In this document: in pieces, positions 1-59,233 of the stretch
Layout: each line of letters starts with the position of its first letter
Numbering within the stretch: position 1 is the first letter of the stretch
NCBI GenBank assembly: GCA_020072805.1
Contig: JAIQGC010000010.1
Location: 1-59,233, forward strand
Direction: 5' to 3'
DNA: 59,233 nucleotides
From: Terriglobia bacterium
Lineage (GTDB): Bacteria > Acidobacteriota > Terriglobia > Acidiferrales > UBA7541
Translations under genes and position numbers: made by a program
The notes under the pieces: generated by a model
Database searches by the model: none
What the model was told of the DNA's origin: nothing
What the model saw: the letters and a program-made list of their open reading frames with translations, nothing else

Positions 1-39
1 CCGGTTCTGTAGGGTGAAGTCTTCGGTAACACGGAGGAA

Positions 40-277
40 GTGACTCGTGAGTCGTGACTTGTGACTCGTGGGAAGAGGGGCGCGATTGCGCCCCTCTTTT
101 CTTGTCTTCCGCCTGATTCCTAGCCAGCGGAAACTCCCCACACACACGCGATTCAAATCGATAACACTACTTTTCGCTGTTAACTTCTTGCGCGATAACA
201 GCGCGGCCAAAACAGCGAAATGCTCAACCGGACAGTCCTGCAAGACCACGAGTCACGAACCACGAGTCACGAGTCAC
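40..277. repeat. Inverted pair of a ~32-bp interspersed repeat
   Basis: The segments 40-71 and 246-277 are imperfect inverted copies of a repeat built from the unit CACGAGTCAC. They face each other around about 175 bases that hold a terminator hairpin and a further inverted pair (TTTCGCTGTT near 171, AACAGCGAAA near 211). A third, partial copy lies at 26627-26650. The arrangement looks like a REP doublet or a small non-autonomous element. No gene is visible in bases 1-273. Confidence 0.6.
73..100 (+). terminator. Rho-independent terminator
   Basis: An 11-bp stem (73-83 with 88-98) closes on the 4-base loop GATT and runs into a short T tract on the + strand. It would end transcription coming from a gene to the left of the window. 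Confidence 0.7.
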
Positions 278-1110
278 TGCAACAGAGGCTTAAGCTTGGC
301 CACCCACACGGCGAAGTTTTCCAGCGGCACGGAGTCCACGCCGGCGTCGCGCAGGGTTTCGCGGACGAAGCGGTGGCGGTCATTCCCGGCGGAGAGGGCC
401 ACGTCGGTGACCGCGGCGAATTCGGCGTGGATCGTCTGCGCGCGGATGCGCGCGGCGGTGTAGGCCAGCAGCTTGGCGTCGGCCGGGGCGCGGGTGACGG
501 AGAGCGCCTGCACAAAGCCGCGCGTGCCGTTGCGGCGGTAGCTGTAATCGAGGCGCATGGGGTCGCCGGGAAAAGTAAACTGCTCGGCGTGGATATTTTT
601 TTCGAGGCGCTCCCAGAGGCGCGCCTGGCGGAAGACCTGGCTGCAGTAGTTGCGCACGGCGCCGCGGCTGCCGGCGCGCACGGCGCCTTCGCCGCGCGGG
701 GCCGGCAGGGCCACGTGATCGGCGTAGAGGCGCTCGATTTCCGAGTCCAGGTCGCCGCCGAGGACGCCTTTCTGCGGGGCCAGCTGCACGGCGTTGGAAA
801 GGGTGTTGTCCCATTTGGCCAGCAGATCGCGCCAGTCGCCGCTGGCGGTATCGAACTGGCGCTCGATGTCGTCGCGCAGGGCGCGCAGCAGGGATTCGTC
901 GGAGTGCGGATGCAGGCGGCGGACGCGGGCGAATTCGCCGGGGTCTTCGAGCAGGCGCAGGCGGCGCTCGCCGGTGGAAGGGTTATAGACCAGCACGCCG
1001 ATATTGACCCACTCGTCGCGCACGAGATTGGGCGTATAGCGCAGCACACGGTAGGCGCAGGCTTCCCGCTGGGTATCGAAAGTCTGGGATGCGCCGGATG
1101 CTTCCGTCAT
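274..1110 (-). CDS. DUF3037 domain-containing protein
   Basis: This 278-residue soluble protein matches the DUF3037 family, seen in the N-terminal run YRVLRYTPNLVRDEWVNIGV, in which a strand-turn and the WVNIG motif are characteristic. No signal peptide or membrane segment is visible. The ATG at 1110 lies only a few bases after the end of the HipA-like kinase frame upstream, so the two genes are co-transcribed. Pairing of DUF3037 genes with HipA-like kinase genes is a recurrent arrangement in bacteria, but the biochemical role of DUF3037 is not known to me. The gene itself is intact although its partner is frameshifted. Confidence 0.85.
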   Translation of the reverse strand: MTEASGASQTFDTQREACAYRVLRYTPNLVRDEWVNIGVLVYNPSTGERRLRLLEDPGEFARVRRLHPHSDESLLRALRDDIERQFDTASGDWRDLLAKWDNTLSNAVQLAPQKGVLGGDLDSEIERLYADHVALPAPRGEGAVRAGSRGAVRNYCSQVFRQARLWERLEKNIHAEQFTFPGDPMRLDYSYRRNGTRGFVQALSVTRAPADAKLLAYTAARIRAQTIHAEFAAVTDVALSAGNDRHRFVRETLRDAGVDSVPLENFAVWVAKLKPLLQ

Positions 1111-1113
1111 AAG

Positions 1114-1869
1114 TCACCTCCAGTTGGGAAAGGGCTGGCGATGCGATTTGCGGGCATCGAGCAACTGCTCCGAGGATGCCGTAAAGCGCGTCGAGGTCGT
1201 CGCCATACCACTCCGGGGGAATTTCCCGGCTGATGTCGTCGAGCACTCCCCGGGTGATGCGCGATTCCAGGCGCTCGAGCCAGGGAGCGAAGGATTCCAT
1301 GCCGGTGACGCCTTCATAGACGCGGTTGCGGGCATAGAGGCCGCGCAGCGGGGCGTCCGGAAAATTCCACTCCCCGGCATTGAAGCAGAAGCCCTGGTCA
1401 ATCATCACGGTGCGGTAGGGCTCGGTGGTCCCTTGCGGGGAAGAGTCCCGCCCGCGAAAGAAAAGCGTCTGCCGCCCGTTTGTGTTGCAGGTCCATTTGT
1501 CGAAGACCAGCATGCCGGCGAAGTCGTGCAGATTAGAGACCTCGCGCAAGTGAGCCTCCGCGGGTCGCCCGGGTAGCGCGAGCCGAATTGCAGCCCCGCG
1601 GAACAGGGTGTGCGCGAGCGCGCCAGCTCCACCGCCAGCTCCGGCGTCAGACGGATCAGCTCTTCAGGCACTTCCACCACCGCCAGGGGCGCTGTGGGCA
1701 GGCCCAGGCGCGCCGCCAGTCTGGTACCGAGCAGTTCATTGGCCAGAACGCGGCGGTGCTGCGGGTTATTCTGGAACTTCACGACATAGTAGTGCCCATC
1801 GCTGCAGCGCATCAGATGCGACTGAGCGCCCCCACGCATTCTCCGGATCTGCTCAAGAGCACGCAACAT
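1114..1869 (-). pseudogene. HipA-like kinase, interrupted by two frameshifts
   Basis: The product resembles HipA-family kinases: an N-terminal part with YYVVKFQNNPQHRRVLANEL (ATP-binding Lys region) and a later part with FAGMLVFDKWTCNTNGRQ, which corresponds to the catalytic Asn/Asp region of these kinases. The reading frame changes twice. Near 1572 one base appears to be missing (frame moves from GLQFGSRYPGDP to AEAHLREVSNLHDF), and near 1165 one base appears to be extra (DDLDALYGIL continues as EQLLDARKSHRQPFPNWR in another frame). The corrected frame ends just before the DUF3037 start. Either the gene is decaying or the assembly has two indels; the conserved residues on both sides argue that the lesions are recent. 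Confidence 0.75.
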
Positions 1870-2001
1870 GCGACGGAACGTATGCTAGCGAGACGGCGGG
1901 CCGGCGGCAAGAACTTCGTTGCCCGATGAACAAGTTTTTACTTTTGGAACTGTGCGGGCCCGAATCGGGCACGGCTCCGGGGAGGATCTGGTTCACTTCT
2001 G

Positions 2002-2037
2002 AAAAAAAGCGGGCCCGGAATGAATCCGGACCCGCTT
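2002..2037 (-). terminator. Rho-independent terminator of the Lys-rich protein gene
   Basis: A 13-bp stem with one mismatch (2007-2019 with 2025-2037) has a 5-base loop. Read on the minus strand it is followed by a run of seven T, 26 bases beyond the stop of the gene at 2063-2380. Confidence 0.85.
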
Positions 2038-2062
2038 CCTTCGATCCTGTTGGCCGGCCGAT

Positions 2063-2380
2063 TTAGCGTTTCTTGCCTTTCTTACTTTTCTTGCTCTTCT
2101 TGGCTTTCTTGGCCTTTTTCGCTTTCTTGGCCTTCTTGGCTTTCTTGGCGGGCTTCTTTTTGGCCGCCTTTTTTGCGGTCTTTTTCTTCGCGGCTTTCCT
2201 GGGCGCCGGCTTGGCGGCGGGCGGTTTCGTGGCGAAAGTCGACGGCGCGACGTCCGATTCATCCGCGCCGATGATCATTTCCTCTTCCTCGGCCTCCACC
2301 AATTCCTCTCCGCCGGCTTCGTCATCTTCCAGGCGGGAAAGTTCGTTGTCGTCGTCGAATTCGTGTTTATCCATAGCCAT
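2063..2380 (-). CDS. Histone H1-like Lys/Ala-rich protein
   Basis: This 105-residue protein has an acidic N-terminal half (DDDNELSRLEDDEAGGEEL, EAEEEEM) and a C-terminal half made of Lys/Ala repeats (units KKA, KKP, KKS), like the tail of eukaryotic H1 and the bacterial H1-like proteins (HctB, AlgP-type tails). Such tails bind DNA or other polyanions non-specifically. The ATG at 2380 was chosen because GGGAGGAG lies 6 bases upstream; a longer open frame exists but has no ribosome site. The tail is low complexity, so homology cannot be assigned by it alone. A DNA-compacting role is inferred. Confidence 0.75.
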   Translation of the reverse strand: MAMDKHEFDDDNELSRLEDDEAGGEELVEAEEEEMIIGADESDVAPSTFATKPPAAKPAPRKAAKKKTAKKAAKKKPAKKAKKAKKAKKAKKAKKSKKSKKGKKR

Positions 2381-2609
2381 AATTCTCCTCCCACATGGAA
2401 TCATCAGGCCTGAAAACCGGCCGGAACGCAAACGCCTGAGCTGCGCAGACCGCAGCAAGGCCTGGCAGTTAGGTATCGCAGTCCACGGCGGTTTGTCAAG
2501 CCGTTCTATAACAGCGAGTTAGAGCCGGCGCGGGGGCGGCGAACCGGACCGGGGAAGCCCCCGCGCCGGAACACTCGAAAACATCTCTATTCCTTTGATT
2601 ATAAAGATA

Positions 2610-4394
2610 TTACGGCTTTGTGGCGGAGGTCTTTTTCTTCTGGCCGGCGGGCTTGGCCACGCCGCGCCCCTGGCCCCTTCGGGCGGGTCGCCGCGCCGGA
2701 GCAATCTCCGGACCGCCGCCGGGCGAGTAAATTCGCAGGACCATGCCGCGCCCCACGCGGTTCGAGCGCAGGCGGTTCCACCGCTTCACTTCCTCGGAGG
2801 TCACGCCGAAGCGGTCGGAAATTCCCGACAGGGTATCGCCTCGGCGCACGCGATAGCGCACCAGTTTGCTGCGCAGAGGCTCGGCCTGCGCCGCGGGAAT
2901 GACCAGCTTCTGGCCGGGATGCAGAGCCTCGGAGCGCCCGAGGGAGTTGGCCTCGGCCAGATTCGTGGCGGTCACGTGATAGCGGCGGGCGATGGAGGTG
3001 AGCGTGTCCCCCGGCTCGACGCGATGGCGCCGCCAGCTCACCCACTTTTCCGGGGGAATGGCGGCAATCTCGGAGAAGAAGCGCTGCGCGGTATTTTTCG
3101 GCAGGCGCAATTCGAAATCGGGATCCGCCGGAGTGACCATGCGCAGCAGCGCAGGGTTGAGCATGCGCAGCGTGTCCAGGTCCACGTCCAGAGTCTCCGC
3201 CACCAGGTGCAGATCCAGGGGACGGCCGGGCTTGACCACATCGAAAGGCGCGGGAGATTCCGGCTCGACGGAAATGCCGTAGCGCTCGGCGTCCTTGGCG
3301 ATGAGCGTGAGGGCCAGGATGATGGGCACATAGTTGCGCGTCTCGCGCGGCAGGACGTTGCGTTTGAAGAGTTCCCAGAAGTCGGCGTAGCCGGTGCGCT
3401 CGATGCCCTTCTGCACGTTGCCCGGCCCGCAATTGTAGGCGGCGATGGCCAGATACCAATCGCCAAATTCGCTGTAGAGGTCGCGCAAATGGCGCGCGGC
3501 GGCGCGCGTGGCCCGCTCGGGGTCCTGGCGCTCGTCCACCCACCAGGTGCGCCGCAGGCCGTACTGCTGGCCGCGGTAGGGCACGAACTGCCACATGCCG
3601 CGGGCCCCGGCGCGCGAAAGAGCCTGCGGCTGGAATGCGCTTTCGGCCTGCGCCAGGTAGATCAGATCCTGGGGCATGCCCTCTTCGCGCAGGATGCGCG
3701 AGATCATTTCACGATAGCGGCCCGCGCGGCGCAGGCCGGTTTCGACGATGGCCCGGCCCTTGGCGGTCTGGAAAAAATTCAGAAACGAGAGCACCGTGTC
3801 GTTGACCGTCAGCGGCAAATCGTGCGAGACCTTCTGCGCGGCTTCCTCCGCCCGGCCCTTCAGCGCGGGGTCGGCCGGCGCATCCAGCTCCTCCACCTCA
3901 TCAATCGCCGCGGCCACCGTGGGGGCTTCCTGCAAGCCGCCGCCTTCCTGAAAGGCCTGCAATTCGTAGGCGTAGGCGCGGTCCACCAGACGGTGATAGA
4001 GCTGGGCGAAGCGCGGGTCGCCTTCGAGATCCAGGCCGCTCTCCAGGAGTTCGTCGAGGGCCTGATCAAATTTGCGGCGCGCAGAGGTCAGATGTCCGGC
4101 GCGGTATTCCTGCTCGCCGGCGGCGAATTTTGCTTCAACGCGCGCGATCAGGGCGTCCTGTTCGGAGGGCGCCTGCGGAACCAGCGGCAACGCCGCGCGG
4201 TTCATCCTGCCCAGCGGGAGAGGCGCCAGCTTCACGGGCGCCGCCGCGCGGCCGGATGGCGCCGCGGGCGCAGGGCTTCCCGGCGGCGGGGGCACCCCCC
4301 CGGCGCGCACTGGCCGCTTGGCCGCGTCTTCGCAGCCGGCCGTGAGCAGAGCCAGCGCCAGGATTCCCGCAAGAACTGAACGTGTCCGAATCAT
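2610..4394 (-). CDS. Membrane-bound lytic murein transglycosylase with two LysM domains (MltD-like)
   Basis: The 594-residue precursor begins with a lipoprotein signal (hydrophobic run ending in LLTAGC), so it is expected to be anchored in a membrane facing the periplasm. The SLT catalytic domain lies around residues 230-360; the catalytic Glu is in LAQAESAFQPQAL near residue 250, followed by GARGMWQF and AIAAYNCGPGNV, all typical of the MltD branch. Two LysM peptidoglycan-binding domains follow (about 455-502 and 510-555; VEPGDTLTSIARRY and VRRGDTLSGISDRF), then a basic tail. It cleaves the glycan strands of peptidoglycan to 1,6-anhydro products. The ATG at 4394 was preferred to the GTG two codons upstream. 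It stands alone. Confidence 0.93.
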   Translation of the reverse strand: MIRTRSVLAGILALALLTAGCEDAAKRPVRAGGVPPPPGSPAPAAPSGRAAAPVKLAPLPLGRMNRAALPLVPQAPSEQDALIARVEAKFAAGEQEYRAGHLTSARRKFDQALDELLESGLDLEGDPRFAQLYHRLVDRAYAYELQAFQEGGGLQEAPTVAAAIDEVEELDAPADPALKGRAEEAAQKVSHDLPLTVNDTVLSFLNFFQTAKGRAIVETGLRRAGRYREMISRILREEGMPQDLIYLAQAESAFQPQALSRAGARGMWQFVPYRGQQYGLRRTWWVDERQDPERATRAAARHLRDLYSEFGDWYLAIAAYNCGPGNVQKGIERTGYADFWELFKRNVLPRETRNYVPIILALTLIAKDAERYGISVEPESPAPFDVVKPGRPLDLHLVAETLDVDLDTLRMLNPALLRMVTPADPDFELRLPKNTAQRFFSEIAAIPPEKWVSWRRHRVEPGDTLTSIARRYHVTATNLAEANSLGRSEALHPGQKLVIPAAQAEPLRSKLVRYRVRRGDTLSGISDRFGVTSEEVKRWNRLRSNRVGRGMVLRIYSPGGGPEIAPARRPARRGQGRGVAKPAGQKKKTSATKP

Positions 4395-4400
4395 CCCCAC

Positions 4401-4736
4401 GCAACATGGTAGAGAGCATCCGCGGCTGCGGTCAACTCTTTCCCTGCGAAAGGGTTTTTCCCTGTGCCGGGTGCGCCATCAGGGCGGGGTGGCCGTTTTG
4501 GCACAGAAAAAAAGAATTTCCCCTCCGAGACGGAATTGTGCTATTCTGATTTTGCGTTTGTTGCTCTTGTTTAACCTTTGGATTCGTGAAGGGGCTGCGA
4601 GACATAAACCTCGCGGCCTTTTTCGTTGTACGGCACAGAGAATCCGGGAACTCGAGAGAGGCTCGGAACACGAGGCATCAGATAGCTCAAAGAAGGAATG
4701 CCGCTCCGTACCAGGGACGGCAAAAAGTGAATAGCA
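4401..4736 (+). other. Intergenic region with probable cold-shock mRNA leader
   Basis: This 336-base gap separates the divergent lytic transglycosylase and cold-shock genes. It contains no convincing reading frame. A TGTGCTATTCT motif near 4528-4538 could be an extended -10, which would give a 5' leader of about 190 bases, similar to the long structured leaders of cspA-type mRNAs. A GC stem (GCGAG/CTCGC, near 4597-4614) followed by a T run lies in that leader. The regulatory role is inferred only. Confidence 0.35.
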
Positions 4737-4943
4737 GTGAGTAAAGAACAAGGAACAGTGAAGTGGTTCAACGCCGGCAAGGGCTTCGGATTCATCCAGC
4801 GCCAGAGTGGCGAAGATGTGTTCGTGCACTTCTCCGCCATCGTCGCGGATGGGTACAAGTCCCTGAATGAAGGCCAGGCGGTTGAATTCGAAGTGACCAA
4901 GGGCCCCAAGGGCCTGCAAGCCTCGAACGTTCAGCCTCTGTAA
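4737..4943 (+). CDS. cspA: Cold-shock protein
   Basis: This 68-residue protein is a single cold-shock (OB-fold) domain. Both RNA-binding motifs are present: RNP1 as GKGFGFIQ and RNP2 as DVFVHFSAI. Members bind single-stranded RNA and DNA and act as RNA chaperones in the cytoplasm. Length equals that of E. coli CspA. The start is a GTG at 4737, in the normal position for the family ([12 protein letters not shown]). A long untranslated leader precedes it and a strong terminator follows 13 bases after the stop, so it is monocistronic. Which Csp paralogue it is cannot be decided. Confidence 0.97.
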
Positions 4944-4956
4944 GCCACACACGCAG

Positions 4957-4989
4957 GAGGGCCGGCTCACGCCGGCCCTCTTTTTTTTT
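4957..4989 (+). terminator. Rho-independent terminator of the cold-shock gene
   Basis: A perfect 10-bp GC-rich stem (4957-4966 with 4971-4980) with the loop TCAC is followed by nine T. Confidence 0.95.
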
Positions 4990-5181
4990 GCTCGGCCCCT
5001 TTTGCTCCCCCCGCCGCATGCTCCCTTCCTTTCGAAGTCCCTTCCTTTCGAAGTGGCTACCAGGTCACAGCGCCGAACAGTCTTCTTGAACCCTTTCCGC
5101 TTTCGGCAAACAATGAAAGCCAGGCGTATTCCCCTGTTGCCCTGCCCGGCTGGAATCCGGGAGGACGGAGCTTTCCGAGCG

Positions 5182-5961
5182 ATGCAATTCAACCGGGCCG
5201 AACTGGACGAACTGGAAAAGCGAGAGATGCAATTGACCATTCTCTCCGCGGTTGTGGTCATGGTCCTGGCCGGAGGCGTGGCCATCCTGATGTACCCGCT
5301 GGTCTTCGTGCATGACGGCGGGGCCAAATGGAACATGCGCATCGCCTTCTTCGGTTTCTGTGCACTCTCGCTGCTCTTCGTCGGCTACCTTTTCGACCGC
5401 TATTTCACCGTGCGGGATTTAAAGAACCGGCTGCTGGAAGAACTGAACCGCAATCTGCAAATGCGCGATCAGGCCAATGTGGACGTGCTGCACACCATAC
5501 CGGGCATGGAGCATTTTCATCACCGCCTGCGTACCGAATTCCGCCGGGCGGTCAGCCAGCAGACCACCATCTCCGTGCTGCTGGTGAAAGTCACCCTGGA
5601 CGACTCCAGCGCGGAGACGGCCGCGGGCAAGGCCGTTCTGGGCGAAGCGGCGCGCTGCATCGCGCGGAAAATCCGCCCCACCGATTCCATCTACCAGTTT
5701 GCCTGGGGAATGTTCGGGGTGATCCTGCCGGAACTGAGCCTGGCCATGTCCAAGGAGATTTCCAGCCGCGTCGAGGAAATCCTGCACGCCGTGGGCACGA
5801 CCAATCATTTCGCCACGCAGGTCCTGCTCTATAACTACCCCACCGACGTCACCAGCGCCCAGGAACTCGAGGAGATCGTGGCCGCTCTGCTTCCCGGGAA
5901 CCAGGTTCTGGAATCCGAACCGGACGACACCGAAGGTGCCCCGGAAGCGGAATCGCACTAA
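5182..5961 (+). CDS. Membrane protein with a degenerate GGDEF domain
   Basis: About 259 residues. Two membrane helices lie near the N terminus (hydrophobic runs LTILSAVVVMVLAGGVAIL and IAFFGFCALSLLFVGYLF), followed by a linker helix and a cytoplasmic GGDEF-fold domain (motifs near IPGMEHFHHRLRTEFRRA and IRPTDSIYQFAWGMFGVILP). The signature GGDEF is replaced by WGMFG, so metal and GTP binding residues are missing and diguanylate cyclase activity is not expected. It may act as a sensor, a dimerisation partner or a c-di-GMP-independent scaffold. The ATG at 5182 was chosen; an upstream ATG at 5113 in the same frame is possible and would add 23 residues. Confidence 0.75.
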   Translation: MQFNRAELDELEKREMQLTILSAVVVMVLAGGVAILMYPLVFVHDGGAKWNMRIAFFGFCALSLLFVGYLFDRYFTVRDLKNRLLEELNRNLQMRDQANVDVLHTIPGMEHFHHRLRTEFRRAVSQQTTISVLLVKVTLDDSSAETAAGKAVLGEAARCIARKIRPTDSIYQFAWGMFGVILPELSLAMSKEISSRVEEILHAVGTTNHFATQVLLYNYPTDVTSAQELEEIVAALLPGNQVLESEPDDTEGAPEAESH

Positions 5962-5964
5962 CTC

Positions 5965-7149
5965 CTAGGCCAGCGCCTGGCGCAGATCGGCGATCAGGTC
6001 CGCCACGTCCTCCAGACCCACGGAAACGCGCACGGTGCCGGGGCCTACGCCCGAACGGCTCAATTCTTCCTTGCTCATGTTGTAGTGCGAAGTGAACAGC
6101 GGCAGGACCACCAGCGACTCCACGCCGCCCAGGCTGGCCGCCAGAAGAAACAGGCGCACGCGGTCGCAGAAGCGCCGCGCAGCGGGCAGCCCGCCCTTCA
6201 AATCAATGGCCATCATCGAGCCGAATCCGCTCATCTGCGATTTGGCCAGCTTGTGGTCGGGATGCGCGGCCAGCCCCGGATAATGCACGCGGGCCACTTT
6301 CGGATGTTTTTCCAGGAATTTGGCCACGGCCATGGCGTTGGCGCACTGCCGCTCGACGCGCACCCCCAGCGTTTTCATCCCGCGAATCAGCATGTAAGCC
6401 GCTTCGGGGTCCATCGAGCCGCCCAGGCAGATGACCATGTTGCGGGCTTTATGCACGAGGGATGCCTTGCCGGCCACCGCTCCCGCAATCAGGTCGGTAT
6501 GGCCGTTGAGATACTTGGTCGCGCTGTGCACCACCAGATCAAATCCCATTTTTACGGGCTGCTGCAGCACCGGCGAGGCGAAGGTGTTGTCGATGATGGA
6601 AACGAGTTTGTGCTTGCGGGCAAAATCCGCGGCTTTGCGCAGGTCCACCAGGCGCAGCGTGGGATTGGTCGGCGATTCCACGTAGAGTGCGCGCACCTGC
6701 GGAGTCAGTTGCTTCTCGAGTCCGGCCAGGTCCGTTCCCACCTGGCGCACGCCGATGCCGAAGCGTGGAAGAATATCGCGCATCAGGCGGAACGTTCCGC
6801 CGTAGAGTTGCGCCGTGGAAATCACCTCGTCGCCGGCTTTGAGCACGCCCAGCAGCGCGCTGGAAATCGCGGCCATGCCCGAAGCCGTCACCACGCAGTC
6901 CTCGGCCCCTTCGAGCGCGGCGATCTTTTTCTCGGCCACGTCCAGCGTGGGATTGCCGTAGCGCGTGTAAATCCAGGCCTTGCTCTTCCCTTCCGCCCAG
7001 CGCTTCATCTCCTGCGTAGAGGCGAAGGTGAAGGACGAGGTGCGGCAGATGTCGATGCCCACCGGGGCGCTCTTGCGGAAGCGTTCGGGCTCTCCGGCAT
7101 GGATGGCCGTGGTCTGCGGGCCGCGGGGTGTCTTTTGGTTGTTCTTCAT
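5965..7149 (-). CDS. Cys/Met-metabolism PLP-dependent enzyme (cystathionine gamma-synthase/lyase family)
   Basis: This 394-residue protein belongs to the fold-type I PLP enzymes of transsulfuration. The PLP lysine lies in SATKYLNGHTDL, preceded by the cofactor-binding Asp in IIDNTFASPV, and the YxRxGNPT motif is present as YTRYGNPT. The C-terminal GVGPGTVRVSVGLED is the usual substrate-carboxylate Arg region. Candidate activities are cystathionine gamma-synthase, cystathionine gamma-lyase, methionine gamma-lyase or O-acyl-homoserine sulfhydrylase; the sequence alone does not choose. The ATG at 7149 fits the family N terminus; an upstream in-frame start adds 12 atypical residues. Its gene converges on the GGDEF-like gene with 3 bases between the stops. 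Confidence 0.92.
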   Translation of the reverse strand: MKNNQKTPRGPQTTAIHAGEPERFRKSAPVGIDICRTSSFTFASTQEMKRWAEGKSKAWIYTRYGNPTLDVAEKKIAALEGAEDCVVTASGMAAISSALLGVLKAGDEVISTAQLYGGTFRLMRDILPRFGIGVRQVGTDLAGLEKQLTPQVRALYVESPTNPTLRLVDLRKAADFARKHKLVSIIDNTFASPVLQQPVKMGFDLVVHSATKYLNGHTDLIAGAVAGKASLVHKARNMVICLGGSMDPEAAYMLIRGMKTLGVRVERQCANAMAVAKFLEKHPKVARVHYPGLAAHPDHKLAKSQMSGFGSMMAIDLKGGLPAARRFCDRVRLFLLAASLGGVESLVVLPLFTSHYNMSKEELSRSGVGPGTVRVSVGLEDVADLIADLRQALA

Positions 7150-7222
7150 AGGCAGAATCCTGCGCCCTTCCGGGCCGCCTGCCAACGGCCAAATTGGCGC
7201 CGCTCTCCGGGAGAAAAAAGGC

Positions 7223-9349
7223 TCAGGCTTCTTCTTCGACCAGTTCCACGCCGCGCTTGGCTCTTTCCGCGGCGATGATTTTTTCCGCGAACTCCGGCGG
7301 CACGTAGTCGTAATGGGAAAATTCCATCGAGTACGTGGCCCGGCCCTGGGTCATGGAGGTGAGATCGTTGGCGTAGCTGAGCATTTCCGCCATGGGCACC
7401 TGGGCCTTGACGACCACCGTGTGGCCGCGCGCTTCGCTGCCGCTGATGCGCCCGCGGCGCGAGCTGAGGTCGCCCATGAGGTCGCCGGAATACTGGTCCG
7501 GGGCGTAGACCTCGACGTTCATCACCGGCTCGAGCAGCGCCGGGCGGGCCTGCTTCATGGCCTCCTTGAAGGCCAGCGAACCGGCGATCTTGAAAGCCAT
7601 GTCCGAGGAGTCCACGTCGTGGTATTTGCCGTCGTAGAGGCTGGCGCGGAAATCGACCACGGGGAAGCCGGCGAGATAGCCGCGCGCGGCGGAATCGCGG
7701 ATGCCCTTTTCCACCGAGGGAATCCAGTTCTTGGGAATGGCGCCGCCGAAAACGTCGTCGACGAACTCGATGCCCTTGCCGCGTTCGATGGGCTCCATCT
7801 TGATGCGGCAGACGCCGAACTGCCCGTGCCCGCCGGTCTGCTTCTTATGCTTGCCCTCGGCGTCGGCCTTGCCGCGGATGGTTTCGCGATAAGGCACCGT
7901 GGGCGGCTTGAGCGTCAGGTCCACGTGATAGCGCTTGTGCAGCTTGGCCACCACCACTTCGATGTGCTGCTGGCCCGTGCCGGAGAGCAGGAATTCTTTG
8001 GTCTGCGGGTCCTTGGCGAAGCGCAGCGCGGGATCTTCCTCGAGAATTTTGTGGATGGCCACGCCGAAGCGGTCCTCATCGGCGCGGGTCTTGGGCTCGA
8101 TGGCGAAGGTGATGGAGGGTTCGGGAAGCTGCGCCGGGGAATAAAAAATGGGCGCGGTCTTGTCGCCCAGCGTTTCTCCCGTGGTGCTCTCCTTGAGCTT
8201 GGCGATGGCGCCGATATCCCCGGCGTGCAGCTCAGCGATTTCGGTGAGCTGCTTGCCCTGCACCAGTTGAATGTGTTGAAAACGTTCGGGGATTCCGCGA
8301 TTGAAATTGAGGAGCGTGGCGTCGTTGCGCAGCACGCCGCTTTTCACCTTGAAATAGTTGATGCGCCCGGCAAAGGGGTCGGCCAGGGTCTTGAAAAAGA
8401 AGACGGAAAGCGGCTGGGCGTCATCGTATTTGCGCTCGATGCGCTCGCCCTTGCCGTGGGGCTCCTTGTAGCCCATCTGGACGTGCTCGTCGGGATGCGG
8501 AAAGGCGTCGGCGAGGAAGGTCAGCAGGCTGCCCGTGCCGATATTGTGCAGCGCGGAGACCATCAGCACGGGAACGATTTTTTCGGCGACGATGGCGCGG
8601 CGCACGGCGGGAATCAGATCGTGGATGGGAATGGTGCCTTCGCGGAAAAACTCCTCCATCATGGCGTCGTCGCCCTCGGCGATCATCTCCACCAGCTTTT
8701 CGTGAGCCTCCTTGGCGTCATCGGCCAGCGCCGCGGGAATTTCCTCGATGTGCGGCTGGCCGTCGCCGTCGGGCTTGTACAGGTGGGCCTTCATGGCCAC
8801 GAGATCGATCACGCCGCGAAATCCACGTTCCGCGCCGATGGGCATCTGCAGGGCCACCACGCTGCGGCCAAAGGTTTCGATCAGCGATTCCATGGAGCGC
8901 TCGAAGCTGGAGAGTTCACGGTCCATCCAGGTGAGCACGAAGGCGCGCGGAATGTCGTACTCCATGCAGTAGTCCCAATCCTTTTCGGTGGTCACCTGCG
9001 CGCCGGTGTGCGCGTCCACGGCGATCAAGGCGGCGTCGGCGGCAATCAGCGAAGCCTTCGTTTCGGTGATGAAGGTGCTGTAGCCGGGAAGATCGAGGAG
9101 ATTGATCTTCACCTTGTCAGCCTGCCCGGTGGCCGGCCATTCGGCGTAGGCCAGGCCGGTCTGAATGCTGATTTTCCGCGCGATTTCTTCTTCGTCCCAG
9201 TCGGTGGTGGTGCTTCCTTCCGCAACTTTCCCCAGGCGCGGCGTGGCGCCCGCGGTGTACAGCAGCGACGACACCAGTTGCGTCTTTCCGGTGTCGCCGT
9301 GGCCTACAATGCCCACGTTTCGAATGTCCTTGGTGAAATAGGCTTTCAT
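7223..9349 (-). CDS. Elongation factor G-like protein (EF-G paralogue with altered G motifs)
   Basis: The 708 residues cover all five EF-G domains, including the QTGGHGQFG run of domain IV and a domain V ending near YDYVPPEFAEKI. It is not the housekeeping fusA product. The P loop is GHGDTGKT, switch II reads DLPGYSTF where EF-G has DTPGHVDF (the catalytic His is Tyr), and the NKMD base-recognition motif is TWMD. This pattern matches the EF-G-like (FusA2-type) proteins whose role and GTPase activity are poorly defined. A good ribosome site (GGAGG) precedes the ATG. It is upstream of the PLP enzyme gene on the same strand (73-base gap). Confidence 0.92.
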   Translation of the reverse strand: MKAYFTKDIRNVGIVGHGDTGKTQLVSSLLYTAGATPRLGKVAEGSTTTDWDEEEIARKISIQTGLAYAEWPATGQADKVKINLLDLPGYSTFITETKASLIAADAALIAVDAHTGAQVTTEKDWDYCMEYDIPRAFVLTWMDRELSSFERSMESLIETFGRSVVALQMPIGAERGFRGVIDLVAMKAHLYKPDGDGQPHIEEIPAALADDAKEAHEKLVEMIAEGDDAMMEEFFREGTIPIHDLIPAVRRAIVAEKIVPVLMVSALHNIGTGSLLTFLADAFPHPDEHVQMGYKEPHGKGERIERKYDDAQPLSVFFFKTLADPFAGRINYFKVKSGVLRNDATLLNFNRGIPERFQHIQLVQGKQLTEIAELHAGDIGAIAKLKESTTGETLGDKTAPIFYSPAQLPEPSITFAIEPKTRADEDRFGVAIHKILEEDPALRFAKDPQTKEFLLSGTGQQHIEVVVAKLHKRYHVDLTLKPPTVPYRETIRGKADAEGKHKKQTGGHGQFGVCRIKMEPIERGKGIEFVDDVFGGAIPKNWIPSVEKGIRDSAARGYLAGFPVVDFRASLYDGKYHDVDSSDMAFKIAGSLAFKEAMKQARPALLEPVMNVEVYAPDQYSGDLMGDLSSRRGRISGSEARGHTVVVKAQVPMAEMLSYANDLTSMTQGRATYSMEFSHYDYVPPEFAEKIIAAERAKRGVELVEEEA

Positions 9350-9635
9350 GCAGTCCTCCAGTGGGCGTGGTCCGCCCCGAGAGGGCCAGGCGCGGGCCGG
9401 CGCCTAAGCGTTTTCTGAGGAAGGAAAGTGCGTCCGATCGGCACGACTGGAAAACCTGCGGTCAGACGAAAAAACGGGTGACAGCCCCCTCACACTCTCC
9501 CAATGGGCGGATGCTAGCACAGAGCCCGGCGCGGGGCAATGCGGGGGCCGGGGGTCGAGTCTAGAGGACGATCTAAACGGGTGGGTAAGTGTTACATGCT
9601 GTCCTGATGATACTTCAGACCGTAGTTTGTCCCTG

Positions 9636-10094
9636 CTATTGAGGCCGCACGAAATCTTCGGCTTTGGCGTCAAGTTCTTTTCTCTGTCTTGACTTCCCGT
9701 AAATGAAAACACCCGCCAAAGAAGCAAGCGCGCCAATGATAGCCGCCAGTCCATAACCGTCTTTACCCTTCAAGATAAGAAATATCCCACCTATGACGGC
9801 AGTCATGGCAACGATGAAGCCCAAGAAGGGACCAATCTTTTGGACAAATGCGTTTGAATCTACCACCGTGCGCTCAAGCCCTTGGCGATGCCTGCTTTGC
9901 TGCTCGGCCATGCCAATGATTCGCTCAGCCAAGCCTGGCATTACCTGATTATACTTTTCCAAAATTTCCGGCGGTGGGAGCGGGCCAGAAAAAGAATGGC
10001 CCACCTTCATCATCATGGTCTGCTTTTGTTGCTGGACTAATTGGTTGTGCGGTTGCTGAAACTTCTTATTGCGGTTTTTGTTGCTGTGGGTCAC
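9636..10094 (-). CDS. DUF2335 membrane protein
   Basis: A 152-residue protein with the DUF2335 pattern GPLPPPEILEKYNQVMPGLAERI and MAEQQSRHRQGLE, followed by two hydrophobic helices (LGFIVAMTAVIGGIFLIL and AAIIGALASLAGVFIYG) and a charged tail. Members are small bacterial inner-membrane proteins of unknown function, often in accessory regions. The start is a GTG at 10094 with AAGG nearby; a later ATG run would drop 26 residues. Base composition is visibly less GC-rich than its neighbours. The small gene at 10123-10329 precedes it on the same strand by 28 bases, so the two form a probable operon of foreign origin. Confidence 0.75.
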   Translation of the reverse strand: MTHSNKNRNKKFQQPHNQLVQQQKQTMMMKVGHSFSGPLPPPEILEKYNQVMPGLAERIIGMAEQQSRHRQGLERTVVDSNAFVQKIGPFLGFIVAMTAVIGGIFLILKGKDGYGLAAIIGALASLAGVFIYGKSRQRKELDAKAEDFVRPQ

Positions 10095-10122
10095 GTCGCC
10101 TTAGAGGAAATCACGCCGCATT

Positions 10123-10329
10123 CTACAAGCGTTCGTGCTGTTCCACTGCTTCACGAATGTCTTGGCCAACAAGCACCCAGTCGGAGAACGTCGCCATCGC
10201 GTCAGCTTGTGCTTCAGTCTGGCTGATGTTGTATTCGTCATACAACCCATGAAAATCAAACAGCCGCGCCGCTCCCGAGAAGAGTGACGGCTGTGCAATC
10301 AAAAAATCCGACTTGACCTTGCGTCCCAT
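10123..10329 (-). CDS. Small hypothetical protein upstream of the DUF2335 gene
   Basis: A reading frame of 68 residues (MGRKVKSDFLIAQPSLFSGA...) begins at an ATG with AAAGGA four bases upstream; an ATG five codons earlier (10344) is also possible. The protein has no membrane segment or signal peptide. A mid segment rich in aromatic residues (ARLFDFHGLYDEYN) and a C-terminal helix are visible. I do not recognise the family. Spacing of 28 bases to the DUF2335 gene and shared moderate GC content suggest co-transfer and co-expression. Confidence 0.55.
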   Translation of the reverse strand: MGRKVKSDFLIAQPSLFSGAARLFDFHGLYDEYNISQTEAQADAMATFSDWVLVGQDIREAVEQHERL

Positions 10330-10614
10330 GTTTTCCTTTGACATTCCTTGAGTTCCGCTTTTTGCTCGTCCCGGAAATCGGGCCCGTCTGGTAGGGAATT
10401 TGCTGGGCATCTCCGCAAATCTTCGCCCACAGTTCACTATAAACGGTTACCCCATGGGGTTCAATACCTACTTTGGCTGGGCATTTCCAAAGAATAGACA
10501 CGTCGGCGAGGTTTTCTCTTTTTCTTTGCCTTGCTTTGCGCCTGTATTCTGCAACTCTCGACGCCTATTAGTCAGAATGGCCCATTCGGCTGCATGCAGT
10601 GTTGTCGATATACT

Positions 10615-11472
10615 ATGGGCATGACCTACAAAGCCGTTATCATCGCCCTGGCCTTCTGCATGATCGCCTTAGGCCCTTCCGCTCCGCGCGTCTTTGCGCG
10701 GGAGCAGGCTCCGCCTGCGGAGCAGGGCCCGGCTTCCACGCCGGAAGAAGACAGCGGCGAAATCAGCGCCGTGCCCAACCGGCCCACGCTGGCCACTACC
10801 GCGGAATCGGTGCAGCGCGGCGTTCTGGAAGTGGAATACGGTTTCGAAGGCGGGCGCGGGCACCAGAACATCAACGGGCTGGTAAAATTCGGCCTGTTCA
10901 AGAATCTGGAGCTGCGCTTCCTGCACAATCCTTACGAGCGCGACGGGGGCATCGCAGCGATGGGCGATTGCGGCGCGGGCTTCAAATGGAAGATTTTTCC
11001 GCAGAAGGGCCACCGGCCCACGGTTTCCCTGCTGTATTCGGCGTTTTTGCCGACGGCGGGCAACGGCCTGGGCATCGGCGCCACGAGTCATCAGGCACTG
11101 GTTCTGGTCAGCAAGGATTTCGGCAAGCAGCATTTCGACGTCAACGAAGGAATCAACGCTCTTGGCCGCGTGGGCGCTGCCGGGTATGACCGCAGCTATT
11201 TTTCCGCGCTCTCCTGGTCCACTTCCTTCACCAAGAAATGGGGCGCGACGGCGGAAATCGCCGGCTTCAGCCGGGCCAGCGCGGATAATCCCGCGACGCT
11301 GACGCTGCTCGCCGCTCCCACTTACAACCTAAAATCCTGGATGGTTCTCGACGCCGGGGCCTATTACGCAGTCTACGGCAATTATCCCCGTTGGACGATT
11401 TTTGCAGGGGTCACGTATGCGATTGCCGATCTATACCACAAGCGTCTGGCCAATCGCCCGGCACATCGCTAG
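10615..11472 (+). CDS. Predicted outer-membrane beta-barrel protein
   Basis: About 285 residues with a signal peptide (IIALAFCMIALGPSAPRVFA) and then alternating hydrophobic/aromatic strands (LEVEYGFEGG, LELRFLHNPY, AGFKWKIFP, VSLLYSAFLP, SYFSALSWSTSF, ATAEIAGFSR, WTIFAGVTYAI). This resembles the transporter-like barrels annotated as putative MetA-pathway phenol degradation or DUF3187-type proteins. The substrate is unknown. The start is uncertain: ATG at 10615 and at 10621 are both in frame and neither has a strong ribosome site. It stands between two less GC-rich stretches but its own codon use is like the core genes. Confidence 0.7.
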   Translation: MGMTYKAVIIALAFCMIALGPSAPRVFAREQAPPAEQGPASTPEEDSGEISAVPNRPTLATTAESVQRGVLEVEYGFEGGRGHQNINGLVKFGLFKNLELRFLHNPYERDGGIAAMGDCGAGFKWKIFPQKGHRPTVSLLYSAFLPTAGNGLGIGATSHQALVLVSKDFGKQHFDVNEGINALGRVGAAGYDRSYFSALSWSTSFTKKWGATAEIAGFSRASADNPATLTLLAAPTYNLKSWMVLDAGAYYAVYGNYPRWTIFAGVTYAIADLYHKRLANRPAHR

Positions 11473-11482
11473 TTGCTTTCAT

Positions 11483-12295
11483 TCAGCGATGGAGGAAGAC
11501 GTTCGTTGCAAGAGCCGTAGCGGCGTAAAATCCGACGAATTGGAGTGTCCAAACGAGTGCGGTGGTCGCCAAGCCTGGCTCTCTTGCCACCTCGCGAGAG
11601 CGATAGACGTACCAAAAAAGAAAGATTCCGATAATCCAATGGACTATACCCACCATGGCGATTTTCCATAGATCAGGGGTAACAAGCCTGACTACAATGC
11701 CCAACCAAGGGAACAGTGCGGGTCCAATGATCAGTCTAAGGTTCTTCCAGGGTATTTTGTCAGACTCTGCTGTCCAACTCGTCTCCTGCGTTCCATGGTC
11801 GCTAACATTCTGCCTCGCCAAGTGAGCACTCAGTTGATGCAGTTCTCGGATTTCTTTGGCGATCCTTTCCCAATAACGGCGGCTTACTCCATTTTCAGTA
11901 TTCCAGAGAACCTGGTCAGAGCTGCCGGGCGTTCGAAGAATGACGTAATAGCCATCGAAGGCACCGTAGGCTGATCTCCGACAAAACAGTAATTCCGAAC
12001 CCGGAATGATGTGGCCAACCACACAGTGCTCTCCCCACAGATTGCTGCTATACCATGAGGGAACACTCACCACTTCCTTACCATCGTCAGAGATTTGTAT
12101 CCAACTCGAGCTGGCCTTATGCAGGAAATAGGCCAACGTAAAGAGACCTACCGCAGGTAAACCAACGACAAACTTGGAACTGTCCTCCGTATCAAAAAAC
12201 GCAATTGCAAACAGAATGGCCAGAAAAGCTACACTCATCGTAACTATGAAGGGAAACGTCGTACGCAGGTAAATCCTGTAGGCTTGTTTCTTCAC
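11483..12295 (-). CDS. Hypothetical membrane protein
   Basis: A 270-residue protein with two N-terminal membrane helices (TMSVAFLAILFAIAFF; VVGLPAVGLFTLAYFL), a hydrophilic middle part of about 120 residues with a PH-like look (WIQISDDGKEVVSVPSWY, GYYVILRTPG) and two or three C-terminal helices (LIIGPALFPWLGIVV, IVHWIIGIFLFWYVY, ALVWTLQFVGFYAATALA). I do not recognise a named family. Its composition is clearly more AT-rich than the flanking genes, which suggests recent acquisition. It converges on the beta-barrel gene with about 10 bases between the stops. Confidence 0.65.
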   Translation of the reverse strand: MKKQAYRIYLRTTFPFIVTMSVAFLAILFAIAFFDTEDSSKFVVGLPAVGLFTLAYFLHKASSSWIQISDDGKEVVSVPSWYSSNLWGEHCVVGHIIPGSELLFCRRSAYGAFDGYYVILRTPGSSDQVLWNTENGVSRRYWERIAKEIRELHQLSAHLARQNVSDHGTQETSWTAESDKIPWKNLRLIIGPALFPWLGIVVRLVTPDLWKIAMVGIVHWIIGIFLFWYVYRSREVAREPGLATTALVWTLQFVGFYAATALATNVFLHR

Positions 12296-12395
12296 GCGGT
12301 GATCTTAACCTACAAATAGGTCTTTGCTTCTTTGAAAGCCACCTAACTCCCGATCAGTCTGGTAATCGGAAACAGAGCAACCACCGCCCGACGCG

Positions 12396-13313
12396 CTAAA
12401 GGCCGGTGCGAAACGATCCATCCGGCTGCACAACGCCCCAAGCCATGCGCGGCGTATTGAAGGCGTAACCGGGATTCCCCTCGCAGTCGAGCAGGATCAG
12501 CCCGCCGGTGGATTCTGCGCGTTCGACCAGCAGGCGCACCGCTTCGCGCGCGGCGAGCATGGCCAGGTCGGCGGGGGATTCTTCGGCGTTGACCGGACGG
12601 CGCAGCAGGTCCACGGCGCTCTTGGCCATGACGATTTTCATGATGCCTTCGCCGTAGCCCGTGCAGGAGACACCGCCCGCTCCGCTATCGGCGTAGCAGC
12701 CGCAGCCGATCAGCGGGGAATCGCCGATGCGTCCGGGAAGTTTGCAGCAGGTGCCTCCGGTGGAGGTGGCGGCGACGAGGCGGCCCATGCCATCGAGCGC
12801 GACGGCGCCGACGGTGCCCTGGTCGTGGCCGCGATGATGCGCGGCGGCGTGTTTTCCTTCGCGGCAGAGTTTCCACGCGGCGCGCTCGGCTGCGGTAACC
12901 AACTCTTCCGGAGCGCACAGGGAAAACCCCTGCGCGACGGCGTAGCGCTCCGCACCTTCCCCGGCCAGCATCATGTGCGGGCCATTCTCCATCAACTTGC
13001 GCGCCAGGCGAATGGGATTGCGGATGCGTTTCAAACCGGCCACGGCTCCGGCGCGCAATGACGCGCCCTCCATGACGATGGCGTCGCATTCCACCTGGCC
13101 GTCGAGATTCAGATGCGAGCCGGTTCCGGCATCGAAGACCGGGTCATCTTCGAGAACGACGATGGCCGCTTCCACCGCGTCGAGCGCGGCGCCGCCGCGG
13201 GAAAGCATGGCCCAGCCCGCTTCGAGCGCGCGGCGGCAGCCCGCCTGGCAGGCCGCGGCCTGCTCGTCCGGAATATCCCAGGCGCCGCCATGGACGATGA
13301 GGGAAGGTTTCAT
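12396..13313 (-). CDS. iaaA: Isoaspartyl peptidase/L-asparaginase (Ntn hydrolase)
   Basis: A 305-residue plant-type asparaginase precursor. Such enzymes cleave themselves before a catalytic Thr to give alpha and beta subunits; here the site is in HDQGTVGAVALD near residue 165, and the substrate-binding GRIGDSPLIGCGCYAD and CTGYGEGIMK runs follow. The N terminus (LIVHGGAW) is canonical and no signal peptide is seen, so it acts in the cytoplasm, removing isoaspartyl dipeptides and possibly asparagine. It starts 29 bases after the greA stop on the same strand, so the two probably share a transcript. Confidence 0.93.
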   Translation of the reverse strand: MKPSLIVHGGAWDIPDEQAAACQAGCRRALEAGWAMLSRGGAALDAVEAAIVVLEDDPVFDAGTGSHLNLDGQVECDAIVMEGASLRAGAVAGLKRIRNPIRLARKLMENGPHMMLAGEGAERYAVAQGFSLCAPEELVTAAERAAWKLCREGKHAAAHHRGHDQGTVGAVALDGMGRLVAATSTGGTCCKLPGRIGDSPLIGCGCYADSGAGGVSCTGYGEGIMKIVMAKSAVDLLRRPVNAEESPADLAMLAAREAVRLLVERAESTGGLILLDCEGNPGYAFNTPRMAWGVVQPDGSFRTGL

Positions 13314-13342
13314 GGAATTGGAAACTTACGGAACGAAAAAAA

Positions 13343-13822
13343 TCAGTCGTCTTCGTGAATCGTTATCAGGCGCACGACTTCAAACTCTTTTTTGCCCGCC
13401 GGCGTGGCCACCTGGACTTCATCGCCCACCTTGCGGTTGAGCAGGGCCTTGCCGATGGGCGAAGTGGTGGAGATCAGACCCTTTTCCGCGTCGGCCTCTT
13501 CGCTGCTCACCAGCTTGTACTCGATCTTCACTTCCTTGTGAATATCCAGCACCCAGATGCGCGAGCCGTAGCCGGAGCGGTCCGCGGGAATGTTGGCGAG
13601 ATTGAGCATGCCCAAGTCGCCCATGCGCTTCTTGAGGTTGACGATCTTGGCGTTGACGTAGCCCTGGCGTTCCTTGGCGTACTTGTATTCCGCGTTTTCG
13701 GACAAGTCGCCGTGCGCGCGCGCGACGGCGATCTCCTTGGGGAGCTCGACGTTCAGCTCGTGGGAGGGATGGTCGATTTCATCCTGCAACTTCTTTTTGA
13801 TCTTGCTCAGTGGGTCGGACAT
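13343..13822 (-). CDS. greA: Transcription elongation factor GreA
   Basis: 159 residues with the two-domain Gre layout: an N-terminal coiled coil with the acidic tip (RAHGDLSENAEYKYAKERQ, the D and E that position Mg2+ in the RNA polymerase secondary channel) and a C-terminal FKBP-like domain with STTSPIGKALLNRKVGDEV. It stimulates cleavage of backtracked RNA. The ATG at 13822 gives the usual length; the frame stays open upstream but without a ribosome site. Confidence 0.95.
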   Translation of the reverse strand: MSDPLSKIKKKLQDEIDHPSHELNVELPKEIAVARAHGDLSENAEYKYAKERQGYVNAKIVNLKKRMGDLGMLNLANIPADRSGYGSRIWVLDIHKEVKIEYKLVSSEEADAEKGLISTTSPIGKALLNRKVGDEVQVATPAGKKEFEVVRLITIHEDD

Positions 13823-13984
13823 AAAAATACCTGCTCTAAAACACGAGTGCGGGAAGAGCATTTCCCCCGGAGGGCCTCTCCCACGCAAGTACTTATTATA
13901 GGGTCGTTGGAACGGCCCCTACAAGGGGCGCATACAATCCCGGGTTCTTACGCCGCTCCTGCTTGCAAAACCTAGCCGAAGCTC

Positions 13985-14428
13985 CTACTGCACCGCAAGC
14001 GTGATTGTTTCCGTCTTGCGGTTTCCCTTTTCGTCCTCGATGGTCAGCGTGTACGCCGTGGTCTTTTCCGGACTGACATTCAAGCAGCGCGTCAGCGACG
14101 GCCAGACCGCTCCGGCGGGCGGATCGAGCGTCACTTTCTTGGCGTTGGCCACGCCGTAGCAGAGCTGCGAGGTATCCCCGCGGTGGATGTGTCCCGGCGC
14201 GGCGTAGAAACTCTGAATTTCCAGGCGCTTTCCGCCCATGCTTTCCACGATTTGCGCGTCCAGGTCGCGGCGTTTCTCCGCCGCGCGCTGCTCGATCTCG
14301 CGGCTCTCCTGCCAGCGGCCGTAGAAGATATTTCCGGCATAGAGCGCCGCGACGACGATGGCGCTCGCCGCGTAAAGCGCCGGATTTTTCAACAGCGATT
14401 TCTTCTGTTCGGGATTTTCGGCCAGCAT
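13985..14428 (-). CDS. Single-pass membrane protein with an Ig-like C-terminal domain
   Basis: 147 residues: a cytoplasmic start, one membrane helix (ALYAASAIVVAALYAGNIFY), an alpha-helical charged stretch and then about 85 residues that look like a small beta-sandwich (IQSFYAAPGHIHRGDTSQLC, TRCLNVSPEKTTAYTLTI), the pattern of bacterial Ig-like domains in which a Cys pair may form a disulfide. Function is unknown. It starts 19 bases after the ALDH16 stop and is probably the last gene of the deoC-ALDH16 operon. Confidence 0.7.
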   Translation of the reverse strand: MLAENPEQKKSLLKNPALYAASAIVVAALYAGNIFYGRWQESREIEQRAAEKRRDLDAQIVESMGGKRLEIQSFYAAPGHIHRGDTSQLCYGVANAKKVTLDPPAGAVWPSLTRCLNVSPEKTTAYTLTIEDEKGNRKTETITLAVQ

Positions 14429-14447
14429 GAACGCTCCGAATGAAAAA

Positions 14448-16829
14448 CTATTCCCCGTAGGGAACCCAGATGTTCTTCACTTGCGTGGCGTGCTCGAGAT
14501 ACCAGCGGCCTTCGCCCTGTTCCACGTGGAACAGATCGATGGCCCGGCCCTGATTGGTGAAGACCTGTTTCAAATTACTGGCTGACAAGGACTTGGCCGT
14601 GGCGCACAACGCATCATCGCCAAAGCACCACAGCGCGTCCACGTCCGCATGCTCGGCCAGCGTCTTGAGCAGTTCCCCCGCGTGCCCAGTAACGATATTG
14701 ACCACGCCGCCGGGGAGGTCGCTCGTGTCAAAGACCTGATAGAGATCCCCGGCAATCAGCGGATAGGCCTCCGAGGGCACGGCCACCACGGTGTTGCCGC
14801 AGGCAATCGCCGGCATCACCAGCGAGAGAAAGCCCAGCAGCGGCGCTTCGACGGGGCAGACGATGCCCATTGTGCCGATGGGTTCATTCATGGCGATGGA
14901 AATATTGCGGAAGGGCGGATTGTGCACCGCGCCGTCGAACTTATCGGCCCATGCCGCATAGGAAAAGATACGCTCGATCCCCAGACGCACTTCCGCCTCC
15001 GCCTGCTTCTTGCCGGTGACGGCGGCCAGGCGCGCGGCAATTTCCGCGGCGCGCGCGGAAAAATTTTCCGCGATGTAGAAGAGCACCTGCGAACGATTGT
15101 GCGCCGTGGCTTTTCCCCACGAGCCCGCCTTGCGCGCGGCTTCCACGGCGTTGCGGACATCCTTGCGGTTGCCCAGCGGCGCTTCGCCCAGCAGCATTCC
15201 CCGCGCGTCGCGCACTTCCATGCTGTAGCCGGAATCGGGGCGGGCCTGCTTGCCGCCGATGTAGAGTTTCACCGTGCGGTCAATCGCCGGAGCGCCGGAC
15301 TTTTCCACTTTCCCGGCTGCAGCCTTCGCCGCTTTTGTTTTCGGCAGCGCGGGCGCCTTCTGGAACCACACCGGCTCCAGATATTCGAGCATTCCCTCGC
15401 GGCCGCCTTCGCGCCCGTAGCCGCTCTCGCGGTAGCCGCCGAAGCCGCACGCCGCGTCGAATAAATTCGTGCTGTTCACCCACACGACTCCGGCCTTCAA
15501 TTGCGCGGCCACGTGCAACGCCACGTTCACGCTCTCGCTCCACACGCTGGCCGCCAGCCCGTAAACCGAATTGTTGGCCAGCTCGACCGCTTCGGCGGGC
15601 GTGCGGAAACTCATGGCCGCCAGCACCGGGCCGAAAATTTCCTGCTGGGCCACAATCGAAGTGGGATGCACGCCGGTGAGCAGCGTGGGCGGATAGAAGA
15701 GCCCCTTGGCGGGCAACGTCGTGGGCGGCTGCCAGCAGGTGGCGCCTTCGGCCACGCCCTGCGCCACCAGGCGCTGGATGCGTTCGAGCTGCACCGGCGC
15801 GACGATGGCGCCGATGTCCACGGCCTTATCGAGCGGCGAGCCGATGCGCAGCGTGGCCATGCGCGCGCGCACTTTCGCCAGCAGCGGTTCGGCGATGCTC
15901 TCCTGCATCAGCAGGCGCGAGCCCGCGCAGCAGACCTGCCCCTGATTGAACCAGATGCCGTCCACCAGGCCTTCCACCGCGCTGTCCAGATCGGCGTCTT
16001 CGAAAACGATGACGGGCGATTTGCCGCCCAGCTCCAGCGAAAGTTTTTTCCTGCTCTCCGCGGTGGCTTTGCGGATAGCGCGGCCCACTACAGTCGAACC
16101 GGTAAAAGCAATATTGTGCACGCCGGGATGTTTTACCAGGGCCTCGCCCGTCGAGCCGTCGCCGGTAACGATATTGACGACTCCCGCGGGCAGCCCGGCT
16201 TCGGAGCAGAGTTCGGCGAAGGCGAGAGCCGTGAGCGGAGTAAACTCCGCCGGCTTCAGCACCACGGTGTTGCCCGCGGCCAGCGCCGGAGCGATTTTCC
16301 AGGCCAGCATCAGCAGCGGAAAATTCCAGGGAATGATCTGCCCCACCACGCCGCACGGCGCAAAACCGGGAAACTCCTGATCGAGTAACTGTGCCCAGCC
16401 GGCGTGATGATAGAAATGACGCGCCACCAGCGGGATATCGATGTCGCGGCTCTCGCGGATGGGCTTGCCGTTATCGAGCGTCTCCAGCACGGCCAAGCGC
16501 CGCGCATGCTTCTGCACCAGCCGCGCCAGCGCATAGAGATACCGCGCCCGCGCATGCGGGACAATCTTTTGCCATTTGGGCAGCGCCGCGCTCGCCGCCT
16601 TCACCGCCGCGTTCACGTCCGCCGGGGAACCCTGGGCCACGCTGGCCAGTTTTTCTCCCGTCGCGGGATCGCTGGTGTCGAAATATTCTCCGGCGGCGGG
16701 CTTGTGCTGTTTGCTGGCGATGAAATGGCCGAAGCGGCGTCCGTGCTGCTCGAGCCATGCGCGCGCGTCTTTCGAATCTTCCGGCGCCGGGCCGTACTCC
16801 ATGCTGGCGAATTTTTCCACGATGCTCAT
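14448..16829 (-). CDS. ALDH16-type aldehyde dehydrogenase (one full and one truncated ALDH module)
   Basis: The 793-residue protein has a complete aldehyde dehydrogenase in its first 500 residues, with the general-base Glu in LELGGKSP near 266 and the catalytic Cys in GQVCCAGSR near 301, and then a second ALDH-like module (about 520-793) that keeps the nucleotide-binding fold but ends before a catalytic domain. This domain plan is that of the ALDH16 family, where only the first module is active. NAD(P)-dependent oxidation of acetaldehyde is the likely reaction because deoC lies 45 bases upstream in the same operon and its product releases acetaldehyde. Confidence 0.9.
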   Translation of the reverse strand: MSIVEKFASMEYGPAPEDSKDARAWLEQHGRRFGHFIASKQHKPAAGEYFDTSDPATGEKLASVAQGSPADVNAAVKAASAALPKWQKIVPHARARYLYALARLVQKHARRLAVLETLDNGKPIRESRDIDIPLVARHFYHHAGWAQLLDQEFPGFAPCGVVGQIIPWNFPLLMLAWKIAPALAAGNTVVLKPAEFTPLTALAFAELCSEAGLPAGVVNIVTGDGSTGEALVKHPGVHNIAFTGSTVVGRAIRKATAESRKKLSLELGGKSPVIVFEDADLDSAVEGLVDGIWFNQGQVCCAGSRLLMQESIAEPLLAKVRARMATLRIGSPLDKAVDIGAIVAPVQLERIQRLVAQGVAEGATCWQPPTTLPAKGLFYPPTLLTGVHPTSIVAQQEIFGPVLAAMSFRTPAEAVELANNSVYGLAASVWSESVNVALHVAAQLKAGVVWVNSTNLFDAACGFGGYRESGYGREGGREGMLEYLEPVWFQKAPALPKTKAAKAAAGKVEKSGAPAIDRTVKLYIGGKQARPDSGYSMEVRDARGMLLGEAPLGNRKDVRNAVEAARKAGSWGKATAHNRSQVLFYIAENFSARAAEIAARLAAVTGKKQAEAEVRLGIERIFSYAAWADKFDGAVHNPPFRNISIAMNEPIGTMGIVCPVEAPLLGFLSLVMPAIACGNTVVAVPSEAYPLIAGDLYQVFDTSDLPGGVVNIVTGHAGELLKTLAEHADVDALWCFGDDALCATAKSLSASNLKQVFTNQGRAIDLFHVEQGEGRWYLEHATQVKNIWVPYGE

Positions 16830-16874
16830 GCGACTCCGCTCGATTCTTCCGCTCTCCCCGGCGCAGCCAGCCGG

Positions 16875-17912
16875 CTAAGCCAGCGGATGGCGAAAATCCG
16901 CCGAATATCTTCCCGTGGCATGGTGCTCGAGTTGCCGCTCGATATCGCCGAGCATGCCGCTGGCGCCGAAGCGGAACATTTCCGCGCGCAGCCACGACGG
17001 TCCCAGCTCTTCCTTGATCAGCGCCAGCCATTCCAGAGATTGTTTGGCCGTGCGAATGCCGCCCGCGGGCTTGAAGCCCACGGCCATGCCCGTTTCCAGC
17101 GCGTAGTTGCGAATCGCTCGCGTCATCACCAACCCCACGGGCAGCGTGGCGTTGGTGGGCTCCTTGCCGGTGGAGGTCTTGATGAAATCCGCTCCGGCCA
17201 TCATGGCCACCACGCTGGCGCGGCCCACGTTGCGCAGCGTCAGCAGGTCCCCCGTGCCTAGAATCGCTTTCATGTGCGCCGCGCCGCAGGCCTGCTTGAA
17301 GGCGGCGATTTCATCGTAGAGCGCCTGCCAGTTGCCCCCAAAGACGTGCGCGCGAGTGATGACAATATCGATTTCGTGCGCCCCGGCTTCCACCGAGCGG
17401 CGAATCTCCGCCACGCGCTCGGCCAGCGGCGAAAGCCCCGCGGGAAATCCGGTGGAGACGGCGGCGACGCGAATGCCGCTGCCCTCGAGCGCGCGCACGG
17501 CCGCTTCCACAAAGGTGTGATAGACGCAGACAGCGGCAACCGTCAAATTCAGCTTCGCGATGCCCAGCCGCTCGACCAGATCCTGGCGCAACGGCCTTCT
17601 CGCCTTGGCACAAAGACGGCGCACGCGCTCCTCCGTATCGTCGCCGGAAAGCGTGGTCAGGTCCATGCAGGAGATGGCCCGCAGCAGCCAGGCCGCCTGC
17701 CAGTCCTTTTTCACCGTGCGCCGTGTGACCAGCGTCTGCGCGCGGCGCTCCACCGCGCTGGTGTTCACCCGCACCGCGCGCACCCAGTCGAGATTGAGCG
17801 GCATCCCGCGGTTGGGGCCGAGCGGCTGCCCCTCAAGCGTGGCGATGGCTTCCGGCGCGGAATCATCCCGCCTCGCCAGCGTGCCCGTTTCTCTGTCTTC
17901 CCGTGTCGCCAT
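16875..17912 (-). CDS. deoC: Deoxyribose-phosphate aldolase
   Basis: 345 residues, of the longer eukaryote-like DERA type rather than the 250-residue E. coli type. The Schiff-base Lys is in DFIKTSTGKEP near residue 242 and the second active-site Lys in VGFKPAGG near 277; the Asp of the proton relay is in EIDIVITRAHV. The enzyme splits 2-deoxyribose-5-phosphate into glyceraldehyde-3-phosphate and acetaldehyde. Start ATG 17912 has GGAG 8 bases upstream. It leads the operon deoC-ALDH16-membrane protein and is divergent from the amidohydrolase gene. Confidence 0.95.
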   Translation of the reverse strand: MATREDRETGTLARRDDSAPEAIATLEGQPLGPNRGMPLNLDWVRAVRVNTSAVERRAQTLVTRRTVKKDWQAAWLLRAISCMDLTTLSGDDTEERVRRLCAKARRPLRQDLVERLGIAKLNLTVAAVCVYHTFVEAAVRALEGSGIRVAAVSTGFPAGLSPLAERVAEIRRSVEAGAHEIDIVITRAHVFGGNWQALYDEIAAFKQACGAAHMKAILGTGDLLTLRNVGRASVVAMMAGADFIKTSTGKEPTNATLPVGLVMTRAIRNYALETGMAVGFKPAGGIRTAKQSLEWLALIKEELGPSWLRAEMFRFGASGMLGDIERQLEHHATGRYSADFRHPLA

Positions 17913-18090
17913 GGCGTGTTCTCCGCCGCTTCGCAAGCATTGTATAGCAGAAAATAAGCGCGGCGCGCGAGCTTGGGTTTCCCGTTGCAGTCGCGGAACG
18001 AGTTCTCGCGAAAGAGGTCTTGCCCGTTTCCTGGCGGAAGGCTATAACCAGCGGAGCCTGTTTCTATTTTTGATTTTTGCGAGGATGGCC

Positions 18091-19860
18091 ATGAACCTGA
18101 AGACCGATTCCCTTTTCCGCTGCTTGCTGCCGGTTGCGCTACTGCTTGCCAACATCGCGCCGTCGCGCGCGCAGGAACCGCCGCAGCGAGCGGCGGACCT
18201 CGTGCTCATCCACGGAAAAATCATCACCGTGGACGCGCGCGACTCCGTGGCGGAAGCCGTGGCCATCCGCGACGGTAAAATTTTAGGCGTCGGGACCATG
18301 GAAGCGATGCTCAAGCTGGCCGGCAAGGAGACCCGGGTGATGGACCTGCACGGGCGCACAGCCACGCCGGGACTGATTGACACGCACTGCCACTTTCAGG
18401 AAGTGAGCGCGCTCTACGAAATTGAGCTGAGCGGCGTAACCAGCATCGCCGAGGTACAGCGGCTGGTGCGCGAGCGCGCGGCCACGCTCAAGCCCGGCGA
18501 ATGGGTGCGCGGAGCGGGCTGGGACGAAGGCAAACTGGCCGAACAGCGGCATATCCTGGCCGCGGATCTGGACCAGGCGGCGCCGAACAATCCGGTCTGG
18601 CTGGCGCATACCACCGGCCACTATGGCGTGGCCAACAGCTACGCCCTGCGCCTGGCGAAAATCACCGCGCAAACCTCCAACCCTCCCTCCGGAACCATTG
18701 ACCGCGACGCCGCGGGGAGTCCCGACGGCGTGCTCAAGGAAGCCGCCATGGACCTGCTCACTCCGCTGATTCCGCCCTTCAGCCACGAGCAACTGCGCAA
18801 CGGCCTGCTGAAAATCATGGCCGATTTTAACCGCGAGGGCATGACCGCGGTGAAAGACCCTGGCATCAAGTCGGAAGCCTGGGCGCTCTACCGTGAACTG
18901 CTCGCGGAAGATAAACTTACCGTGCACGTCTTCGCCCTGTGGCTTGGCGGAAAGACCGTGGATTCCGCGCGCCAATTGATCGCCCGCCTGGGCGAACTTC
19001 CCCGCCCGCCGCAATCGCTGGGCGACGGAATGTTGCTTTCCGGTGGCGTGAAGATTTTTCTGGATGGCAGCGGCGGCGCGCGCACCGCCTGGCTTTACCA
19101 GGACTGGAACAAGAACGGCAGCGAGAAGGACACCGGCAACAAGGGCTACCCCGCGATGGACCCGGCCATCTACCGCGAGCAGGTGCGCCTCTTCCATAAC
19201 GCCGGAATTCACGTGAGCACGCACGCCATCGGCGACCGCGCGATTGACCTCGTCGTGGACACCTATGCGCAGGTGTTGAAGGACAAACCCACCGTCGGCC
19301 TGCGCCACGGCATCATCCACGCCAACATCCCCAGCGATCACGCCATCGCCGCCATGGCCGCGCTGCAAAAACAGTACGACGCGGGCTTTCCCGAAGCGCA
19401 AGCGGAATTCATGTGGTGGATCGGCAATATTTACGCGGCGAATTTTGGCCCGGAGCGCGCCCAGCGCCTGATGCCCTTTAAAACGTACATGGAAAAGGGA
19501 ATGCGCTGGGCCGGCGGCTCGGATTATTTCGTCACGCCCTATCTGGCGCGCTACGGCCTGTGGGCTTCGGTGGTGCGCCAGCCGCTTGCGCAAACCTACG
19601 GCGCTCATCCCTTTGGCACCGCGGAAAGCGTGGACATTCACACCGCGCTGCGCTCCTACACCCTCTGGGCCGCGCATCAGCTTTTTCTGGATGAGCTCAT
19701 CGGCTCGCTCGAGCCCGGCAAGGACGCCGACATCGCCGTGTGGGACCGCGACCTCTATTCCATCCCCGCGGACGATCTGCGTAATCTGAAATGTGAGCGC
19801 ACGTTCGTGCGCGGCCGCGAGGTCTACCGCGCGGAGAACAGCCCCGTCAGCATCCAATAG
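18091..19860 (+). CDS. Secreted YtcJ-like metal-dependent amidohydrolase
   Basis: 589 residues with a signal peptide (LLPVALLLANIAPSRAQ), so probably periplasmic. The amidohydrolase fold is shown by LIDTHCHF near residue 98 (two metal-binding His), HVSTHAIGDRAIDLVVD, LRHGIIHANI and the C-terminal GSDYFVTPYL with the metal Asp, closing with the beta-sandwich ELIGSLEPGKDADIAVWD. These features place it in the YtcJ/amidohydrolase 3 family; substrates of the family vary and cannot be predicted. The ATG at 18091 follows GAGG by six bases and gives the signal peptide at the N terminus. Confidence 0.9.
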   Translation: MNLKTDSLFRCLLPVALLLANIAPSRAQEPPQRAADLVLIHGKIITVDARDSVAEAVAIRDGKILGVGTMEAMLKLAGKETRVMDLHGRTATPGLIDTHCHFQEVSALYEIELSGVTSIAEVQRLVRERAATLKPGEWVRGAGWDEGKLAEQRHILAADLDQAAPNNPVWLAHTTGHYGVANSYALRLAKITAQTSNPPSGTIDRDAAGSPDGVLKEAAMDLLTPLIPPFSHEQLRNGLLKIMADFNREGMTAVKDPGIKSEAWALYRELLAEDKLTVHVFALWLGGKTVDSARQLIARLGELPRPPQSLGDGMLLSGGVKIFLDGSGGARTAWLYQDWNKNGSEKDTGNKGYPAMDPAIYREQVRLFHNAGIHVSTHAIGDRAIDLVVDTYAQVLKDKPTVGLRHGIIHANIPSDHAIAAMAALQKQYDAGFPEAQAEFMWWIGNIYAANFGPERAQRLMPFKTYMEKGMRWAGGSDYFVTPYLARYGLWASVVRQPLAQTYGAHPFGTAESVDIHTALRSYTLWAAHQLFLDELIGSLEPGKDADIAVWDRDLYSIPADDLRNLKCERTFVRGREVYRAENSPVSIQ

Positions 19861-19875
19861 AAAGAGAACGCCGGC

Positions 19876-21276
<1,401 letters not shown>

Positions 21277-21308
21277 GGTGCCTTCCTTCCCGCTGCCCAA
21301 ACGGCGGG

Positions 21309-21337
21309 AGTATACCTTCTATTCTGAAGCAAAAGAA
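21309..21337 (-). promoter_or_regulatory. Possible promoter of the MBL/rhodanese gene
   Basis: On the minus strand TATACT (21309-21314) is preceded at 17 bases by TTCTTT (21332-21337), a weak -35. The start of transcription would be about 25-30 bases before the ATG at 21276. Confidence 0.3.
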
Positions 21338-21501
21338 GACTCGAATCCGAGGCGCGCATCGGAGAGTTGCGGAAAATCAGACTCCCCCGATAAGCCGTAA
21401 GGAAAATCCCGGAGTCGCCGCCCGCTGTTGCCGCGCGGCCCGGAAGCCGATAGAATCCAATTGACCGGCCGCTTGCGTGCCTCTCAGGAGGAGTGGCTCC
21501 C

Positions 21502-21563
21502 ATGAAGTCCCCCGTGGTCCGCCTGTAATCCATCCCATGAAGACGCACGCCATGCCGCGATGA
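21502..21563 (+). other. Two tandem 8-codon mini-ORFs ahead of the lasso operon
   Basis: ATG 21502 is preceded by AGGAGGAG at 8 bases, a better ribosome site than any gene of the operon, yet encodes only MKSPVVRL. A second mini-frame (21537-21563, MKTHAMPR) overlaps the B1 start in an ATGA arrangement. They could couple or tune translation of the operon; chance is not excluded. Confidence 0.35.
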
Positions 21564-21862
21564 AAAGCGAGGGCTTGGGGACGATGATATCCGAACGCTC
21601 CACAGTCGTGGCGGCTAAAGACCAGGTCTCCTGCGATCTGGCCGGGGAGGCCGCCATTCTAAACGTCCCCAAGGGCACTTATTACGGCCTGGACGCCGTC
21701 GGCGCGCGCATTTGGAGCCTGCTGCAGACGCCGCGCGAGGTGGCCGAGATTCACCACACCATAGTGGCGGAATATGATGTCACCTCTGAGCGCTGCCTGC
21801 GTGAACTGCTCGAACTGCTGGAAAAACTGCAGGCCGAAGGCCTGATCGAAGTGCGTGGATGA
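21560..21862 (+). CDS. Lasso peptide B1 protein (PqqD-like RiPP recognition element)
   Basis: A 100-residue PqqD-family protein, the stand-alone RiPP recognition element that binds the precursor leader and presents it to B2 and C. Typical features are the N-terminal strand pair (VSCDLAGEAAILNVPKGTYY), the GLDAVGARIWSLL helix and the winged-helix end (RELLELLEKLQAEGLIEV). The ATG at 21560 was used, but the homologous part starts close to the internal ATG at 21584, so translation may begin there. Its TGA overlaps the B2 ATG (ATGA), which indicates coupled synthesis of the two. Confidence 0.9.
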   Translation: MKSEGLGTMISERSTVVAAKDQVSCDLAGEAAILNVPKGTYYGLDAVGARIWSLLQTPREVAEIHHTIVAEYDVTSERCLRELLELLEKLQAEGLIEVRG

Positions 21863-22350
21863 ACCGGACGCAAGCCTCGTGGCGGGAACGCTGGAGAAAA
21901 TTCCGCGCGCACACCCCCGGGCAGCGCGCTTTGATTCTGCGCGCGGCCCGGAACGAGTGCCTGGCCCTGGCTGGGCTGCGCCTGCTGGGATTCCGCCGCT
22001 GCAAAAGGCTGATTGAGCGATTCTCCCTTTCCCCGCAGGGGCACAACTCCTCCGTCGAGTGCGCCACGCCGGAGCGCGCCATTCAAATGATTCGCGCCGC
22101 GCAATCCGTGGAACGCAACCTGCCCCTCCGTCCCAACTGCCTGGAACGCTCCCTGGCCCTGTGGTGGATGCTGCGCCGCGAGGGCTTTCCGGCCGAACTG
22201 CACATCGGGGCGCGCCAGGGCCCGCAAGGCTTTGAAGCGCATGCCTGGGTCGAAGACGGCGGCCGGGTGCTCAACGACAGCCCCGACGTTCACCGGCACT
22301 ATGCGCGCTTCGACGCGCCCATTGCCGCCGCCGGAGCCGGTTCCCGGTGA
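21859..22350 (+). CDS. Lasso peptide B2 leader peptidase (transglutaminase-like Cys protease)
   Basis: 163 residues of the B2 family. The Cys-His-Asp triad is visible as NCLERSLALWWMLRREG (Cys), FEAHAWVE (His) and VLNDSPDV (Asp). B2 cuts the leader from the precursor, probably after the residue following the conserved Thr, in complex with B1. The N-terminal 60 residues are helical and basic, as in the family. Start overlaps the B1 stop by 4 bases, and its own TGA overlaps the GTG start of the cyclase gene. Confidence 0.92.
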   Translation: MNRTQASWRERWRKFRAHTPGQRALILRAARNECLALAGLRLLGFRRCKRLIERFSLSPQGHNSSVECATPERAIQMIRAAQSVERNLPLRPNCLERSLALWWMLRREGFPAELHIGARQGPQGFEAHAWVEDGGRVLNDSPDVHRHYARFDAPIAAAGAGSR

Positions 22351-24170
22351 GCGGATTCGCCGGGATCGTGAATTTTGATGGCGCTCCGGTGGACCGCGCG
22401 CTGCTGGAACAGTTGACGCACCACCAGGCATTCCGCGGGCCCGATGCGGAGGGCCTCTGGTGCGCGGGCGGCGTGGGCTTCGGCCACGCCCTGCTGCGCA
22501 CCACGCGGGAAGCTACGCGGGAACACCAGCCGCTGGGGTTGAACGACCAACTGTGGATCGTCGCCGACGCCCGGCTCGACGCGCGCGCCGAACTGCTCGC
22601 CAAACTGCAAGCCCGCGGCGCCGCGCTTTCCCTCTCCTCGCCCGATGTCGAACTCATCCTCCACGCCTATCACCAATGGGGCGAAGCCTGCGTCGAACAT
22701 ATTTCAGGTGATTTTTCCTTCGCCATCTGGGACGCGCTGAACCACAAGCTCTTTTGCGCGCGCGATCATTTCGGCATCCGCCAGTTATTCTACGCCCAAC
22801 TCGGCAACACCCTGATTTTCAGCAACACCCTCAGCGCTCTGCGGCTGATTCCTGGCCTCTCCGGCCGCCTGAACGACCTGGCCATCGCCGATTTCCTGCT
22901 CTTCGACATGATCCAGGACCCCGCCGCGACCTCCTTCGAGGGGATTCACCGCCTGCCGCCCGCGAATACGCTGGTTGCGCAACGGGACAAGCTCTCCTTG
23001 CAGCGCTATTGGGAATTGAGCGTCACCGCCCCCGTTCGCTACGCCCGAGAGGAAGAGTACGTCGAGCGTTTCAAGGAGTTGCTCGATGCCGCCGTGAGCG
23101 ATCGCCTGCGCACCGATAACGCCGGTATCCTGTTGAGCGGCGGGTTGGATTCGCCCACGGTAGCCGCCAGCGCACGACGAGTTCTGCACCGCCAGGGAAT
23201 CTCAGGAGGCCTTGCCGCCAGCACGCATGTCTTCGACACGCTCATTCCTCATGAGGAGCGGTATTACACAGGTCTGGTTGCCAAAGCCCTGCAAATTCCT
23301 GTCGAATTTTCGGTCTTGGATCACTGCCGCATCTTCGAGCGCGCCGATCTGCCGGAAGCCCAGGCCAGCGAGCCCGCCCATTCCGCCTGGCCAGACACCT
23401 TTCCGGATCAGTTGAGATCGCTGCCCGAAGGCTGCCGCGTGGTTCTGACGGGGTACGGAGGCGACCCGGCCCTGTGCGGACGCATCTCCGTGCACTTCCG
23501 CGAATTGCTCGCCGCTGGAGAGTACCGCAGGGCCATCTCCGACGCGTTCCGTTATCTCACCTGCGAGGGAAGATTCTCCCGCCTCTATCTCCGCACGCGC
23601 TGGCGCATTGTGTTCGGCTCCAAAAACCAGGCGTCGTTCTACCCTCCCTGGCTGAATGAGGATCTGCAAAAGCGCCTGGGACTGCGCGAGCGTTGGGAAC
23701 AGTTGAATCAACCTGTCCCGGCTGGCCCGGCTGTTCGCCCGGAAGCCCAGCAAGCGATGGCCAACCCTTTCTGGGCCAGCGCCCTCCAAGTCTATGACGC
23801 CAGTTGTTCACGTGCTCCGGTGGAGGTGCGCCACCCCTTGTTCGACCTGCGCCTGGTGAATTTTCTTTTGGGTTTGCCGCGAATGCCGTGGTGTTCGGAC
23901 AAGGAACTGTTCCGGGAGGCCGCCCGCGGAACGCTTTCTGATGCCGTGCGTTTGCGGCGCAAATCACCGCTCAGCGCCGACCCGCTGGTGGCCCTGCTGG
24001 AAGGGCCGGAATCAGCCTGGGTAGACCAGTTTGTCGCTGCCCCGGAACTGGATCCTTATGTGGCGCGCCCCCATATTCCCAAGGTAATTAACGAAAGAAA
24101 TACGTGGAAGGCGTGGATTCATCTCCGGCCGTTGAGCTTGAACTTTTGGTTGCGCGGCCTAGGCAAATAG
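22347..24170 (+). CDS. Lasso peptide cyclase C (asparagine synthetase-like)
   Basis: 607 residues, class B asparagine-synthetase architecture. The N-terminal glutaminase-like domain starts MSGFAGIV and has no Cys2, so it cannot use glutamine, as is usual for lasso cyclases. The ATP pyrophosphatase loop is LLSGGLDSPTVAAS near residue 263. The enzyme adenylates the Asp or Glu side chain of the core and joins it to the core N terminus, forming the macrolactam in threaded shape. The start is GTG 22347 within a GTGA overlap with B2. The precursor gene begins 15 bases after its stop. Confidence 0.93.
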   Translation: MSGFAGIVNFDGAPVDRALLEQLTHHQAFRGPDAEGLWCAGGVGFGHALLRTTREATREHQPLGLNDQLWIVADARLDARAELLAKLQARGAALSLSSPDVELILHAYHQWGEACVEHISGDFSFAIWDALNHKLFCARDHFGIRQLFYAQLGNTLIFSNTLSALRLIPGLSGRLNDLAIADFLLFDMIQDPAATSFEGIHRLPPANTLVAQRDKLSLQRYWELSVTAPVRYAREEEYVERFKELLDAAVSDRLRTDNAGILLSGGLDSPTVAASARRVLHRQGISGGLAASTHVFDTLIPHEERYYTGLVAKALQIPVEFSVLDHCRIFERADLPEAQASEPAHSAWPDTFPDQLRSLPEGCRVVLTGYGGDPALCGRISVHFRELLAAGEYRRAISDAFRYLTCEGRFSRLYLRTRWRIVFGSKNQASFYPPWLNEDLQKRLGLRERWEQLNQPVPAGPAVRPEAQQAMANPFWASALQVYDASCSRAPVEVRHPLFDLRLVNFLLGLPRMPWCSDKELFREAARGTLSDAVRLRRKSPLSADPLVALLEGPESAWVDQFVAAPELDPYVARPHIPKVINERNTWKAWIHLRPLSLNFWLRGLGK

Positions 24171-24185
24171 GATAAAAAGACTGCA

Positions 24186-24350
24186 ATGACTTCAAAGAAT
24201 GCAAGACTGAAAGAGTCCAGCCAAGGCGCCGCCAAGAAACCCTATGAGACCCCGCGGGTCCGGGTTTATGGGGATGTTTCCCGCCTTACCAGAACCACCC
24301 ATGGCGGGGCGGTTCAAGACGCGCAAAGTAAGGCAGCCAACAAGACCTGA
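24186..24350 (+). CDS. Lasso peptide precursor A
   Basis: A 54-residue gene. The leader contains the RRE-binding pattern YxxPxVxxxGxxxxLT (Tyr20, Pro23, Val25, Gly29, Leu34, Thr35). If Thr35 is the conserved penultimate leader residue (-2), Tyr20, Pro23 and Val25 fall at -17, -14 and -12, the positions known for lasso leaders. Cleavage after Arg36 gives the core TTHGGAVQDAQSKAANKT (18 residues), where Asp9 is the only acidic residue and would close a 9-residue ring with Thr1; the tail is AQSKAANKT. The ribosome site is weak (AGGATAA). The TGA overlaps the kinase ATG. Thr at position 1 is unusual; His39 as residue 1 with Asp at 7 is the alternative. Confidence 0.88.
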   Translation: MTSKNARLKESSQGAAKKPYETPRVRVYGDVSRLTRTTHGGAVQDAQSKAANKT

Positions 24351-25387
24351 TGGAGCAATCCCAAAGCCGTTTGAAAGTTCTTCAATCTGTTTACGGTTTG
24401 CTGCTGGAAACGCCCCTGCCAGTTCCCGGTTTGCAACTGCAGGCCGAGCGCAGAGACGAAGATGTGCGAGTCCACGTAAGGGGCGTTCTTGCCGAGGGCG
24501 AATTCCCCTTCCCCATCACGGCGCAAAATTTCTTTTATGCCAGCCCGACGCTAGATGACAAGGGCCTGCCCCTGGTGCGCGCTGGGTGGGATACAAAAGA
24601 GAACTATTTTGGTTTTTGGTATTCCGACGGGGCAAAGTTTGCCGTTTCGCGCGAAGGGTGCGAAATCTGGGCCGATTGGCCGGACGGCTACACGCTGGAA
24701 GACGCTTGCACGTACCTCGTCGGGCCGGTTCTCGCCTTTGCCCTTCGCCTTCGCGGAGCCACCTGCCTGCACGCCAGCGCCATCGAAGTGGACGGCCTGG
24801 CCATCGCTCTGGTGGGGGCGCCCGGCGCGGGAAAATCCACCACCGCCGCGGCCTTTGCCCTTGCCGGCTTCCCCGTGCTTTCCGATGACATCGTGGTTTT
24901 GTCCGAAACGAATGGCCGGCTCTTCGTCCAGCCAGGCTACCCCCGCGTAAACGTGTGGCCGGATTCGGCGCGCGCCCTGACGGGTTCCGCAGCGGCCTTG
25001 CCGCTCATCACCCCCACCTGGGGAAAACATTTTTTGCCGCTCGGCCAGAACGGGCTGCGCTTCGCCGGGCGGCCCCTGCCCCTGGGCGCTGTCTATCTCC
25101 TGGCCGAGCGCCAGCCGGAACTGGCCGCTCCGGTCGTGGAAGAGATCTCCGGCAGCGAGGCCATGGTCACGCTGGCCGCCAACACCTATCAGAATTACCT
25201 CCTGGACGCGGAGATGCGCCGGAAGGATTTTGAACTCTTCGAGCGTCTGGCCAAGGCCCTTCCCGTGCGCCGCATTCGCCGCCCCGACGACATTTCCGCC
25301 CTCGCCAGTTCCTGCGAGGCCATCGCCGCGGACGCCAGGCGGATGCTGGCCCGTGGGATCGCCAATGAAGTCCCAGCGGGGGACTGA
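24350..25387 (+). CDS. HPr kinase-like protein, candidate lasso peptide kinase
   Basis: 345 residues with the C-terminal HPr-kinase fold: HASAIEVDG strand, Walker A GAPGAGKST near residue 155, and the LSDDIVVL loop near 177 with the two Asp that act as base and metal ligand in HprK. Homologues in lasso clusters (PadeK, ThcoK) phosphorylate the C-terminal Ser of the precursor. Here the precursor ends in Thr, so Thr54 is the obvious candidate acceptor. The gene starts inside the precursor stop codon (TGATG), meaning that the two are translationally coupled. The first 120 residues are less conserved. Confidence 0.85.
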   Translation: MEQSQSRLKVLQSVYGLLLETPLPVPGLQLQAERRDEDVRVHVRGVLAEGEFPFPITAQNFFYASPTLDDKGLPLVRAGWDTKENYFGFWYSDGAKFAVSREGCEIWADWPDGYTLEDACTYLVGPVLAFALRLRGATCLHASAIEVDGLAIALVGAPGAGKSTTAAAFALAGFPVLSDDIVVLSETNGRLFVQPGYPRVNVWPDSARALTGSAAALPLITPTWGKHFLPLGQNGLRFAGRPLPLGAVYLLAERQPELAAPVVEEISGSEAMVTLAANTYQNYLLDAEMRRKDFELFERLAKALPVRRIRRPDDISALASSCEAIAADARRMLARGIANEVPAGD

Positions 25388-25388
25388 A

Positions 25389-26543
25389 ATGTACACCTAT
25401 AGCCTCTCCGGTTACGGCGTCATGGCTGCGGATCGCATCCGCAACGAGGCCTACGCCCAGGCCCTCCGCTCCGCCATCCAACCCGGCTGCGTGGTCCTGG
25501 ATATCGGCACCGGCACGGGAGCCATGGCCGTGCTGGCCTGCCAACTGGGCGCCGGGCGCGTCTTTGCCATTGAACCCAGCCCCGTCATCCAGGTCGCACG
25601 CCAGGTCGCCGCCGCGAATCACTGCGCCGAGAGAATCGAGTTCATCGAGGATCTCTCCACGCGGGCCACCCTTCCGGTTCAGGCCCACGTAATCGTCTCC
25701 GATTTGCGTGGAATACTTCCCTTGTTCCAACAACATATTCCTTCCATCGTGGATGCGCGCCGGCGTCATCTCGCCCCCGGCGGCACCCTCATTCCGCGCA
25801 AGGATTTTCTCTGGGCGGCCATTGTGGAAGCTCCCAAGACCTATTCCGAAATCGTGGATCCCTGGGAGAAGAACACCTTCGGCCAGGATCTCTCCGCTGC
25901 CCGCCAAATCGCCGTGAACAAGTACTGCAAGGCGCGCATGCCGCCGGAACAGCTCCTGGCCAAACCCAGTCTATGGAAGACGCTGGACTACAGACAGATT
26001 GAGAACCCCGACGCCGAAGGCGGGCTGGAATGGACCATTGAACGCGACGGAACCGGCCACGGCATCCTGATGTGGTTCGATGCCGAACTAACCGAGGGCG
26101 TGGGCTATTCCAACGCTCCCGGCACCCCCAAGGTTATTTACGGCTCCTTGTTTTTCCCTTGGCCGCAGCCGGTTGCGCTGGCCGCCGGCCAAAACGTAGC
26201 CATCGAACTGCACGCCAAACTGCTCGAACAGGACTACACCTGGCGCTGGAAAACGCGCATTGCCCCGGCCGGAAAATCCGCCGAGACGCGCTTCTCCTTT
26301 GACCAGTCCGACCTACAGGGCATGCTGCTCTCACCTGTCTCTCTCCGCAAGACCGCTGCCGACTACGTCCCCTCTCTTTCCGAAGACGGCGCGCTGCATG
26401 CCCGAACACTCGCCTTAATGGACGGCCGGCGCTCCCTCGAAGAAATTGCCCGCCAGCTCTGTGCCGAATTCCCCGGGCGCTTTCCCGGCTGGCGCCAAGC
26501 CCTCGGCTACGCCGGCGCCCTCTCCCAGAAACTCAGCCGCTAA
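25389..26543 (+). CDS. PRMT-like SAM methyltransferase with C-terminal PqqD-like tail
   Basis: 384 residues from the ATG one base after the kinase stop. The N terminus (MYTYSLSGYGVMAADRIRNEAYAQAL split by position 1-26) and motif I (VLDIGTGTGAMAVLA, near 37) place it among PRMT-like class I methyltransferases. Where PRMTs have the double-Glu loop it reads VSDLRGILP, so Arg methylation is doubtful. A beta-barrel domain follows. The last 50 residues (LMDGRRSLEEIARQLCAEF...) look like the winged-helix half of PqqD/RRE proteins and may hold the leader. The predicted core has no Arg; His3, the Lys residues, Asn or the C-terminal carboxylate are possible targets. Confidence 0.78.
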   Translation: MYTYSLSGYGVMAADRIRNEAYAQALRSAIQPGCVVLDIGTGTGAMAVLACQLGAGRVFAIEPSPVIQVARQVAAANHCAERIEFIEDLSTRATLPVQAHVIVSDLRGILPLFQQHIPSIVDARRRHLAPGGTLIPRKDFLWAAIVEAPKTYSEIVDPWEKNTFGQDLSAARQIAVNKYCKARMPPEQLLAKPSLWKTLDYRQIENPDAEGGLEWTIERDGTGHGILMWFDAELTEGVGYSNAPGTPKVIYGSLFFPWPQPVALAAGQNVAIELHAKLLEQDYTWRWKTRIAPAGKSAETRFSFDQSDLQGMLLSPVSLRKTAADYVPSLSEDGALHARTLALMDGRRSLEEIARQLCAEFPGRFPGWRQALGYAGALSQKLSR

Positions 26544-26626
26544 GCCGGTCCCGATTAGAACTGGACTGAAAACAGTCGCGCCCAAATTTCAGGATGAGAC
26601 TTGGAGGGAACGCTCGGCGCAATTTG

Positions 26627-26650
26627 CACGAGTCACGAACCACGAGCGAC
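26627..26650. repeat. Single copy of the CACGAGTCAC interspersed repeat
   Basis: GCACGAGTCACGAACCACGA at 26627 matches the repeat at 246-277 and the inverted copy at 40-71. It lies in the short gap between the convergent methyltransferase and amidohydrolase genes. Confidence 0.55.
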
Positions 26651-26656
26651 ATCCCA

Positions 26657-27901
26657 TTAGCGTTGCGTCAAAATCCATTCCATCGTCTTCGACGCCAGGC
26701 GGTCCAGCGCCACCACGGCCATTTCCAGATGCTCTTCCCGCGTGTCCTCGATCTTATTGTGGCTGATGCCCTTGAGCGACTGCACGAACATCATCACGCT
26801 GGGAATTCCCGCGCGCGCCACTTCCGCCGCATCGTGCAGCGGACCCGAAGGCAGGCGGTGCGCCGCGCCCGATGTTTCCCGAACGGCCTGCTCACACAGC
26901 TCCAGCAAATCCTTATGAAACGGCACGGGTTCAATGTTCCACAAGCGCGTCCACTCCACCGTGCAATTCTCCTCGGCGGCAAACCGCCGGCTGGCTTCCT
27001 GCGCTTCCCGGTACATCTGCGCGAGCACGCCGGCGTCCAGATCGCGCTGGTCCAGCGTCGCTTCGCAGCGGCCCACCACCGCCGTGGCGATTCCCGGAAA
27101 CGTTTTCACGCTGCCCATGGTGCACACGGCCTCTTCGTGCTTCCCGGCGATGCTGCGGATTTCCAGCGCCAGCTTGGCCGCCGCGGCCAGGGCGTCACGC
27201 CGCGCGTTCATCGGCGTCGATCCCGCATGCGCTTCCTGCCCGTGAAAGGTAATGATGTGCCGCTCCACTCCTTTCGTGCCCAGCACCACGCCCAGCGGCA
27301 GCCCCATGCGCTCCAGCACCGGCCCCTGCTCGATATGCAATTCGATATAAGCCGCGGCGTTTTTTCGCTCCTTCCGGGCCTCCGGAAATTGATCGATTTC
27401 CACACCGCAGCGCCGCAGCGCATCTTCCAGTTTCACGCCGTCGCGATCGGTACGCCCGCGATCCGCCGCAATGGAATGCGTTCCGGCAAAAGCCGAAGAG
27501 CCCAGCACGCTGCGTCCGAAGCGCGCCCCTTCTTCATCCGCCCAATCCACCAGACGTACCGTGACCGGCGGTCGCCCGCCAAACCCCGACGCGATTCGCC
27601 GCAGCACTTCCAGGCCCGCAAGCAAATCCAGCGCCCCGTCGAGCCAGCCCCCGTTGGGCACGGAATCGAGATGCCCGCCGATCAGCAGCGCCTTTTCCGA
27701 CGCTCCCGCCAGCGTGACCCAATGATTTCCGGCCGCATCGCGGTGCTGCTCCACGGGAAGCTCTTTTACTTTTGCGGCGAACCATTCCCGCGCGCGCAAC
27801 CACGTGTCCGTCCAGGCCACGCGCTGCGCCCCGTTTTCGTCCGCGGTGAGCGCGCGCAACTCCTTCAATTCGGCGACCGTGCGTTGGGGGTTCAGGCTCA
27901 T
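26657..27901 (-). CDS. Zn-dependent amidohydrolase (allantoate/N-carbamoyl-L-amino acid hydrolase family, M20)
   Basis: 414 residues of the M20 hydrolase type that acts on ureido or carbamoyl groups. Metal-binding motifs are GGHLDSVPNGGWLDGALD near 80, DEEGARFG, and ELHIEQGPVLE; FHGQEAHAGSTPM and GISHNKIEDT complete the active site and lid. Members include allantoate amidohydrolase, ureidoglycolate amidohydrolase and N-carbamoyl-L-amino acid hydrolase; no purine-degradation neighbours help to choose. The ATG at 27901 was selected with AAGGGA 7 bases upstream; the frame stays open far upstream but there it has no homology. Confidence 0.92.
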   Translation of the reverse strand: MSLNPQRTVAELKELRALTADENGAQRVAWTDTWLRAREWFAAKVKELPVEQHRDAAGNHWVTLAGASEKALLIGGHLDSVPNGGWLDGALDLLAGLEVLRRIASGFGGRPPVTVRLVDWADEEGARFGRSVLGSSAFAGTHSIAADRGRTDRDGVKLEDALRRCGVEIDQFPEARKERKNAAAYIELHIEQGPVLERMGLPLGVVLGTKGVERHIITFHGQEAHAGSTPMNARRDALAAAAKLALEIRSIAGKHEEAVCTMGSVKTFPGIATAVVGRCEATLDQRDLDAGVLAQMYREAQEASRRFAAEENCTVEWTRLWNIEPVPFHKDLLELCEQAVRETSGAAHRLPSGPLHDAAEVARAGIPSVMMFVQSLKGISHNKIEDTREEHLEMAVVALDRLASKTMEWILTQR

Positions 27902-28029
27902 CAGAGTTCCCTTGGAAATGCGGCGCCAGCCTACAACAAGCCTCCCTGATTTTCCACTGGTCCTCGCATGGAGATTGTGGCCGGCGCGCGCCGCGCTTCT
28001 GCAAATCGGCAATTCGCGGCAAGAATTTG

Positions 28030-29703
28030 CTACCCGCTTTCCGCGCCTTTCAACAATCCTTGATCTCGCAATATCCTCCGAACCTTCTTTGGGGAGATGG
28101 ACAAGCGCGCCGCCACCCGCGCTACTTTGCAACCCTCGTGCCTCCACACCTTGGGAATCACCAGGGCTGCAAATTCTTCGCTCACTTGTTGAAACGATTT
28201 GTTTCCGACGATGCCTTGCGACCATTCCCGGAGCGTGGAGCTGATGTTGCCGGCTCCGCGAAGCTTGCGCTTCAGCTCCTGCAGCTCTCTCCAGACATAG
28301 TCCTGATGCGCAGGCTTCAGCAGCGCCGCCGCTCCGTCCGCGCACTGCTGGGCCGCTTCCAGGTCCTCCGGAAAACCCAGGCAGAGCGCCAAACCCAATG
28401 CAATATGCGCCTTGGCGATGAGGCGGCGGTTCTGGGTGTGCTTTGCGGATTCCAGAGCCTCGCGGGAGAATTCGCAAGCCAGCTGCGAGGAGGGCACGCG
28501 GCTCGAGCCTTCCTCAATCTGCTCTTCGAACTTGGCGCATTCCACCGCGGACTGCAGCATGCGCGCGCGGGCCTTGAGCACGATGTCTTTTTTCTCGTCG
28601 CCCAGGCGGAACGCCGTAGCTCCTTCGGCCGCGGCGCGATCGAGTTCTCCGTCATCGAGGTTCAGATAGCCAAACGTGACATGGACATTGCCGTTGCCGC
28701 GATGGTCGTCATAGCGGTCATAAATTTCACGGGCCTTGGCAAGATGTTCGAACGCTTCCGCGCGAAGCCGCGTGAGCTGCTCGCGTCCTCGGAGCTTGGG
28801 AAAGGCCGCGGATTTCGCGCCGCCCTGGCGTCTTTTCCTGGATTTCGCCGCTTCCGAATCCATCTTGTTGGCAAGCTGAAGCGCGAGCAGCCTTTTCACA
28901 AATGCGATGTTCACGAAAGACCTGGCAAGATTTCGATTGAACGGATCCCGCTGATTGTATTGCTCGATCGCTTTTTCGAACTTGGAAAGCGCTTGCTCAT
29001 AGTTGCCCCGCCGGCGGGCGATTCTGCCGTAAGCGGAGCTGATGTTTCCGAGGGTTACCCAGTCGTCGGTATCCGCCAACACTTCCTCTGCTTCACGGAG
29101 AATCCTCGCGGCTTCCTCCGGGTGGCCTTCCTGGAAGGCGATCCACCCCTCCAGCACATGCATGACCGCGGCCATCTTGGGGTACTTCAAGCGCAAAGCC
29201 AGTTCCCGCGCTTTGGCCACATACCCGAGAGCGTCATCGTACCGGCCCTGCCGCCGCAGACATCGTCCGACCCAGAAATTGGCGATGGACATGATTGGCT
29301 TATCGCTGATTTCCTCTTCCAGCGCGAGGACCGTCTCAAAACACTTGATGGCTTTTCCAAATTCCTCCTCGGCCATGGCCATAAGCCCTTCGGCCATTCT
29401 CAGGTGCGCGAATTCCAGCAAGGAAAGCGACTCGCGGCGGACGCCGGAAAATCGCGACAGGAGCCGCTTTAACAGGCGTCTGCCGGAAAACCCGATGTCC
29501 ACCCACTGGGCAAAGTACTCCAGCAGGATGGCCGCGTTTTTCTGGCGCGGTTCGCATGATTCCACAAGCTGCTTATGGGCCGCGAGGCACTGGAGACCAC
29601 TGGCGATTCTGCGCCACGCGATATCTTCCCGGAGCTGTTTCAGAAACTCGTCAGGAATTTCCCTGTCGTGCTTTGTGTTTCGCTTGTCCATGCGCGACGA
29701 CAT
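28030..29703 (-). CDS. TPR protein with C-terminal Fis-type helix-turn-helix, likely regulator of aceBA
   Basis: 557 residues, mostly TPR-like helical pairs from about 100 to 500 (for example GRCLRRQGRYDDALGYVAKA and YGRIARRRGNYEQALSKFEK). The C terminus ends in VARVAARLSISPKKVRRILR, a Fis/NtrC-like helix-turn-helix. The gene is transcribed away from aceB with 215 bases between, and that gap holds a 17-bp palindrome. I infer a transcription factor that senses something through its TPR part and controls the glyoxylate shunt, perhaps its own gene as well. The ATG at 29703 has GGGGGAG close upstream; an ATG four codons later is possible. Confidence 0.8.
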   Translation of the reverse strand: MSSRMDKRNTKHDREIPDEFLKQLREDIAWRRIASGLQCLAAHKQLVESCEPRQKNAAILLEYFAQWVDIGFSGRRLLKRLLSRFSGVRRESLSLLEFAHLRMAEGLMAMAEEEFGKAIKCFETVLALEEEISDKPIMSIANFWVGRCLRRQGRYDDALGYVAKARELALRLKYPKMAAVMHVLEGWIAFQEGHPEEAARILREAEEVLADTDDWVTLGNISSAYGRIARRRGNYEQALSKFEKAIEQYNQRDPFNRNLARSFVNIAFVKRLLALQLANKMDSEAAKSRKRRQGGAKSAAFPKLRGREQLTRLRAEAFEHLAKAREIYDRYDDHRGNGNVHVTFGYLNLDDGELDRAAAEGATAFRLGDEKKDIVLKARARMLQSAVECAKFEEQIEEGSSRVPSSQLACEFSREALESAKHTQNRRLIAKAHIALGLALCLGFPEDLEAAQQCADGAAALLKPAHQDYVWRELQELKRKLRGAGNISSTLREWSQGIVGNKSFQQVSEEFAALVIPKVWRHEGCKVARVAARLSISPKKVRRILRDQGLLKGAESG

Positions 29704-29793
29704 GCTCTCCCCCCGCGGCGGGCCCTGCTGCGTCCACAGAATCAAACCCCATTCTTCGCTGCCTTGCGCAAGAACAGGGCTAAACCGGCCCAA

Positions 29794-29823
29794 TCGGACG
29801 ACTCGTCCGAATCGGACGTGTCC
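29794..29823. promoter_or_regulatory. Palindromic operator-like site between the TPR/HTH gene and aceB
   Basis: TCGGACGACTCGTCCGA (29794-29810) is a perfect 17-bp palindrome around one central base. A second similar motif, TCGGACGTGTCC (29812-29823), follows after one base. The site lies between the divergent starts at 29703 and 29919, where an operator for both would be expected. Binding by the neighbouring regulator is inferred. Confidence 0.55.
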
Positions 29824-29918
29824 CTTTGACTGGGAGGCGATCCTGGAGTCTACTCCATCTCGAGCAGGTTCGCCGCTGGATTCGGCGGACGCCCGCGGGG
29901 AAAGGAAGGACGGGGATC

Positions 29919-31529
29919 ATGGCCACAGGGACCAGCAAGCTGAGGGAGGCATTGGCGCCTCCGCCTTTTTCGAATCGTATCATTCCGACTAATTCCGCCC
30001 CGGCGGACTTTGATGCCGTCCGCGATCTCCCCAAAGGCTTCCTCGAATTTCTTGCGCCGCTCCATGCCGCGCTCACGCCGCGCCAGCGCACCCTCATCGC
30101 CCATCGCGATTACGCCCTGGCCGAAGCGCACGCCGGCCGGCTCCCGGATTACCTGCCGCCTTCCGTCGCCACCACCAATTCCTGGCGCATCGAGCTCCCG
30201 GACTGGTGCGCCGACCAGCGCAACCAAATGACCGGCCCCGCCGATGAAGCCGATCTCGTAGTGAAAATGCTCAACTCCGGCGCTCCCGGCGTCATGCTCG
30301 ATCTTGAGGACTCGACGGCAAACACCTGGGAACACAACGCGCGCGGAATCACGAATATTCTCGAAGCGCTCGCCGGCCGCTTGACCTACTTCGACGCCAA
30401 GCGCGACAAAACCGTGGCCATTCAGCCAAGCTCCACGGTCATTTTCACCCGCCCCCGCGGCTTGCACCTTTATCAGGCCGGCGTTCTCCAGGGAGAACTG
30501 CTCCCCGCGCCGCTCTTCGACGTTGCCCTGGTCGCCTACCAGACCGACTTCGGCGCGCTCCAGCATCCGCTGTGCATCTACATTCCAAAATCCGAATCCG
30601 CCGACGAGGCGTTCTGGTGGCGCGATCTCTTCCAGATGATTGCCCGCGCCAAAGGTCTTCCGGCGAATGCCATCAAGTGCATGGCGCTCGTTGAATCGCA
30701 TCCGCTGGCTCTTCAAATGGAAGAATTCGCCTGGAATCTGCGCGACCACATCCTCGGTCTGAATCTAGGCCGCTGGGACTACATGGCCAGCCTGATCCAT
30801 TTCAACCTTGAAAATCCGGAATGGGTACTTCCCGACCGCAACACCATTCCCCACAACGTCGCCTTCTTCCAGAATCTGCGCAATCTCCTGCCGGAGATCT
30901 GCCACAAACACGGCCTGCTGGCCATCGGCGGCATGACTGCTCTCTATCCCAGCCGCGAAGACGCCGCGCTGAACGCCCGCGCGTTGAAAGTTCTCGCCGA
31001 GGACAAGAAGAACGAATCGCTTTCGTTGATGGATGGCGCTTGGACCGGCCATCCCGACCAGAACGAAATCGCCGTCTCGCAATTTCCCGTTCCCAATCAG
31101 CTTTTAACGCGGCCAGCCAGCGCCAATACCCGTCCCAATCTTCGCCCGGCTCCGACGGGCATCGGCCAGCGCACGCTCGCGGGAACGCGCGCCGCGATTC
31201 GAACCGTGATTCGCTATCGCCACGGCGTCCTGAAGGGCAAAGGCGCGAGCCTCCTCGATGGCTACATGGAAGACCTGGCCACGGACCGTATTTACCGCCT
31301 GATGATCGCCCAGCGCATGAGGCATGCGGAAACGGTTGAAATTCTCGACCAAAACGGTTTTGCAATTCGCCATACCCCGGAGCTGATCGAGCAACTCTTC
31401 GACGAAGAACTTGACCGGCTCCTTCGTGAAACCGCCGGTGAAAATGATCCGCAAGCGGCTGCGAGGCTCCGCGAGGCCCGCGCGATCAGCGAAGAAATGA
31501 TTCACCGCGGCGAGTTCAATCCGGTTTGA
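29919..31529 (+). CDS. aceB: Malate synthase (glyoxylate shunt)
   Basis: 536 residues, malate synthase A type by length. Visible motifs are PGVMLDLEDSTANTW, FTRPRGLHL near 176 (the glyoxylate-binding Arg), the HILGLNLGRWDYMAS run near 279 with the acidic metal ligands around it, IGGMTALYPS, and GAWTGHPDQNEIA. It condenses acetyl-CoA and glyoxylate to malate. The canonical GLNCGRWDYIFS motif is slightly altered. Start ATG 29919 has GGAAGGA 8 bases upstream. The isocitrate lyase gene follows after 42 bases. Confidence 0.93.
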   Translation: MATGTSKLREALAPPPFSNRIIPTNSAPADFDAVRDLPKGFLEFLAPLHAALTPRQRTLIAHRDYALAEAHAGRLPDYLPPSVATTNSWRIELPDWCADQRNQMTGPADEADLVVKMLNSGAPGVMLDLEDSTANTWEHNARGITNILEALAGRLTYFDAKRDKTVAIQPSSTVIFTRPRGLHLYQAGVLQGELLPAPLFDVALVAYQTDFGALQHPLCIYIPKSESADEAFWWRDLFQMIARAKGLPANAIKCMALVESHPLALQMEEFAWNLRDHILGLNLGRWDYMASLIHFNLENPEWVLPDRNTIPHNVAFFQNLRNLLPEICHKHGLLAIGGMTALYPSREDAALNARALKVLAEDKKNESLSLMDGAWTGHPDQNEIAVSQFPVPNQLLTRPASANTRPNLRPAPTGIGQRTLAGTRAAIRTVIRYRHGVLKGKGASLLDGYMEDLATDRIYRLMIAQRMRHAETVEILDQNGFAIRHTPELIEQLFDEELDRLLRETAGENDPQAAARLREARAISEEMIHRGEFNPV

Positions 31530-31571
31530 GGAAGAGTTTTAGTTTTCAGCAGAAAAGACAAGGAGAGCACA

Positions 31572-32924
31572 ATGTCAGCAAACGGAAGCAACGGGGCCAA
31601 CGGCAAGCACAATCAGGATCACGCGGAATGGAGCGGTAATCCCCGCTGGTCCGGCATTACGCGCCCCTACTCGTATTCCGATGTGCTCCGGCTGCGCGGC
31701 TCCATCCAGATCGAGTACACGCTCGCGCGCCTGGGCGCGGAGCGCCTCTGGAATTTGATGCACAGCGAGGCCTACGTCCCTGCGCTGGGCGCCATCACCG
31801 GCAACCAGGCCATCGAAATGATGCAGGGCGGGCTGAAGGCCATTTACTGCAGCGGCTGGCAAGTGGCCGCCGACGGCAACACCGCCGGCGACGTCTATCC
31901 CGATCAAAGCCTCTATCCCAGCGATAGCGCGCCCAATCTCGTCAGGCGCATCAATCGCGCCCTTCTGCGCGCCGACCAAATCGAATCCGCCGAAGGGAAA
32001 AGCTCGGGCACGCATTGGCTCGCGCCGATCGTCGCCGACGCGGAAGCCGGCTTTGGCGGCTCGCTGAACGCTTACGAACTGATGAAATCCATGATCGAAG
32101 CCGGCGCGGCGGCTGTGCACTTTGAAGACCAACTTTCCTCCGCGAAGAAATGCGGGCATCTGGGCGGAAAGGTGGTCGTGCCCACGCGCGAATTCATCGA
32201 GAAACTCGTCGCCGCGCGCCTCGCCGCCGATGTCTGCGGCACGCCCACGCTTCTCATCGCTCGCACCGACGCCGACTCCGCCGGCCTCCTGCTCTCCGAC
32301 GCCGACCCGCGCGACCGCGAATTTATTTACGGCGAACGCACGCCCGAGGGTTTCTATCAGTTCCGCGGCGGGATCGGCGCGGCTATCGCCCGCGGCCTGG
32401 CCTACGCGCCTTACGCCGATATGCTCTGGTGCGAAACCTCGACGCCCGATCTGGCGGAGGCCAGGAAATTTGCCGAAGCCATCCACGCAAAATTTCCCGG
32501 CAAACTCCTGGCCTACAATTGCTCACCTTCCTTCAACTGGAAGAAGAAGCTCGACGACGCGGCCATCGCCGGGTTCCAGCAGGAACTCGGCAAGATGGGC
32601 TACAAGTTCCAGTTCGTCACCCTCGCCGGCTTCCACGCGCTCAACCTGTCCATGTTTCATCTCGCGCGCGGCTACGCTCAAGCCGGCATGGCCGCCTATT
32701 CAAGACTTCAGCAGGAGGAGTTCGCCGCGCAGGAACTCGGCTACAGCGCCGTCACCCACCAGCGCTTTGTCGGCACTGGCTATTTCGATGCAATCGCCCA
32801 GGTGGTCTCCAGCGGCAACTCCTCCACAACAGCTCTGGCGGGCTCGACCGAAGCGGCCCAGTTTCACGGCCACCCGGCGACTCTGCCTCCCGGTAAGCCA
32901 GCTTCCGCTGCGGTCTCGGCGTAG
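31572..32924 (+). CDS. aceA: Isocitrate lyase
   Basis: 450 residues. The catalytic signature KKCGHLGG near 192, the Mg2+-binding ADAEAGFGG region and [10 protein letters not shown], the WCETSTPDL loop and the YNCSPSFNW run are all as in bacterial isocitrate lyase. The enzyme splits isocitrate into glyoxylate and succinate, supplying the neighbouring malate synthase; together they allow growth on acetate or fatty acids. A strong ribosome site (AAGGAG) lies ahead of the ATG. Forms an operon with aceB. Confidence 0.97.
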
Positions 32925-33082
32925 CCATCCAACCCACGAGAGGGGGTGTGCTGAGCCGCCCCCTCTCACACACAATGCACTGAACTTCCCTGCAACCAGA
33001 AAACTGGGATTCTCTGAATGGTAGGAAACTGCTTTCAAGAGAAGTCGGCAAGTTTCCGCTTTGAATGGATTCTAAGAAATTC

Positions 33083-33176
<94 letters not shown>

Positions 33177-33526
33177 GCGGCGCCCGGCAGGAAGAATTCG
33201 CACCGGACCCACGAAGTATAGCATGCCAAAGTGAGCCAAAATAGCGTACCGCCTCTCTTCCACTCTTTTTCTTCCTCGAACGAGCCGGGCGATTTCTAGG
33301 CAATGACTCCTGGCAAGCGCAAGCCCCGTGTGGCTGCTCGTTGATTCGACAAGTATTTCCGGTCCATTTCGACGCGCCACAGGAAACTTTTAGGCCTGCG
33401 ATGCGTATAAAGGGATAGACTAGTGGGCGCGCTACGGCGGATCGGTAGAGAACTGCGGCTTACGCCATACCCGGGGACCAGCGCGGAACACCTGATCTGC
33501 CATGCAAGCGATTGAAGGGAAAGAAG
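33177..33526. other. Intergenic region between tRNA-Ser and the MacA-like gene
   Basis: No gene seen in these 350 bases. A TATACT box on the minus strand at 33215-33220 fits a -10 for the tRNA, with transcription beginning about 30 bases before it. On the + strand GTATAAAGGGATAGACT near 33404-33421 may hold a -10 for the adaptor gene. No repeats. Confidence 0.4.
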
Positions 33527-34927
33527 ATGAAGAAGTGGCAAAAAATTGGTATCGGAGTGGGCGGCGCGGCTATTCTCGGCGCGATTGTGCTCTTCAGCAT
33601 CAATCAGGCCAATAAAGGCGTGGTCACCGTTCAGACCGGCAAGGTCTCCAGGCAGGATCTGGTCTCCCAGGTCACCGCTTCGGGCGAGGTCAAGCCCACC
33701 ACCTACACAAACGTCTACGCCGAGGGTTTCGGCAAGATCACCGCCATTCTCGTCAAGGAAGGCGAACAGGTCAAAAAGGGCGACCGTCTCCTCCTCCAGG
33801 AGAGTATCCAGCAGTCCGCCGACGTGCAGGCGCAGGCCGCCGCGCTGACTTCCTCCGAAGCCGGCATTCTCTCTTCGGACGCGAATTTCAAGGCCACGCA
33901 GGCCGATCTCCGCCAGCGCCATTCCGACACCGAACGCACCAAGCTGGACTGGGATCGCAGCCAGGGTCTTTTCAAGGACGGCCTGATCCCCAAATCCGAA
34001 TTTGACACGCGCCGCGCCGCCTATGAAAGCGCCGTCGCCGCCGAAGCCGCCAGCGAAGCCCGCGTGACGCAACTGCGTGCCGAAGCTGAACGTTCCCGCG
34101 CGCAACAGGCCCAGGCCCAGGCGGTCCTCACGCGCACCCGCGACACTCTGCGCAAGACCACCTACACCTCGCCCATCAACGGCATCATCAGCTACCTGCC
34201 CGTGCGCGTCGGCGAAAACGTCGTTCCTGGCATTCAGAACGCCACTGGCAGCTTCCTCATGACCATCTCGGATATGTCCGTGGTCACCGCCGAGGTCAAG
34301 GTGGATGAAACCGACATCATCAACGTGAAGAACGGCATGGATGCCGACGTCACCATCGACGCCATTCCCGGCAAAATCTTCAAGGGTAAGGTGACCGAAA
34401 TCGGCTCGCAGGCCGTCCTGCGCAGCTCCGGCCTGGCCACCACGCAGACCACCGCGAGCACGCAGGAAGCCAAGGACTTCAAAGTCGTCGTCACCCTCGC
34501 CGCTCCTCCCGCCAATCTGCGCCCCGGCCTTTCCGCCACCGCCAAGATCAGGACCGCCGAGCGCAAAAACATTCTCTCCGTTCCCATTCAGGCGCTGGCC
34601 GTGCGCACCCGCAAGGAACTTGAGGAAGCCGCCAAGCTCGCCAAGGGCAAGCCCGATGATAACGTCACTCTGGCTGCTCCTCCTCCCGCCGCGGGGAGCG
34701 ACAACAAGAAAGATGAAATTCAGGGCGTTTTCCTGGTCCGCGGCAAAAAAGCCCTGTTCACTCCCGTCGAGACCGGCATCAGCGGCGTCACCGACATCGA
34801 AGTCACCTCCGGCGTGCAATCCGGCGATGAAATCGTCACCGGAAGCTATAAAGCCCTGCGCACGCTGAAACCGGAATCCTCGGTGAAGGTGGACAACAGC
34901 GCTCCCAAGAAGCAGCCGGAGCAGTAG
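33527..34927 (+). CDS. MacA-like periplasmic adaptor (membrane fusion protein)
   Basis: 466 residues with one N-terminal membrane helix ([19 protein letters not shown]), a biotinyl-lipoyl hybrid domain ([24 protein letters not shown]), an alpha-hairpin coiled coil (about 100-215) and beta-barrel domains ending near 440. This is the layout of the adaptors of ABC-type (MacA) and RND efflux pumps. The ATP-binding gene follows after 46 bases, so it belongs to a MacAB/LolCDE-like exporter. No permease gene follows, which is unusual. Start ATG 33527 has AAGGGAAAG upstream. Confidence 0.9.
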
Positions 34928-34973
34928 CTCAGGAATTCAAAAACTTTTCTTCGTTTGCCCAAGGAGCCGCCGC

Positions 34974-35714
34974 ATGGCCGTTGAAACACAAGCCCCCGAT
35001 TCCTTCCGCGAGGACCTGGTTTCCTCCGGCACGGTCATCAAGACCGAAGACCTCGCCCGCCACTACGAGATGGGTTCCGAACAGGTGCAGGCCCTCCGCG
35101 GCATCAGCCTGGAAATCCACAAGGGCGAATATGTCGCCATCATGGGCCCCTCCGGCTCCGGCAAATCCACCCTGATGAACCTCATCGGCTGCCTCGATTC
35201 CCCCAGCTCCGGACGATACTGGCTGGCCGGCCGCCTGGTGAGCGAACTGGACGACGACGAATTGGCGCACATCCGCAACAAGGAAATCGGCTTCGTCTTT
35301 CAGACCTTCAACCTGCTTCCCCGGGCCACCGCTCTGCACAATGTCGAACTGCCGCTTATCTACAACGGCACGCCCGCCGAGGAGCGCATCGAGCGCGCCA
35401 AAAAAGCCCTCGAATTGGTGGACCTGATTCCGCGCATGATGCACAAACCCAACGAACTCTCCGGCGGGCAGCGCCAGCGCGTGGCCATCGCCCGCGCCCT
35501 GGTCAATAACCCTTCGATCATTCTGGCCGACGAGCCCACCGGCAATCTCGACTCCAAGACCGGCGACGAAATCATGACCGTTTTCGAACGCCTGCACTCC
35601 GAAGGCAACACCATCATCTTGGTCACTCACGAGCACGACATCGCCCAGCACGCCCACCGCATCATCCACATCAAGGACGGCAAAATCTTCTCCGACGAAG
35701 CCATCAAGAAGTAG
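34974..35714 (+). CDS. ABC transporter ATP-binding protein (MacB/LolD type)
   Basis: 246 residues: Walker [10 protein letters not shown] near 59, Q loop FQTFNLLP, signature LSGGQRQR near 162, Walker [13 protein letters not shown] near 184 and the switch His in VTHEHD. The [18 protein letters not shown] run is typical of the LolD/MacB/FtsE group, whose partners are four-TM FtsX-type permeases. The gene forms a pair with the MacA-like adaptor. No such permease is encoded next to it; the following gene is a cytochrome. Confidence 0.95.
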
Positions 35715-35768
35715 CGGGTTAAAAAACGCGCCTTCTGCGGCAAAACGCCCAATATTTCAAAGTGGAAA

Positions 35769-35798
35769 TTCTTTTTTTCGTGATAGCTTTTCTATAAC
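35769..35798 (+). promoter_or_regulatory. Possible promoter of the cytochrome-ferredoxin-NrfD operon
   Basis: In an unusually AT-rich gap (35740-35825), TATAAC (35793-35798) is preceded by TTCTTT (35769-35774) at 18 bases. It is the best -10/-35 candidate before the cytochrome gene at 35886. Confidence 0.35.
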
Positions 35799-35885
35799 TA
35801 CCTTATTTTCAATATATTAAAACAGCTTCCCGCTCCCCCCTCTTGGCAGCCCAATTGCACCCTCCCCACTTAGGTCTGCTTTTCC

Positions 35886-36614
35886 ATGACACAACAGTCC
35901 TCCAGACTTCTCCTGGTCGCGGCGGTTCTGATCGTCGGGCTGGGCACAGCCCGGCATTTTCTCGTGCCCAAAACCTTTGGGCAGCGCGGCCATTATCGCG
36001 CCGCCGCGGTGGACGCCATCGAAAAACTGCCCATTCGCTACGCCGGGCGGGAGGCCTGCGCCCTCTGCCATACGGAGATCGTGGCCATGCACAGTAAGGC
36101 CCGCCACCAATCCGTCTCCTGCGAAGTCTGCCACGGGCCGGCCGCGGCGCACACGGAATCTCCCGCGGACATCAAGCCGCCCGCTCCGCGCACCCGCGGC
36201 TATTGCCCGCTGTGCCATGGCTACGATCCCACGCGCCCCACCGGCTTCCCGCAGATTGACCCCGTCACCCACAATCCGGTGAAAGCCTGCATCAGTTGCC
36301 ACAATCCCCACGCCCCGGAACCGCCGCACACGCCCGAAGAATGCGGCGCCTGCCATGGGCAGATTGCGCGCTCCAAGGCGGTCTCGCGCCACGCCCAGCT
36401 CGCCTGCGTGCAGTGCCACAACACCCCGGAAAAGCACAAGGTCACTCCGCGCCTGGTGCATCCGGAAAAACCGCGCGACCGCGAATTCTGCGGCAGTTGC
36501 CACGCGCAGGATGCGCGCAGCCCCAAGGAAATTCTGCGCATTGACATGCAGTCCCATAACGCCCGTTACCTGTGCTGGCAGTGCCACTATCCTCACCAGC
36601 CCGAGGGGGATTGA
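35886..36614 (+). CDS. Octaheme c-type cytochrome
   Basis: 242 residues, N-terminal signal anchor (LLLVAAVLIVGLGTA), then eight CxxCH heme-binding motifs: CALCH, CEVCH, CPLCH, CISCH, CGACH, CVQCH, CGSCH and CWQCH. It is therefore periplasmic, either anchored or secreted, and carries electrons. The spacing resembles the NapC/cytochrome c3-like and DmsE-like multihaem proteins more than nitrite reductases. It overlaps the ferredoxin gene by one base and so belongs to a three-gene respiratory complex. Confidence 0.92.
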   Translation: MTQQSSRLLLVAAVLIVGLGTARHFLVPKTFGQRGHYRAAAVDAIEKLPIRYAGREACALCHTEIVAMHSKARHQSVSCEVCHGPAAAHTESPADIKPPAPRTRGYCPLCHGYDPTRPTGFPQIDPVTHNPVKACISCHNPHAPEPPHTPEECGACHGQIARSKAVSRHAQLACVQCHNTPEKHKVTPRLVHPEKPRDREFCGSCHAQDARSPKEILRIDMQSHNARYLCWQCHYPHQPEGD

Positions 36615-37411
36615 TGGACAACCCCAAACGCAATTCGCCCTGCAGCGAGCCGCCGGTTTCGGATAGCCGCCGCGAATTCCTGCACACGTTTTCCCTCGCC
36701 GCTCCTCTTCTTTTGCTCGGGCTGCGCATCTCCGCCGTCGAAGCCCTGGCAGCCGAGCCCGAAGGCGCCTACAACGCCCGCGACCATTACTACGGCATGG
36801 GCATTGATGTCTCTAAATGCATCGGCTGCGGACGCTGCGCCGACGCCTGCAAAAATGAAAACGACGTTCCGCGCGAGCCCTATTACTTCCGCACCTGGAT
36901 CGAGCGCTACGTCATCGGCGCCGACGGCGAGACCGACGTGGACAGCCCCAACGGCGGCATCGGCGGCTTCACCTCCAAGACTCCCGACAAGGAAATTCTG
37001 CGCACCTTCTTCGTCCCCAAGTTGTGCAACCAGTGCACCGATCCGCCCTGCGTTCAGGTCTGCCCCGTGGGCGCCACCTTCGCCACCGAAGACGGCGTGG
37101 TCCTCGTGGACAACGACTATTGCATCGGCTGCCGCTACTGCATCCAGGCCTGCCCCTATGGCGCGCGCTTCCTCGACCCGCGCACGAAAACCGCCAACAA
37201 ATGCACCTTCTGCTACCACCGGGTGACCAAGGGCCTGCTCCCCGCCTGCGTCGAGGTCTGCCCCACCGGCGCGCGCGTCTTCGGCGATCTCAAACAGCGC
37301 AACAGTCCCCTGGCGCGCTTCACCCGCTTCAACAAGATCATGACTCTCAAACCGCACCTCAACACCAAGCCCAAGGTGTTCTACGCGCAGTTGGACGAGG
37401 AGGTACGTTAA
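36614..37411 (+). CDS. Tat-exported four-cluster ferredoxin (NrfC/DsrO/HmcB-like)
   Basis: 265 residues. The N terminus holds a twin-arginine signal (SRREFLHTFSLAAPLLLLGL), so the protein acts outside the cytoplasmic membrane. Four [4Fe-4S] sites are visible: CIGCGRCADACKNEN, CNQCTDPPCVQVCPVGA, CIGCRYCIQACPYGA and CTFCYHRVTK...CVEVCPTGA. This is the electron-transfer subunit that pairs with NrfD-type membrane proteins. The ATG overlaps the cytochrome stop (TGATG), and the NrfD gene begins 2 bases after its stop. Confidence 0.93.
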   Translation: MDNPKRNSPCSEPPVSDSRREFLHTFSLAAPLLLLGLRISAVEALAAEPEGAYNARDHYYGMGIDVSKCIGCGRCADACKNENDVPREPYYFRTWIERYVIGADGETDVDSPNGGIGGFTSKTPDKEILRTFFVPKLCNQCTDPPCVQVCPVGATFATEDGVVLVDNDYCIGCRYCIQACPYGARFLDPRTKTANKCTFCYHRVTKGLLPACVEVCPTGARVFGDLKQRNSPLARFTRFNKIMTLKPHLNTKPKVFYAQLDEEVR

Positions 37412-37413
37412 CC

Positions 37414-38637
37414 GTGGATCCTCTGCAGGAAGTCCTCCGCCAAGTCACCGGATACATCTACCCCAATGAAGTCGAATTGCATTGGGGTCTGCTGGTCGTG
37501 GTCTATCCCTACCTCACCGGTCTGGTCGCCGGCGCCTTCATCCTGGCCTCGCTCGTGCGCATCTTCGACGTCAAGGAAGTGCAGCCCACCTACCGCCTCG
37601 CTCTGCTCACCGCCCTGGCCTATCTCATCGTCGCTCCGCTGGCTCTGCTGTTGCATCTCGGCCATCCGGAGCGCTCCTTCGAAATTTTTCTTACCCCCAA
37701 CTTCCATTCCGCCATGGCCATGTTCGGCTTCGTTTACGCCTGGTACCTGATGGTGGTCCTGCTGCTGGAAATCTGGCTGGACTATCGCAAGGACATGGTG
37801 CTGTGGGCGAAAAAGGAAACCGGCCTGCTCCGCTGGACCCATCTTCTCCTGACCCTCGGCGCCACCGACCTCTCCCCCAACTCTCTGCGCTTCGACCGCA
37901 GCGCCAGCCGCTTCATCACCCTCATCGGCATTCCCTCGGCCTTCCTCCTGCACGGCTACGTCGGCTTCATTTTCGGCTCGGTCAAGGCCAACCCCTGGTG
38001 GTCCAGCGTGCTCATTCCGGTGGTCTTTCTTTTCTCCGCCATCGTTTCCGGAATCGCCCTCATGCTGCTCATCTACTTCCTGAGCACCCTGCTGCGCGGC
38101 AAGCCCGTGGATATGCCCTGCATGGACAAGCTGGCCTCGTTCCTTTTCTACGCTCTGGTCGTGGATTTTTCCCTGGAAATGCTGGACTTCATTCACCGCC
38201 TCTATGAAGCCGAAGAGTCCATCCATATCCTCTCGCAGCTCGTCTTCAGCCGCCTCTTCCTCAGCCTGATCATCTTGCAGGCTTTTCTCGGCACCGTCGT
38301 CCCGCTGATCCTGCTCGGCTCGGTCTCGCCCGCGCTTCGCCGCAAGGGCATCCTCAATCTCCCCGAAGAGCTTCGCCGCCTGCTCTACGCCGGCGCCGCC
38401 ATCCTCATCCAGATCGGCATCTTCAGCACCCGCTGGAACGTGGTCATCGGCGGCCAGCTTTTCTCCAAGAGCCTCCGCGGCCTCACCACTTACAAGATGC
38501 AGCTCATGGGCCTCGAAGGCCTGTTGACTTCCGGCTTCCTGCTCCTCCTGCCCATCCTGGTTCTCTTGTTGCTGATCCATATCCTCCCGCCCTGGGAAGA
38601 GTCCGAGCAGCACGTGGAAACCCCCGCCGGGGATTAG
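37414..38637 (+). CDS. NrfD/PsrC-family membrane quinol-interacting subunit
   Basis: 407 residues from a GTG start with GGAGG upstream. About ten hydrophobic helices (for example LVVVYPYLTGLVAGAFILASL, cut here to its core LVAGAFILASL, and LLLLPILVLLLLIHIL) and motifs such as HLGHPERSFEI and SRLFLSLIILQAF are typical of NrfD-like subunits, which exchange electrons or protons between the menaquinone pool and an attached iron-sulfur protein. The last codon is a TAG that is part of an inverted-repeat element. No Mo-bis-MGD catalytic subunit is nearby, so the trio probably shuttles electrons between quinone and the octaheme cytochrome. Confidence 0.92.
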   Translation: MDPLQEVLRQVTGYIYPNEVELHWGLLVVVYPYLTGLVAGAFILASLVRIFDVKEVQPTYRLALLTALAYLIVAPLALLLHLGHPERSFEIFLTPNFHSAMAMFGFVYAWYLMVVLLLEIWLDYRKDMVLWAKKETGLLRWTHLLLTLGATDLSPNSLRFDRSASRFITLIGIPSAFLLHGYVGFIFGSVKANPWWSSVLIPVVFLFSAIVSGIALMLLIYFLSTLLRGKPVDMPCMDKLASFLFYALVVDFSLEMLDFIHRLYEAEESIHILSQLVFSRLFLSLIILQAFLGTVVPLILLGSVSPALRRKGILNLPEELRRLLYAGAAILIQIGIFSTRWNVVIGGQLFSKSLRGLTTYKMQLMGLEGLLTSGFLLLLPILVLLLLIHILPPWEESEQHVETPAGD

Positions 38638-38852
38638 CCCGAATTTCCCACAAGAGTCCGCCTGTAGGGGCGGGGCTTGCCCCGCCCGCTGCTCCATGGG
38701 CACGGTTTCCTGTTTCTCCGTGCGCGTAACACGGCGATCTTAATTCTTCGCCCAGTAAAATCAGCCCGTAATCTGTAGCCACCCTCTTCAGAGGGCGGGC
38801 CTTTTCCCCCGGCCGCGCAGACCTGCCATTCCTCGTGAGAAATGCGGGCTAG
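38634..38852. repeat. MITE/REP-like inverted-repeat element, copy 1
   Basis: The left end TTAGCCCGAATTTCCCAC and the right end, which in reverse reads CTAGCCCGCATTTCTCAC, are imperfect terminal inverted repeats about 217 bases apart. Inside are two GC-rich palindromes (TAGGGGCGGGGCTTGCCCC near 38667 and CCCTCTTCAGAGGG near 38783). There is no reading frame. The TAG at the left end is the stop codon of the NrfD gene. The rest of the gap up to 38950 holds an imperfect hairpin with the motif AAAAAGCGGAGCG. Confidence 0.75.
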
Positions 38853-38950
38853 CCGCGCACAAAAAAAGCGGAGCGAGACGTCCTGCACCCATCCGGGCCA
38901 AGGCTTGTCGCGCTCCGCTTTTTGAATTTCGCGTTTCTCGTTTCGAAAAA

Positions 38951-39412
38951 TCAGTCCGCCCACGCCAGGAATCCCGGCACGATGAGTCCCACCACCGGAA
39001 TGATCATCAGGATTCCCCAGAAGCTGGCCTTGCCGCGCGCTTCCGCAATGCCCATCCACACCAGGACAAAGATCACGATGTTCACCAGGGGAATCAGGCA
39101 AAGCACGATCCACCAGATCGGCTTCTTGGCGATATTCAGCATCAGGATGATGTTGGCGATGGGAATCCACGCCAGCCAGGCGTTTTCCGTCTTGGTCTTG
39201 TTCGCGATGGTCATCAGCGCCAGCGCCATATAGACGTAGGCGGCCGCCACAAACAAGAACATGAACATCATCATGCCCGCAAGTCCCGCCACCGCAGCCT
39301 TGGGAATCTCGTCATCGGCGCTTTGCGCGAAGGCCCCGCCCGCCAAAGCAAGCGTCACCGCCGCTGTCAGCATCCATCTCATCCCTGCAAGTAGACTCAT
39401 TCGCAGCTTCAT
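38951..39412 (-). CDS. DUF5684-like secreted/membrane protein
   Basis: 153 residues, with a signal peptide or first helix (LTAAVTLALAGGAFAQ), then three to four helices (MMMFMFLFVAAAYVYMALAL; WLAWIPIANIILMLNIA; WWIVLCLIPLVNIVIFVLVW; FWGILMIIPVVGLIVPGFLA). The pattern AWLAWIPIANIILM and KKPIWWI is typical of DUF5684 membrane proteins of unknown role. The ATG at 39412 follows AAAGGAG by 8 bases. It converges on the NrfD gene with the repeat element between them. Confidence 0.75.
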   Translation of the reverse strand: MKLRMSLLAGMRWMLTAAVTLALAGGAFAQSADDEIPKAAVAGLAGMMMFMFLFVAAAYVYMALALMTIANKTKTENAWLAWIPIANIILMLNIAKKPIWWIVLCLIPLVNIVIFVLVWMGIAEARGKASFWGILMIIPVVGLIVPGFLAWAD

Positions 39413-39581
39413 CGGCATTTCTCCTTTGTGAACATGAATCAATTGCATTCCGCCGGGGTTGCCGGCCGCTCTGGGATCTCAGACTCGGTTTCAGTCTGCG
39501 CTTAGGCGCAATGTAGTGAATTAACGCAAACCTGTCAAAACTATCTTGCCCGCTGGTTCGCGAACGGCACTGTCCCGTTTT

Positions 39582-40400
39582 TTAACTCTTCTCTTTTCCG
39601 GTTTTCTCCAGTATTTCCCGGAACAGCCGCACCGTGTCCGGCGAATGCCCGGCGTAGTGATTATTGGCAAACGCGAAAACCGCGATCCCTCGCCCCAGAA
39701 ACTTCTTGCACGCTTCCGCCCATGCGCGCAGTTCCCGCCGCCGGTCCACGATGGTCTTGTCCCAGCTCTTGGTCTGCTCCTCGATTCCCTGGCGGTCGCC
39801 CAGCCAGCGGATATAGGTAAAGTCCGCGGTGATGGGATCGATTTTCTGCAGCACTTCGCCAATCGGCGGCATCCAGGAATGGTCAATCAGCGCCAGGGCC
39901 ACCCCGCGTTCCCGCAGCGCATCCGCCAGCGCCGGCACTAGCCAGTATTTATTGCGAATCTCCACCGCAAAGCGGTAGTCCGCCGGCAATTTCGCCAGGA
40001 ACGGCCGCAGCCGCGCAATAAATGCCGCTCCATTCACGAATTTGGATTTATTGAAATAGGGAAACTGAAACAGCAGCGGGCCGCGTTTCTCTCCCAGCAG
40101 GTCCATCACGCCGAGAAACTGTTTCAATTCTTCGCCGCAATCCACCAGCATTTTTTCGTGCGTAATGATCTGCGGCACCTTGGCCGCAAACACAAAATTC
40201 GCCGGCGTCTTCGCGTGCCACCCGCGCACCACGCTGGCCGCCGGCGCGCGGTAAAACGTGCTGTCCAACTCGACCGTATCGAACTGCGTGGCGTAATGGG
40301 AAAGATATTCCGCGGGCTTCATCCCCGCCGGATAAAAACTCCCCGGCCACCCCGCCGCCGTGAACGCCGAAGTCCCCAACCGTATGCCCGGCTCACTCAT
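39582..40400 (-). CDS. DUF72 (YecE-like) TIM-barrel protein
   Basis: 272 residues. DUF72 hallmarks are LGTSAFTAAGWPGSFYP at the start, FDTVELDSTFYRAPA, FVFAAKVPQIITHEK, PLLFQFPYFN, FAVEIRNKYW and the end AVFAFANNHYAGHSPDTVRLF. The family has a TIM-barrel fold and is widely conserved; its activity is not established. It has no signal peptide. It is divergent from the gene at 40564. Confidence 0.9.
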   Translation of the reverse strand: MSEPGIRLGTSAFTAAGWPGSFYPAGMKPAEYLSHYATQFDTVELDSTFYRAPAASVVRGWHAKTPANFVFAAKVPQIITHEKMLVDCGEELKQFLGVMDLLGEKRGPLLFQFPYFNKSKFVNGAAFIARLRPFLAKLPADYRFAVEIRNKYWLVPALADALRERGVALALIDHSWMPPIGEVLQKIDPITADFTYIRWLGDRQGIEEQTKSWDKTIVDRRRELRAWAEACKKFLGRGIAVFAFANNHYAGHSPDTVRLFREILEKTGKEKS

Positions 40401-40563
40401 CGCGCGATTCTATCCCAGCCCCGGAATACCGGCCAAATAAGTCTTCTTCTTGCCACTTCCGCATTGACAGGCGCATCCGCCACAGCTAAATTGCACCCTT
40501 GCCGCCGGTCTCTCGGCGGCAAGGACCCCTTCGCTAAAACGCCACGAAAGGAAAACCATTCCC

Positions 40564-41190
40564 ATGAAAAAGGCAATCCGGGCCCTGGCATTCTCCGCTG
40601 CACTTCTGTCTCTCCTGTTCTTGGCCATGCAGGCGCGCACCCAAACGGAGAAGAAGGCCGCCGCAAAAACCGAGAAAAAAGAAGCGAAGAAAGTCATCTC
40701 CAAGGAAGAAAAAATCAAGCGCGCCATGATGGCCGGCCCGGCCTCCATTTCCGCCGGCGCCACCATCCTCGACTGGGACATGACCGAACTGCGCAAGGGC
40801 ACCAATGACTGGACCTGCCTCCCCGACCGCCTCGGCAACGACCCCTGGTGCATGGACAAGTCCTGGCTCACCTTCCTGAACGCTTACGTCAAAAAGGAAA
40901 CGCCCACAATTACCCAAATCGGCTTTGCCTATATGCTGGTGGGCGATTCCGCGGTCAGCAACACCGACCCCTTCGCCACCGCTCCCACCCCCGACAACGA
41001 ATGGATCCCCAGCGGCGGCCCGCACCTCATGATCCTGGTTCCCAACAAGGAAGCCCTGGCCGGCCTGCCCACCAAACACAGCAACGGCGGCCCCTTCGTC
41101 ATGTGGGCCAATACCCCCTTCGCCCACATCATGGTTCCTCTGGGCGAGCCGAAGCACTCCCACATGGCCATGCCTGGTCACGCCCACTGA
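40564..41190 (+). CDS. Secreted hypothetical protein
   Basis: 208 residues with a signal peptide (LAFSAALLSLLFLAMQARTQ), a Lys/Ala-rich charged stretch (about 25-55), and a compact domain that contains TNDWTCLPDRLGNDPWCMDKSW (Cys pair, split here by position 82-103) and a Met/His-rich C-terminus (HIMVPLGEPKHSHMAMPGHAH). I do not recognise the family; similar proteins of unknown function are common in Acidobacteriota. The terminal His/Met cluster could bind a metal such as copper. A hairpin lies 30 bases after the stop. Confidence 0.7.
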   Translation: MKKAIRALAFSAALLSLLFLAMQARTQTEKKAAAKTEKKEAKKVISKEEKIKRAMMAGPASISAGATILDWDMTELRKGTNDWTCLPDRLGNDPWCMDKSWLTFLNAYVKKETPTITQIGFAYMLVGDSAVSNTDPFATAPTPDNEWIPSGGPHLMILVPNKEALAGLPTKHSNGGPFVMWANTPFAHIMVPLGEPKHSHMAMPGHAH

Positions 41191-41220
41191 TGGCAACGGA
41201 TAAACTCCAGTAACGCGGTC

Positions 41221-41259
41221 ATCCTTCGGCCCCGATGCCTTTTATCGGGGCCGAAGGAT
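41221..41259 (+). terminator. Perfect 16-bp hairpin after the secreted protein gene
   Basis: 41221-41236 pairs exactly with 41244-41259 (ATCCTTCGGCCCCGAT and its complement) around the loop GCCTTTT. No T tract follows, so it may be a weak terminator or an mRNA-stabilising palindrome. The motif TTATCGGGGCCG recurs at 59218. Confidence 0.55.
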
Positions 41260-41373
41260 CTCAACTGCCCCGTTTCGCACAACCCCCCGCTACGCCACCC
41301 CTCCCCACTCTTCGCTTCCCCAAAACCACCCCAATTGGGCTATACTAAAAGGCTCTGGGAGGACTAGAAGACT

Positions 41374-41613
41374 GTGTTGACGATTCGTCTGGCAAGGATT
41401 GGCAAGAAGAAGAAGCCGTTTTACCGCGTCGTGGTCATCGAACGGACCCGCGCCCGCGACGGCCGCACCGTGGACCTAGTGGGCACGTATGACCCGCTCA
41501 AGAAGCCCGCGGAAATCAAACTCAACGTCGAGCGCATCAAGCATTGGCTCGGCCACGGCGCGCAGCCGAGCGACACCGTGCGCAGCTTTCTCCGCGAACA
41601 GAAAATCGCGTAG
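41374..41613 (+). CDS. rpsP: 30S ribosomal protein bS16
   Basis: 79 residues from a GTG start (41374), matching the family N terminus [20 protein letters not shown]. Later motifs [17 protein letters not shown] and [20 protein letters not shown] are conserved. It is a structural protein of the 30S subunit. It leads the operon rpsP-khpA-rimM-trmD-rplS. A TATACT box at 41341-41346 is a possible -10, with no good -35. Confidence 0.97.
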
Positions 41614-41717
41614 CGCATTTCCCCGCGGCTTTTGCTGAGCATGACTGCCTGCGTCCCGGCCCCTCGCCGGACGCAGTGTTCCGGTTTCCGCAATTCCCCT
41701 TGGCGCGGAGGTACCCG

Positions 41718-41948
41718 ATGAAAGAACTGGTCGAGGCCATCGCCAAAGCGCTGGTGGACCACCCCGAAGACGTTCAGGTCAAGGCCGTCGAAGGTCCGCA
41801 GTCGGCCGTGTTCGAGCTGCGCGTCCATCCCGAAGACCTCGGCAAAGTCATCGGGAGGCAAGGACGCACGGCCAAGGCCATGCGCACCATCCTCGGCGCA
41901 TCCAGCGTGAAGGCCAGGAAACGCATGACTCTCGAAATCGTCGAATAG
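41718..41948 (+). CDS. khpA: KH-domain RNA-binding protein KhpA
   Basis: 76 residues: a single KH domain of the KhpA (YlqC) type with the GxxG loop in [13 protein letters not shown]. The usual KhpA partner is KhpB/Jag, which is not in this window. It binds RNA in the cytoplasm. GGAGG lies 8 bases before the ATG. It is the normal second gene of rpsP-rimM-trmD operons. Confidence 0.95.
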
Positions 41949-41958
41949 CGCCGCTCTC

Positions 41959-42507
41959 GTGCCTTCCTCCTCCGATTCCTACATGACCCTCGCGCGCATT
42001 CTCCGCCCGCGCGGCATCAAGGGCGAAGTTTCCGCGCAAATCCTCACCGACTTTCCCGAACGCCTCCTCAAACTCCGCGAAGTTTTTCTTTCCTCCGGCC
42101 AGGGCCAGCCGCGCAAAGTCCGCCTGCGCCGCGCCTGGCTGCACGGCGACCGCATCATCCTGCACTTCGAAGGCTGCGACTCCATGAACGACGCCGAAAA
42201 ATTCCGCAACCTCGAAGTGCAGCTCCCGCTCTCCCAGCGCACGCCTCTTGAAAAAGGCCAATACTACGTCAGCGACCTCGCCGGCTGCTCCGTCTTCGAA
42301 CGCGCCAACCCCAGCGTCCCCCTCGGCACCGTCCGCGACGTCGAATTTCCCGGTGGTTCGCCCCTCCTCGCCGTGGACACCCCCCGCGGCGAAGTCCTCA
42401 TCCCCCTCGCAGAAGATATCTGCACCCTCATTGACCCCGCCAACCGCCGCATCGAAGTCGTCCTCCCCGACGGCCTCCTCGATCTCAACGCCCGCCCCAC
42501 ATCTTAG
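41959..42507 (+). CDS. rimM: Ribosome maturation factor RimM
   Basis: 182 residues from a GTG. The N-terminal RimM domain shows LARILRPRGIKGEVSAQILTDFPERL and the C-terminal PRC barrel shows YYVSDLAGCSVF and DTPRGEVLIPLAEDICTLID. It assists assembly of the 30S head. The gene is complete, yet its last 150 bases have a decayed copy at 43705-43860, on the far side of an inserted reductase gene. This means that the 3' end now present may have arrived with the insert. Confidence 0.93.
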   Translation: MPSSSDSYMTLARILRPRGIKGEVSAQILTDFPERLLKLREVFLSSGQGQPRKVRLRRAWLHGDRIILHFEGCDSMNDAEKFRNLEVQLPLSQRTPLEKGQYYVSDLAGCSVFERANPSVPLGTVRDVEFPGGSPLLAVDTPRGEVLIPLAEDICTLIDPANRRIEVVLPDGLLDLNARPTS

Positions 42508-42617
42508 ACCTGTAATTTCGAGACGGCTCCAGGTCAGCGGGAGGCAAAGCGAATGGCGCTTGTATTGACCCCCAAGCAGCGCGGGGCTAGGATGGCCCAA
42601 GAAGCAGGAGGCCTGCC

Positions 42618-43682
42618 ATGGGAAACTCCTCGGACGAAAGAAAACCTTCCTCGAGACGCGAATTTCTGAAAAGGTCGAGTGCGCTGACCGCGGCAGTGGC
42701 TGCGGGTGTGGTGACACCCGGAGCGCTAAACAATACCGCGGCTTTGCTGCCGCCGCTGCCGTTGAATCCGGAGACGGCCAAGGCCATGCCGACGCGGAAT
42801 CTGGGCAAGACGGGATACAAGGTGGGGATTTTCAGCCTGGGCGGACAGGCGGCGGTGGAGCAGCCGCACAACGAGGAAACGGCGATTGCCATCGTGGAGC
42901 GCGCGCTGGACCTGGGGATCAATTACATCGATACGGCGGCGATGTACGGCGGGAGAGAACGCTGGAGCCAGCGGTACGTCGGCGAAGTGATGAAGCGGAG
43001 GAGGAAAGAGACCTACCTGGCCAGCAAGACCGATGACCGCACGCGCGACGGTTCCCTGAAGCTTCTCGAAGAATCGCTGCGGCTGCTGCACACCGATCAG
43101 CTGGATGCCTGGCAATTGCACCATGTGACGACGCAGGAGGATGTGGACCGGATTTTTGCAAAGAACGGCGCCATGGAGGCGCTGGTGTCCGCTCGCGAAC
43201 AGAAGATGGTGCGCTTTCTTGGCGTGACCGGACACGCTGATCCCGGCGTGCTCCTGCAGTGCCTGGAAAGATTTCCGTTCGACCAGATCCTCATGGCCGT
43301 GAATGCCGCGGACCGCCATCGCCTGAGTTTCCTGGAAAAGCTGCTGCCCCTGGCCGTCGAGAAACAGATGGGAATCATTGGCATGAAAATCCCGGCGCGC
43401 GGAAGGATTCTGGAGAGTTGGAATCCCGCGGCGGCCAAGTCCGGGGGATTTGAAGGAGCGGCGCCGCATGCGGGCGTCCTGTCCATGAAAGAAGCGATGT
43501 ATTACACGCTATCGCACGCGGTGAGTACGGTGATCATCGGGTGCGATTCCGTCGGGCAGCTCGAGGAGAATGTGCGGCTGGCCAGGGAGTTCACCCCGCT
43601 GACGCAGCAGCAAATAGCGGCGCTCGAGCAAAAGACGCAGCCGATCGCGCGTCAGGCGCTCTTCTTCCGAACGTGGGCGTAG
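42618..43682 (+). CDS. Tat-exported aldo/keto reductase, inserted between rimM and trmD
   Basis: 354 residues. A twin-arginine signal (SSRREFLKRSSALTAAVAAG) marks it for export. The AKR fold is shown by RNLGKTGYKVGIFSLGG, NYIDTAAMYGGRE (Asp and Tyr of the tetrad), LASKTDD (Lys) and WQLHHV (His), with VIIGCDSVGQLEEN near the end. It resembles the exported oxidoreductases of this superfamily. Codon choice differs from the ribosomal genes around it (more G-ending codons, fewer C runs), and the rimM 3' end is duplicated on its two sides, which indicates insertion into an old operon. Confidence 0.9.
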   Translation: MGNSSDERKPSSRREFLKRSSALTAAVAAGVVTPGALNNTAALLPPLPLNPETAKAMPTRNLGKTGYKVGIFSLGGQAAVEQPHNEETAIAIVERALDLGINYIDTAAMYGGRERWSQRYVGEVMKRRRKETYLASKTDDRTRDGSLKLLEESLRLLHTDQLDAWQLHHVTTQEDVDRIFAKNGAMEALVSAREQKMVRFLGVTGHADPGVLLQCLERFPFDQILMAVNAADRHRLSFLEKLLPLAVEKQMGIIGMKIPARGRILESWNPAAAKSGGFEGAAPHAGVLSMKEAMYYTLSHAVSTVIIGCDSVGQLEENVRLAREFTPLTQQQIAALEQKTQPIARQALFFRTWA

Positions 43683-43704
43683 ATACCGGGGAATCGAATC
43701 GCCA

Positions 43705-43860
43705 CTCTGCTCCCCTCCTCGCCGTCGGCACTCCCCGCGGCGAACTCCTCATCCCCCCTCGCCGAAGATATTTGCACCCGCATCGACACCGCCAACCGCC
43801 GCATCGGAGTAGTCCTCTCCGAGGGGCTGCTCGACCGCAACGTTTCCTCTTCCTCTTAGC
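43705..43860 (+). pseudogene. Decayed duplicate of the rimM 3' end
   Basis: This stretch matches the end of rimM (about 42352-42507) almost base for base: CTCCTCGCCGT, CCCCGCGGCGAA, GAAGATAT, TGCACCC and CGCCAACCGCCGCATCG all recur in order, and both end in TCTTAG. An extra C in the run near 43755 shifts the frame (six C against five). The remnant is 47 bases before trmD, where the original rimM end would have been. Confidence 0.85.
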
Positions 43861-43907
43861 ACCAGTCACTGGTCCCCAGTCACCTCCTCCGCTACACTGG
43901 ATGAAGA

Positions 43908-44702
43908 ATGCGCTTTGACCTCATCACTATCTTTCCGGAATTCTTCGCCGGGCCGCTCGACCACGGCATCGTCCGCCGCGCCCGCGAGGCCAACCTCGTC
44001 CAAATCCACGTCCAGGATTTGCGCGAATTCACTCACGACCGCCACCGCACCGTGGACGACCGCCCCTTCGGCGGCGGCGAAGGCATGGTGCTCAAGCCCG
44101 ATCCGCTCTTCGCCGCGGTCGAATCCCTGCTGGGCCACGGCGTAGGCGACGCCGCGCAACCCGTCCCGCCGGACCCCAAAACCGCCATCGTCCTGCTTTC
44201 CGCCGCCGGAAAACTTTTTACGCAGGAAACCGCCCGCCGCTACGCCCAGCTCGACCGCATCATTTTTATTTGCGGCCGCTACGAAGGCGTGGACGAACGC
44301 GTCGCCGACCATCTCGCCACCGAAGAAGTTTCCATAGGCGATTATGTGTTGAGCGGAGGGGAACTTCCCGCCGCCATCGTTCTCGATGCCGTTACCCGCC
44401 TGCTTCCCGGCGCGCTGGGCAATGAGGCGTCCTCGGTCAACGAATCGTTTAGCGTGGTGGTAGATGCCGCTGAGCGGGCGGGGCTTGCCCCGCCCCTACA
44501 AGATGTTGCCGCGCCGGCCACCCTCCGCGTCCTGCTTGATTTTCCTCACTACACCCGGCCCGCTGAATTCCGCGGCTGGAGCGTCCCCGAAGTCCTCATC
44601 GGCGGCAATCACGCCGAAGTCGCCAAATGGCGCCGCGCCGCAGCCCTCGAAAAAACCCGCCGCAACCGCCCCGACCTGCTCTCGCCTGCGCAACGCCCCT
44701 GA
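43908..44702 (+). CDS. trmD: tRNA (guanine37-N1)-methyltransferase TrmD, with an in-frame insertion
   Basis: 264 residues. SPOUT-type motifs are [27 protein letters not shown] and [18 protein letters not shown] (trefoil knot and SAM site), and [29 protein letters not shown] near the end. It methylates G37 of tRNAs and prevents frameshifting. Between the ESF and [10 protein letters not shown] motifs, where other TrmD proteins have only a few residues, there are about 27 extra residues that include [12 protein letters not shown]. That stretch is encoded by a genomic palindrome. The catalytic Asp of the SF-x-x-x-LLD region is preserved after the insert. Confidence 0.93.
44474..44499. repeat. Repeat palindrome inside the trmD coding sequence
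   Basis: GCGGGCGGGGCTTGCCCCGC and the following CCCTAC match, in reverse orientation, the inner palindrome of the repeat element at 38665-38692 except for the central two bases. Here it is read in frame as part of trmD. Confidence 0.75.
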
Positions 44703-44775
44703 CCCAACGCGTAACCCCGCCACGGTTTGCAAACCCATCCTCCAGCGCGTATATATAAAGTTCACAGGAGGCAAC

Positions 44776-45315
44776 ATGAAGAAACAGTTTTTTCTGCTCG
44801 CAGCCCTCGCCCTGGCCGTCGCCGGCCTGGCCCTCGCGCAAACCGACAAGAGCAAGCGCCCCAGCCCCCCGGCCACCACCGAATACAAATTCGCCGACGG
44901 CAAATCCGTCAAGATTGATTACAGCAGTCCGCGCATGAAGGGCCGAAAGATTTTCGGCGCCGTTCTGGTGCCCTACGGCAAAATCTGGCGCACCGGGGCC
45001 AACGAAGCCACCAGCTTCGTCACCACCGCCAATCTGACCATCGGCGGCAAAGCCGTTCCCGCCGGCAGCTACACGCTCTTCACCATTCCCAACGAAAAGA
45101 GCTGGACGCTGATCCTCAGCAAAAAAACCGGCGAATGGGGCACGGACTATCCCGGCGAAGCCGAAGACCTCCTGCGCGTGGAAATGCAAGTGAGCGCCAC
45201 CGCCGCCCCCGTCGAAACTTTCACCATCGCGCTCGACGGCACGGGCCCAAAATCCGCCACGCTGCGTCTCGAATGGGAATCCACGAGCGCCACCGTGGCC
45301 ATTGCCCAGCCCTAA
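44776..45315 (+). CDS. Secreted DUF2911 protein
   Basis: 179 residues with a signal peptide (FFLLAALALAVAGLALAQ). The DUF2911 pattern is clear: KIDYSSPRMKGRKIFG, VPYGKIWRTGANEAT, GGKAVPAGSYTLFTIPNEKSW and LILSKKTGEWG. The family is a small beta-rich domain found in Bacteroidetes and Acidobacteriota; its function is unknown. AGGAGG precedes the ATG by 5 bases. It lies within the operon between trmD and rplS. Confidence 0.92.
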   Translation: MKKQFFLLAALALAVAGLALAQTDKSKRPSPPATTEYKFADGKSVKIDYSSPRMKGRKIFGAVLVPYGKIWRTGANEATSFVTTANLTIGGKAVPAGSYTLFTIPNEKSWTLILSKKTGEWGTDYPGEAEDLLRVEMQVSATAAPVETFTIALDGTGPKSATLRLEWESTSATVAIAQP

Positions 45316-45404
45316 CGCAACGCTCTATCTTATTGAAAACGCAATTCTTTTCAGGCTGGACGGACTCCGCTTCCCGGCCTGGAAACGCCCCGCGGGGAAG
45401 TCAC

Positions 45405-45433
45405 TAGGCATTTGCTCCCGATTCGCATATAAT
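45405..45433 (+). promoter_or_regulatory. Sigma70-type promoter of rplS
   Basis: A perfect TATAAT (45428-45433) is preceded by TAGGCA (45405-45410) at exactly 17 bases. Transcription would start near 45440, about 50 bases ahead of the rplS ATG at 45492. Confidence 0.8.
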
Positions 45434-45491
45434 TACGGTTTGGCTTGGAAGTGCTGGCCCCACCTGAGCGGGTCTGCAGGAAAATAAGGAC

Positions 45492-45884
45492 ATGAATCCG
45501 ATTATTCGAAAGCTGCACGAAGCGCAACTGCGCAAGGATCTTCCCGAGTTTCGTACGGGCGACACCATCAAAGTGAACGTCCGTCTGCGCGAAGGCGAAG
45601 GCGAAAAAGAAAAAGAGCGCCTGCAGGCGTTTGAAGGCGTGGTCATCTCGAAGAAGGGCCGGGCTTCCGGCGCGACCTTCACTGTCCGCCGCGTCAGCTT
45701 CGGCGTGGGCATCGAGCGCATTTTCCCCCTGCACTCCCCTTCGATCAGTTCGATCGAGGTGATGGGCAAGGGCAGCGTGCGCCGCGCACGGCTCTACTAC
45801 CTGCGCGATCTGCGCGGCAAAGCCGCTCGCATCAAGCGCGCAGCGCGCGTGGTCGTTCCGGCCGGCGGCGAAACCACCGCTTAA
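45492..45884 (+). CDS. rplS: 50S ribosomal protein bL19
   Basis: 130 residues with the bL19 landmarks [52 protein letters not shown] and [17 protein letters not shown]. It sits at the subunit interface of the 50S ribosome. It has its own TATAAT promoter and terminator, so it can be made independently of the rpsP operon. Confidence 0.98.
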
Positions 45885-45905
45885 TACTCTTCATACCTTT
45901 AGGCG

Positions 45906-45938
45906 AAAGGCGCGGCGCAAAATGCCGTGCCTTTTTTT
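45906..45938 (+). terminator. Rho-independent terminator of rplS
   Basis: GGCGCGGC (45909-45916) pairs with GCCGTGCC (45924-45931, one G-U pair) around a 7-base loop and is followed by seven T. Confidence 0.9.
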
Positions 45939-45991
45939 ATGCACAGCCACCGCCGCCTGCTTCTCCCGCACCGTGCTAAAATCCCCCTCCG

Positions 45992-46654
45992 ATGGCTCGT
46001 TTGTGCTCATCCCGTTTCGAGCGCGAGGCCCGCAAACTCGGCTGGACGCGCATCGCCGGCATTGACGAAGCCGGCCGCGGCGCCCTCTTCGGCCCCGTGG
46101 TCGCCGCCGCCGTGCTCCTCAACCCCAAGCGCCGCATCATCGGCCTGGACGATTCCAAAAAACTTTCTCCCGAACGCCGCAGCGAACTGGCCCTGCGCAT
46201 CCGCGAACACGCCCTGGCTTGGGCCGTCGCCGAAATAGACGCCCAGCGCATCGACGCCTGGAACATTTACCAGGCCAGCCGCCAGGCCATGTCCGCCGCC
46301 GTCGAACAGCTCTCCATCCGCCCCGACTACCTGCTCATTGACGCCATGCATCTCGATCTCCTGATCGAGCAGAAATCTCTGATCAAAGGCGACGCCCGCT
46401 CCGTTTCCATCGCCGCCGCCTCCATCCTCGCCAAGACGCACCGCGACCTGCGCATGCTCGAGTGCGACGCCGCCTACCCGCTCTACAACCTGGCGCGCAA
46501 CAAGGGCTATGGCACTCCCGACCACCTCGAAGCCCTGCGCCAGCATGGCCCTTCCCCGCTTCACCGCCATTCCTTCGCCCCGGTTCGCGAAGCCCGTTGC
46601 TGGTCCACGCGCGCCACCCAGGCCCCCTTGCCTCTGGAACCCGTTTCTTCCTGA
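45992..46654 (+). CDS. rnhB: Ribonuclease HII
   Basis: 220 residues. Active-site acidic residues are Asp25 and Glu26 in GIDEAGRG, the Asp of LLIDAM and the DARSVSIAAASILAKTHRD region. The enzyme cuts the RNA strand of RNA-DNA hybrids and single ribonucleotides in DNA. Position after rplS is conserved in many bacteria. The ATG at 45992 lacks a strong ribosome site; translation may rely on readthrough from rplS, although a terminator lies between. Confidence 0.96.
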   Translation: MARLCSSRFEREARKLGWTRIAGIDEAGRGALFGPVVAAAVLLNPKRRIIGLDDSKKLSPERRSELALRIREHALAWAVAEIDAQRIDAWNIYQASRQAMSAAVEQLSIRPDYLLIDAMHLDLLIEQKSLIKGDARSVSIAAASILAKTHRDLRMLECDAAYPLYNLARNKGYGTPDHLEALRQHGPSPLHRHSFAPVREARCWSTRATQAPLPLEPVSS

Positions 46655-46865
46655 TTTTTTCCCCCGCTCCGCCCCACTAATCTTCCGCTGCGTGCCTTAT
46701 CCGGCACGGGATAACTGCCTACTCACACCCCTCTCACCTCGCGTTGACTTGCCTTTTTACCGCCTGTTAGGGTTGAGACTGCACGAATGTCGCCTGCCTC
46801 ACTGGCGTGGGGGCCGCGGATGACTCCTCTCGGCAGGCACGGAGTTCCATTGTTCGAGTTCTCGA

Positions 46866-49727
46866 ATGGCCTATAACAAGAGCAAATACGTCGAAGCAGC
46901 CCAGAAGCTGCTCAATCAGGGAAAAGTCCCGCAGGCCATTGCGGAATATAAGTCCATTCTGAAGTACGAGCCGAATGACCAGGTCACCCTGATGACCGTC
47001 GGCGAACTCTACATCCGCCAGGGCGAAACCAATAACGCCATGGAGTTTTTCGAGCGCCTGGCCCAGGTCTTCGTCAACGACGGTTTCCTGACCAAGGCCA
47101 TCGCCGCCTACAAGCGCATCGTTCGCCTGGCTCCCGAGGAAGTTCGCCCCCTCGAAAAACTCGCCGAACTCTACGTCCAACAGGGCGTCATGAGCGAGGC
47201 CCGCCCCATCTTCCTGCAACTCGCCGAATTGCACCTCAAGAACAACCGCCAGATCGAAGCCGTGGCCCTGCTGAAAAAGCTGCTGGCCGCCGAGCCCGAC
47301 AATTTGCGTATCCAGATTCGCCTCGCCGACCTCCACCAGGCCCTCGGCCAGTCCGAGGAAGCCGAACAAGCATATGTGGAAGCTGCCCAGCGCGCCCTGG
47401 CTCGCGGCGAATACGCCGAAAGCGAAAAGCTCGCCGAAAAAGCCCTCAAGATTCAGCCTCAGAGCGCCGGCGCCCTTACCATCCGCGCCCGCTCCTTCGC
47501 CGCTCAAAACCGCACCCAGGAAGCCATCCAGCAGCTTCAGAAGCTCCCGGACATCGCCAACGGCGGCGAGCATGCCGACTTCCTTCTCGAGCTCTACCTC
47601 AAGAATTCCAATTGGAACAAAGCCGCGGAACTGGCGCAGAGTTTCTTCCAGGCCAATCCCAAGAATTACGCGCCCATGCAAAAGGCCGCCGAGGCCATGC
47701 TCGCCGCGCGCGAGTTTGATTCCGCCAAGTCCCTCATCGGCAGCCTGCGCGAGCCTCTTTTTGCCGCGGGCGAGTCCGAGCCCGTCATCAAACTCCTTTC
47801 CGATCTCGCTGCCCAATTGCCCGACGAGACCGAGCCCCAGGAATGGCTCGTCGACGCTTTCCAGCGCATTTCCGATCCCTACCGCCTCACCGACGCCCAG
47901 TTGCAGCTCGGCGACGCCTTGGTGAATTCCGGCCATCTGGATCGCGGCAAGGAACTTTTCGAACAGATCCTGAAGGCCCAGCCCGACCACGACAATGCAC
48001 GGCAGAAACTCAACGCCCTCCTGCGCTCCTCCGGCCAGGGCGGCGCCGTGGTCCCCGACAACGCGCCGGCTCAGGCCGAGGAATTTTTCGTCACCGATCT
48101 GGCCAAGCAGGATGCCCCCAGAGTCTTCCGTGGCGACGAGGAAGAAAAACCTCCTTCTTCTTCGCCGGCCGACGGAGAAGATGCGCTCGATCCCGAGACC
48201 GAGCGCTTCGTCACCCAGTCCCTCACCGACGTCGATCTCTTCGCCAGCTACGGCCTGACCCAAAAAGCCATCAGTCTGCTCGATGCCGTTCTCAAACGCG
48301 CCCCTCGCCACACCGGCACCATCGAAAAAATGCTCGATTTCGTCGTCGGCTCCGGCGATAACCGCCGCACCGCCGAACTCGCCGGCTCCCTCGAACAGAT
48401 CTACGCCGACCGCAACGACACGCGCAATTCCGCCCGCTTCGGAGAAATGCGCCGCCGCTACCAGCGCGCCGCCGGCCTCTCCGATGAGGATGTAATGCCG
48501 GCTCCCAGCCCGGTCCCGGCGGCCGCCGTTCCTCCGTCACCGCCGCCTCCTCCGGTTCAGGTAACCCCCGTGGCCCCTCAAGCCCCGCCACCTCCTCCGC
48601 CTCCTCCAGTCGCGGCTCCCCCCGTTATTCCCGCCGTTGCGGCCATCCCCGCCGCCCCGGTTGAACTTTCTCTTCCCGTGGAAATTCCCCAGGAAGCACC
48701 CGCAATGCAAAGCGCCGTTCACGAGGTGGACTTGTCCGCCGAGTGGACCTCGGCAGTCGAAGAAGCGCCCGCGGCGCAACCCGAACCGGAACCCCAGGAA
48801 CTGTCCCTGGATGTTAAGGTCGTCGAAGAGGCTGCTGCTCCCCCGCCACCGCCACCGCCTCCTCCTCCCGTGCGCGCGGCGAAGCCTGCTCCTCCTCCGC
48901 CGGCTCCCGAGCCCGAACCTGAAGAACTGTCCTTGGATGTCGAGATCGTCGAGGAGGCTGCCGCTCCTCCGCCGCCGCCACCCGCTCCGCCCAAGGCTCG
49001 CCCCGCTTCTGGAACGGAACCCTTGCCCAAAACGGCGCGCCCCTCCAAACCGGCTCCGCCCAAAAAGGAGCAGGTTCCCGCCACAGCAGCGTCCGCCGCC
49101 GACCTTACCAGCGACGATTTCCTCGCTGAACTGGCCAGCGAACTCGATCATCTCGGCCTGGGCGAAATGCAACCCAAGCCCAGCCAGCCCGCACAGGCTG
49201 CGCCGAAAAAGCCGGAGCCTCCCAAGCCGCCCAAGCCCGCGCCCGCCGCGGCCCCCGTCGGCGGCAATGCCGCCCTCCAGGAAGTCTTCGACGAGTTTCG
49301 CGCGGAGCTAGGCGAAATGGAGTCCGAGGACGAAGAAGAGGACATCGAGACGCACTACAGCCTGGGCATCGCCTTCCGCGAAATGGGCCTGCTGGAAGAG
49401 GCCATCAGCGAATTCCAGAAAGTCGCCAAGGCTCACGACCGCGGCCGCGCCTTCCGCTACGCCATGCAGTGCTGCACCCTCCTCGGTCTGGCCTTCATGG
49501 AAAAGAACCAGCCGGCCATCGCCGCCCATTGGTACGAGCGCGCCCTGCAAACTCCCGATCTCGACCAGGAAAGCACCCTCGCCTTGCGGTATGATCTCGG
49601 TGTGGCCCAGGAGTCGGCCGGCGATCTCGACGCGGCATTAAAAAGCTTCTCGCTCGTCTATGCCGCGAACATTGATTACCGCGACGTCGCCGAAAGAATC
49701 TCGACGCTGCAAAAATCCGCGCGCTGA
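46866..49727 (+). CDS. Large TPR protein with a Pro-rich repeat linker
   Basis: 953 residues. TPR repeats fill residues 1-390 (KYVEAAQKLLNQGKVPQAIAEY, NAMEFFERLAQVF and so on), with further TPR-like helices near 440-540. From about 545 to 800 there is a Pro/Ala-rich linker with acidic motifs that recur: VDLSAEW, ELSLDVKVVEEAAAPPPPPP and ELSLDVEIVEEAAAPPPPPP. A last TPR block (YSLGIAFREMGLLEEAISEFQKVAKAHD) closes the protein. There is no signal peptide, so it is cytoplasmic, probably a scaffold; members of this type are common in Acidobacteriota. Function is unknown. Confidence 0.85.
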   Translation: MAYNKSKYVEAAQKLLNQGKVPQAIAEYKSILKYEPNDQVTLMTVGELYIRQGETNNAMEFFERLAQVFVNDGFLTKAIAAYKRIVRLAPEEVRPLEKLAELYVQQGVMSEARPIFLQLAELHLKNNRQIEAVALLKKLLAAEPDNLRIQIRLADLHQALGQSEEAEQAYVEAAQRALARGEYAESEKLAEKALKIQPQSAGALTIRARSFAAQNRTQEAIQQLQKLPDIANGGEHADFLLELYLKNSNWNKAAELAQSFFQANPKNYAPMQKAAEAMLAAREFDSAKSLIGSLREPLFAAGESEPVIKLLSDLAAQLPDETEPQEWLVDAFQRISDPYRLTDAQLQLGDALVNSGHLDRGKELFEQILKAQPDHDNARQKLNALLRSSGQGGAVVPDNAPAQAEEFFVTDLAKQDAPRVFRGDEEEKPPSSSPADGEDALDPETERFVTQSLTDVDLFASYGLTQKAISLLDAVLKRAPRHTGTIEKMLDFVVGSGDNRRTAELAGSLEQIYADRNDTRNSARFGEMRRRYQRAAGLSDEDVMPAPSPVPAAAVPPSPPPPPVQVTPVAPQAPPPPPPPPVAAPPVIPAVAAIPAAPVELSLPVEIPQEAPAMQSAVHEVDLSAEWTSAVEEAPAAQPEPEPQELSLDVKVVEEAAAPPPPPPPPPPVRAAKPAPPPPAPEPEPEELSLDVEIVEEAAAPPPPPPAPPKARPASGTEPLPKTARPSKPAPPKKEQVPATAASAADLTSDDFLAELASELDHLGLGEMQPKPSQPAQAAPKKPEPPKPPKPAPAAAPVGGNAALQEVFDEFRAELGEMESEDEEEDIETHYSLGIAFREMGLLEEAISEFQKVAKAHDRGRAFRYAMQCCTLLGLAFMEKNQPAIAAHWYERALQTPDLDQESTLALRYDLGVAQESAGDLDAALKSFSLVYAANIDYRDVAERISTLQKSAR

Positions 49728-49765
49728 TTTTCTTCTCCCGGTCCCCCGGAGAGTACACCCCGATC

Positions 49766-50011
49766 ATGAACCGTCTTTCTCAGACCATTTTCGTCCTGCT
49801 CTGTTTCGAAATGGGCGCCGTTCTCCTCTATCTCCCCTGGTCCCATCACTGGGATCAGAATTATTTTCTCAGCCGCTTCCCCGCTCTTGTCCCCGTCCTC
49901 CTGCACCCTTCCCTGCGCGGCGTTGTCAGCGGCCTGGGCGCGCTGGATATCTATCTCGGCATCCTCAAAATCCTCGAACACACACGGACCTCCCGTGCTT
50001 CCGCTTCCTAA
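49766..50011 (+). CDS. Small membrane protein
   Basis: 81 residues with two hydrophobic segments (TIFVLLCFEMGAVLLYLPW and LVPVLLHPSLRGVVSGLGALDIYLGIL) separated by a short polar turn with HHWDQNYF. The end overlaps the GTG start of thiE by 17 bases. I recognise no named family with certainty; it resembles small hypothetical integral membrane proteins of Acidobacteriota. Spacing suggests co-transcription with the TPR gene and thiE. Confidence 0.6.
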   Translation: MNRLSQTIFVLLCFEMGAVLLYLPWSHHWDQNYFLSRFPALVPVLLHPSLRGVVSGLGALDIYLGILKILEHTRTSRASAS

Positions 50012-50657
50012 ACCCATTTTGTGCTGGGTGACCGACCGCCGAAGCCTCTTCGCTTCCTCTTCCGAAGATCCTGCGCAAGCCGCTCTGCTCGCCGCTCTCG
50101 CCCGCCCCGCGGCCGCGGATCTCGACTGGATTCAAATCCGCGAAAAGGATCTCTCCGGGAAATCCTTGGCCGCCCTCGCCCGCGCCGCCCTGCGCCTGGC
50201 AAGACCTGGCCAGCGCATCCTCCTCAACGACCGTCTTGATGTCGCCATGGCCGCCGGCGCCCACGGCGTTCATCTCGGAGAATCCTCCCTGCCCGCCGCC
50301 GAGGTCACCCGCTGGCTGCGCTCCTCCGCCGCCCCTCCCGATTTCCTCGTCGGCGTCTCCTGCCACTCCCTGGAAAGCGCTCGCGCCGCCGCGCAAGCCG
50401 GCGCCAGCTATATTTTTTTCGGACCTGTCTTCGCAACTCCCTCCAAAGCAGCTTTCGGCCCTCCCCAGGGCCTAGAACGCCTCGCCGATGTCTGCCGCGC
50501 CGTAAGAATTCCCGTTCTGGCCATCGGAGGAATCACCGCGGCCAACGCCGCTGCGTGCCTCTCCGCCGGCGCATCCGGCATCGCCGCCATCCGCCTCTTC
50601 CAGGACCCCGCCGCTCCCTTGGAAACACTGCGCCGCTCCCTTGCTGGCAATCCCTAG
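49995..50657 (+). CDS. thiE: Thiamine-phosphate synthase
   Basis: 220 residues of the ThiE/TenI TIM barrel: WIQIREKDLSGK (pyrophosphate site), ILLNDRLDVAMAAGAHGVHLGE, VGVSCHSLESA, IFFGPVFATPSK and VLAIGGITAANA. It couples hydroxymethylpyrimidine pyrophosphate to thiazole phosphate. The GTG at 49995 is inside the preceding small gene. No other thiamine genes are in the window, so a regulatory TenI role cannot be fully excluded. Confidence 0.93.
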   Translation: MLPLPKPILCWVTDRRSLFASSSEDPAQAALLAALARPAAADLDWIQIREKDLSGKSLAALARAALRLARPGQRILLNDRLDVAMAAGAHGVHLGESSLPAAEVTRWLRSSAAPPDFLVGVSCHSLESARAAAQAGASYIFFGPVFATPSKAAFGPPQGLERLADVCRAVRIPVLAIGGITAANAAACLSAGASGIAAIRLFQDPAAPLETLRRSLAGNP

Positions 50658-50898
50658 CCTAGGCGCGAGGGTTGGAGGAGGCGGAAAACGCTAAAACCAC
50701 AGGATTTACACAGGGATTTTGCGTGCAAGTTATTGGTACTACAGGGGTAAACGAAAGTACTAGGACTTTAAACTTTGGTGCTATCGACGGAATCAGACCC
50801 TCGCGGCAAACTTTCAATGTGATCAGGAGTTGGTTGGCCTCCCAAAGGCTGGTCAGCTTCTGGTTATGAACCAGGAAACCCTCCATAACCCCACGCCC

Positions 50899-50930
50899 GA
50901 GCGGCCGGTCCCCCCACCGGCCGCTCTTTC
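50899..50930 (+). terminator. Rho-independent terminator after thiE
   Basis: GAGCGGCCGGT pairs perfectly over 11 bases with ACCGGCCGCTC around a C6 loop, followed by TTT and, after CA, TTTT. It lies 240 bases after the thiE stop, so an RNA of that length may be the transcript end. Confidence 0.75.
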
Positions 50931-51002
50931 ATTTTGAGTATGAAAAAGAACAATAGGAAGGCAGCGGCGGCCTGGCCGAAATAGGCGGAGCTGCGTGCGG
51001 AA

Positions 51003-51032
51003 ATAAAAAAAAGGGGGCAGTGTATGCCCCCT
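51003..51032 (-). terminator. Rho-independent terminator of the TonB-domain gene
   Basis: On the minus strand AGGGGGCA pairs with TGCCCCCT and is followed by eight T. It is about 270 bases beyond the stop of the gene at 51300-52205. Confidence 0.75.
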
Positions 51033-51299
51033 ATAGCTGTTGGTCCCCGCACCGTGATCCAGTCGAGGTTGGATCTCCGGCCACCCCGGGAAGCCAATCT
51101 TGTATGTTGGGCAGAGTAAGTGCAAGTGGCATGCCAGTGTGGCCCAGGAACCAGAATATTTTATAAACAACTGAATACAAAAAAGTTATTCAGTATTACA
51201 AGCGAAACTTGCTAAGCATTTCGGCTGTGAATATACGGAATTTCACAGGTTTGTTCGTTGAGACTCCATTCTTTGGGATAGGTGGATGGCTGAGGGCGG

Positions 51300-52205
51300 C
51301 TAAAAGTTAAGGGCAAAGATTACGTCGATGCTGGTGTCCACTTCCACCAGCTGGCCAAGCAGGAGGGTTGGGGAATAGCGCCACTGGCTGACAGCCTTGA
51401 CGGCAGCCTCGGCCAAGGAGCAATAGCCTTTGATGACGCGCAATTGCTTAACGGAACCGTCCTTGCCCACGATGGCGTGTAAGTTGACGGTGCCCTGGAG
51501 GCGCTCTTCGCGAGCGATGCGCGGGTATTCGGGCTGGACGCGAACCTTGATCTTGGCTTGCGTCACGTTCCCGCCCACGCGAATGCGCTTGGAGGGATCC
51601 TGGGAGGAAGCCTCCGCGGGGGGCAAATTTTTGCGCGACGAGGGAAACGAGTCCGGGGGATGGATGTTTCCAACAAAGCGAAAACCCCCATCGATGTATG
51701 CAAGAGTCCACAAGCGAAAAAAACGATCCCCCGAAAAAAGGCGGAGTTCATAGAGCGGGACGGGATTGCGCCGCATCAGCATCACCGGATAGATCCATTC
51801 GCCGGCATTGTCGTCACAGGCGGCCTCGTGTTTGCGGGCGTGGGGAGAAGCGGCTTTTTCGTCGCGCATTTTGAGGAAGAATTCACTGAGATCATGCTCG
51901 TTGCGGAGCAGATTTTGGGAATAGCCAGCATAGATCCAATCGCCATCATCGCCGAAAGCGTCGTCATACCAGGTTTTTGGAACAGGCTGAGCGAGGCTGC
52001 TGATGAGAGAGCCGTAGGCCGCCGTATCGCCGTCCTTGATGGCGCGGAAAATATCTTTTGCCAATTTTTCGAGCCCGCCGGCGGTATCGGGATAGGTGGA
52101 AGGAGCGGGGGAGGCGGCCTGCGCGGAAAAAGAGGCAGGGCTGGCGGCCAGAAAGAGAAGAAGCGCGGCGAGGAAGGCTCTTGCCGGGAAAGTAATGTGT
52201 GGCAT
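51300..52205 (-). CDS. Exported protein with a TonB C-terminal domain
   Basis: 301 residues: a signal peptide (FLAALLLFLAASPASFSAQAA), then about 170 residues of unknown fold (EKLAKDIFRAIKDGDTAAYGSL, YAGYSQNLLRNEHDLSEFF), and a C-terminal TonB domain (VRVQPEYPRIAREERLQGTV, then ...VSQWRYSPTLLLGQ). In the TonB/TolA superfamily that domain contacts outer-membrane receptors. There is no N-terminal TM energiser motif, so the protein probably does not transduce energy itself. The upstream gap holds a repeat element. Confidence 0.82.
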   Translation of the reverse strand: MPHITFPARAFLAALLLFLAASPASFSAQAASPAPSTYPDTAGGLEKLAKDIFRAIKDGDTAAYGSLISSLAQPVPKTWYDDAFGDDGDWIYAGYSQNLLRNEHDLSEFFLKMRDEKAASPHARKHEAACDDNAGEWIYPVMLMRRNPVPLYELRLFSGDRFFRLWTLAYIDGGFRFVGNIHPPDSFPSSRKNLPPAEASSQDPSKRIRVGGNVTQAKIKVRVQPEYPRIAREERLQGTVNLHAIVGKDGSVKQLRVIKGYCSLAEAAVKAVSQWRYSPTLLLGQLVEVDTSIDVIFALNF

Positions 52206-52261
52206 GGGAGTATCTTATGCAAAGGCCGCGGCGAAGCAAGCGGAAAAAACCGCGCGGGCGG

Positions 52262-52468
52262 CTAACCCGGATTTCTCACAAGACTCGCGCAGTAGGGGCG
52301 GAACTTGTTCCGCTCCCGCACCCGCACCCGCACCCGCAAAGCGATTGCCCGTTCAGCCGCAAGCGTCACCCTGCGATTTTATTTCCCGCCGAATAGACTC
52401 CCCCGACTTCTGTAGCCGCCCTCTTTAGAGGGCGGGCCGTTCCATCCCGCGTGAGAAATGCGGGCTAA
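52262..52468. repeat. MITE/REP-like inverted-repeat element, copy 2
   Basis: The left end CTAACCCGGATTTCTCAC and the right end, in reverse CTTAGCCCGCATTTCTCAC, are terminal inverted repeats about 205 bases apart. The inner parts match copy 1 in order: TAGGGGCGGAACTTGTTCCGC near 52292 and GTAGCCGCCCTCTTTAGAGG near 52412. A short CCCGCA tandem run is included. The right-end TAG is the stop codon of glmM. Confidence 0.78.
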
Positions 52469-53808
52469 GCGCCGATGGAGGAGCGCAAGGCGGCGGCGAG
52501 GGATTCGGAGAAACGCAGGACGTCGGATTCGTTTTCGGCTTCCACCATGACGCGGGCGAGCGATTCGGTGCCGGAATAGCGCAGGACGATACGGCCGTTG
52601 GCGCCGAGAGCGGAATTGGCCGCAGCCAGGGCGGCGGCGACGGCAGGAAGAGAATCGAGGGGAGGCTTGGAACGGACCTTCACGTTGACGATTTTCTGCG
52701 GGTAGTCCTTGAAGCCGCGGAGAAGGTCTTCGAGGGGGCCGCGGAGAGCGACGAGGGAAGCGATTTTGAGGGCCGTGAGCAGGCCGTCACCGGCGGGGGA
52801 ATCGTCGAGGAAGATGACGTGGCCGGACTGCTCGCCGCCGAGGACGTTGCCGCCGCGCAGCATTTCTTCGAGGACGTAGCGATCGCCGACGCCGGCCCGG
52901 GCAAGGGAAATGCCTTCGGACGCGAGGACGCGTTCGAGTCCAAGATTGGACATGGAAGTGGCCACGACGCGGTCGCCCTTGAGCTGGCTCTGGGATTTGA
53001 GATAACGGGCTGCCGCGAGGAGAACGCCGTCGCCGTTGACCACGCGGCCCGTGGCGGTGACGAAGAGGGCGCGGTCGGCGTCGCCGTCGAACGCGATGCC
53101 GAGGGCGGCTTTTTCCTGGAGAACACGCTCCTGCAATCCTTCGAGGTGCAGCGAGCCGCAGCCGGCGTTGATGTTGCGGCCGTCGGGGGAGACGTTGATG
53201 GCGATGACGTCCGCGCCGAGGGAGCGGAAGAGTTCGGGGCCGAGTTTATAGGCGGCGCCGTGGGCGCAGTCGAGAACGACGCGCAGCCCAGCCAGGGAAG
53301 CTCCCGGAAGGAGGCGGGTGCGGAGAAAGGCGAGATAGTCGGCGTCGAGAGTTTCATCGGCTGTAAGAAGCGGCGGATTTGGGGGAGCGGGCACGGAGCG
53401 CAGGCGGAGAATTTCAGATTCCAGTCTTTCCTCGAAGGCGTCGTCGAACTTCATGCCGGCGTGCGAGAAGAGTTTGACGCCATTGTCTTGAAAGGGATTG
53501 TGCGAGGCGGAGATGACCACGCCGGCGCGAAAATCTTCCTGGCGGACGAGGCAGGCGACGCCGGGGGTGGTGATGACGCCGGCGAAAGAGGCGGAAGCGC
53601 TCCCCGCGGAGAGGCCCGCCGCAAGAAGCGCGGCAATGTGCGGCCCGGATTCACGGGTGTCCATGCCGATCATGACGCGCGGCGCGGGATGATCGAGGAG
53701 AAGGCAAGCGGCGAGGGCGCGGCCGGTGGCGAAGAGAGTGGCGTCGTCGAGGGGATCGACGCCGGGGATTCCGCGGATGCCGTCCGTGCCGAAGAGTTGT
53801 TTGGCCAT
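52465..53808 (-). CDS. glmM: Phosphoglucosamine mutase
   Basis: 447 residues from the ATG that gives MAKQLFGTDGIRGI. The phosphoserine is in VISASHNPFQDNGVK near residue 100, the Mg2+ loop is DGDADRALF near 243, the sugar-binding loop GGEQSGHVIF and the phosphate-binding end RYSGTESLARVMVE are intact. The enzyme makes glucosamine-1-phosphate for peptidoglycan and lipopolysaccharide. Its stop TAG lies in the end of a repeat element. Confidence 0.96.
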   Translation of the reverse strand: MAKQLFGTDGIRGIPGVDPLDDATLFATGRALAACLLLDHPAPRVMIGMDTRESGPHIAALLAAGLSAGSASASFAGVITTPGVACLVRQEDFRAGVVISASHNPFQDNGVKLFSHAGMKFDDAFEERLESEILRLRSVPAPPNPPLLTADETLDADYLAFLRTRLLPGASLAGLRVVLDCAHGAAYKLGPELFRSLGADVIAINVSPDGRNINAGCGSLHLEGLQERVLQEKAALGIAFDGDADRALFVTATGRVVNGDGVLLAAARYLKSQSQLKGDRVVATSMSNLGLERVLASEGISLARAGVGDRYVLEEMLRGGNVLGGEQSGHVIFLDDSPAGDGLLTALKIASLVALRGPLEDLLRGFKDYPQKIVNVKVRSKPPLDSLPAVAAALAAANSALGANGRIVLRYSGTESLARVMVEAENESDVLRFSESLAAALRSSIGA

Positions 53809-53862
53809 AAACGAGGGCGCGGAGGAGCCACTTTGCAAACGGCTGCAAGAACGCGCAATGCG

Positions 53863-54321
53863 TCAGTTTAACACAGGCTGCGGGGCAGGCTCGGGCGGGC
53901 CGAGGGACTTCAGGAAGCGGACCAGCTGCCAGCGCTGCGGCTCGGGCAGCTTGGACCAGACGGGCATGCCCTTGCGCACGACGCCGTTGGTGATCAGCCA
54001 GAAGAGGGCGCCGGGGGTGGCTTGCCGGACTTCGGCGGCGCGCAGGCTGGGGGCTTTGCTGGTACCGGCGGCGTCCGAGCCGTGGCATTCGGCGCAATGC
54101 TTTTCAAAGAGTTTGCGCCCGGCGCCGGGAGCGTCGGGGTTATTTTCCAGAGGATTGGGACGATTGCGGGCTTTTTGGGGCGCGCGGGCGAGTTCCTGGT
54201 AGTCAAATTTGGATTGGGCGGGCGGGACGGGAGGAATTGTTTGTGCGTCGGCACGGGGAAGAACGAGAGCGGAGAAGAATAGCGCGAGAGCGGCGCAACG
54301 GATCAAAGCAGGAGTTGTCAT
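53863..54321 (-). CDS. Monoheme cytochrome c
   Basis: 152 residues with a signal peptide (ALALFFSALVLPRADAQ) and one heme site CAECH near 78 within GRKLFEKHCAECHGSDAAGT. A later Met in GVVRKGMPVWSKLPEPQ is the likely sixth ligand. It carries electrons in the periplasm, class I type. The ATG overlaps the stop of the outer-membrane protein gene by 4 bases, so the two are made together. Confidence 0.93.
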   Translation of the reverse strand: MTTPALIRCAALALFFSALVLPRADAQTIPPVPPAQSKFDYQELARAPQKARNRPNPLENNPDAPGAGRKLFEKHCAECHGSDAAGTSKAPSLRAAEVRQATPGALFWLITNGVVRKGMPVWSKLPEPQRWQLVRFLKSLGPPEPAPQPVLN

Positions 54322-55193
54322 GGGCGGGCTCCGAAGACGCGGCGGAGGGCCGGGCCGAAACCGGAGAATTCGCGGGTTAGGCTCCAGCGCAAGAGAAATC
54401 GGTGGCTATTGGAATTGAGGCCGAAGCCGGGGGAGACGCGCAGAGCCATGCCGCGCGGCAGGCTCCAGGCGAGCGAGGGAGCGAGGTAGTGCGCGGTATT
54501 GGGCAGGCCGAAGCTGTAGCGGTCGCCGAGGCCGCCGTACATTTCCAGGCCGGCGGTGAAATTTTCGCGGCAGAAGACGCAGGGGCGAGGCGAGGCGGCC
54601 AGAGTCAGCGGGCGGCTGAGGCCGAGAGCGTATCCGAACTCCCAGGGCGAATTGGAGATGTTTTTCACGGCGATGATGTTTTCGGAGATGTTCCAGCCTT
54701 TGGCCTGGCTGGAGAGAATCAGCTTCAGCTCGAATTCGCGTTCGCGTTCGGCGCGCAGGAGGGCGTTGGGTTCAGAGTGATCGGATTCGATGTCGTGGCC
54801 GACGACGGCGCGCATGGCTTTGTCGGCGCCGTTGACGTTTTCGAATTCCACGTAGAGGACGGGATTGATGCGGTGCTCGCGGGCGAATGGGCGAATGCGG
54901 TTTTCGAAGCGGTAGCCGGTGAAGACGGTGCTGTCGGCGAGGGTGCTCTGGCCGCTCAGGTAGAGTTCCGTGGTCCACCAGCCGGTGACGCCGTATTCGA
55001 ATTCGAGAACAGAAGCGAGGAAATCGCCGGAGCCGCGCTGGGTGGCGTAAGAGGATTGCCAGGCGATTTCCAGGCTGCCGGGCTCTTCGAGAAAGTGGTC
55101 ATAGGCGACGAAGTAGGGGCGTTCCTGCGAGTGAATGGGGAGACAGAGGAAAAAGTAGGAAGCGAGGAAGAGAGTGAAAATATAGGACCGCAT
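54318..55193 (-). CDS. Predicted outer-membrane beta-barrel protein coupled to cytochrome c
   Basis: 291 residues from the ATG with AGGAGG upstream; signal peptide (IFTLFLASYFFLCLPIHS). Repeated amphipathic strands (LEIAWQSSYATQ, WWTTELYLSGQ, PVLYVEFENVN, LKLILSSQ, LAPSLAWSLP, HRFLLRWSLTREF) suggest a barrel of about 12-14 strands. A conspicuous CVFCRENF motif, a CxxC pair, lies near residue 222. I recognise no named family. Coupling by overlap to a cytochrome gene suggests an electron-transfer or cofactor-related role, which is inferred. Confidence 0.7.
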   Translation of the reverse strand: MRSYIFTLFLASYFFLCLPIHSQERPYFVAYDHFLEEPGSLEIAWQSSYATQRGSGDFLASVLEFEYGVTGWWTTELYLSGQSTLADSTVFTGYRFENRIRPFAREHRINPVLYVEFENVNGADKAMRAVVGHDIESDHSEPNALLRAEREREFELKLILSSQAKGWNISENIIAVKNISNSPWEFGYALGLSRPLTLAASPRPCVFCRENFTAGLEMYGGLGDRYSFGLPNTAHYLAPSLAWSLPRGMALRVSPGFGLNSNSHRFLLRWSLTREFSGFGPALRRVFGARP

Positions 55194-55391
55194 TGGTCCT
55201 CCTTGCAACAGATTTGCAACTACAGGGTCAGGCTACCACAGCCCAATTCTATCTGCAACTCATTCACAACTGGATACCGCCCCTGCTCCTCTTGACGGAC
55301 CCTCCTGCCCGGAGGGATTCTTCTCCCGCACGGCGCGATTCGCGGGACGGGAGCGGCGCTGGGGCCCGGTTATTTATCCGTGGAGGCTTCG

Positions 55392-55856
55392 ATGAACACG
55401 GGAAAACTATTGCTGCAGATTCTCGATGAGGGTTATACGAAAGCGGCCTGGCATGGGCCGAACCTCCGGCAGTCGCTGCGAGGCGTGAGCGCGAAGCAGG
55501 CGGCATGGCGGCCCGGGGGCGGTCGCCACAATATCTGGGAGGAGGCGCTGCATGCGGCGTACTGGAAATACGCGCTGCGGCGGCGGATCGAAGGGGGAAA
55601 GCGGGGCGCATTCGCACTTGCGGGGAGCAATTTCTTCACGCGGCCGGAAAAGGGAAAAACGACGAAGGCGGCATGGCGCGCCGATCAGGCGCTGCTCGAA
55701 AAGGAGCACCGGACTCTGCGCGGGGCAGTGGTGAAAGCGATCACGGAGGGCCGGGCAGAGCGCTTTGCGAGGCAGATTTTCGGCATCGCGTTTCATGATG
55801 TGTATCATGCGGGGCAGGTGCGGCTCCTGCGGCGGCTGCAGGAGAGGGGAAATTGA
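55392..55856 (+). CDS. DinB-like four-helix protein
   Basis: 154 residues of the DinB/YfiT-like fold. Metal-binding His candidates are in NIWEEALHAAYWKYAL and GIAFHDVYHAGQVRLLRRLQ, the second being the usual C-terminal motif of the family. Some members are thiol transferases using bacillithiol or mycothiol; many have no known role. The ATG at 55392 has GGAGG six bases upstream; a shorter upstream extension is less likely. Confidence 0.85.
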   Translation: MNTGKLLLQILDEGYTKAAWHGPNLRQSLRGVSAKQAAWRPGGGRHNIWEEALHAAYWKYALRRRIEGGKRGAFALAGSNFFTRPEKGKTTKAAWRADQALLEKEHRTLRGAVVKAITEGRAERFARQIFGIAFHDVYHAGQVRLLRRLQERGN

Positions 55857-56020
55857 CAGTTGAAAGATGAAAGTTGAGAGTTCGGCAAGATCGGGACGCG
55901 TTAGCAAACAATTGACTTGGCTGGGCGGCAAGCCTAAGATGGCCGCTGCGGCGGAGATGACGCGGCCGCCGCCTCGTATCCCTTCCCCGATTGGTCCACG
56001 CGTAAGACCGGGAGAGTCAA

Positions 56021-56842
56021 ATGCCCGGGGCCGTAGTTTCCCATTACCGCATACTGAATCCGCTGGGCAGCGGCGGGATGGGTGTGGTTTACCGCGCCGA
56101 GGACACGACGCTGGGACGGACGGTGGCGCTGAAATTCCTCCCAGCCAGCGCGCAGATGGACACGAAGGGGCGGGACCGTCTGCGGGAAGAGGCGCGCACG
56201 GCGTCGGCACTGAATCATCCCAACATCTGCACCATTTACGAAGTCGGGGAATCGCCCGAGGAACTCTATATCGCCATGGAGTATGTCGAGGGAAAACCGC
56301 TGGCGGAGGCCATCCGTCCCGGCGGGCTGCCCATCGAGACGGCCATGCGCTACGCACGGCAAATCGCCTCGGCGCTCGAGCACGCGCACGCCCGCGGCGT
56401 TGTGCACCGGGACCTGAAGCCGCTGAATATCGTAATCACGCCGCAGGGCGAGGCCAAGATCCTCGATTTCGGTCTCGCGCGGCGCGCGGACCCGGCGGAA
56501 TTCGACCGCAAAACAATGGAAACGGTCACCACGCAGGAGGATGGAGGGCCGGTGAATGGAACCGGCGCGGGAGTGCCCGGGACGATACCGTACATGGCCC
56601 CGGAGCAGTTGGAAGGAGAGGACGCCTCGCCGCGAACCGACCTGTGGGCGCTGGGAGTGGTCCTGTATGAAATGTTAAGCGGCCAGCGGCCGTTCCGCGG
56701 CGGAAATTTGTACCGCGTGTGCACGGCCATCCTGCGCGACGAGCCGCCGCCGCTTCCCCCGCGCGTGCCGGCGGGTCTCGCGGCCGTCATCCACCGCTGC
56801 TTGGAAAAGGAACCGGGGCGGCAATACCAGCGAGCGGGTTAG
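56021..56842 (+). CDS. Ser/Thr protein kinase domain, ended by an in-frame TAG
   Basis: 273 residues forming a complete Hanks-type kinase: P loop LGSGGMGVVYRAE, catalytic Lys in VALKFLP, VVHRDLKPLNIVI near 130, DFGLARRA near 150, and APEQLEGEDASPRTDLWALG. The frame ends at TAG 56840-56842 in the helix IHRCLEKEPGRQYQRAG. The very next codon continues in the same frame as VKAALEAISEES, then a TM helix and TPRs. In related kinases this junction is continuous (Gly-Glu-Val/Leu), so one base change (GAG to TAG) probably cut a single protein. The kinase part may still be made alone. Confidence 0.92.
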   Translation: MPGAVVSHYRILNPLGSGGMGVVYRAEDTTLGRTVALKFLPASAQMDTKGRDRLREEARTASALNHPNICTIYEVGESPEELYIAMEYVEGKPLAEAIRPGGLPIETAMRYARQIASALEHAHARGVVHRDLKPLNIVITPQGEAKILDFGLARRADPAEFDRKTMETVTTQEDGGPVNGTGAGVPGTIPYMAPEQLEGEDASPRTDLWALGVVLYEMLSGQRPFRGGNLYRVCTAILRDEPPPLPPRVPAGLAAVIHRCLEKEPGRQYQRAG

Positions 56843-58630
56843 GTGAAGGCGGCGCTGGAGGCGATATCGGAAGAAAGCCAGGCCAGGAGCGGAACGGCGC
56901 CGAAAATAAGCCATGCGCGCCTGCGGCTGGGGGCGCTGGGGCTGGGCGCCGTGCTGGTGGTTGCGGCGTTGGGAGTGAGGAACTGGAACAGCCGCCGTGC
57001 GCCCGAGCCTCCGGTACCCGTGCAGAAGCAACTGGCCATTCTTCCGCCGCAGAGCAGCGGCGGAGCGGAAGAAGGCGCGTTTGACAGCGGGCTGGTGGAA
57101 ACGCTAACGACGCGGCTGAGCCGCTTGAGCGACGGAAGGCCGTTGCTGGTGATTCCGGCGAGCGAGATCCGCTCCAGAAAAGTCGTCACGCTGGATGAAG
57201 CGCGCAGCGAATTCGGGGTGAATCTGGTCTTGCAGCTCAGCGTGCAGCGGGTGGGGAAACAGGTGCGGGTGAATTACAGCCTGGTGGATGCGCAAACGCG
57301 CCGGCAATTGGGAGGGAACACGGTGACGGCGGCGGCGGCGGACCCCTTCGGGCTGCAGGACAACGTGGCCGAGGGCGTGACGGAGATGCTGGCGCTGCAA
57401 CTGCTCCCGCAAGAGCGCCAGACGCTCCAGGAGCATGGCACGATGCAGCCGGCGGCCTACGATTTCTATTTGCAGGGGCGCGGATACCTGCGGGAGATGG
57501 GCAGGCTGGAGAACGTCGAGAGCGCGGCGGCGGTCTTCCAGCGGGCGCTCGAGAAGGACCCGCAGTTTGCGGCGGCCGAGGCCGGGCTGGGGGAAGCGTA
57601 CTGGAGAAAATACGAGCTGGTGCACGACGCGCAACTGGCCGCGAAAGCGGTCGAGGAATGCCAGCGCGCGGCCTCCCGCAACGAGGGCCTGGCCGTGGCG
57701 CACACCTGCCTGGGGCTGGTCTACAACGGAACGGGAAAATACGAAAAAGCCGCGGCGGAATACCAGACCGCCCTGGGGATTGAAACGACCCTGGATGACG
57801 CCCATGCGGGACTGGCCCTGGCCTACCAGCGCCTGGGCCGTCCCGCGGACGCCGAAAAGGCCTACCAGAAGGCCATCGCGTTGCAGCCCAATTACTGGGT
57901 GGGCTACAACCGCCTGGGTCATTTTTACCGCGCGCAGGGGCGCAGCGAAGAAGCCGAGGAGATGTACGCGCAGGTGGTGGCGCTGGCGCCGGATAGTTTT
58001 ATCGGCTACAGCAACCTGGGAATGATGCGCAGCCAGGCGGGAAGATACGCGGAGGCCATACCGCTTTACCAACGATCGCTGGGGATTCGCAAAACGAGCC
58101 GGGTAACTTCGAATCTGGCGACCGCCTATTTTCAGACCAAGCGTTATGCCGACGCCTCGCGCCTCTACGAAGAGGCCATCGCGCTGGGGCCGGAGGATGC
58201 CCTGCTGTGGGGCAATCTGGGTGACGCCTATTACTGGGCGCCGGGATTGCGCGAGCGCGCGGCGCAAGCCTACCGCAAAGCCATTGCCCTGGGGGAAAAG
58301 CAGCGCAGAGTGAATCCGCGCGATGCGGGGCAGCTGGGAATGCTGGCGTGGTATCACGCCATGCTCGGGGAGAGAGCGCAGGCCAGGAGCTTGATGACCG
58401 ATGCCCTGCGGATGGAGTCCGGCAGCGGCGAGTTGCTCTATTGCGCGGGCATCGTTTATTCGCAGTTGGGGGAATCCCCGCGGGCGCTTGCCGCTCTCGA
58501 ACAGGCCGTGGCCGCGGGCTATCCCCCGGCAACCATCCGGGACACCCCGAATTTCCAGGGACTGATGGAAAATCCGCGGTTTGTAAATCTTGTCTCCGGA
58601 GAGAAAGAGAAGAAAGGAAAAAGACAATGA
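56843..58630 (+). CDS. TM-TPR half of the interrupted Ser/Thr kinase
   Basis: 595 residues after the TAG in the same frame, starting GTG AAG with no good ribosome site. A helix that would end the kinase domain is followed by one membrane segment (LGALGLGAVLVVAALGV), an extracytoplasmic part of about 130 residues with the FGVNLVLQLSVQRVGKQVRVNY core seen in adenylate-cyclase/kinase sensor proteins (TolB-N/CadC-like), and then at least nine TPR repeats to the end (for example GYNRLGHFYRAQGRSEEAEEMY). Such kinases are typical of Acidobacteriota. Without readthrough its expression is doubtful. Confidence 0.82.
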   Translation: MKAALEAISEESQARSGTAPKISHARLRLGALGLGAVLVVAALGVRNWNSRRAPEPPVPVQKQLAILPPQSSGGAEEGAFDSGLVETLTTRLSRLSDGRPLLVIPASEIRSRKVVTLDEARSEFGVNLVLQLSVQRVGKQVRVNYSLVDAQTRRQLGGNTVTAAAADPFGLQDNVAEGVTEMLALQLLPQERQTLQEHGTMQPAAYDFYLQGRGYLREMGRLENVESAAAVFQRALEKDPQFAAAEAGLGEAYWRKYELVHDAQLAAKAVEECQRAASRNEGLAVAHTCLGLVYNGTGKYEKAAAEYQTALGIETTLDDAHAGLALAYQRLGRPADAEKAYQKAIALQPNYWVGYNRLGHFYRAQGRSEEAEEMYAQVVALAPDSFIGYSNLGMMRSQAGRYAEAIPLYQRSLGIRKTSRVTSNLATAYFQTKRYADASRLYEEAIALGPEDALLWGNLGDAYYWAPGLRERAAQAYRKAIALGEKQRRVNPRDAGQLGMLAWYHAMLGERAQARSLMTDALRMESGSGELLYCAGIVYSQLGESPRALAALEQAVAAGYPPATIRDTPNFQGLMENPRFVNLVSGEKEKKGKRQ

Positions 58631-59151
58631 AATATGATCATGGCACGATCAGCGCGGCGCGCTTCTGGGTCTTCCTCCTCGGTCTGGCCATTCTGCTGTT
58701 TGCGGGCTACGAGCGGAATCTGGCGCAAAGTTCCGCCTCCCCGGCCGTTCCGGCCGCTTCCAAGGCCAACAACATGCGCTATGTGGACTGTAACAAGCAT
58801 ATCAGCGGGAAACCGGGGCTGGTCGAGATCGCCGTCGATTCCGCCGAGGGAATCCCCCACGAATTCGAAGTGGTCTTTGTGTGCACGGGCGAGTTGGTTC
58901 GCTGGGCGGTTTCCTCCGCGGGCGCTTCCACCGTGCAATCCTTCCGCATCGATTTTCAAAATAATGAATCGCCCTTTGTAAACAATCCCCTAACGCTTAG
59001 CGGAGACGGAGCCACCGCCACGGCGCAAAACGAAGTGAAGCCGCTGGATGCAAACCTTCATTCCAAACCCTATAAGTACACCATCGTCGTCACCAGAAAG
59101 GACGGCAATAAGATTACCCTCGACCCGGTCGTCATTCCCATGGGCAACTGA
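58627..59151 (+). CDS. Exported hypothetical protein
   Basis: 174 residues with an N-terminal hydrophobic segment (FWVFLLGLAILLFAGY) that is a signal peptide or anchor. The rest is a beta-rich domain (NMRYVDCNKHISGKPGLVEI, EVVFVCTGELVRWAVSS, YKYTIVVTRKDGNKITLDPV) like a cupredoxin-type or Ig-like sandwich, but with no complete copper-site pattern visible. The ATG overlaps the stop of the TPR gene, so it is part of that transcript. The family is not recognised. Confidence 0.7.
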   Translation: MKYDHGTISAARFWVFLLGLAILLFAGYERNLAQSSASPAVPAASKANNMRYVDCNKHISGKPGLVEIAVDSAEGIPHEFEVVFVCTGELVRWAVSSAGASTVQSFRIDFQNNESPFVNNPLTLSGDGATATAQNEVKPLDANLHSKPYKYTIVVTRKDGNKITLDPVVIPMGN

Positions 59152-59169
59152 CGGCCGAACCCTCCGCGT

Positions 59170-59233
59170 TTAGCCCGCATTTCTCTGCTAGGGGCACGGC
59201 ATGCCGTGCCCCGGCCTTATCGGGGCCGTGCCC
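59170..59233. repeat. MITE/REP-like inverted-repeat element, copy 3 (cut by window end)
   Basis: The end TTAGCCCGCATTTCTCTG starts 18 bases after the last stop codon and matches copies 1 and 2, then TAGGGGCACGGCATGCCGTG and a further palindrome continue to the window end. The other terminus would be outside the window. Confidence 0.65.

Follow-up and report, generated by a model that had tools for sequence, protein, structure and literature searches.

The window (the whole stretch of 59,233 nucleotides analysed, from contig JAIQGC010000010.1 of a Terriglobia bacterium) contains six genes that lie tightly packed on the forward strand in the order B1-B2-C-A-K-M. B1 (21560..21862) encodes a PqqD-like leader-binding protein (RRE) of 100 aa, which matches Pfam PqqD at 65.8 bits and NCBIfam lasso_PqqD_Bac at 75.1 bits, slightly short of the cut-off of 80. 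B2 (21859..22350) encodes a transglutaminase-like leader peptidase of 163 aa, which matches NCBIfam lasso_biosyn_B2 at 86.9 bits (cut-off 33) and is the sole B2 match of the genome at E ≤ 0.001. C (22347..24170, with a GTG start) encodes an asparagine-synthetase-like macrolactam cyclase of 607 aa; its best NCBIfam model is a lasso cyclase, at 355.8 bits (under the cut-off of 525), and all 11 homologues aligned, without exception, have its SGGLDS motif and the Ser at position 2. Glutamine-using relatives have Cys at that position.

Downstream of A, K (24350..25387) encodes an HPr-kinase-related kinase of 345 aa, in which a Walker A motif, GAPGAGKS, can be read by eye at residues 156-163. K matches NCBIfam HprK_rel_A at 47.2 bits (cut-off 200) and Pfam Hpr_kinase_C at 24.1 bits (cut-off 33.3), and its best match to a solved HPr kinase has an E of only 0.018; because the scores lie under the curated cut-offs, K is called here a distant HPrK relative. 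M (25389..26543) encodes a SAM methyltransferase of 384 aa with the fold of the protein arginine methyltransferases (PRMTs) and a C-terminal helical tail that weakly matches PqqD (E 0.14). The nearest flanking genes with a Pfam match are ordinary ones, for an amidohydrolase, a metallo-beta-lactamase plus rhodanese, an M20 peptidase, and a TPR protein.

The preliminary description had reported an unannotated precursor gene at this point, and this was borne out. The 54-aa open reading frame at 24186-24350 translates as claimed, with the motif Y20-x2-P23-x-V25-x3-G29-x4-L34-T35; it starts 15 nt downstream of the end of C, its stop shares one base with the start of K (TGATG), and B1, B2, and C lie beside it, as in a lasso biosynthetic cluster. 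It is a real gene within a lasso operon. The NCBIfam model lasso_leader_L3 matches A at 22.1 bits, over its cut-off of 19, and lasso_cyano at 20.1 bits, under its cut-off of 33, while a Pfam search of A found no family. A is the only convincing copy genome-wide, the second match (E 0.78) lying inside a 353-aa frame. The leader (residues 1-36, 24294 being the first core base and 24186..24293 its own span) has the YxxPxL/V pattern, the Gly, and the Thr at -2 of lasso leaders; the core, TTHGGAVQDAQSKAANKT (24294..24347), runs from T37 to the terminal K53-T54 and has a single acidic residue, D45 (codon 24318-24320), which is at +9 and thus within the usual range of 7 to 9. Classical lasso peptides begin with Gly, Ala, Ser, or Cys, and the core of A begins with Thr. 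As far as its sequence goes, A satisfies all the lasso-family tests made, bar that of the classical first residue.

The assignment of +1 depends on the leader register, for which relatives were gathered. A search with C at a threshold of E ≤ 1e-40 hit 67 of the 89 genomes of the same bacterial family, its own genome included, the tail of the match list consisting of more distant Asn-synthetase-like proteins. Sixty fetched regions plus the window (61 loci) were read with a leader pattern, which resulted in 59 accepted precursor rows from 55 loci, containing 57 distinct cores. Two sets of 57 members are used below, differing by one member each way: the distinct cores from all 59 rows (for counts of acids, first residues, shuffles, and tails) and the distinct leader-plus-core pairs near the C match (for the conservation of His). 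Six loci with a C match and no candidate precursor downstream (L054, L067, L072, L078, L089, and L090) are outside all counts. So are several precursors read later: L166 and L168 (Ala, acid at +9), L167 (Thr, acid at +9), L170 (Ala, acid at +8), a second L034 core (Ala, acid at +10), and L169, which comes from a different family within the order and has Ile at -2, Met as its would-be first residue, and Glu at +9. A profile built from 15 precursors finds matches in 58 of the 95 genomes of the order and, beyond the family, in only one of six genomes.

Since the gathering pattern itself demanded the Thr, the count was repeated without demanding it: Thr lies six residues after the leader Gly (Gly+6) in 57 of the 68 candidate ORFs downstream of C, the other 11 comprising ten that resemble out-of-frame noise and one degenerate second precursor. 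This near-invariance supports the register originally proposed, in which T35 is -2, T37 is +1, and D45 is +9, and with it the placing of Y20, P23, and V25 at -17, -14, and -12 and the reading of TTHGGAVQD as the segment of a nine-residue ring with its single acid at position 9. At positions 6556-6750 of locus L050, the -2 Thr is replaced by Arg in a second, degenerate-looking precursor.

A B2 match is absent at 17 of the 55 precursor loci, some of them at contig ends. Among the 20 of 31 B2 matches examined, ten genomes (loci L176, L177, L182-L188, and L190) have an A-C-K(-M) region without a B2 match and a B1-B2 pair on another contig; the short flanks of these pairs contain no C match. Their position on a separate contig suggests that the leader peptidase probably works in trans in these ten genomes. 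A different route of cleavage was considered for the loci without an adjacent B2; it is not needed, as B2 is encoded in 18 of the 18 genomes searched.

The preliminary description regarded Thr1 as unusual. This stands against the lasso peptides characterised so far but not within this lineage, where Thr is the commonest +1 residue (18 of the 57 distinct cores) and hence a common start; it is followed by Ser (11), Ala (9), Lys (7), Arg (4), Val (3), Gln (2), Asn (2), and Leu (1), with Gly in none, so a classical first residue is absent from 37 of the 57. To view Thr1 as the oddity of a single peptide is too narrow. The preliminary description had also suggested checking whether Thr at +1 and Asp at +9 are conserved in related precursors; as a pair they are not, occurring together in just 10 of the 57.

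A literature search limited to open-licence papers found no report of a Thr1 lasso peptide, the passage concerned in PMC6856326 being about Thr18. Among the closest known parallels is metanodin, from a soil metagenome, which resembles the system in the window in its T(-2) leader rule, its unannotated precursor, its Asp acceptor (with nine ring-opened fragments reported), and a first residue, Asn1, outside Gly/Ala/Ser/Cys; a metanodin relative has Gln in that place (excerpts of PMC12670498). Metanodin thus indicates that cyclisation does not depend on a classical first residue, which is a usual trait rather than a strict definition. It differs in coming from the gammaproteobacterial Steroidobacterales and in having Asn rather than Thr at +1, and the excerpts of PMC12670498 do not mention tailoring by a kinase or a methyltransferase. 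Outside the family, the clusters that bear M are, among the matches listed, more conventional: Gly begins the core, with Asp8 in the same register, in Nitrospira (L100) and Tropicimonas (L098), and the first residue is Ala in the Erythrobacter cluster (L096) and Ser in that of an Acidobacteriota assembly (L093), although L101 would begin with Thr and a planctomycete (L097) with Asp.

The position of the acid is constrained. One acidic residue is present in 56 of the 57 cores and two in the other; 36 cores have their first acid at +9, 12 at +8, 8 at +10, and 1 at +11. It therefore falls at +8 to +10 in 56 of the 57, whereas 2000 shuffles within the cores put it there in an average of 8.4 cores and never in more than 19. 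The ring acid is nevertheless less fixed at +9 than had been hoped. A tree built from 51 cyclases places the window within a supported clade of 10 rows, in which the acid is at +10 in six (four distinct cores), at +9 in two, at +8 in one, and at +11 in one. At least five changes on the cyclase tree are needed for the +10 class, and the cyclases of L036 (acid at +9) and L040 (acid at +10) are 92.4% identical. The core shared by L038 and L040, ATTNIMAKHDGQANKTN, with its acid at +10, would give a macrolactam with a computed mass of 1795.86 Da. Further precursors with the acid at +10 occur in genome G083, where one contig (L034) carries two kinase-methyltransferase modules and three precursors (7021-7182, 12794-12934, and 13374-13511), the acid being at +10 in two of them and at +11 in the third.

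A bolder prediction from these figures is that natural rings of 10 and 11 residues occur in the relatives. Fusilassin/fuscanodin, which begins with Trp, has the same nine-residue ring as predicted for the window. In that actinobacterial peptide, rings of 7-10 residues are tolerated when engineered, a 10-residue ring being reached by engineering only, and its four genes include neither a K nor an M (excerpts of PMC13352647). The search of open-licence papers gave, among the matches listed, no lasso paper on 10-membered rings. The sequence counts suggest that this group follows looser rules for first residue and ring size than the lasso peptides hitherto characterised. A more specific proposal, which we advance tentatively as somewhat short of probable, is that the cyclases of this lineage lack both the rule of a small first residue and the limit of 7-9, so that near-identical (92%) enzymes would make rings of different sizes, from 8 to 11 residues, starting with Thr, Ala, Ser, Lys, Arg, Gln, or Asn, on peptides with a [K/R]T terminus that the HPrK-like kinase would phosphorylate and the PRMT-fold methyltransferase would methylate.

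The most serious alternative is a movable cleavage site that keeps every ring at nine residues: the core would begin a residue further on in relatives with the acid at +10 and a residue sooner in those with +8, ring sizes would be ordinary, and the window would still be Thr1-Asp9. This would fit a 2026 review, in which the structurally characterised rings have 7, 8, or 9 residues (excerpts of PMC13352647). It would also make a core such as ATTNIMAKHD start with Thr, as in the window, and the Val (3) and Leu (1) at +1 in the +8 class mean that a hydrophobic first residue is possible in the family. Against this, Thr occupies Gly+6 ahead of the cores of every acid class, and residues +1 to +3 are similar whether the acid is at +9 or at +10/+11. 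In the nine long-ring cores (those with the first acid past +9), the T(-2) register puts Ala, Ser, or Thr at +1 in nine out of nine, whereas a shifted cut would place Ile, Val, Lys, or Thr there, and neither Ile nor Val is found at +1 among the 36 cores with the acid at +9. The T(-2) register is strongly favoured in five of the nine and is neutral or slightly disfavoured in four, with a summed log-likelihood difference of 40.3 when related cores are counted apart; the five are not five independent cases because they include two pairs of similar sequences. The constant nine-residue ring is thus weakened on the evidence of the aligned sequences, and we consider it unlikely.

Our preferred reading, in which we are fairly confident as a whole, is that A is a lasso-type precursor with a Thr37-Asp45 ring, made under loose rules for +1 and ring size and probably tailored at its C-terminus. 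B1 would bind the leader at YxxPxV, B2 would cut after R36, one residue past T35, to free Thr37, and C would use ATP to activate the side chain of Asp45 and join it to the alpha-amine of Thr37. The product would be a nine-residue macrolactam with the tail AQSKAANKT and a computed mass of 1765.87 Da, compared with 1783.88 Da for the linear core (-18 Da). A cyclase of this lineage, with no strict selection for a small first residue, would take whichever residue the leader register sets at +1, and in the relatives ring sizes from 8 to 11 residues appear to be accepted. Of this scheme, the sequences analysed show the gene order, the register, the spacing of the acid, the conserved motifs, and the fold of M, and from these the cleavage site, ring closure, threading, phosphorylation, and methylation are inferred.

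The proposed tailoring involves K and perhaps M. A [K/R]T motif with its Thr within the last four residues is present in 43 of the 57 cores, compared with a shuffle mean of 4.5; it is found in 13 of the 13 cores near M and in 30 of the 44 others. In the window this Thr is the last residue, and in relatives it often precedes the end by one to three residues. At 54 of the 55 loci with an accepted precursor, a match to the kinase is no more than 1.5 kb away from it. The window resembles the clusters of paeninodin and other kinase lasso peptides (PadeK, ThcoK, SyanK, and PsmK), which have an HPrK-related kinase gene and precursors with a hydroxyl residue at the C-terminus; their site is the C-terminal Ser and the window has instead a Thr after Lys/Arg (excerpts of PMC9266682 and PMC10368454). 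BsfA/BsfK of Bradymonas likewise has a kinase, B1, B2, and a YxxPxL leader but differs in its Gly1, its Ile at -2, and its phosphorylation at ring Ser3; Acidobacteriaceae precursors are also named there (excerpts of PMC10368454). By analogy with these kinases, which modify a C-terminal Ser or ring Ser3, the Thr conserved in the C-terminal [K/R]T motif (Thr54 in the window) is the likely target of K, which would probably phosphorylate it.

Within the family, 13 of the 55 precursor loci include M, which is also a neighbour of lasso-type genes in several other phyla. A profile from 13 M proteins matches PRMTs at E 8.6e-42, and the predicted model of M (pLDDT 85.4) has PRMT8, PRMT6, and PRMT1 as its top Foldseek matches, at about 1e-26; by this modelling, M has the PRMT fold. 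A double-Glu active-site loop is characteristic of protein arginine methyltransferases. In M, this loop is altered: the first Glu is Asp in 13 of the 13 aligned M proteins, and the second is Gln in the window. Methylation of an Arg of the core by M was considered and is disfavoured by this Asp and by the lack of Arg in 7 of the 13 cores beside M, that of the window included, although six of the 13 M proteins retain the second Glu. The substrate of M may instead be the C-terminal end of the core, perhaps the same [K/R]T motif on which K would act. Other methyltransferases are known in lasso clusters, namely those of lihuanodin/cellulonodin-2 (excerpts of PMC13001092) and of the lassomycin type (excerpts of PMC9266682), but these are PIMT or O-methyltransferases acting on Asp6 or on the C-terminal carboxylate, whereas M has the PRMT fold. 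At least 43 relatives of M exist in named genomes, and eight of the 32 examined have B2, C, or K matches nearby; among the matches listed, the three best belong to Acidobacteriota assemblies and the strongest lasso neighbourhoods outside Acidobacteriota are in Erythrobacter, a planctomycete, Tropicimonas, and Nitrospira. The search of open-licence papers found none that brings a PRMT and a lasso peptide together, and joint tailoring of a conserved [K/R]T end by K and M, if it takes place, was not found described in that literature.

Whether the ring is threaded is a separate matter. The product might be a branched-cyclic, unthreaded macrolactam rather than a true lasso, as the tail of the window has no aromatic plug and Phe, Tyr, and Trp are missing from 38 of the 57 tails (19 contain one of them, and 36 do so if His is included). 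The machinery, however, is of the lasso type, and benenodin-1 is held by Glu14/Gln15 and Lys17 (excerpts of PMC13352647), which means that polar plugs exist; Lys13 and Lys17 would be available in the window core. An unthreaded product is, in our view, quite improbable. Still less credible is a decayed or unused precursor in a cluster that makes nothing: a scan of 19 chosen flanking ORFs (of the 96 listed, of at least 180 aa) recognised neither a dedicated exporter nor an isopeptidase, which in the case of the exporter would suit such decay, but the operon is intact, with overlapping genes and an intact SGGLDS motif, and related precursors are widespread in the order, as described above. A start at His39, with T37 as -2 and a seven-residue ring to Asp45, can practically be discarded: T37 is also a Thr two residues ahead of a possible start and seven-residue rings exist in the xanthomonins, but Thr is at Gly+6 in 57 of the 68 candidates as against 18 of the 68 at Gly+8, and the conserved His with a ring at Asp7, which the preliminary description had named as evidence against its own reading, was looked for across the 57 leader-plus-core pairs and was not found.

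Many precursors of this family would escape mining rules that ask for a classical first residue (Gly, Ala, Ser, or Cys) together with an acid at 7-9, given the 37 of 57 cores with a non-classical first residue and the 9 of 57 with the acid past +9. If the rings are real, these cyclases would be natural tools for macrolactams of varied sizes and first residues, which engineers want. One sub-clade (L042, L045, L049, and L058) combines an acid at +8 and Thr at +1 with a pair of core cysteines that may be linked as a disulfide.
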